This document shows, one piece after another, positions 1 to 25,772 of a stretch of 25,772 nt of DNA. The notes under the pieces are model-generated. The model was not told the origin of the DNA and searched no databases. It was given only the letters and a program-made list of their open reading frames with translations. The stretch lies in the IMG/VR virus record IMGVR_UViG_3300022752_000347, positions 1 through 25,772 of that record; one strand, written 5' to 3'. Numbering within the stretch: position 1 is the stretch's first letter; each line of letters opens with the position of its first letter. This DNA is from a virus. The translations under genes and the position numbers were made by a program.

Positions 1-81
1 GCGCATCCCGTGGCGCCATGAGGTGGGTCTTGACCCCCGTGTGTGCGTGCACCCAACGCTTCTCCCCCCCAAGAAAATTTC

Positions 82-1848
82 ATGTCATTTAATCTGGCTC
101 AGTTCTACAAGTTCTGTAGTGAACTTAAAATAGAGACTAAGGAACATGGTCTCAGGAAGATGGATAGGTTATTAGGTACTCAGACATATATTATGGATGA
201 GATAGCTAAGGGTCTACAGGATGATATTCATTTCTTTGTGATATTAAAGGGTAGACAGTTAGGGATAACTACCATATCTTTGGCATTAGATCTTTACTGG
301 CATTTTGTACATCCTGGATTACAGGGTACATTAACGACAGATACGGAAGAAAACAGAGATATGTTTAGGAGTACTCTGTCTATGTATATAGATGGGTTAC
401 CCAGAGAATATAAAGTACCTGTTATTGCTCACAACAGAAACCACATCTCGTTGAAGAACCGTAGTCGGTTGTTTTATCAGGTGGCTGGATTGCGTTCCAA
501 GGGGTCTCTGGGGCGCGGTAAGGCGATAACGTACCTGCATGGTACTGAGACATCCAGTTGGGGAGATGAGGAGGGCCTAGCGTCTCTCTTGGCTTCTCTT
601 GCCGAGACCAATCCTCAGAGATTGTATTTATTTGAGAGTACTGCTCGTGGGTTTAATATGTTCCACGATATGTATGTGACTGCCAAGAAGGCTAGAACTC
701 AGAGGGCTATATTTTGTGGCTGGTGGAGAAATGAGCTTTATTCTGTAGAAGCAGAGACGGATGTTTATAAGGTTTATTGGGATGGTAAATTAACTGGGGA
801 AGAAAAAGAGTGGGTGAAGGACATCAAGAAGTTATACGGGGTGGAGATCAACAGCAGGCAGATGGCGTGGTGGAGATGGAAGCTGCACGAGGGGATCAAG
901 GACGATGCGTTGATGTACCAGGAGTTTCCTCCTACGGAAGACTACGCATTCGTGATGACTGGTACGAGCTTCTTCTCAAACTCCCGGTGTACTGACGCTG
1001 CCAAGAAGTCTCGGCAACTACATCCGGAATGTTTCCGCTATGCTTTTGGGGCTATGTTCCAAGACACAGATGTCTTGAAGTCAACTGAGAAGTTGGGAAC
1101 TCTTAAGGTCTGGGAACAGCCTATTGACACGGCGTATTACGTGATTGGTGCTGACCCTGCTTATGGATCATCTGACTGGGCAGACCGTTTTTCTATCCAA
1201 GTGTTCCGCGTCTATGCAAATGGCATGGAGCAGGTTGCAGAGTTTGCGACCAGTGAGATGAACACCTACCAGTTTGCGTGGGTGATCGCTCACCTTGCCG
1301 GTGCGTACAAGAATTCAACTCTGAACTTGGAAGTCAACGGTCCCGGTCAGGCTGTGATCAACGAGATGCGTAACCTCAAACGTCTTGCTGCCGCGCAAGG
1401 TACTGCCGGTCACGGCATCATGGATGTGCTGGGTTCTATGCAGAACTACATCTGGCGCCGTAACGATACGATGTCCGGGTTATCCAACTCTATTGGGTTC
1501 TTGACTACGAGTCAGACCAAGGAGCGGATGCTGACCTACATGAAGGATTACTTCGAACGTGGGTTGATGGACATTAAATCTATGGACTTGCTAGACGAGA
1601 TGAAGGGCATTGTCCGTGAGGGCGGGTTTATCGGTGCGCCTGGGCGCGGCAAAGATGATAGAGTTATCGCCAGTGCACTCGCCGCTGTGGCATATGCCGA
1701 GCAGGTTCAACCCCGATTGATTGCCATGAGATTGACAAAAGAAATCTCTCATGCCCAAGAAAACCAGACGCCAGAGCAGATCGCTGCTGGACGTAACGTA
1801 TCCAACTACCTCAAGAAAATCGGGATGTACGGTGGCTCTACACACTGA
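82..1848 (+). CDS. terL: Terminase large subunit (DNA-packaging ATPase and nuclease)
   Basis: This is the motor that pumps phage DNA through the portal and cuts the concatemer. With the ATG at 82 it is 588 aa. An in-frame GTG at 43 would add 13 residues with no better ribosome site. The N-terminal ATPase shows a Walker A-type GRQLGITT loop (about residues 57-64), a Walker B-like acidic segment ending SSWGDEE (about 158-164), and an FESTA coupling motif near 184-188. The C-terminal RNase H-like nuclease shows IGADPAY (catalytic Asp near 358) and GRGKDDR (Asp 525/526). Length and domain order are normal for large terminases. The first roughly 750 bases are strikingly AT-rich with AGA/AGG arginine codons, unlike the 3' half. 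No small terminase is visible upstream, because the window begins here. Family assignment is firm; the subfamily is not determined. Confidence 0.97.
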   Translation: MSFNLAQFYKFCSELKIETKEHGLRKMDRLLGTQTYIMDEIAKGLQDDIHFFVILKGRQLGITTISLALDLYWHFVHPGLQGTLTTDTEENRDMFRSTLSMYIDGLPREYKVPVIAHNRNHISLKNRSRLFYQVAGLRSKGSLGRGKAITYLHGTETSSWGDEEGLASLLASLAETNPQRLYLFESTARGFNMFHDMYVTAKKARTQRAIFCGWWRNELYSVEAETDVYKVYWDGKLTGEEKEWVKDIKKLYGVEINSRQMAWWRWKLHEGIKDDALMYQEFPPTEDYAFVMTGTSFFSNSRCTDAAKKSRQLHPECFRYAFGAMFQDTDVLKSTEKLGTLKVWEQPIDTAYYVIGADPAYGSSDWADRFSIQVFRVYANGMEQVAEFATSEMNTYQFAWVIAHLAGAYKNSTLNLEVNGPGQAVINEMRNLKRLAAAQGTAGHGIMDVLGSMQNYIWRRNDTMSGLSNSIGFLTTSQTKERMLTYMKDYFERGLMDIKSMDLLDEMKGIVREGGFIGAPGRGKDDRVIASALAAVAYAEQVQPRLIAMRLTKEISHAQENQTPEQIAAGRNVSNYLKKIGMYGGSTH

Positions 1849-2629
1849 TCTCACAATCGTATCTATTCACGGCCACACTGACGGTGCAGCCGCTATTCCC
1901 AGTCTTGTTGAGAGTCTTGCCCAATTGCCCGGAAGCCGGGGTCTGCTGATCTCTATTGAAAGACCTCCTTCCTTGCCAGACCATATCGCTTGGAAACAAA
2001 CAGCACATCTGGATTATTTTCAATACTCGATGTTTTGTATGTACTGCCTCCAGCATTACATCGAGACCGAGTACTGCTTGGTTGTGCAAGACGATGGCTG
2101 GGTCATCAACGGGGATAACTTCACGGGTGAGTACTACGAGTACGACTATGTGGGCGCACCTACTCACATGGGTATCCTGGGCGACCAAGCAATGTTCCAC
2201 TTCTCGTGGGTTCATGTGAAAGACCCCATTGTTGTGCAGAACGGCGGGTTCTCCCTGCGTAGCCGCAAGTTCTTGCAAGCCCCTTCTAAGCACGGCATCG
2301 TTCACAAGTTGTACAACCAGCAGCCGTTCATCAACGAAGATGTTCAGCTCTCAGGTTTGCTGCGTCCTCAACTGGAATCCTTGGGAATCCGGTATGCGCC
2401 GTTGAACATTGCCAAACACTTTTCGATTGAGTACATGGGTCCGGGCCTCCACGATGACATCGACCTAGAGCGGCTGGTCGGTCATCACGCACCCAGCAGA
2501 AAATTGATCGGGCATAAATCTATTGCGATCAGAAGCACCGTAGAAGAATGTGATAATGTCTTTGGTGAACTCGACTTCCTGATGTTCTTGCAAGACAAGG
2601 GCTACAAGTTTGAATACCGTAATTCCTAA
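1832..2629 (+). CDS. DUF5672-like protein (putative glycosyltransferase-related)
   Basis: The GTG at 1832 is chosen because GGGATG lies just upstream and the fold begins there with ALHTDLTIVSIHG. It overlaps the terminase end by 17 bases and gives 265 aa. The open frame extends upstream to an ATG at 1751, but that part reads through terminase codons. Motifs resembling the DUF5672 family are visible: VVQDDGW (84-90), YEYDYVGAP (102-110), QNGGFSLRS (136-144) and NED (168-170). In that family these resemble a nucleotide-sugar and metal site of GT-A-type glycosyltransferases, so sugar transfer onto a virion protein, DNA base or host glycan is possible. The actual reaction is not known. It sits between terminase and portal, an unusual site for a sugar enzyme, and has no signal peptide or membrane segment. 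The family call is fairly confident; the function is inference. Confidence 0.72.
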   Translation: MALHTDLTIVSIHGHTDGAAAIPSLVESLAQLPGSRGLLISIERPPSLPDHIAWKQTAHLDYFQYSMFCMYCLQHYIETEYCLVVQDDGWVINGDNFTGEYYEYDYVGAPTHMGILGDQAMFHFSWVHVKDPIVVQNGGFSLRSRKFLQAPSKHGIVHKLYNQQPFINEDVQLSGLLRPQLESLGIRYAPLNIAKHFSIEYMGPGLHDDIDLERLVGHHAPSRKLIGHKSIAIRSTVEECDNVFGELDFLMFLQDKGYKFEYRNS

Positions 2630-2993
2630 AGAAGAACTTAAACTCCTGGTGGGACGATTCCTCAAGGATAAGCAACGCGGTATTTCTCTTCAGAAGTTTG
2701 CTGACCTCTGCGGTATCTCAAGAGAATTCCTGGCTGACGTGTTCATCTACGAGAACGCACCCATGAGTGAGACCACCCAACGTCGGGTCTCATCCGCCTA
2801 CCAAGCGTGGCGAGAAGGTCGCGTGCGCGTCATGCGGAGGAAAGACCAAACCCAATACGTTGACTATCGCAAGATCCCAGAACCTGCTATCTTCCCGCAC
2901 ATGGGGATCGTAAACTCCCCTGACGGATTCAAACTATCTATCGGCCCCCGTAATCGACACGATTACTCTTATCCTACTTTGGACGAATCATGA
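2610..2993 (+). CDS. Small helix-turn-helix-like phage protein
   Basis: The likely start is TTG at 2610, overlapping the upstream stop by 20 bases with ACAAGG about ten bases before it. A GTG at 2649 is an alternative that would drop 13 residues. The 127-aa product has a segment SLQKFADLCGISREFLADV (about 26-44) that reads like an HTH: helix, turn at CGIS, recognition helix. A second helical stretch follows (SETTQRRVSSAYQAWREG, about 53-70). The pattern resembles XRE-type DNA-binding proteins, although the C-terminal half is Pro- and aromatic-rich and unlike a repressor. It ends with an ATGA overlap to the next gene, so it is translationally coupled inside the packaging operon. It could be a DNA-binding packaging accessory factor or simply a conserved protein of unknown role. 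Confidence 0.6.
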   Translation: MNTVIPKEELKLLVGRFLKDKQRGISLQKFADLCGISREFLADVFIYENAPMSETTQRRVSSAYQAWREGRVRVMRRKDQTQYVDYRKIPEPAIFPHMGIVNSPDGFKLSIGPRNRHDYSYPTLDES

Positions 2994-3454
2994 GCGTACT
3001 CCACGACTATCTTTGCGCGTCTCACGGACTCTTCGAATCTTATGAACCTGAGTGCCCTATCAAATTTTGCACAGCAGAACTCAACATGGTTTTTCTAAAA
3101 CCAGTTGCACTCAAATCAGATAAAACCAAACAGGCTGACCGTCAACTCAAAGGTCTTGCCCAAGACTTCCAGATGTCAGATATCAAATCCACTCGCTCTG
3201 GTGACACGCAAGCCGGTTACCATCATCACCAAGTTCCTGACGAGCCAGAAGTCAAAGAGGCTCGCCCAGGCGATGCGGCCATCTGGGGTGGCAACTTCCA
3301 GAACATCAATATGCAGGCAGCACTTGCCGGGAAAGTCGCCCAGTCGGTTCGTGGAGAATCTGTTGGCGTAAACCCGAAAGATGCTGGTAACCTCACGGGA
3401 CCTAAAGCCGCAAGTTACATTGCTGACCATGAGAACTTGGCACTAACACCATGA
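2990..3454 (+). CDS. Small protein with N-terminal zinc-finger-like motif
   Basis: 154 aa, starting at an ATGA overlap with the previous gene and ending in an ATGA overlap with the portal gene. The N-terminus carries Cys9, His12, Cys22 and Cys27 in the setting DYLCASHGLFES followed by CPIKFC. This is the layout of short phage zinc ribbons found near packaging genes. The rest is hydrophilic, with Lys/Gln-rich and Gly/Asn-rich stretches and a HHH cluster near residue 79, and looks poorly structured. Strict coupling to the portal gene suggests it is needed in similar amounts or at the same time, perhaps in head assembly. No enzyme motif is seen. The gene is very likely real; metal binding is inferred from ligand spacing only. 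Confidence 0.75.
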   Translation: MSVLHDYLCASHGLFESYEPECPIKFCTAELNMVFLKPVALKSDKTKQADRQLKGLAQDFQMSDIKSTRSGDTQAGYHHHQVPDEPEVKEARPGDAAIWGGNFQNINMQAALAGKVAQSVRGESVGVNPKDAGNLTGPKAASYIADHENLALTP

Positions 3455-5049
3455 GAATTCCGAGCGATCCGGTAGAACGAGAATTCTTCTACCTAGACCT
3501 CATCCACAAGTGCGGCGTATCCATGCCTACTCGCCGCACCGATTACGGGGGTCTTCGCTCGTGGTATCTATTCGGGAATGGACCGGACGAAGCACCGGCC
3601 ATGTACAACAAGATCTTTCCCCACATAGATCAGTTGTCATCCTTCCTCTACTCTGCCGAGACCACCCGGTTCTCCATAGACTTGGGTGCGGCAGTCCCAG
3701 ATGAAGAGCAGGCCAAACTCCCGGTCTTGACCCGCGCACTCAACGATGAATGGCTAAACAGCAATGCTGACCAAGTATTCTCGACAGCGGTATCATGGTC
3801 TCTGTGCTACAACAGCACCTTTATTAAACTGGTTTATCGAAACGGTATTCATCCGTATCTCGTGGAACCGGCCAGCATCGGTGTACTGCGAGAAGACACC
3901 GCATACACTGACCGACAAGAAGCAATAATTCAGACTTACTACATCACGAAGTCTGAACTCTACAACCGTCTCTACAGCCACCCGCAACGGGAAAAGATCG
4001 TAGAGCGCGTGTCGTATATGCAGCACGAGCGCACGGAAGTCGCTAACGGCGTGCAGCGCATTATCATGAGCCAGACAGACCCGACACTCTACGGGAACGT
4101 CAACCTCGATCTCTCTGGCGGCAATCGCTACAAAGCACAAGTCGCAGAGGAAACCGTTGAGATGACGGAACTCTGGGTCTGGAACGATGAGACCGGCGAC
4201 TACCAAGTGGTCACCCGCGCAGACCCTGATGTCATCATCTATGATCGTCCTGGCGCAACCGTCTTTTTGAAAGGCGAGCTGCCCTTCATCCAGATCTGCC
4301 CACTGCCGCTCTACGATTACTACTGGGGTCAGTCAGAAGTTTCCCGTCTGGTCTACCTCCAGCAAATGCGTAACAAGCGCATGGTGGAGATTCTGGACAT
4401 CCTGTCTAAGCAGGTTAGCCCACCAACGGCTCTGATCGGATTCACTGGAATCTTGGATGAGAAGAACTTTGCTCTTAACCGAGCAGGCGGGATCTTGGCA
4501 ACAGATATGCCAAGCGCCAAGGTTGAGAAGCTGGCCCCGCAAATGCCGCCAGATCTCTTCCGTGAGATCGGTGAAATTGACCTGATGTTCGAAGAAGCCT
4601 CTGGAATCGTCTCAGTCCTGCAAGGAAGGGGGGAGTCTGGGGTCAGATCGTCCGGTCATGCCAGTCAACTTGCCCGTTTAGGGTCATCTCGTGCCAAAAA
4701 ACGGGCGCTTGTCATCGAAGATTCGCTAGAAAAAATGGCGACTCTGTATCTCAAGCTCATGCAAGCGTATCCAAACACGCATTACACGGATACAAGGGGC
4801 AATCGGTTCATTGCCGAGCAATTGCCTAAGAATTACGCTGTAAAAGTGGATGCACATAGCAATTCACCCATCTTCATGGAAGATTTGCGTCAATTGGCAT
4901 TTAACTTGTTCAAAGCACAAGTCATTGACAAGGAATCCTTGCTAGACTTGCTTGAACCGCCTATGAAGCAGCAATTGAAAGACCGTCTCAAGAAAATGGA
5001 AGCGGCACAAGCCCAGCAAGCGGCTATGCAACCTCCGAAGGAGAAGTAA
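3451..5049 (+). CDS. Portal protein
   Basis: The portal is the dodecameric ring at the head vertex through which DNA enters and leaves. This 532-aa product has the right size and the right place: after terminase, before scaffold and capsid. It starts at an ATGA overlap. The sequence has portal-like features: an N-terminal helical wing beginning DPVEREFFYLDLIHKCG, a central part with YDYYWGQSEVSRLVYLQQ (about 289-306) and PTALIGFTGI, and a Gly/Ser segment GRGESGVRSSGHASQL (about 392-407). A helical C-terminus ends in a Lys/Gln/Ala-rich tail (DRLKKMEAAQAQQAAMQ). The arrangement of the Gly/Ser loop followed by long helices is common in podoviral portals. The final codon overlaps the next tiny reading frame as TAATG. 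Assignment rests on position, size and general pattern rather than on a single catalytic motif. Confidence 0.88.
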   Translation: MRIPSDPVEREFFYLDLIHKCGVSMPTRRTDYGGLRSWYLFGNGPDEAPAMYNKIFPHIDQLSSFLYSAETTRFSIDLGAAVPDEEQAKLPVLTRALNDEWLNSNADQVFSTAVSWSLCYNSTFIKLVYRNGIHPYLVEPASIGVLREDTAYTDRQEAIIQTYYITKSELYNRLYSHPQREKIVERVSYMQHERTEVANGVQRIIMSQTDPTLYGNVNLDLSGGNRYKAQVAEETVEMTELWVWNDETGDYQVVTRADPDVIIYDRPGATVFLKGELPFIQICPLPLYDYYWGQSEVSRLVYLQQMRNKRMVEILDILSKQVSPPTALIGFTGILDEKNFALNRAGGILATDMPSAKVEKLAPQMPPDLFREIGEIDLMFEEASGIVSVLQGRGESGVRSSGHASQLARLGSSRAKKRALVIEDSLEKMATLYLKLMQAYPNTHYTDTRGNRFIAEQLPKNYAVKVDAHSNSPIFMEDLRQLAFNLFKAQVIDKESLLDLLEPPMKQQLKDRLKKMEAAQAQQAAMQPPKEK

Positions 5050-5213
5050 TGGTCACCCAAGGCTATACAAAGACCGGGGATCAGCCCCGCGTCACCGCTA
5101 AAAGTCTAGATTCACGACAGACAACTCCATCCTTGACGTACCGTACACAGACGAATAGGATGGGTTCTGCTGGAAATTCTTCCCGCATGACCCGTGACTA
5201 CACACGAAGGTAA
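5049..5213 (+). CDS. Small basic hypothetical protein (54 aa)
   Basis: This frame starts at the A of the portal stop (TAATG) and runs 54 codons. The product is hydrophilic, rich in Thr, Arg, Ser and Gln, and ends MTRDYTRR. There is no membrane segment or recognisable domain. The coupled start and the absence of any competing longer frame make it a plausible gene. It opens a cluster of short basic frames between portal and the next sizeable gene. Function is unknown; a virion-associated or nucleic-acid-binding role would fit its charge but is only a guess. Confidence 0.55.
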   Translation: MVTQGYTKTGDQPRVTAKSLDSRQTTPSLTYRTQTNRMGSAGNSSRMTRDYTRR

Positions 5214-5218
5214 TTGAA

Positions 5219-5260
5219 ATGTACAAGACAATGAAGCGCGGTCGTAAGACCCGTCGTTAA
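5219..5260 (+). CDS. Tiny Arg/Lys-rich reading frame (13 aa)
   Basis: The encoded peptide is MYKTMKRGRKTRR. GAAGG lies eight bases before the ATG, a credible ribosome site. Seven of 13 residues are basic, and the RGRK core recurs in the next tiny frame. At this length coding cannot be proven from sequence alone. It may be a real micro-protein or a relic. Confidence 0.4.
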   Translation: MYKTMKRGRKTRR

Positions 5261-5330
5261 TCCCCGCTAAAGAGTTCGATGGGTATGGCTGCTTGCCCTT
5301 CTCAAGTGGCCCCGCAACCAGGAGATCGTC

Positions 5331-5363
5331 ATGGCACGTCGTGGTCGTAAAGGTCGGAAGTAA
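5331..5363 (+). CDS. Tiny Arg/Lys-rich reading frame (10 aa)
   Basis: The encoded peptide is MARRGRKGRK, with seven basic residues of ten. AGGAG ends six bases before the ATG, one of the better ribosome sites in the window. It shares RGRK with the 13-aa frame about 100 bases upstream. A strong site in front of so short a basic frame is notable, but translation is not proven. Confidence 0.42.
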   Translation: MARRGRKGRK

Positions 5364-5395
5364 TCCGAACGTAACAGGTTTCTGAACCGGCCTGC

Positions 5396-5418
5396 GGGAG
5401 GTGGGCGATGAGCCTCCC
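5396..5418 (+). promoter_or_regulatory. GC-rich hairpin in the post-portal gap
   Basis: GGGAGG (5396-5401) pairs perfectly with CCTCCC (5413-5418) around an 11-base loop. No run of T follows, so it does not look like an intrinsic terminator. Its 5' arm is also an ideal ribosome site for an ATG at 5408 inside the loop, which would encode only ten residues (5408-5440). It could be an RNA-processing or translation-control element. Confidence 0.4.
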
Positions 5419-5420
5419 AC

Positions 5421-5447
5421 TTGACTTGATTTGTAATTAGGTATAAA
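5421..5447 (+). promoter_or_regulatory. Possible sigma70-type promoter before the capsid gene block
   Basis: TTGACT at 5421 and TATAAA at 5442 resemble -35 and -10 boxes, but the 15-base spacer is short of the usual 16-18. The start of the next gene at 5457 leaves almost no untranslated leader, so the match may be accidental. This is one of the few non-coding stretches in the window where a promoter could sit. Confidence 0.3.
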
Positions 5448-5456
5448 AGGTCGCAC

Positions 5457-5912
5457 ATGAGCGTACCACCAGATAAATTGATGGACTTGATGAAGAAGGG
5501 TCAAAAGACTGACACTCCTTCTGATACTCCTGCGGCTCCGGGAACATCAACTCCCGAAGCGCCCCCAATGGCTTCCCCAATGTCCACACCTGAAAAACAG
5601 ATGGGGACTCGTGAAGCAGCAATGATCAACATCTCAATTGCTCTTGATCTTCTTGACCAGTCTCTCCCGGCAGTCGGTGCAGAGTCGGATGAAGGCAAAG
5701 CAATTATGGAAGCCTCTCGCAAACTCGGTGGTTTGCTGGGCGGCAAACGTAATGAAACCGGCGAACTCCAGCAGTCAGAAATTCTGCAAATGTTGCAGAC
5801 ACTGCCTAAGGCAGGCGGCATGACTCCTGAGTCCCGTGCAATTCAGTCAGCCCCGCCTCCGGGAATGACGCCCCCTGGCGCAGGTGCGCCAAAACCCCCT
5901 GGACTAGGATAA
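5457..5912 (+). CDS. Pro/Met-rich virion-region protein of unknown function
   Basis: 151 aa. The N-terminal 45 residues are Pro/Ser/Thr-rich and disordered-looking. A helical middle (about 50-80, REAAMINISIALDLLDQSL) follows, then GGLLGGKRNETGELQQSEIL, and a Pro/Gly-rich tail ends APKPPGLG. It lies between portal and the scaffold candidate, where many phages encode head-assembly accessories. The low-complexity ends with a short helical core suggest a flexible linker or binding protein. There is no enzymatic motif. AAAGG lies upstream of the ATG at a workable distance. Gene reality is well supported by position and by the next gene starting three bases after its stop; function is unknown. Confidence 0.75.
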   Translation: MSVPPDKLMDLMKKGQKTDTPSDTPAAPGTSTPEAPPMASPMSTPEKQMGTREAAMINISIALDLLDQSLPAVGAESDEGKAIMEASRKLGGLLGGKRNETGELQQSEILQMLQTLPKAGGMTPESRAIQSAPPPGMTPPGAGAPKPPGLG

Positions 5913-5915
5913 GCA

Positions 5916-6098
5916 ATGGACCTCTTTAAGCCACGCGGAGCCTCTGCTCCCCGCCGCCCAACTGATGATCGTCAGGAAAACGGCCAGATCGTAAACACGC
6001 CACGCTTCTCGCGTTTCGGCGGTCTTGACAAGCCATCTGATCTGTCTAAGAACAGAATGGCTGTTCAAAAGCCTGCTGACGGCAAGAAAGTTATCTAA
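5916..6098 (+). CDS. Small basic hypothetical protein
   Basis: 60 aa, with AGGA six bases before the ATG and only three bases after the previous stop. The product is hydrophilic and basic (RGASAPRRPTDDR, SKNRMAVQKPADGKKVI) with no membrane segment or recognised domain. Its tight packing between two head-region genes makes it likely to be real. It may be virion-associated; nothing in it shows a specific function. Confidence 0.65.
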   Translation: MDLFKPRGASAPRRPTDDRQENGQIVNTPRFSRFGGLDKPSDLSKNRMAVQKPADGKKVI

Positions 6099-6121
6099 AC
6101 CACATTGTAACGAGGGTAACA

Positions 6122-6652
6122 ATGTCTCTTGAAAATCTATCAGTTGATGCACGCGATGAACTCGCGTCATTGGCCCAGCAACTAGCTGAGAATCCTTCTA
6201 CCCGCAAAGAGTTTTTGCGGATGACCAAGAGGGTTAAGCCTGATCTTCCGATTCCAGAACTGGAAATTGAAGATCACACCAACACGGCCATTGCAGCATC
6301 AGAAGCACGAGTCCAATCTTTGGAGAACAAACTCCGAGAGCGTGATGCCGTGGAAGAGCTGCAAAAGCGCCGCAATTCGTTGAAGCAGAAGGGCTTGGCA
6401 AGTTCTGACGATGATATCAAGGGCATTGAAAAGATCATGCTTGAGCGCGGTATCACTAATCACGAGACCGCCGCTGAGTATCACGAGTGGATGAAGCAAG
6501 CCGCGACACCCACACCTTCCGGGTACAATCCACAAGTTATTCAGAAATTTGATTTGAATAAGTATTGGAAAAACCCAATTACCGCAGCAAGAAACGAAGC
6601 GGTCAGCGCATTGCAAGATTTGCGGCGACCGAATCGTCCTATTGGTTTGTAA
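6122..6652 (+). CDS. Putative scaffolding protein
   Basis: 176 aa, directly before the major capsid gene, which is the classical scaffold position. GAGGG precedes the ATG. The middle (about 58-95) is a charged helical stretch with coiled-coil character (SEARVQSLENKLRERDAVEE). The N-terminus is a helical acidic segment and the C-terminus contains QKFDLNKYWKNPITAARNEA and a basic end RRPNRPIGL, which could bind the inner capsid face as P22-type scaffold tails do. No protease motif is present. The assignment rests on place, coiled coil and a basic C-terminus. A capsid-maturation chaperone of another type is possible. Confidence 0.65.
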   Translation: MSLENLSVDARDELASLAQQLAENPSTRKEFLRMTKRVKPDLPIPELEIEDHTNTAIAASEARVQSLENKLRERDAVEELQKRRNSLKQKGLASSDDDIKGIEKIMLERGITNHETAAEYHEWMKQAATPTPSGYNPQVIQKFDLNKYWKNPITAARNEAVSALQDLRRPNRPIGL

Positions 6653-6670
6653 ACCTCACCGGAGATTGAT

Positions 6671-7681
6671 ATGGCCATTGGTGGCGGAATTCTACCGGCA
6701 ACGGGATCAACTCAGTACACTGAGTTAACTTACGTCACTCGTAGGGCATTCATCCCGAAGCTGGTTGTACAGCTTTATAACTCGACCCCTCTTCTCGCAG
6801 CACTGATTGCTAACAGTCAGCAAGCCAGCGGCGGTGTGTCATCCGTAACAGTGCCTGTTCAGGGCGCTCAGTTTGTAAACGCACAATGGTCAGACTACAG
6901 CGGCTCGTTCGCTCAACCGTCTGTCCAGCAGGGTGCTTACAACGCTGAGTTCAACCTCAAGTTGATGATCACACCAGTCCCGTTCCTCGGGATGGAAGGT
7001 GCGGTTCAGCAAGACGCAGCAATCATTCCGCTGATTGAAGCGCGTATGAACGATGCGACCAACGTGATGATGGACGCGATGGCAACGTCGCTGTACCAGA
7101 ACTACACGAATACCCAGCAGTTCATCGGCCTCCCAGGCGCGATTGACGATGGTACGAACCTCCAGACCTACGGCAACATTAACCGTAGCACCTACACATG
7201 GTGGAAGTCGAAGGTCTACAACGCTGGTAACGTCAACCCAACCCGTCAGAACATCCTGCAATACATTTCTGGAACCGTGAAGAACGGTGCAGAAGTGCCT
7301 AGCTTTGGTGTTTGCGGATTCGGTACTTGGACCCTGTTGGCTCAAGACTTTGTTGGTCAAGAGCAGTATGTCATCACCCCAGGTTCTGGGTTTGATGGCG
7401 ACAACAACGGACCACAGGCTGCGTTCCGCGCACTGATGGTTGCTGGTGTGCCAATCTATCCAGATCCTTACTGCCCAGAAGGTCTGGTCTATTTCGTTAA
7501 CACGAACTACCTGAACCTGTACATCCACGAGCAGGGTTCGTTTGTGTTCACTGGGTTTGAGTCCACTCTGCCTAACTGGCAGATTGGTTACGTCGGCGCC
7601 GTGCTGATGATTGCTGAGTTGATTAGTACCAAACCGAAGTCTATGACTCGGGTGGGTTCTTACAACTCGCTGACCCTGTAA
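6671..7681 (+). CDS. Major capsid protein
   Basis: 336 aa, with GGAG before the ATG and directly after the scaffold candidate. The sequence reads as an HK97-fold capsid subunit: an N-terminal arm (VTRRAFIPKLVVQLYNSTPL), a beta-rich P domain (SSVTVPVQGAQFVNAQWSDY), a long spine helix (IEARMNDATNVMMDAMATSL, about 121-140), a GLPGAIDDG stretch and a beta-rich A domain with GVPIYPDPYC. There is no N-terminal protease-target extension, so maturation probably does not involve a delta domain. The gene is followed by two small abundant-looking genes with strong ribosome sites, as expected for capsid-associated proteins. The class is confident from position and pattern; no homology search was possible. 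Confidence 0.87.
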   Translation: MAIGGGILPATGSTQYTELTYVTRRAFIPKLVVQLYNSTPLLAALIANSQQASGGVSSVTVPVQGAQFVNAQWSDYSGSFAQPSVQQGAYNAEFNLKLMITPVPFLGMEGAVQQDAAIIPLIEARMNDATNVMMDAMATSLYQNYTNTQQFIGLPGAIDDGTNLQTYGNINRSTYTWWKSKVYNAGNVNPTRQNILQYISGTVKNGAEVPSFGVCGFGTWTLLAQDFVGQEQYVITPGSGFDGDNNGPQAAFRALMVAGVPIYPDPYCPEGLVYFVNTNYLNLYIHEQGSFVFTGFESTLPNWQIGYVGAVLMIAELISTKPKSMTRVGSYNSLTL

Positions 7682-7691
7682 GGAGAGAAAC

Positions 7692-8018
7692 ATGGCTCTC
7701 GCCCTAAACAAGATCCTGGTTGCCGGTGCTAATAGCAACACGGCTGGTGCGTACTTCACCACTCAGACTCTTATCGCCCCTGCGACGGTTGCTGGCAACG
7801 TAGTTCCTGCTGGCGTATATCTGATGTTCCCCACACTGAACAGCCAGATCTACGCTAACAACGGAACCGCGTTGGTCCTGTTGACCCCAGCAAACACTGG
7901 TGGCGTTCTGGTTAGTGACGGTGTTAACGTGGTTGCCAACTCGACTACGACTGCAAACACCATCACCTTCTTGACGGTGAACGGTGGTCTGACTGCAAAC
8001 TCCACGTTTACTAGCTAA
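7692..8018 (+). CDS. Small virion protein, possible capsid decoration protein
   Basis: 108 aa, with AAGGAG before the ATG and ten bases after the capsid stop. The product is rich in Ala, Thr, Val and Asn, almost free of charge, and predicted all-beta (alternating segments such as GVYLMFPTLNSQIYANNG and GTALVLLTPANTGGVLV). Such short, uncharged beta proteins after the capsid gene are commonly decoration or head-fibre-base proteins. There is no signal peptide or membrane segment. Its strong ribosome site suggests high expression. Function is inferred from context only. Confidence 0.6.
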   Translation: MALALNKILVAGANSNTAGAYFTTQTLIAPATVAGNVVPAGVYLMFPTLNSQIYANNGTALVLLTPANTGGVLVSDGVNVVANSTTTANTITFLTVNGGLTANSTFTS

Positions 8019-8027
8019 GGAGTAAAC

Positions 8028-8483
8028 ATGGCTAATGCAGATGCAGTCGGACAAAACCTACCAGACTCGTTTGGTAACTTTGCTATTGCTGGAGTTACCG
8101 GAGCGTCTTTGGCAACGGCTGGCAATGCTGTAGTGGCTATTCCTTTCCTGAAAGGTGGGCTTACCAATAGTGGTAACCTCACCGGATCAGGACAGGTAAT
8201 CATTCGTCGGGTTACGGTTCAGAACCCCAACGCAAGTGTCTCGTTGGCTAACGTGGGTATCACGACTAGCAATGACGGGAACACGAGCAATGCGGTTGTC
8301 GCAGTAGTTTCGTTGGCAAACCTAACTGCTGTAAACAAGTTCCAAGACCTCGCGGTTGCAAGCCCCTATGCATTGACTACTACCGTCAATGGAGCGAACA
8401 CCTCTGCCCTGTACTTGAATGTCTCTAACGCCGCTGCTGGCATTGTTGACATTCGCGTTTACGGTGACACGGTTTCGTTCTGA
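8028..8483 (+). CDS. Small beta-rich virion protein
   Basis: 151 aa, with AAGGAG before the ATG and nine bases after the previous stop. Like its upstream neighbour it is poor in charged residues and rich in Ala/Asn/Ser/Val, with a beta-sandwich-like pattern (QVIIRRVTVQNPNASVSLAN, IVDIRVYGDTVSF). The two genes may encode related coat or neck proteins, although no clear sequence repeat links them. The stop overlaps the next ATG (TGATG). A decoration, head-fibre or neck role is possible; there is no motif to choose between them. Confidence 0.6.
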   Translation: MANADAVGQNLPDSFGNFAIAGVTGASLATAGNAVVAIPFLKGGLTNSGNLTGSGQVIIRRVTVQNPNASVSLANVGITTSNDGNTSNAVVAVVSLANLTAVNKFQDLAVASPYALTTTVNGANTSALYLNVSNAAAGIVDIRVYGDTVSF

Positions 8484-8803
8484 TGGAAGTCTATGTAACC
8501 AACTGTAGTGACACCGACTTGGCTGATCGTCATGCCGGTGTTGACTATAAGTTCAAAAAAGGTGTGCCTACATCAGTACCTATCGAGGCTGCTAGGCACA
8601 TCTTTGGTTACCAGGATAGTGACAAGCTCCCATATGCAGTCCGTCTGGGTTTTGCAACCCACTCGTCGGATCTGGAAGAAGGACTTGAACGGTTGGCAAT
8701 GTTTCGCATAGGCCAACATTCAGCGCAGGACCGCATTCCCTCGGCGGTAGGCGTAGTACCCCTACCCGTCAAAAAAGTAGGGGTAGGGGGAAAAGTCTCC
8801 TGA
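8483..8803 (+). CDS. Hypothetical neck-region protein
   Basis: 106 aa, starting inside the TGATG junction with the previous gene. The first 70 residues look folded (MEVYVTNCSDTDLADRHAG, KKGVPTSVPIEAARHIFGY) and resemble small phage proteins found beside head-tail adaptors. The last 25 residues (VGVVPLPVKKVGVGGKVS) are low-complexity, and their codons form a perfect 9-bp inverted repeat, so this tail may be shaped by RNA structure rather than by protein function. It lies just before the adaptor gene, so a head completion role is plausible but not shown. Confidence 0.6.
   Translation: MEVYVTNCSDTDLADRHAGVDYKFKKGVPTSVPIEAARHIFGYQDSDKLPYAVRLGFATHSSDLEEGLERLAMFRIGQHSAQDRIPSAVGVVPLPVKKVGVGGKVS
8757..8785 (+). 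promoter_or_regulatory. Perfect 9-bp stem-loop at the end of a neck gene
   Basis: TACCCCTAC (8757-8765) is the exact reverse complement of GTAGGGGTA (8777-8785), with an 11-base loop containing six A. No T-run follows, so it is not a typical terminator. It lies inside coding sequence 18-47 bases before the stop and may act as an RNA-processing or stability element between capsid and tail genes. Confidence 0.5.
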
Positions 8804-8821
8804 GGGTTACAATAGGCAACT

Positions 8822-9667
8822 ATGGCAACCCTTAATTCGTACATCACAGACGTTCGCAGGCTTCTACACGATGCCAACGGGAACTTTTGGTCTAACGATG
8901 AGATTACGGATTACATCAACGATGGGCGCGAAAGGATAGTACGGGACACTGGTTGCCTTCGTACCCTGCAAATATCCGCTACACCCCTCGCTCCAGACGG
9001 CACAGCCGCAATTATTTGGTCTGCTGGCCTTGTAGTCACCGCTGGACAGTACATATTCTCAAACATCTTTATCTATCAGGTGACTGTGGGTGGGACATTG
9101 GGGACTACAGCGCCTCCGTACCCCGCGTCTGGGACTAACTTCCCTCCATCAACTGCTTTCACCAACGGCACAGCAACGCTGTTGTATGTACAAAGTGCAG
9201 AAATCATCCCGTTTTCGTCGCTACCTAATGGTTCGCAGACTCTGGATGTTCTTAACCTGACGATCTACTGGGGCAACTCTAGGATTCCCTTGCGTTACTT
9301 GCCCTGGACGAACTTCAACGCCCAGCTCCGGTACTGGCAGAACTACGTTGGACGGCCTGTGTGCTTCTCAACGTATGGTCAGCAGCAAATTTACATCTCA
9401 CCCGTGCCTGACCAGTCCTACAGCATGGAAGTGGACACGGTTATTTTGCCTTCTCCGCTCGTGTTGACCAATCCTACGGTCAATGACGCCATCAACGACC
9501 CGTACACCGTTCCTGTGGCGTTCTACGCGGCATACAAGGCCAAGTACAAGGAACAAAGCTACGGAGAATCTGAGATTTTCCTCCAGCAGTACAACCGTCA
9601 AGTACAAAGCGTGTTGAATTCAGTCTTCACGCGCAGGATTCCGGACCCGTATAGCAGTCCTTACTAA
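8822..9667 (+). CDS. Head-to-tail adaptor (gp4-like) with inserted beta module
   Basis: The adaptor ring joins the portal to the short tail. The N-terminus LNSYITDVRRLLHDANGNFW followed by EITDYINDGRERIVRDTG (about 27-44) is the helical pattern seen in podoviral adaptor or head-completion proteins. The C-terminal half has PLRYLPWTNFNAQLRYW and a helix ending in VQSVLNSVFTRRIPDPY, as in tail adaptors. Residues about 66-123 look like an insertion: GQYIFSN, IYQVTVGGTLGTTAPPYP and NGTATLLYV form a small beta module of the kind found in phage tail and fibre proteins. The product is 281 aa, longer than bare adaptors (about 160-220). The start lies in the loop of a possible hairpin. Class fairly confident. 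Confidence 0.78.
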   Translation: MATLNSYITDVRRLLHDANGNFWSNDEITDYINDGRERIVRDTGCLRTLQISATPLAPDGTAAIIWSAGLVVTAGQYIFSNIFIYQVTVGGTLGTTAPPYPASGTNFPPSTAFTNGTATLLYVQSAEIIPFSSLPNGSQTLDVLNLTIYWGNSRIPLRYLPWTNFNAQLRYWQNYVGRPVCFSTYGQQQIYISPVPDQSYSMEVDTVILPSPLVLTNPTVNDAINDPYTVPVAFYAAYKAKYKEQSYGESEIFLQQYNRQVQSVLNSVFTRRIPDPYSSPY

Positions 9668-9668
9668 G

Positions 9669-11882
9669 ATGGCATCTCAGGAACAGCAAAAAAAATACAC
9701 TGTCCTGAAGACGTTTGGTGGCATAAACACAAAAGCCAACCGGACGGCCATCAAAGACAGTGAATTCTCGTGGTTGGAAAACGCCATGCCGATTGGCGAC
9801 TCCAACATCAAGATTGTTCCCGCTCAAAGCACAGTTTTAGACAGCACAGGCAATGTTGTTGTCTTTGCCAACACAACTGCCTATCTAACGTCCACAAATA
9901 TCAACGTATCTGACTACATAGTCAGTTTTGAGGTTGACGGTAGGGCGCAAGCATTCAATTTGACCAGCAATGTGACTAGCAACGTAGCGGTCGCAGGAAC
10001 TTTCAGCAATGCCAACGTTAGTTCTGCTCAGTGGAAGAACGAAAGACTGATCATTGCCGACACCGACAAAGGGTTGTCAAGCTGGAACGGCGCTAACGTA
10101 GTCTCAATAGGTTCTGTTGGCCTGATCGCAGTATCAAACCCCGGATCTGGGTACACGTCTGCGCCAAACGTGGTGATCAGCGCACCTAACGATGCCAATG
10201 GCGTCCAGGCGGTAGCTACAGCCACAATTGTCACGGGTTCTGGTGGTATCAGATCAGTTTATGTAACCGCTGGCGGCTCTGGATACACGGCAGTGCCAGA
10301 CGTAACCATCGGAGCACCCAACATCACGGGTGGAACCCAGGCTACAGCAGTTGCAAGCATCAGCGGTGGCGCAGTTGTCTCAGTTGGCATAGTCAACGGA
10401 GGGTCTGGATACACATCCGTTCCTGCTGTGACCTTCTCCAGCGGTGGAGCCACGGCTAACGCAGTCATTTCTACGGGTGGCGTAAGCACAGTATCCCTGA
10501 CAAACGCAGGTAGTGGATATACATCATCTCCAACCATCACATTTTCTGGTGGTGGAGGATCTGGCGCTAATGCTATCGGCCAGATCGTTACGTTCAAGAC
10601 CGGAACAGTCAGCATCTTGCTCAACAACGGCGGATCTGGCTATACGTCAGCACCAACGGTAGCTATCGGCGGGTCTAACGTAGTCCCTGCCACTGCTACA
10701 GCGATCGTTCTCGGAAACACTGTATCTCAAATTGTGATGACCAACCCTGGTGAGGGTTACACCAATGCCAGTGTCACGCTTTCTGGTGGTGGATTCTCTA
10801 CTGCTGCCAATGTCACGGCAGTTGTAAACACAGATCAGGTGGTTTCTGTTGCCAGTTTTTCTGGCAGGAACTGGGTGGCCGCTGGACGCACCGTCTACTA
10901 CTCGGCAGCAGACTCATACAGTGATTTCACGAGCGTATCTGCCGGTTCACTTACCTTGTCTGACTCCACGCTGCACGGCAACATCCGTGCTTTGCTGTCA
11001 GCCAACAATTTCTTGTACATCTTTGGTGAGACAAGCATCAACGTCTTCTCAGACGTTCGCGTTGACACCAACGGTCAGACTTTATTCACAAATACCAACG
11101 TCTCTGCCAGCGTAGGGACCAAGCGTATCTACGCTATCTACCCGTTTTTTAGATCTGTGCTGTTCATGAACGACTACGGGATCTATTCCCTGGTTGGTTC
11201 TACCACCAGCAAGTTGTCGGACGCGCTAGACGGGATATTCCAACTCATTGACTTCGACAAACCCATCAGCGGGGGTCAAGTCCTACTGAACAACATACTA
11301 TGCGCGGCATTCTCCTTCACTTACAACGACCCGGTAATTGGAGCGAGAAAGGTCCAGGCCGTGTTTTTCGAGAAGAAGTGGTTTCTAACCTCCCAAGGAG
11401 CGTTGGACTACATCACTTCCGTCCCTACAGCGGGGGTCATTCGCCTCTATGGGACCGCAGGCTCAAGCCTCTACCGTCTCTATGCTAATTCCACGGCCAA
11501 CGTAGCAACAACCATTCAAACGGCTCTCATGCCTATGAATGATCCTATACGGACCAAGCAGGCACTCAAGTTTGGTATCGAGGCTCAGTTGCAGGCATCG
11601 TCTACGCTCTTTGTCAGCGTGGACAACGAGCAGGGAACCGGGGCTACTGGTGCTTATACAGTGGACAATACGGTCACTTGGCTGAATAATTACTACCAGC
11701 CTGTGACTTGGCAGAACAATAGTTTGCAAACTGTTGGATGGGAGACTGCTTACGGCTACGCTCTGTACAAATCAGACGCCCAACAGTACGGCAAGTACCT
11801 TGGTTTAACCATCAACAGTAACAGTGCTGGTTATACTGTGAATACTTTCGAGTTTGAAACCGAATTGAGAGCGAGGTTCTAA
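9669..11882 (+). CDS. Tail hub / stabilisation protein, P22 gp10-like, with GSGYT repeats
   Basis: 737 aa, starting one base after the adaptor stop. The region from about residue 395 reads like the beta-propeller of P22 gp10-type tail proteins: FSGRNWVAAGRTVYYSAADS, then LYIFGETSINVF and GIYSLVG, with regular blade-like spacing. The N-terminus (TFGGINTKANRTAIKDSEFS) is also typical of such hubs. Between about residues 158 and 365 lie six copies of a roughly 30-35 residue repeat carrying GSGYTS-x-P, with Gly/Ala/Thr/Val-rich arms. This insertion makes the protein far longer than a plain hub (about 470 aa in P22). The C-terminus is Trp/Tyr-rich and ends FETELRARF. It probably closes the tail tube, with the repeats projecting outward. 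Confidence 0.75.
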   Translation: MASQEQQKKYTVLKTFGGINTKANRTAIKDSEFSWLENAMPIGDSNIKIVPAQSTVLDSTGNVVVFANTTAYLTSTNINVSDYIVSFEVDGRAQAFNLTSNVTSNVAVAGTFSNANVSSAQWKNERLIIADTDKGLSSWNGANVVSIGSVGLIAVSNPGSGYTSAPNVVISAPNDANGVQAVATATIVTGSGGIRSVYVTAGGSGYTAVPDVTIGAPNITGGTQATAVASISGGAVVSVGIVNGGSGYTSVPAVTFSSGGATANAVISTGGVSTVSLTNAGSGYTSSPTITFSGGGGSGANAIGQIVTFKTGTVSILLNNGGSGYTSAPTVAIGGSNVVPATATAIVLGNTVSQIVMTNPGEGYTNASVTLSGGGFSTAANVTAVVNTDQVVSVASFSGRNWVAAGRTVYYSAADSYSDFTSVSAGSLTLSDSTLHGNIRALLSANNFLYIFGETSINVFSDVRVDTNGQTLFTNTNVSASVGTKRIYAIYPFFRSVLFMNDYGIYSLVGSTTSKLSDALDGIFQLIDFDKPISGGQVLLNNILCAAFSFTYNDPVIGARKVQAVFFEKKWFLTSQGALDYITSVPTAGVIRLYGTAGSSLYRLYANSTANVATTIQTALMPMNDPIRTKQALKFGIEAQLQASSTLFVSVDNEQGTGATGAYTVDNTVTWLNNYYQPVTWQNNSLQTVGWETAYGYALYKSDAQQYGKYLGLTINSNSAGYTVNTFEFETELRARF
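10137..10770 (+). repeat. Six tandem GSGYT-type protein repeats
   Basis: The encoded cores are PGSGYTSAPNV, GGSGYTAVPDV, GGSGYTSVPAV, AGSGYTSSPTI, GGSGYTSAPTV and PGEGYTNAS. The units are in-frame and spaced irregularly by about 75-130 bases, and the DNA has diverged at third positions. They are therefore old duplications kept for protein structure, not a recent satellite. Confidence 0.85.
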
Positions 11883-14344
11883 TGACCGTCCCATTTGCTT
11901 TTGCCAATCTAAGCGGGAACATTGCTCTCTCTAAACTGGACAGCAACTTCAACACGCCGATCACCATCGGCAATACGTCTGTCCAGCTCGGCAACACAAT
12001 CACCACGATCAATAACGTCACACTCGCCAACGTCACCATAACAAGTGGCACTAGCAATGTCACAAACGTCAATGTGACAAGCATCAACGTGACTAACCTC
12101 ACGGCTACGCTTGCCAACATCACGACGCTGAACGTAGCTAGTTCATACGTCACTGCAAGTAACGTCGCTACTGCCGTCATCGGCAACCTAACGCTATCTA
12201 ACGCGCTGACCGTACCCAACGGCGGCACTGGACGAGTCACCCTGCCGGTGAACAACGTGTTGCTGGGTAATGGCACAGGATCACTTACGTCTGTGGCCCC
12301 AGGCAATGCCGGTAACGTGCTCACCAGCATCGGTGGCGTCTGGGTTAGTAACGCAGCAGTGGCAAGCGGTGGTGGCACAGGGACGGTAACCAACGTCAGC
12401 GTGGTTTCTGCCAACGGATTCTCTGGCACGGTTGCCAACTCGACTAGCAATGCGGCTATTACGCTTGCTGCCACCTTCTTGGGAATAGCGTGGGCCAACT
12501 CTACGGGGCAACTTGGCAACGTAGCGGTAGGAAACGGTCTTTCTTTTTCTACTACAACTGGTGTTCTGACTGCTACAGGGGCTGTAGCTAACGCAGTAAC
12601 AAGTGTCGGCAACACATATCCAATTTTGTCTACTGGTGGGACAACCCCAAACATCAGTTTTGTTGCTCCCGGTACAGCAGGCAATGTTCTCACAAGCATT
12701 AGTGGGCAGTGGATATCTAATGCTGCTGTTGGAGGCGGCGGGACTCCTGGTGGCAATCCCGGTCAAATTCAGTACAACAATTCTGGTGCATTCGGTGGTG
12801 ATGCAAACCTCACGTTCAGCGGAAGCACGACCACTGCTGCAAACCTGATCGTTTCTAACTTAACAGCATCTCTAGCAGTATTTAGCAGTTCAACAAAACA
12901 GCTAGTCAGCAACCCTATTACGGGTACTGGGTCTGTTGTGATGAACAACAGTCCAACTATCACCAGTCCTAGCTTGATCAACCCAGCGTTGGGTAGCCCT
13001 ACGTCTGGAAACATGGCTGCTACAACCAACATTCCGGTAGCAAATGCGACAGGTACGTTAGTGGTTGGAAACGGCGGAACTGGTCTCCAAACAATTCCTG
13101 CCGGGAATGTTGTAATAGGTAACGGAACTTCCGCTTTGTACGGACTTGCGCCGGGAACGGCTGGCAACGTACTCACAAGCATTGGCGGCATATGGGTCAG
13201 CAACGCTGCTGTCACTGGCAGTGGAAGCCCAGGTGGTTCTACGACTCAATTCCAGTACAACAATGGCGGTGTGTTTGCCGGTGCAGCCAATCTTACAACT
13301 GACGGTGCTAACGTAACTATAGGATCTGCAAACACTTTTAGGTTTGCGAACCTTACGTCTACCCGATATGTTGGATTTAAAGCTAACGCTATTGTTGCAG
13401 CCAACGTAACTTGGACTTTACCAACAACAGACGGCACTACTGGTCAATTGTTAAGCACTAATGGATCAGGAGTTTTAAGTTGGACAAGCTCTTTACCTGC
13501 TTCTGGACCAACAACTGTTGAGGCATTGCTTGTTGCAGGTGGCGGCGGCGGCGGTGGGAATGGAGGTGGCGGCGGCGCTGGAGGTTTAATTTATAACGCT
13601 TCTGTCTCTGTATCGGCGGGGACTTCTTATCCTCTTACTGTTGGAGCAGGAGGCCCAGGCGGTGCAGGTGGCGTAAACGGAACAATTGGAACTCAAGGAT
13701 CTGCTACTACCGGATTTAGTTTGACCGCTGTTGGTGGTGGAGCAGGGGGTCCGGGCGATACCGCTGCAATCAATGGCGGTAACGGTGGTTCTGGAGGCGG
13801 TGGCGGTCGTTCCGGTGCAAGTCCAGCGCAAGCCGGTGGAACCGGAACTTCTGGGCAAGGAAACAACGGTGGCACAACATCTAATGCAAGCCCATATCCG
13901 AGCGGCGGTGGTGGCGGCGCAGGTGGAGCAGGATCCGCCGGTTCTGGTTCTGCTAGTGGCGCTGGCGGTATTGGATTGCAAAATTCAATTACTGGCTCAT
14001 CAATTTATTACGCTGGTGGAGGCGGAGGCGGGGGAGCCACTTCTCCGGCAACAACTGCTGGCGCAGGAACACCAAGTACCGGAGGTGGAGGTGCGGGTAG
14101 TGCCTCAACAAATGGCTCTGCCGGCACAGCAAATACCGGAGGCGGCGGTGGTGGTGGTGTTGGCAGCGCAGGTGCTGGCAATGGTGGAAATGGCGGATCT
14201 GGTGTTTTAATCATTGCTTATCCTGATACTTACGCAGCACTTTCATCAATTGGAGTTGGTCTTACTTACACCGTAAGCACATCCAGTCGTTCTGGTTACC
14301 GCGTTTATACGTTTACTGCCGGAACCGGCTCTATTCAATGGTGA
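11882..14344 (+). CDS. Tail fibre / receptor-binding protein with poly-glycine domain
   Basis: 820 aa, start overlapping the hub stop (TAATG). The N-terminus (PFAFANLSGNIALSKLDSNF) is a common fibre anchor. A Thr/Asn/Val-rich shaft follows. It contains three related modules ending in a GNVLTSIGG-x-W-V/I-SNAA motif (about residues 113-160, 260-284 and 395-445) and two PGQIQYNNSGAF-like modules (about 297-308 and 453-464). From about 546 to 774 the protein is dominated by glycine runs, resembling the poly-glycine adhesin domains of some phage receptor-binding proteins. The C-terminus GVLIIAYPDTY then SGYRVYTFTAGTGSIQW is a typical closing segment. It most likely contacts the cell surface. Trimer formation is inferred. 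Confidence 0.85.
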   Translation: MTVPFAFANLSGNIALSKLDSNFNTPITIGNTSVQLGNTITTINNVTLANVTITSGTSNVTNVNVTSINVTNLTATLANITTLNVASSYVTASNVATAVIGNLTLSNALTVPNGGTGRVTLPVNNVLLGNGTGSLTSVAPGNAGNVLTSIGGVWVSNAAVASGGGTGTVTNVSVVSANGFSGTVANSTSNAAITLAATFLGIAWANSTGQLGNVAVGNGLSFSTTTGVLTATGAVANAVTSVGNTYPILSTGGTTPNISFVAPGTAGNVLTSISGQWISNAAVGGGGTPGGNPGQIQYNNSGAFGGDANLTFSGSTTTAANLIVSNLTASLAVFSSSTKQLVSNPITGTGSVVMNNSPTITSPSLINPALGSPTSGNMAATTNIPVANATGTLVVGNGGTGLQTIPAGNVVIGNGTSALYGLAPGTAGNVLTSIGGIWVSNAAVTGSGSPGGSTTQFQYNNGGVFAGAANLTTDGANVTIGSANTFRFANLTSTRYVGFKANAIVAANVTWTLPTTDGTTGQLLSTNGSGVLSWTSSLPASGPTTVEALLVAGGGGGGGNGGGGGAGGLIYNASVSVSAGTSYPLTVGAGGPGGAGGVNGTIGTQGSATTGFSLTAVGGGAGGPGDTAAINGGNGGSGGGGGRSGASPAQAGGTGTSGQGNNGGTTSNASPYPSGGGGGAGGAGSAGSGSASGAGGIGLQNSITGSSIYYAGGGGGGGATSPATTAGAGTPSTGGGGAGSASTNGSAGTANTGGGGGGGVGSAGAGNGGNGGSGVLIIAYPDTYAALSSIGVGLTYTVSTSSRSGYRVYTFTAGTGSIQW
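12218..13215 (+). repeat. Three diverged fibre shaft modules
   Basis: Encoded modules at 12218-12361, 12662-12730 (shorter) and 13066-13215 share APG-x-AGNVLTSI-x-G-x-W-x-SNAAV. The first and third also share GNGGTG or PNGGTG and a GNGT segment. The DNA is diverged, so these are old in-frame duplications. They probably form repeated trimeric shaft units. Confidence 0.8.
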
Positions 14345-14349
14345 TGTAA

Positions 14350-14712
14350 ATGGCACATTACGCAGAACTCAATCACGAGAATGTTGTAATCCGTGTCATT
14401 TTCGGATGGGACGAGACGGTCAAGTCTGGGATGGAAACGATCCTATTGCTTGAGACGGGAAACATTTGGAAGCGCACCAGTTACAACACGCAAGGTGGGC
14501 AACATCCAGAAGGAAGGCCATTTCGTAAGAACTTTGCCGGTATCGGGTACAAGTACGATGCCCAGAAAGATGCGTTTATTCCTCCGCAACCATTTTCAAG
14601 TTGGACACTAAACGAAGATACCTGCCTTTGGTCTTTTCCTATTCCTTATCCAACTGATGGTCAGATTTATTACTGGGACGAGGCCACTACGTCATGGGTG
14701 GTAAATGTCTGA
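14350..14712 (+). CDS. Fibre-associated / tail fibre assembly-like protein
   Basis: 120 aa, starting five bases after the fibre stop. The sequence has the compact pattern HYAELNHENVVIRVI, FRKNFAGIGYKYDAQKDAF, IPPQPFSSWTLNEDTCLW and PYPTDGQIYYWDEATTSW. This is familiar from small proteins coded beside fibres in many environmental phages, where it is often annotated as tail fibre or fibre assembly protein. The W-x5-TCLW and YYWDEA segments look like a sugar- or protein-binding beta fold. Whether it is part of the virion or a chaperone is not known. It overlaps the next gene by eight bases. Confidence 0.65.
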   Translation: MAHYAELNHENVVIRVIFGWDETVKSGMETILLLETGNIWKRTSYNTQGGQHPEGRPFRKNFAGIGYKYDAQKDAFIPPQPFSSWTLNEDTCLWSFPIPYPTDGQIYYWDEATTSWVVNV

Positions 14713-14902
14713 AAATCTTGAGACCAAACTAGCCGTGCACGAAGCAATTTGCTCTGAAAGATACGGGAAAATATCTGATTCGTTATCCGCAGGCGACAAG
14801 CGTATGACCAAGATCGAGTATCTTCTCTACGCAGTGATGGTAGCGGTGTTGTTTGGTCCAGGTGTTGCAGCAGAGTTTGTTAAGAAGTTATTTGGGCTAT
14901 GA
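14705..14902 (+). CDS. Small single-TM membrane protein, holin-like candidate
   Basis: 65 aa. The hydrophilic N-terminus (KLAVHEAICSERYGKISDSL) is probably helical. One hydrophobic span lies at about residues 38-57 (EYLLYAVMVAVLFGPGVA) and the tail is short and basic, KKLFGL. The shape (coiled N-terminus, C-terminal TM) resembles small phage holin-type or XhlA-like proteins. It overlaps both neighbours by a few bases, and the next gene also encodes a TM protein, suggesting a membrane-acting pair. The classic lysis genes lie 7 kb downstream, so this pair could instead act in entry or be accessory lysis factors. Confidence 0.6.
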   Translation: MSENLETKLAVHEAICSERYGKISDSLSAGDKRMTKIEYLLYAVMVAVLFGPGVAAEFVKKLFGL

Positions 14903-15207
14903 CTGAAAAGCTGGAAGCCAAGTCTCAACTTATTGAGAAGACTGCATTTGCAGTGCTTCCTATTCTTTTTACCTGTGTTGTGTATTTGATGTCTGCGTTA
15001 GACAAACTGACGCATGACGTAACAGTGTTAAATGCAAAGATTAGTCTTGTAGTTACTAGCGACAATAAACAAGCTGCCAACAGTGGTGCGGAACTGGCTA
15101 GAGAAAAATTGCGTCAAGATCTTGAAAAAGAAATCCAAGTCAACAGAGATCTTATCCATGTCAATCGTGAACGCATTGTCATTTTGGAAGAACGATTGAA
15201 GAAATGA
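14899..15207 (+). CDS. TM plus coiled-coil protein (holin- or spanin-like candidate)
   Basis: 102 aa, starting in an ATGA overlap. A hydrophobic span at about 14-34 (KTAFAVLPILFTCVVYLMSA) is followed by a long charged helical domain (about 36-102), including ELAREKLRQDLEKEIQVNRD and HVNRERIVILEERLKK, with clear heptad character. This N-terminal-anchor, periplasmic-coil layout is like an inner-membrane spanin. No partner lipoprotein (o-spanin) with a lipobox is seen nested in it or next to it. Alternatively it belongs to a conserved phage membrane family of unknown role. The membrane topology is read directly; the lysis role is inference. Confidence 0.6.
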   Translation: MTEKLEAKSQLIEKTAFAVLPILFTCVVYLMSALDKLTHDVTVLNAKISLVVTSDNKQAANSGAELAREKLRQDLEKEIQVNRDLIHVNRERIVILEERLKK

Positions 15208-15213
15208 CACGCT

Positions 15214-15552
15214 ATGGATATGGATAATTTATCGTATGTGGAGTTTGGAGACGTAGACGGGTTAGGAAAGATGTTGTTTGAGAACGGGGTGCAGCACAAA
15301 TTGTTCTACGAGCAGTTGGCTGACAAGGGCATTCTGATACCGCAGTATCCTTTGATAGACGCAGACCCGGATAACTTAGATGACTGGTTGTTTGTTCACA
15401 ACCAAGAACATGAAAGACTGGCAAGTCAACTGAACCTAGACAATCCTTTTCAGTTGATCAACGCAGACTGGAACGTAGAAGATGACTTTTATGATTGGAT
15501 AGGGGTACATCTGAGCATCCATCAACAGATTGTCAAAGTATTAGGACTGTAA
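15214..15552 (+). CDS. Small protein with paired W-x3-H-x3-H motifs
   Basis: 112 aa, acidic, probably all-helical. Two copies of the same pattern occur: W58-x3-H62-x3-H66 (DWLFVHNQEHERL) and W95-x3-H99-x3-H103 (DWIGVHLSIHQQI), plus His28 (VQHKLF). Between them PFQLINADWN looks like a turn. The spacing places each His pair on one helix face, as in metal-binding four-helix proteins, but no exact hemerythrin signature is present. The stop overlaps the next ATG. Proteins of this style occur in phage structural gene clusters, but I know no established function. Metal binding is an inference. Confidence 0.65.
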   Translation: MDMDNLSYVEFGDVDGLGKMLFENGVQHKLFYEQLADKGILIPQYPLIDADPDNLDDWLFVHNQEHERLASQLNLDNPFQLINADWNVEDDFYDWIGVHLSIHQQIVKVLGL

Positions 15553-15803
15553 TGGACCCGCAACTGGAACAAGCACAGGCCGCTACCCAGCAGTTCATGC
15601 AGCAGTATGGACTGGATGCCAGGACTATGGCGTCTGTGGGACAGATGGCACAAGAAGCAATACGGGACCAGAGCCTGTATGCGCTCCTGCGTGAACAGTT
15701 GTTGGGCGCACAGATCCTCACAGAAAAAGAACTACCAGAACAGGTTAATTACATGACCTTGGCCGCTCTTGCGACTATGGGCGCTTTGGCGGGAGGTCAG
15801 TAA
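15552..15803 (+). CDS. Small Gln/Ala-rich hypothetical protein
   Basis: 83 aa using the ATG at 15552, which overlaps the previous stop (TAATG). The open frame extends upstream to 15495 but only over the previous gene. The product is Gln/Ala/Met-rich and helical (EQAQAATQQFMQQYGLDART), with a mildly hydrophobic C-terminus, MTLAALATMGALAGGQ. It may associate with membranes or with the internal virion proteins coded next. No domain is recognised. Confidence 0.6.
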   Translation: MDPQLEQAQAATQQFMQQYGLDARTMASVGQMAQEAIRDQSLYALLREQLLGAQILTEKELPEQVNYMTLAALATMGALAGGQ

Positions 15804-17482
15804 TGGCTATAGATGCAGATGGCAACTTCTTCAACCCATACTCGCCGGGAAGCTATGAGTATGAGATGGAGGAAGGAACCCGTGGTCAAGAGCCTACTCC
15901 TGGTCCCGCGCAAACTTTTTATGTAACTCCTGATCCGCTCAGGGTTCAACAGCCGACTCCTCCCGCTGGATTCAACACTTTTAATCAAATCACAAGTTTG
16001 ATTTTGTCTGTTGCTACGCTTTCAGTTCCTCTTCTCGGTGAGATGATAGGTGCTGCGATCCTTGAAGGATTAGGAATTACTGGTGCAACCGCCGCTGTAG
16101 AAGCAGGTGTTGGCGCTGCCGCGCTATCTGCTGGCTCCACTGCTGCACAAGGCGGTAGTGCAGAAGACATACTCAAAGGCGCTGCTACTGCTGGCTTTGC
16201 ATCTGGAATCAACGTCGGCATGGGTGGTGGAGTTTATGGCGCGGCCACGGGTTCATTTGTTGGATCTGCCATACAAGGTGGGAGCGTAGATCAGATACTG
16301 ACAAACGCTGTTGCAGCAGGTGCTGGAGCTGGCGTACAGGGAATTCTTGGACCCGCTGCTGGAACTATTGTCCGTGACTTGATCAAGACCGGGGAAGTGT
16401 CGGATCAAACTCTTATTAGAGCCGCAATTTCTGAAGTTGGAGCGTGGAACAAGTCTGGTGATAGGTCTGCACCTATCGTTGAAGGTCAACCTGTTGCTCC
16501 TCCCGCAGCAGAAGAACCTGTCCCAACCAGAATCACACTAGAACCAAAATCAGAAACCCCTGCGGTCACACCAGAAACTGCTGCCGCTACTTTTCCTCCT
16601 GTTGCCGTTACCGCTCCTGTTGTTGCCCCCACGGTTACTGACATTGATGTGATGAAGCAGGTTGCTTCACAACAACCAACAGTTCCTTTAGAAAAAGTGA
16701 CTGTTTCGGGACAAGGCGCTAACGTAGCCCCAGTTGAAACCACCGTACCTAGTACAACTGTTCCGTCTACGGCTGCTGTTGCCACTCCCACTCCAGCGCA
16801 ACCATTTCCGACACCAACTATTACGCCTGTTGCAGAGCCAGAGAAAGAAGCGCCAGTTGTTACTGATATCCCGCCGGTAGAACCTCCGCAAACTGAATTT
16901 GAAAAAAAGTTTATTAGCGAAACTGTTCCTGCTCCAGTAACTACTGGGCCAGAATTCCAGCAAGTAACAATTAGAGAGACCGTTCCACGTCCGGTAGATC
17001 CAATTGAGTTTGAACAGAAAACAATCAGAGAAACAGTTCCCAAAGCCTCTGATGTAGTTACAGAAACACCTGCTCCTCCTCCTGCTCCACCTTCTGTTGC
17101 TCCGCCCACTGAACTTGAAAAAGTTACTGTTACTGCCAAGCGTGACGAAGAACCTGCGCCAACAATCACAGACATTGTTGCCAAGACTATGGAGCCTCTA
17201 CCTGCTGCTCCCGTCGCACCAGAAGTAAAAGCAGAAGAACCTAAGAAAGAAGAACCGGCAAAAGAAACTAAAAAGTTATATCCAACCGTTACTAGCGTTC
17301 CTCCTCCTGCAAGACCGGGAAGACAACCTATAATCACGGGTGTTAGTCCCGCTAGATTGTTGGCAGACGCTCTGGCTGCTTACCGGCCATCGGGTGCTAT
17401 AGAAGGTGAAGAGTCTGGGAAAGAAAGGCAAAATGTCTGGAATGAGAAATCACTGCGTCTTAAAGACGCTCTGGGGTTGTAA
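15803..17482 (+). CDS. Large internal virion-type protein with Pro-rich repeats
   Basis: 559 aa, with GGAGG before the ATG and TAATG coupling to the upstream stop. Residues about 60-220 are Ala/Gly-rich and hydrophobic (FNQITSLILSVATLSVPLLG, then GAAALSAGSTAAQGG), similar to membrane-active or ejected internal virion proteins of short-tailed phages. Residues about 225-510 are Pro/Val/Thr/Glu-rich. They hold three copies of a short unit ending ETVP (starting near 365, 384 and 402), two LEKVTV units (near 296 and 438) and several TDI-x units. The C-terminus is helical and basic. It probably spans or sits in the head-tail core and enters the cell with DNA, but no catalytic motif supports a specific activity. 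Confidence 0.6.
   Translation: MAIDADGNFFNPYSPGSYEYEMEEGTRGQEPTPGPAQTFYVTPDPLRVQQPTPPAGFNTFNQITSLILSVATLSVPLLGEMIGAAILEGLGITGATAAVEAGVGAAALSAGSTAAQGGSAEDILKGAATAGFASGINVGMGGGVYGAATGSFVGSAIQGGSVDQILTNAVAAGAGAGVQGILGPAAGTIVRDLIKTGEVSDQTLIRAAISEVGAWNKSGDRSAPIVEGQPVAPPAAEEPVPTRITLEPKSETPAVTPETAAATFPPVAVTAPVVAPTVTDIDVMKQVASQQPTVPLEKVTVSGQGANVAPVETTVPSTTVPSTAAVATPTPAQPFPTPTITPVAEPEKEAPVVTDIPPVEPPQTEFEKKFISETVPAPVTTGPEFQQVTIRETVPRPVDPIEFEQKTIRETVPKASDVVTETPAPPPAPPSVAPPTELEKVTVTAKRDEEPAPTITDIVAKTMEPLPAAPVAPEVKAEEPKKEEPAKETKKLYPTVTSVPPPARPGRQPIITGVSPARLLADALAAYRPSGAIEGEESGKERQNVWNEKSLRLKDALGL
16895..17045 (+). repeat. Three short in-frame repeats ending ETVP
   Basis: Units begin near 16895, 16952 and 17006 and encode EFEKKFISETVP, EFQQVTIRETVP and EFEQKTIRETVP. 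They are 54-57 bases apart, with Pro-rich linkers between them. They are clear at protein level and diverged at DNA level. Confidence 0.8.
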
Positions 17483-18493
17483 ATGAGTGAACTACGCAAG
17501 ATGACCCGTATGGGTGGAGATCTCCGCAAGATTGCCCGTCTTCTGCAAGACAAGGGCAGGAACGGAGATACGATCCTGGCGCACATCAACCCCCGTGAGG
17601 CTGCACTCCTGCGTGAGCAAGGCGGTTCTGGTGATATCAACCCAGAGACCGGCCTTATGGAGTTCTCTGACTACAGCGAGGGTAGCTCAGGGTATGACCC
17701 AGCGCCTACAGCACCTGACTATTCAAACGTGCCAGAGGGTTTGTTTGAAGGTGCTGCCTATACACCAGAGCCTTCTGATCAATTGTTTGCTACACGCTCA
17801 TTGGCTGGTGCACCACAAGCTGAAACTTCTTATTTTGACCAAGCATATCGTGCAGGTGCTCTTCCTCAACTGGATCGTGGCCCAATCCCAGACGCTACAA
17901 GGTTAAGTACTGTTCAACCATTTGATGTTACTCAAGAACGGATTGCCGCTGAACCACTCCGTACCGGAGCAGGCGCACCAGCAGAGAAAAGTTTCTTGGA
18001 GTCCCTCTCCGGTGGTGACAAGACTCGCCTGGGACTAGGTGCACTAGGTGGTCTACAGACTGCACTGACAGCTCGCAAGGCTCGTCAGGGTGCACAGCAG
18101 GCAGCACAGCAGATCCGTGATATCGGTGCGCCTTACCAACAGCGTGGTCTAGCAGAACAGGCCGCTGCCGCTCGTGGTGAATTGACTCCGGTTAACCAGC
18201 AGGCTCTAGAAGCACAACGCGCTCGTGCTGCCCAGGCTGGTGTTGCCCGTGGTGGCGTAGGTATTGCCCAGCAACAGAGAGCAGAGGAAGATCTGCGTAA
18301 CCGTCTGTTAGCGGCACAACAGGACTTTGGGTTAAAGTTGTCTGGTATTGCAGACCAGTACACAGCCAAGGCTATCCAAGAAGGTATCCGTGCTGACTCT
18401 GAGATCTCTGCCATGTATGGTCAATACTTTGGTAACCTGACTCGACTGGCTGCACCAACGATCATCCAGTCTACCCAACCTGCTGGGAAGTAA
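17483..18493 (+). CDS. Internal virion-region protein, Ala/Gln-rich
   Basis: 336 aa, starting at the base after the previous stop. The N-terminus GDTILAHINPREAALLREQG followed by GSGDINPETGLMEF (about 48-61) is a pattern I associate with phage structural proteins near the internal-core genes. The middle is acidic and Pro-rich. Residues about 165-300 form long Ala/Gln/Arg-rich helices (LTARKARQGAQQAAQQIRD, LNPV-like turns, QQQRAEEDLRNRLLAAQQDF), predicted coiled coil. Base composition here is high in GC (about 60% in the line at 18121), in sharp contrast with the next gene. Function unknown; a core or ejection protein fits the context. Confidence 0.6.
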   Translation: MSELRKMTRMGGDLRKIARLLQDKGRNGDTILAHINPREAALLREQGGSGDINPETGLMEFSDYSEGSSGYDPAPTAPDYSNVPEGLFEGAAYTPEPSDQLFATRSLAGAPQAETSYFDQAYRAGALPQLDRGPIPDATRLSTVQPFDVTQERIAAEPLRTGAGAPAEKSFLESLSGGDKTRLGLGALGGLQTALTARKARQGAQQAAQQIRDIGAPYQQRGLAEQAAAARGELTPVNQQALEAQRARAAQAGVARGGVGIAQQQRAEEDLRNRLLAAQQDFGLKLSGIADQYTAKAIQEGIRADSEISAMYGQYFGNLTRLAAPTIIQSTQPAGK

Positions 18494-18495
18494 TC

Positions 18496-20304
18496 ATGGC
18501 TTTGCCTGACTTGCTCAAAACCGATATGGGTGGTATCTCACCACTGATTGACTCCGCTCGTGCTCCCAAAGAAACCCCACAGTCTTTGGTAAAGATGCCT
18601 GCTGCACCTAAGTTTGGTGAAGATGATGTTGGCACAATGGAAGGGATTCTTTCAATAGGCAGAGGAAGACTTGCAAATTTACAAACACAACAAGCTAATG
18701 TAACAACCAAACAACAAAGTTTTGAAACACAACTTTCAAATCTTACTGCTCAAAAACTTGCATACGATAGGCAAAAAGAAGAATTTGGTGCAAAACAAAG
18801 AGAAGAAGAAGCAAGGTCTAATTACGACAACATCAAAAAAATGTTTGATGATGAAGTAAATAGCCCAGGTTTCAAAGAAAAACAACGCATCAACAAAGAA
18901 ATTGCTGAGTACAGCGTCTTTGTCCCAACCGAAGTTACGGCTCCCATGTTGGGAGTTTTGTTTTCTGCTATCGGTGCGGCTGGAATGCTGTTGGGTGGAA
19001 ACAGCAAAAACACCGCCAAAGCAGCACTGTCAGCCATGAACGGCATGGCAGAAGGGTTTGGAAAAGGCAGAGAACAGTATGACAAAGAACGTAAACAAGC
19101 GTTTGATTCAAATTTAAAATTGTTGCAATCTAAATTGACTGCGGTCAAAGATGGTCTTGAAGATGCAAGACGAGAAGCCGTGTTGAACAAACAAGCGGCA
19201 GATCAAAAAGTTAGAGAAACACTCGCTGCCAATGAAGCTCAGTTCTTGCAAGAGAATACCAACAAGCGTGGTCTTGAATCAACGATTGCTCTTGTGAATG
19301 GGCAATTAAAAAGTCTCAATCACGCGGCAGAGCTACTTTCCACTAAGACAAATCAGTTGTCTAGTGAGTTGCAAAGAGAAGCTCTTCAGGTTTATTTAAA
19401 AAAAGCAGATATCGCATCTAGAGAAACTCAAAGCGAGTTGAACCGTGAGCAAAGAGCAAGAGACGCTGCATTAATGCGTCAAGGCCAAGAGCAAGGAAGA
19501 GCATTGCAAAGGGAACTTGCTCTATTAAGATTAAGAGAAGCTGGTTCGAGGCGAGATGTTAAAGCATTGCAAGACATTGGTCCTGCACTAAGAAATATTG
19601 CTGTTAATTATCCAGACGGCACTGCAAACAATCTGGTTGGTGCGTCTGCGGATGACAAAAAGAAAATTCAGGGTGCGTTTAGAGCACTTCAAGAATCAGA
19701 AGAAACAGCAGACTTTATTGCAAAAAACCCTAAGGCTGTTGGTGCTTTGGCAAAACTTCGTAACGTCATTAAAGTTGACGCTATCCAAAGTTTAAAAAGC
19801 GACGATGAAACTCAAACGGTTGCTGGAAAATCGGCAATTCTTGAATCACAAATTGATGCTGCTGCCAATAAAGGAATAGTTACTAAAGACGAAGCTGAAG
19901 CGGCAAAGATTCTTGAAAAAAGATTGTTTGGACTTGCTCTTGCAGATGTTCAAGGTTCTGGTCAAAGAGGTTCTGTGTACCTTGACAGACAATTCCAGAA
20001 TCTTTATGACCAAGCCTCTCGTCCTGACACGTTATTAAAAGTTATTAAAGAAAGATCTGGGGAAAACAACAGAAACCTTAAAGTTTATAGGCTTGGTGTT
20101 GAAAGACACGAAAACCCAGAATTGTTTCCTTTAACCTTATCCGAAACACAAAACGATTTTAATAGGTATATTCAAGAAAGATCTCCGTCTCCTCGTCAAG
20201 ATCATATTGAAAAACTTAGGAAAGATCCATCTCCAAAAATGAAAAGGTTTTTTGATGAGGCGTATGGAGAAGGTGCTGCCAACAGAATTTTAGGATCTAA
20301 GTAA
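18496..20304 (+). CDS. Large coiled-coil internal virion protein
   Basis: 602 aa, three bases after the previous stop. Most of the length is charged helix. Coiled-coil-like stretches run at about 60-125 (QTQQANVTTKQQSFETQLSN) and 195-330, around one hydrophobic segment at about 145-170 (VTAPMLGVLFSAIGAAGMLL). This layout, long coils flanking one membrane-prone span, fits an ejected core protein or short tape-like protein of a podovirus. The C-terminal part is basic and polar, with RSGENNRNLKVYRLG and YIQERSPSPRQD. From about 18640 the DNA becomes AT-rich (20 G/C in 60 bases at 18661) with AGA arginine codons, so most of the gene looks compositionally foreign to its left neighbour. Confidence 0.65.
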   Translation: MALPDLLKTDMGGISPLIDSARAPKETPQSLVKMPAAPKFGEDDVGTMEGILSIGRGRLANLQTQQANVTTKQQSFETQLSNLTAQKLAYDRQKEEFGAKQREEEARSNYDNIKKMFDDEVNSPGFKEKQRINKEIAEYSVFVPTEVTAPMLGVLFSAIGAAGMLLGGNSKNTAKAALSAMNGMAEGFGKGREQYDKERKQAFDSNLKLLQSKLTAVKDGLEDARREAVLNKQAADQKVRETLAANEAQFLQENTNKRGLESTIALVNGQLKSLNHAAELLSTKTNQLSSELQREALQVYLKKADIASRETQSELNREQRARDAALMRQGQEQGRALQRELALLRLREAGSRRDVKALQDIGPALRNIAVNYPDGTANNLVGASADDKKKIQGAFRALQESEETADFIAKNPKAVGALAKLRNVIKVDAIQSLKSDDETQTVAGKSAILESQIDAAANKGIVTKDEAEAAKILEKRLFGLALADVQGSGQRGSVYLDRQFQNLYDQASRPDTLLKVIKERSGENNRNLKVYRLGVERHENPELFPLTLSETQNDFNRYIQERSPSPRQDHIEKLRKDPSPKMKRFFDEAYGEGAANRILGSK

Positions 20305-21653
20305 TGGCTGAAAAGAATCCTTTTCTTGAAGACGCAGAACCAACGAGGGTTTCTGAAGGTGGGTTGACAGGTGCTTTAAAAGCTGCTGGCCGAGGTCTTT
20401 ACGAATCAGTACCTTTTGTTGGAGAAAAAAAAGCTGAAGAGGCTGGATTGCCTCAGCCGTCAAGTTTTGCTGAACGTCTTACTCGTAGAGCTGCTAGAAA
20501 CTTGCCATACGCTTTGGCTGCATCTCCATTTGTTACACCAGCAGGTGCTGCATTAGGACTGATGGGAAGTACTGCATTAGGCCAAGCCGCTGAAGAAATT
20601 GGTGTACCAGAGTCTTACCAACCAGTTGCTGAAATGATTGGCGGTGGGATTGGCCCTGGTGTAAGAGGCGTTGCAGGAAGAACTCTTGGATACACTCAAC
20701 CAGCACTTGTAGAATCTTCTAAAAAAGCCGCAAAGGCTGGATATGAGCTTGGTCCATCATCTAGAGCAGAACGTGGAATGATGTATGGCGCAGGTCCAAC
20801 AGAAGAATCTGCAATACGAAATCTAGATAAGTTTACTAAAGATGCTGCTCAACGAGCTGGGAATCCCTTACAAGCAGGCAAAGGGATAGATGGTTCTTGG
20901 ATTACAGATACTTCAAAAAAACTATCAAACGAAGCTAACAGAATTTTTTCTGGCAAATCATTTGCTACAACCCCTAAGTTTTCTAATGACATTGTTAACA
21001 TTGAAAGAGAAGCTGCTGGAATTTTTGGAGAACAAGGTAATGCAGTATCAAACTTGTTGGAAAAAAACATTCAAGGATATCGTCCGGGCGGTGCATTTAC
21101 CCAACCAAAATTCAAAGCAGAGGATCTTAGATCTGCAATTGTTGATGTCAATGAAAGGTTGATGGGTGAAGCTCCTGCCAACCAAAAAAAGGTGCTTTAC
21201 AAGTTAAAAGATTCTTTAGAGAAACTTGTTGAAGACAACTTTAAATCTCTCAACCAACCTCAGCTTGTTAAAGATTACAACGACTGGAAAAGCAATTACC
21301 ATTCGTTTGCAACAATAAAAGATTTGGTTCAAAGAGGAACTGGCATTACTGGTGCAAAACAAATTGATCCGGCAAAGTTAAAGTCTTTGGTTGAATCAAG
21401 GACTGGTGGCAATCCAGTAATCAATCCTTTGTACGACAACCTAGCCGAGTTTGGAAACATACTTGCAGCAAAGACTACCGCTGCTCCTGGATTGTTAAAA
21501 GCGGGATATAGAACAATTACTGAAAGTCCTTTGGTTAGGGCGTTGGGTGGTGTCTTCCAACCAAGTGTTGCAAGACGAGGAGGTTCTACTGCTGTTGCCG
21601 CTCAAACAGTGTCCCCAGCAACTCAATACACTCAACAGAAACCAGAACAATGA
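20304..21653 (+). CDS. Internal virion protein with hydrophobic N-terminal region
   Basis: 449 aa, TAATG overlap with the previous stop and ATGA overlap with the next gene. After a polar start (KNPFLEDAEPTRVSEGGLTG), a Gly/Ala hydrophobic stretch runs at about 70-95 (NLPYALAASPFVTPAGAALG), then helical, Lys/Asn-rich sequence with SRAERGMMYGAGPTEES and PKFKAEDLRSAIVDVNERL. No muramidase or protease triad could be identified. It shares the AT-rich composition of the upstream gene, and the composition changes sharply at its stop codon. It may form, with the two previous products, the ejection apparatus; this is inferred only from order and character. Confidence 0.6.
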   Translation: MAEKNPFLEDAEPTRVSEGGLTGALKAAGRGLYESVPFVGEKKAEEAGLPQPSSFAERLTRRAARNLPYALAASPFVTPAGAALGLMGSTALGQAAEEIGVPESYQPVAEMIGGGIGPGVRGVAGRTLGYTQPALVESSKKAAKAGYELGPSSRAERGMMYGAGPTEESAIRNLDKFTKDAAQRAGNPLQAGKGIDGSWITDTSKKLSNEANRIFSGKSFATTPKFSNDIVNIEREAAGIFGEQGNAVSNLLEKNIQGYRPGGAFTQPKFKAEDLRSAIVDVNERLMGEAPANQKKVLYKLKDSLEKLVEDNFKSLNQPQLVKDYNDWKSNYHSFATIKDLVQRGTGITGAKQIDPAKLKSLVESRTGGNPVINPLYDNLAEFGNILAAKTTAAPGLLKAGYRTITESPLVRALGGVFQPSVARRGGSTAVAAQTVSPATQYTQQKPEQ

Positions 21654-21847
21654 GCAAGAAGCGTGGCATCAGCACAGAGTTAGAGAAGGCTATCGCAGAT
21701 ATGCTGCGTGTGACCATCTCTGACCCGGAAGCCAGTCTTGATGCTAAGATGAAGGTTATCGACCGTGCGCTGAAGTTGGAAGCCCTGCGCCTGAAAGACG
21801 AGGGTTCTGACTGGGGTACGGGTTTTATGAACGATGACGATGAGTAA
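21650..21847 (+). CDS. Small helical acidic-tailed protein (65 aa)
   Basis: Starts in an ATGA overlap and ends MNDDDE. The body is helical: TELEKAIADMLRVTISDPEA and LDAKMKVIDRALKLEALRLK, then DWGTGF. It is similar in style to small proteins found near lysis or packaging genes in environmental podophages. A small-terminase-like role has to be considered because no small terminase is otherwise seen, but there is no HTH to support it. Composition returns to about 50% GC here. Confidence 0.65.
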   Translation: MSKKRGISTELEKAIADMLRVTISDPEASLDAKMKVIDRALKLEALRLKDEGSDWGTGFMNDDDE

Positions 21848-21852
21848 TCTAT

Positions 21853-22074
21853 ATGGAAGCCATTCAATTGATCAAACTAGCCTTGACCGTGGTGACGGAC
21901 AGGCTTATTACCGTCCTAGCCCTGCTGACCTCGTGTGGTCTAGGATGCTGGACAATGTGGAACCCAACGTGGGAGCGGGTGGCGACACTCGGCATCTATG
22001 TGGTGTTCTGTTACCTTACGATCACTGCCAAGGAGCATAGAAATGAAGAGCCGTATCCAGCAACGGGACCATAA
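21853..22074 (+). CDS. Two-TM small membrane protein, holin-like
   Basis: 73 aa with two hydrophobic spans, about residues 17-36 (RLITVLALLTSCGLGCWTMW) and 42-58 (RVATLGIYVVFCYLTIT), joined by NPTWE, with a charged tail KEHRNEEPYP. Size and topology are those of class II holins. It starts five bases after the previous stop without a strong ribosome site and overlaps the next gene by 32 bases. A second holin-type gene and a lysozyme lie within 1.5 kb, so this may be a second holin, an antiholin or a membrane accessory. Confidence 0.65.
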   Translation: MEAIQLIKLALTVVTDRLITVLALLTSCGLGCWTMWNPTWERVATLGIYVVFCYLTITAKEHRNEEPYPATGP

Positions 22075-22258
22075 CGTCAACCAGCAGATTGCAAAGTCTA
22101 CTCGGCCACAACTACCGAGAGACGGTAGCCGAGACATGGTGCGATGGGAGCCAGGACAGATGCCAAAAGGCGGGTTCCGGGCAATCATTCCATTCTGCGA
22201 GGGTCCGTATGATACCCACCAGAGTCCAACCAGCGGCGGCGGCAAGAGGATCTACTAA
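22043..22258 (+). CDS. Small basic hypothetical protein (71 aa)
   Basis: The start at 22043 is decided by AAGGAG eight bases upstream; the frame is open further 5' but only over the membrane gene. The product is basic and polar (QQRDHNVNQQIAKSTRPQLP, WEPGQMPKGGFRAIIPFCEG) and ends SGGGKRIY. Its own stop overlaps the next ATG. No domain is recognised. Likely real because of the strong ribosome site and tight coupling. Confidence 0.65.
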   Translation: MKSRIQQRDHNVNQQIAKSTRPQLPRDGSRDMVRWEPGQMPKGGFRAIIPFCEGPYDTHQSPTSGGGKRIY

Positions 22259-22608
22259 TGTCAATCATCGGTTCTTTCTACCCTATGGGCAGGACGTTTG
22301 TCCTGTCTGGCACTACTACTAACCAAAGTGCAAACATCTACGCTGACAGTCCATCTGGTCAGTATTTGTTTATCAATCATGAGGTTGCTTCTACTGGCCA
22401 GCCGGTGTACGTCAGGATTTCTGCAACCAGCGGAAATAATGCTGCTGTAGCCAACGCTACGTCTGGCAACTACGGTGTGCCTATCCGGCCAGCAGAGTCT
22501 ATTGTCCTGAGTGGACCCCAGTGTTCTTCTGGTTCAAACGTGTTTATCACCTTCATTACCGCTGCTGGCACAGCCAACGTGTACGTCACTCCGGGTGAGG
22601 GTAGGTAA
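22258..22608 (+). CDS. Small beta-rich protein, possible virion component
   Basis: 116 aa, coupled on both sides by TAATG. The product is nearly uncharged and rich in Ser, Thr, Ala, Asn and Gly, with alternating hydrophobic segments (SGQYLFINHEVASTGQPVYV, SNVFITFITAAGTANVYV), so it is predicted beta. It resembles in character the small capsid-associated proteins at 7692-8483, although it sits in the lysis region. A decoration or tail-tip role is possible; no direct evidence. Confidence 0.6.
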   Translation: MSIIGSFYPMGRTFVLSGTTTNQSANIYADSPSGQYLFINHEVASTGQPVYVRISATSGNNAAVANATSGNYGVPIRPAESIVLSGPQCSSGSNVFITFITAAGTANVYVTPGEGR

Positions 22609-23102
22609 TGCTTGAACTCTTGTCTGGTGGGATCTTTGGTTCCCTGCTAGGCGGTATCTTCCGTCTGGCGCCAGAGGTTCTGAAGTTCCTAGACAAGAAG
22701 AACGAGCGCGGCCATGAGCTAGAGATGTTCAACCGCCAGTGCGAGCTGGAGGCGCAGAGAGGCCAGCAGAAGATGGCTGAGATCGGCGCACAGCACGAGG
22801 CTACGGTTGATGCAGGAGTAATGAATGCTTTCAACTCGGCGATTGAATCGCAGACTGAGATGGCTAAAGCTGCTGGTGGCTTCGCAGCGTCTCTATCTGC
22901 CTCTGTACGCCCTGTTGTTACTTACTGGATCTTGTTTGTTTGGTCATGCGTACACCTCTGGATGGGCTATTCTTCATGGCATACCGGGATGGAGCCTACA
23001 GAGGTCTTCAAGCTAATGATGAGTGCAGACTTCTCTGCTCTGGTATCTGGCACGTTGAACTATTGGTTCCTCGATAGGACGCTCGCCAAGCGTGGACTTT
23101 GA
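22608..23102 (+). CDS. Holin, three-TM (GTA/3TM-holin) type
   Basis: 164 aa. The N-terminus SGGIFGSLLGGIFRLAPEVL is a hydrophobic glycine-rich helix, followed by a charged coiled middle (about 30-70). The C-terminal half carries SVRPVVTYWILFVWSCVHLW (about 99-118) and SALVSGTLNYWFLDRTLAKR (about 143-162). The SVRP-x-VTYW and NYWFLDRTL pieces resemble the 3TM holin family seen next to phage and GTA endolysins. The lysozyme gene begins inside its last codons, so the pair is a typical holin-endolysin cassette. It would permeabilise the inner membrane at lysis time. Confidence 0.75.
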   Translation: MLELLSGGIFGSLLGGIFRLAPEVLKFLDKKNERGHELEMFNRQCELEAQRGQQKMAEIGAQHEATVDAGVMNAFNSAIESQTEMAKAAGGFAASLSASVRPVVTYWILFVWSCVHLWMGYSSWHTGMEPTEVFKLMMSADFSALVSGTLNYWFLDRTLAKRGL

Positions 23103-23538
23103 TCTCTCTATAGCGGTAGCGTTATGCCAGCGTTTCGAAGGTTTCCGAGGGTCGCCGTACCTCTGTCCTGCCTCGATCCCCACAATTGGTTTCGGGTCGA
23201 CCCGTTACAGCAACGGAAAGAAGGTGACTCTGGAAGACCCGCCAATGACGCAAGCAGAAGCGCAGGCGCTATTGGAATACGAACTAAGGCACACATATTT
23301 ACCGGGAGCCTTGCGCCACTGTCCTGGACTGATAACAGACACAAAAAGACTTAACGCCATAGTCGACTTCTGCTACAACCTGGGAGTCGGCAAACTACAG
23401 ACTTCTACTCTCAAGAAGAAGATTAACGAACAGAACTGGGAAGACGCCAAGGTAGAGCTTCTCAAGTGGTGCAAGGGTGGCGGTAAGGTCTTACCAGGAT
23501 TATTAAAACGCAGACAAGCAGAAGCTGATCTTCTGTAA
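23092..23538 (+). CDS. Endolysin, GH24 (T4-type) lysozyme
   Basis: This 148-aa enzyme cleaves the glycan strands of peptidoglycan. The GTG start at 23092 overlaps the holin end by 11 bases. The active-site pattern E-8 aa-C/D-5 aa-T is present as Glu16 (RFEGFRG), Cys25 (LCPAS) and Thr31 (TIGFGS). The acidic residue found at the middle position in T4 lysozyme is Cys here, as in other GH24 phage enzymes. The C-terminal lobe shows DTKRLNAIVDFCYNLGVGKL and WCKGGGKVLPGLLKRRQAE, also typical. No signal-anchor-release segment is seen at the N-terminus, so release probably depends on the holin. Confidence 0.93.
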   Translation: MDFDLSIAVALCQRFEGFRGSPYLCPASIPTIGFGSTRYSNGKKVTLEDPPMTQAEAQALLEYELRHTYLPGALRHCPGLITDTKRLNAIVDFCYNLGVGKLQTSTLKKKINEQNWEDAKVELLKWCKGGGKVLPGLLKRRQAEADLL

Positions 23539-23552
23539 TAATTGTGTGCTAT

Positions 23553-23582
23553 TTGACAGGTTCCGTACTACGGGACTGAATC
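23553..23582 (+). promoter_or_regulatory. Possible promoter and small hairpin before the phosphoesterase gene
   Basis: The 44-base gap holds an exact TTGACA (23553-23558) with a weak CTGAAT 17 bases later (23576-23581). A hairpin GTTCCG-TACTA-CGGGAC (23560-23576, one G-U pair) overlaps the spacer and the GGGA ribosome site. It could be a promoter with translation control; no terminator T-run is present. Confidence 0.35.
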
Positions 23583-24542
23583 ATGGCAAAAAAGCCAATC
23601 ATCTCTGACCAAGAATTTCTTGAGTTATGGGAGCAGCACAACAGTGCCATGAAGGTGGCAAAAATCTTAGCCATCTCTGAGCGACACGCTCACACCAGAA
23701 GGCGACAAATAGAGGGAAGGCTGAAGGTAGAACTCAGCAGCCAAGGAATAAAGGCCCATGTACAAAAGGCCAGACACCATGCCGGTCTGACAGACGGGAT
23801 AGCCCTAGTCTTCTCAGACGCACACTTCTGGCCGGGGATTCGCACAACTGCTTTCAAGGGCTTGTTATGGGCAATAAACACCCTTAAACCGCACGTTGTG
23901 GTTGCCAACGGCGATATCTTCGATGGTGCATCCATATCTAGATTTCCACGCATAGGTTGGACGCATAGGCCCAACGTCAAGCAGGAACTCGATGCCTGCC
24001 AAGAAGCGATGAGAGAGATCGAAGAGGCTTGCGAGAAGGCAAGACACCATACCCAATTGGTGTGGCCTCTAGGGAACCACGATAGCCGTTTTGAGACCCG
24101 TTTAGCCCAGGCTGCACCAGAGTTTGAGAACGTGCAGGGTACAAATCTCAAGGACCATTTTCCAAAATGGCATCCCTGCTGGACCTGTTGGCTGTCTGAC
24201 GATGTTGTTATTAAGCATCGGTATAAAAGTGGGATTCATGCAACACACAACAACACCGTGAACTCTGGAACTAGCATCGTCACCGGCCACCTGCACAGTC
24301 TCAAAGTAACGCCTTTTGGTGACTACAGGGGTACGAGGTGGGGCGTAGACACCGGCACGTTGGCAGAGATAGATGGCCCACAGTTCTTGGATTACTTGGA
24401 AGACAGTCCGGTCAACTGGAGGTCTGGATTTGCTGTGCTAACCATGAAGGACAACAAGTTATTGTGGCCTGAGTTGGTGAGCAAGCACGACGAGGGTATC
24501 ATTGACTTTCGGGGGTCACTCATTGATGTGAGTACACTGTGA
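23583..24542 (+). CDS. Metallophosphoesterase with N-terminal helix-turn-helix
   Basis: 319 aa. Calcineurin-like phosphoesterase motifs are all present: SDAHFW (Asp79, His81), NGDIFD (Asp111, Asp114), GNHDSR (Asn165, His166), HATHNNT (His219/222) and GHLHS (His236, His238). So the two-metal centre looks complete. Residues about 8-45 (DQEFLELWEQHN, then VAKILAISERHAHTRRRQIE) look like an HTH, so the enzyme may be targeted to DNA. Phage enzymes of this kind may act on DNA ends, RNA 2',3' ends or nucleotides; the substrate cannot be told. It follows the endolysin and is separated by the longest clean gap in this part, with promoter-like sequence. Coupled by GTGA to the next gene. Confidence 0.88.
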   Translation: MAKKPIISDQEFLELWEQHNSAMKVAKILAISERHAHTRRRQIEGRLKVELSSQGIKAHVQKARHHAGLTDGIALVFSDAHFWPGIRTTAFKGLLWAINTLKPHVVVANGDIFDGASISRFPRIGWTHRPNVKQELDACQEAMREIEEACEKARHHTQLVWPLGNHDSRFETRLAQAAPEFENVQGTNLKDHFPKWHPCWTCWLSDDVVIKHRYKSGIHATHNNTVNSGTSIVTGHLHSLKVTPFGDYRGTRWGVDTGTLAEIDGPQFLDYLEDSPVNWRSGFAVLTMKDNKLLWPELVSKHDEGIIDFRGSLIDVSTL

Positions 24543-24763
24543 GAAAGAAGTTTCCAAATTTAAGTGTTGGCAGGGGAGAGAAGTTGCCTGCCAGCCGTGG
24601 TGCTGGACTGACTGCCAAAGGTAGAGCTAAGGCTCGTGCTGCGGGATCTAACCTGCAAGCCCCTACCAAGTCAGGACCACGCCACAAGAGTTTCTGTGCC
24701 CGTTCAAGAGGGTGGACGGGGGAGCGCGGGAAAGCAGCCAGGAGAAGATGGGGATGTCGTTAG
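24539..24763 (+). CDS. Small Lys/Arg-rich phage protein (74 aa), DUF6321-like
   Basis: Starts at GTG in a GTGA overlap with the phosphoesterase stop. The sequence GRGEKLPASRGAGLTAKGRA, a SGPRHKSFCARSRG segment and the C-terminal RRRWGC resemble a conserved family of small basic phage proteins that I recall as DUF6321-like; the family name is from memory. The product is over a quarter Arg/Lys and contains two Cys. It may bind nucleic acid or be packaged in the virion, but the role is unknown. The methyltransferase gene starts inside its last four codons. Confidence 0.65.
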   Translation: MRKKFPNLSVGRGEKLPASRGAGLTAKGRAKARAAGSNLQAPTKSGPRHKSFCARSRGWTGERGKAARRRWGCR

Positions 24764-25380
24764 CAACTATTCATCGTCAGAAAACAGGTAAAGTTTCTGA
24801 CAAGTGGTCATCGTATCTAGACTTTTATGACGACAGGTTTTTCTACCTGCAAGACACTCAGGTCAAAATTCTAGAGATCGGCGTCCAGAACGGTGGCTCA
24901 CTGGAAACGTGGGCGCAGTACTTTTGGAATGCCGAGAAGATCTACGGCATTGACGTAGACCCCAAGTGCGCTGACCTCAAGTTCGAGGATGAGCGTATTG
25001 AAGTCATCGTTGGTGATTCCAAAACAACTCAGATTGATAGCACATTTGATATCATCATTGACGATGGATCTCACACGTCAGACGATATCATCGAGAACTG
25101 GAACGTCTGGTGGCCTAAACTCAACAACGGCGGTTTGTACGTTGTAGAGGACTTCCACACCATGTGGATGCCTGGGTATGGGAATAACGCTATACGCTTC
25201 TTCTCAGGCTTTGTAGCGGCTGTCAACGCCCAGACCAAGACTAACCATCAGGTCAGGCGCTTAGAGTTTACGAACTCGATAGTGATGCTAGAGAAGGGAG
25301 AGCCGGTGCTAGGTGATCGTCTGATCACTGGTAGTGTGGCTTATGTAAACCCAGACGTTATAGGTATCAGAGATGGCTAA
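24754..25380 (+). CDS. Class I SAM-dependent methyltransferase (Methyltransf_24-like)
   Basis: 208 aa from the ATG at 24754, chosen because GGAGA lies eight bases upstream; the open frame reaches back to 24712 over the previous gene. SAM-binding motifs are clear: ILEIGVQNGGS (39-49), YGIDVDP (64-70), FDIIIDDGSH (98-107) and GGLYVVED (126-133). DDGSH and the EIG-x-NGGS form are typical of the family that includes sugar and small-molecule O-methyltransferases, rather than DNA methyltransferases, which would show DPPY or a PC motif. The substrate could be a glycan or a cell-wall sugar. This fits with the DUF5672-like gene elsewhere in the window, but the link is inferred. Confidence 0.88.
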   Translation: MSLATIHRQKTGKVSDKWSSYLDFYDDRFFYLQDTQVKILEIGVQNGGSLETWAQYFWNAEKIYGIDVDPKCADLKFEDERIEVIVGDSKTTQIDSTFDIIIDDGSHTSDDIIENWNVWWPKLNNGGLYVVEDFHTMWMPGYGNNAIRFFSGFVAAVNAQTKTNHQVRRLEFTNSIVMLEKGEPVLGDRLITGSVAYVNPDVIGIRDG

Positions 25381-25504
25381 TAAAGGTCTGTACTACAACA
25401 TCAACCGGCGTAGAAAACTTGGACTTCCTGCGAAAAGGCCAGGGCAGAAGGGTTACCCAACTGCCAAAGCCTTCCGCAGATCTGCCAGGACGGCTAAGAA
25501 ATAA
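25373..25504 (+). CDS. Small basic phage protein (43 aa)
   Basis: The ATG at 25373 lies in the last codons of the methyltransferase gene (ATGGCTAA overlap). The product begins MANKGLYYNINRRRKLG and continues KRPGQKGYPTAKAFRRSART, ending AKK, so about 37% is Lys/Arg. It matches in style a widespread family of small phage proteins with KGLY-x-NI and KPG-x-KG-x-PTA-x-AF motifs, often coded beside other Lys-rich proteins. The function of that family is not known to me. It ends three bases before the stop of the minus-strand gene. Confidence 0.65.
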   Translation: MANKGLYYNINRRRKLGLPAKRPGQKGYPTAKAFRRSARTAKK

Positions 25505-25507
25505 GGA

Positions 25508-25744
25508 TCAGACGGTTTGTTCGTCGATCTCTTCTTCTTCTTCCTCTTCCTCTTCTTCGTCCTCTTCGTCGTCATCTTCCTCATGCGCTTGGAACAGGGC
25601 GTCCATAGTGGAGGAGAAGAGGCTTCCCAAGGTGAACTCGTTGATGTTCGAAGCCTTGGCGACGAGGAACGCAACCGAGAAAAGTGAGTTCAGTGCATCA
25701 ACTGGCTCTGAGCCGCCGATTGCGTCAAGTATCTGATCTTTCAT
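25508..25744 (-). CDS. Minus-strand protein with long acidic C-terminal tract
   Basis: 78 aa. On the minus strand GGAG lies six bases before the ATG, supporting a real gene. The first 54 residues are a normal amphipathic helical domain (DQILDAIGGSEPVDALNSLF, EFTLGSLFSSTMDALFQ). Residues 55-72 are 18 consecutive Glu/Asp, then IDEQTV. It is the only minus-strand gene with a convincing start in the window and may mark the start of a divergently organised region to the right. The Ser-rich reading frame on the + strand over it is its shadow. Possible roles include mimicking nucleic acid or binding basic proteins; unproven. Confidence 0.75.
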   Translation of the reverse strand: MKDQILDAIGGSEPVDALNSLFSVAFLVAKASNINEFTLGSLFSSTMDALFQAHEEDDDEEDEEEEEEEEEEIDEQTV

Positions 25745-25772
25745 AACAAACTCCGTTAAGGTGCGGGGATTA

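Follow-up and report, generated by a model that had tools for sequence, protein, structure and literature searches.

The DNA behind the portal gene of the virus studied here carries a chain of very small, mostly arginine-rich reading frames, which raises the question of whether frames of 10 to 13 codons are genes and, if so, what their products could do in a phage. The window, by which we mean the whole stretch of DNA that was analysed, comes from an IMG/VR virus record, is 25,772 bases long and encodes a terminase, a portal and a major head protein. No near match to it was found among 50,697 phage records, and its portal protein matched well with only two annotated records, MW202825 and MW202753, both from uncultured phages of Manatee Spring. 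IMG/VR itself contains hundreds of relatives. The phage family that carries the two basic micro-frames described below (micro1 and micro2) is uncultured and mostly found in freshwater; a cultured member was searched for and none was found. The distant capsid relatives Stenotrophomonas phage BUCT555 and Bradyrhizobium phage ppBjS10J-1 were compared by their annotated gene maps.

Two basic micro-frames between the portal gene and g151

All the frames listed by the sequence-only reading are present in the window, namely ORF-A, micro1, micro2 (Table 1) and the frame MSLPLDLICN, which starts at position 5408. ORF-A occurs across most of the phage family and its counterpart in MW202753 is annotated as a hypothetical protein. 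The g151 product, which matched neither PHROG nor Pfam, lies downstream of the micro-frame region. At the position of the TTGACT of the promoter-like element before g151, relatives carry TTGACA; a promoter scanner made no call there, the window spacer being 15 nt and the scanner range 16–18. MW202825 and MW202753 both contain micro-frames in the portal-g151 gap, where antisense ORFs have been annotated instead; neither the micro-frames nor the pseudoknots PK1 and PK2 are recorded in these annotations.

Table 1. Features of the portal-g151 region, in window coordinates.
Feature	Position	Strand	Description
ORF-A	5049..5213	+	basic protein of 54 aa whose start codon shares bases with the portal stop (TAATG)
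micro1	5219..5260	+	MYKTMKRGRKTRR, 13 codons; ribosome site GAAGG overlaps the end of ORF-A
PK1	5281..5311	+	H-type pseudoknot; S1 5281-5284 with 5295-5298, S2 5287-5294 with 5304-5311
micro2	5331..5363	+	MARRGRKGRK, 10 codons; ribosome site AGGAG
PK2	5390..5418	+	H-type pseudoknot; S1 5390-5393 with 5403-5406, S2 5396-5402 with 5412-5418
Promoter-like element	5421..5447	+	TTGACT - 15 nt - TATAAA before g151; candidate from sequence and alignment only
g151	5457..5912	+	conserved 151-aa protein; anchor for the gap comparison

Each of the two RGRK peptides has a net charge of +7 in the window. The two window strands contain 181 ATG frames of 8–20 codons, and Arg and Lys make up 45% or more of the residues in only two separate ones, micro1 and micro2; a shorter version of micro1, opened by an internal in-frame start, passes the threshold as well. 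Since micro1 and micro2 are alone in this respect and recur in relatives, they are not chance frames. Their family patterns are MYK..KRGRKTRR for micro1 and M(A)RKxRKGRKxRK for micro2. In a first portal search, both micro-frames were found in every locus with long enough downstream DNA. In a comparison of 172 distinct portal-to-g151 gaps, 153 had a recognisable micro1, 148 a recognisable micro2 and 139 both. Some of these loci were drawn from a pattern search that required micro1, so that 153/172 cannot be read simply as a prevalence; neither of the two portal searches carried this bias. Some variants that escaped the filter are basic micro-frames all the same, such as MQRKMLRYARPSRR in L239-L248, MYGKMPKPMKKPPMRDGKRS in L266 and three tandem frames in L214.

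The micro-frames are also tied to this gene neighbourhood when searched for on their own. The micro1 DNA pattern matched at least 119 contigs in IMG/VR, and among the matches listed 180 of 184 occurrences were accompanied by a portal homologue; in the remaining four, g151 and the head protein were spaced as expected. The micro2 pattern matched at least 120 contigs; among the matches listed, every newly examined one lay in the portal-g151 neighbourhood.

Other regions of the window were noted in passing. A 292-aa protein with a Pfam DUF5672 match is encoded at 1751-2629, between terminase and portal, and overlaps the end of the terminase gene. Near the right end, 24712-25380 encodes a protein with a Methyltransf_24-type methyltransferase domain; in one Manatee Spring relative an annotated methyltransferase adjoins the terminase. 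The segment 25419-25744 is of low complexity; it would read as a tract of Ser on the + strand, at 25419-25736, and as a tract of Asp/Glu on the - strand, at 25508-25744.

The features are not equally deep. PK1 and micro2 are still present in L365, L366 and L383, in which the portal is about 50% identical to that of the window; L365 lacks ORF-A and micro1, carries a promoter-like TTGACA just upstream and continues into a different, new gene (MAGSNIGSK...). At 39–41% portal identity (L386, L388 and L389), ORF-A and PK1 are missing, but two 11-codon basic frames remain in tandem, each with a ribosome site: MARKHKRAKRK with MARHMRRSRRK, and MARKSRRHKRK with MARRMRRHKRK. Tandem basic micro-frames are thus probably the oldest shared feature and the pseudoknots more lineage-bound, an order that follows presence and absence and not a tree. 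Since this deepest clade has micro-frames without PK1, PK1 is not essential to the peptides. The micro-frames, for their part, are not universally needed in this gap, because L228, L235 and L247 have ORF-A and no recognisable micro-frames or pseudoknots there. Relocation elsewhere in the L247 genome was considered and rejected, the sole weak match being the end of a longer protein. In L214 and L382 the tandem consists of three basic micro-frames, not two, and a PK2-like structure stands at its end. In L387, L214 and L382, a shared GGGGAC-TTCACTC-like element replaces PK1 in the interval between the first and second micro-frames and is possibly another RNA element.

Coding signatures of micro1 and micro2

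In order to evaluate whether the frames evolve as proteins, substitutions were compared between reading frames. The Nei-Gojobori dN/dS of micro1, taken over the 84 distinct DNA sequences of its 13-codon form, was 0.14–0.16 in frame and about 2.2 in the other two frames. The values for micro2 were 0.19 in the 12-codon class, 0.14 in the 13-codon class and 0.16 in the MARMKRKGRK form; the 10-codon form of the window gave 0.38, from three sequences only. These values are pairwise and were computed without a tree; in the main length classes of both micro-frames they fall at 0.14–0.19 in frame and reach about 2 or more in those alternative frames for which a score was obtained. Arg9 and Arg13 of micro1 are invariant in 84/84 sequences and are encoded by several different codons (CGG, CGT, AGA, CGC and AGG at position 13).

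The starts behave accordingly. An SD match of at least 4 nt precedes 152/153 micro1 starts and 148/148 micro2 starts, as compared with 216/874 other ATGs of the same gaps; where micro2 has several in-frame ATGs, the SD-bearing one was preferred as a tie-breaker, which introduces a mild bias. The ribosome sites GAAGG and AGGAG, which had been called credible from a single sequence, belong to a nearly universal feature of these genes. Broken frames in relatives, which the sequence-only reading had named as grounds for refutation, were looked for and did not occur for micro1 and micro2. Furthermore, CGT and CGC account for 1064 of 1220 Arg codons in the micro-frames (87%) versus 122 of 267 (46%) in 17 sampled window genes. 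As judged by codon usage, this pattern is that of efficiently translated genes and not of a stalling leader.

Together, these comparisons indicate that micro1 and micro2 are genuine protein-coding micropeptide genes under selection. The suggestion that repeated micro-frames are translated into micro-proteins thus holds strongly for the two RGRK frames, with their purifying selection, ribosome sites and frequent codons, and fails for the third frame, at 5408, which is considered below with PK2.

Pseudoknots PK1 and PK2

Two RNA structures that the sequence-only reading had not mentioned were recognised in the gap, PK1 between micro1 and micro2, outside both frames, and PK2 on the 3' side of micro2. 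Single-sequence folding of two gaps gave no unusual stability; because this method is blind to pseudoknots, covariation was needed. The ten proposed pairs of PK1 were evaluated in a sequence-only alignment of 57 non-redundant segments. They are standard in 95.4% of cells, against 83.1 ± 0.8% after shuffling and 36–68% in slid registers, and eight of the ten pairs show changes on both sides. The covariation score was 0.345, versus 0.110 ± 0.012 for shuffled alignments and at most 0.129 for slid ones, controls that model relatedness only partly. Compensation in S2 is exemplified by GGCUGCUU/AAGUGGCC, GGCUGACU/AGUUGGCC, GGUUUCUC/GAGAAACC and UCUCGCUC/GAGUGGGA, and by AGC..GCU in L366.

PK1 was found in 142 of the 148 gaps with micro2 and in none of the 24 gaps without it. 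It begins at a median of 18 nt past the micro1 stop and ends 17–26 nt (median 21) before the micro2 ATG in 141 of 142 cases. In a separate scan with a PK1 pattern, 51 of the 52 newly examined matches among those listed had a basic micro-frame directly 3', in this phage family; at the 52nd (L409), the contig ends inside a basic micro-frame. By covariation and position, PK1 is a real, conserved, covarying H-type pseudoknot tightly associated with micro2.

A role of PK1 as a programmed frameshift or bypass signal joining micro1 to micro2 was discarded, since micro1 and micro2 are each provided with an SD and an ATG of their own and several loci carry one frame alone. When the window gap was searched against Rfam (E up to 10), nothing exceeded the gathering score, and eight relatives gave tRNA only. 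The hint of Mu-gpT-DE at 5296-5333, which scored 14.3 bits (E 2.6) against a gathering score of 49, was taken as chance, and identity with a known riboswitch or other RNA class was discarded for lack of an Rfam match. In many relatives (L025, L041 and L054 among them) the micro1 stop is followed by a small, apparently covarying hairpin (TTCCCCGCAAGGGAA, TTCCGTAAGGAA, TTGCCCGAAAGGGTAA), which is weak or absent in the window.

PK2, likewise a covarying H-type pseudoknot, combines a GC-rich S2 with an A-rich loop. When S2 alone sets the register, 29 of 40 non-redundant sequences can form the 4-bp S1, whereas 1000 shuffles gave 8 on average and 16 at most; a structural parse succeeded in 151 of 172 gaps versus 21% of shuffles. 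This structure accounts for the ten-codon frame at 5408, which had been put forward as a further micro-protein on the strength of its GGAGG. The GGAGG is part of the S2 helix, and the ATG of MSLPLDLICN is included in the loop at 5407-5411. The frame itself is found only in the close clade of the window, with a drifting C-terminus, and is absent elsewhere. It was rejected as a micro-gene. The probable role of PK2 is to give shape or protection to the mRNA that precedes the putative promoter of the next gene.

Putative function and comparison with known systems

The reading that we favour, with a probability of about one half, is that the micropeptides are late, nucleic-acid-binding products made with the head proteins and that PK1 is the translational operator of micro2. 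Both peptides would be expressed late, together with the head proteins, and would bind nucleic acid, most likely with a role in head assembly, in genome packaging or on the packaged genome. PK1 would act in cis on micro2 translation, possibly bound by the basic product itself. The codon bias points to a useful level of translation, the +7 charge of each window peptide to nucleic-acid binding, and the position among the head genes to participation in packaging or head assembly. On the grounds of charge and position, the sequence-only suggestion of DNA-binding or packaged micro-proteins is plausible. The peptides are unlikely to act by bulk DNA condensation alone, because about 400 copies of each, for an assumed T=7 head, would neutralise only about 8% of the charge of a 35-kb genome. 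Trypsin, the usual proteomics enzyme, would cut the peptides into fragments too small to see, so that standard virion proteomics would miss them. A literature search that covered few subscription journals returned nothing on these micro-frames.

It is possible, if on balance unlikely, that the peptides are not virion components and act in trans as Arg-rich regulators binding PK1, PK2 or other phage RNAs. Arginine-rich RNA-binding motifs are known from lambda N and Tat, and the Arg/Lys-rich composition of these 10–13-aa peptides would suit such a role, as would two strongly conserved pseudoknots adjacent in cis, one of them tied to micro2. However, micro1 is found without PK1, and so are the tandem frames of the deepest relatives, so PK1 cannot be an obligate target. 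Host takeover or ribosome association late in infection, with cationic micropeptides binding the ribosome, nucleoid or membrane of the host, appears improbable: the composition does resemble that of ribosome-bound basic peptides in general, but the location in the head gene cluster is strict in essentially all relatives.

The sequence-only reading had also proposed leader peptides, i.e. that the act of translation, and not the product, controls downstream genes by stalling or RNA switching. Tiny frames beside RNA structures, in a conserved order and with C-termini that are always basic before the stop, could suggest it. We nevertheless consider it improbable, since the Arg codons are frequent and not rare, micro1 persists without micro2 or PK1 and the PK1-micro2 unit without micro1, the downstream genes differ, and no terminator-like hairpin or other attenuator was found on the + strand of 4900-5700. 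Finally, that only the RNA is conserved and the frames are its untranslated by-products is scarcely credible, real as the pseudoknots PK1 and PK2 are, because in-frame substitutions are mostly synonymous (CGN to AGR included) with the opposite in the other frames, the pseudoknots lie outside the frames, and micro-frames exist without PK1.

The favoured head-associated role brings to mind the J proteins of microviruses (phiX174 J and its relatives), strongly basic proteins of about 24–38 aa that are encoded with the capsid genes of ssDNA phages, function in DNA packaging and hold to the capsid by an aromatic C-terminal anchor. Like them, micro1 and micro2 products are very small, strongly basic and encoded with capsid genes. 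Unlike them, these peptides are of 10–15 aa, are encoded in tandem, belong to a tailed dsDNA phage and share no sequence homology with J; a J-like aromatic anchor is absent, as all micro-peptide C-termini are basic, and the peptides are too short for family searches. A second parallel is the adenovirus core peptide Mu (protein X), an Arg-rich, DNA-binding virion peptide of 19 aa in its mature form, present in 100–300 copies (PMC7998265). Whereas Mu is cut by a protease from a precursor, micro1 and micro2 are encoded as complete genes of 10–13 codons.

As unannotated small phage genes supported by conservation, micro1 and micro2 resemble the entries of phage small-protein catalogues, one of which was reportedly compiled by Fremin et al. 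in 2022. A bacterial intergenic survey used a lower limit of 15 codons (PMC11188072), and homology searches at 20 aa already lose most true matches (PMC11364881). If the favoured reading is right, genes of as few as 10 codons are stable, conserved parts of the head gene cluster of a widespread phage family that annotation has missed.

With regard to the putative operator, ribosomal protein S15 binds a pseudoknot in its own message. The closest precedent is the operator of T4 gene 32, whose pseudoknot, located 5' of the start codon, nucleates binding by the nucleic-acid-binding protein that the gene itself encodes (PMC535899, PMC3014915), and in 2010 this was described as possibly the only viral pseudoknot in translational autoregulation (PMC3014915). 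PK1 is likewise an H-type pseudoknot upstream of a ribosome site, that of micro2. It differs in that it ends about 21 nt from the AUG and precedes a gene of 10–13 codons, and protein binding is here only putative. The window at 5312-5330 and the aligned relatives contain no UUAA(A) repeats, and for this reason PK1 was not filed as an operator of the T4 gene 32 type. That micro2 and PK1 form an autoregulatory pair, in which the peptide binds PK1 and halts its own translation until DNA packaging consumes it, is a tentative and rather unlikely extension of the favoured reading. If true, it would place micro2-PK1 among the smallest protein-RNA feedback circuits and make PK1 the second phage pseudoknot operator after that of T4 gene 32. 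Under the favoured reading, a pseudoknot coupled to a basic micropeptide would offer a small and directly testable protein-RNA control system.
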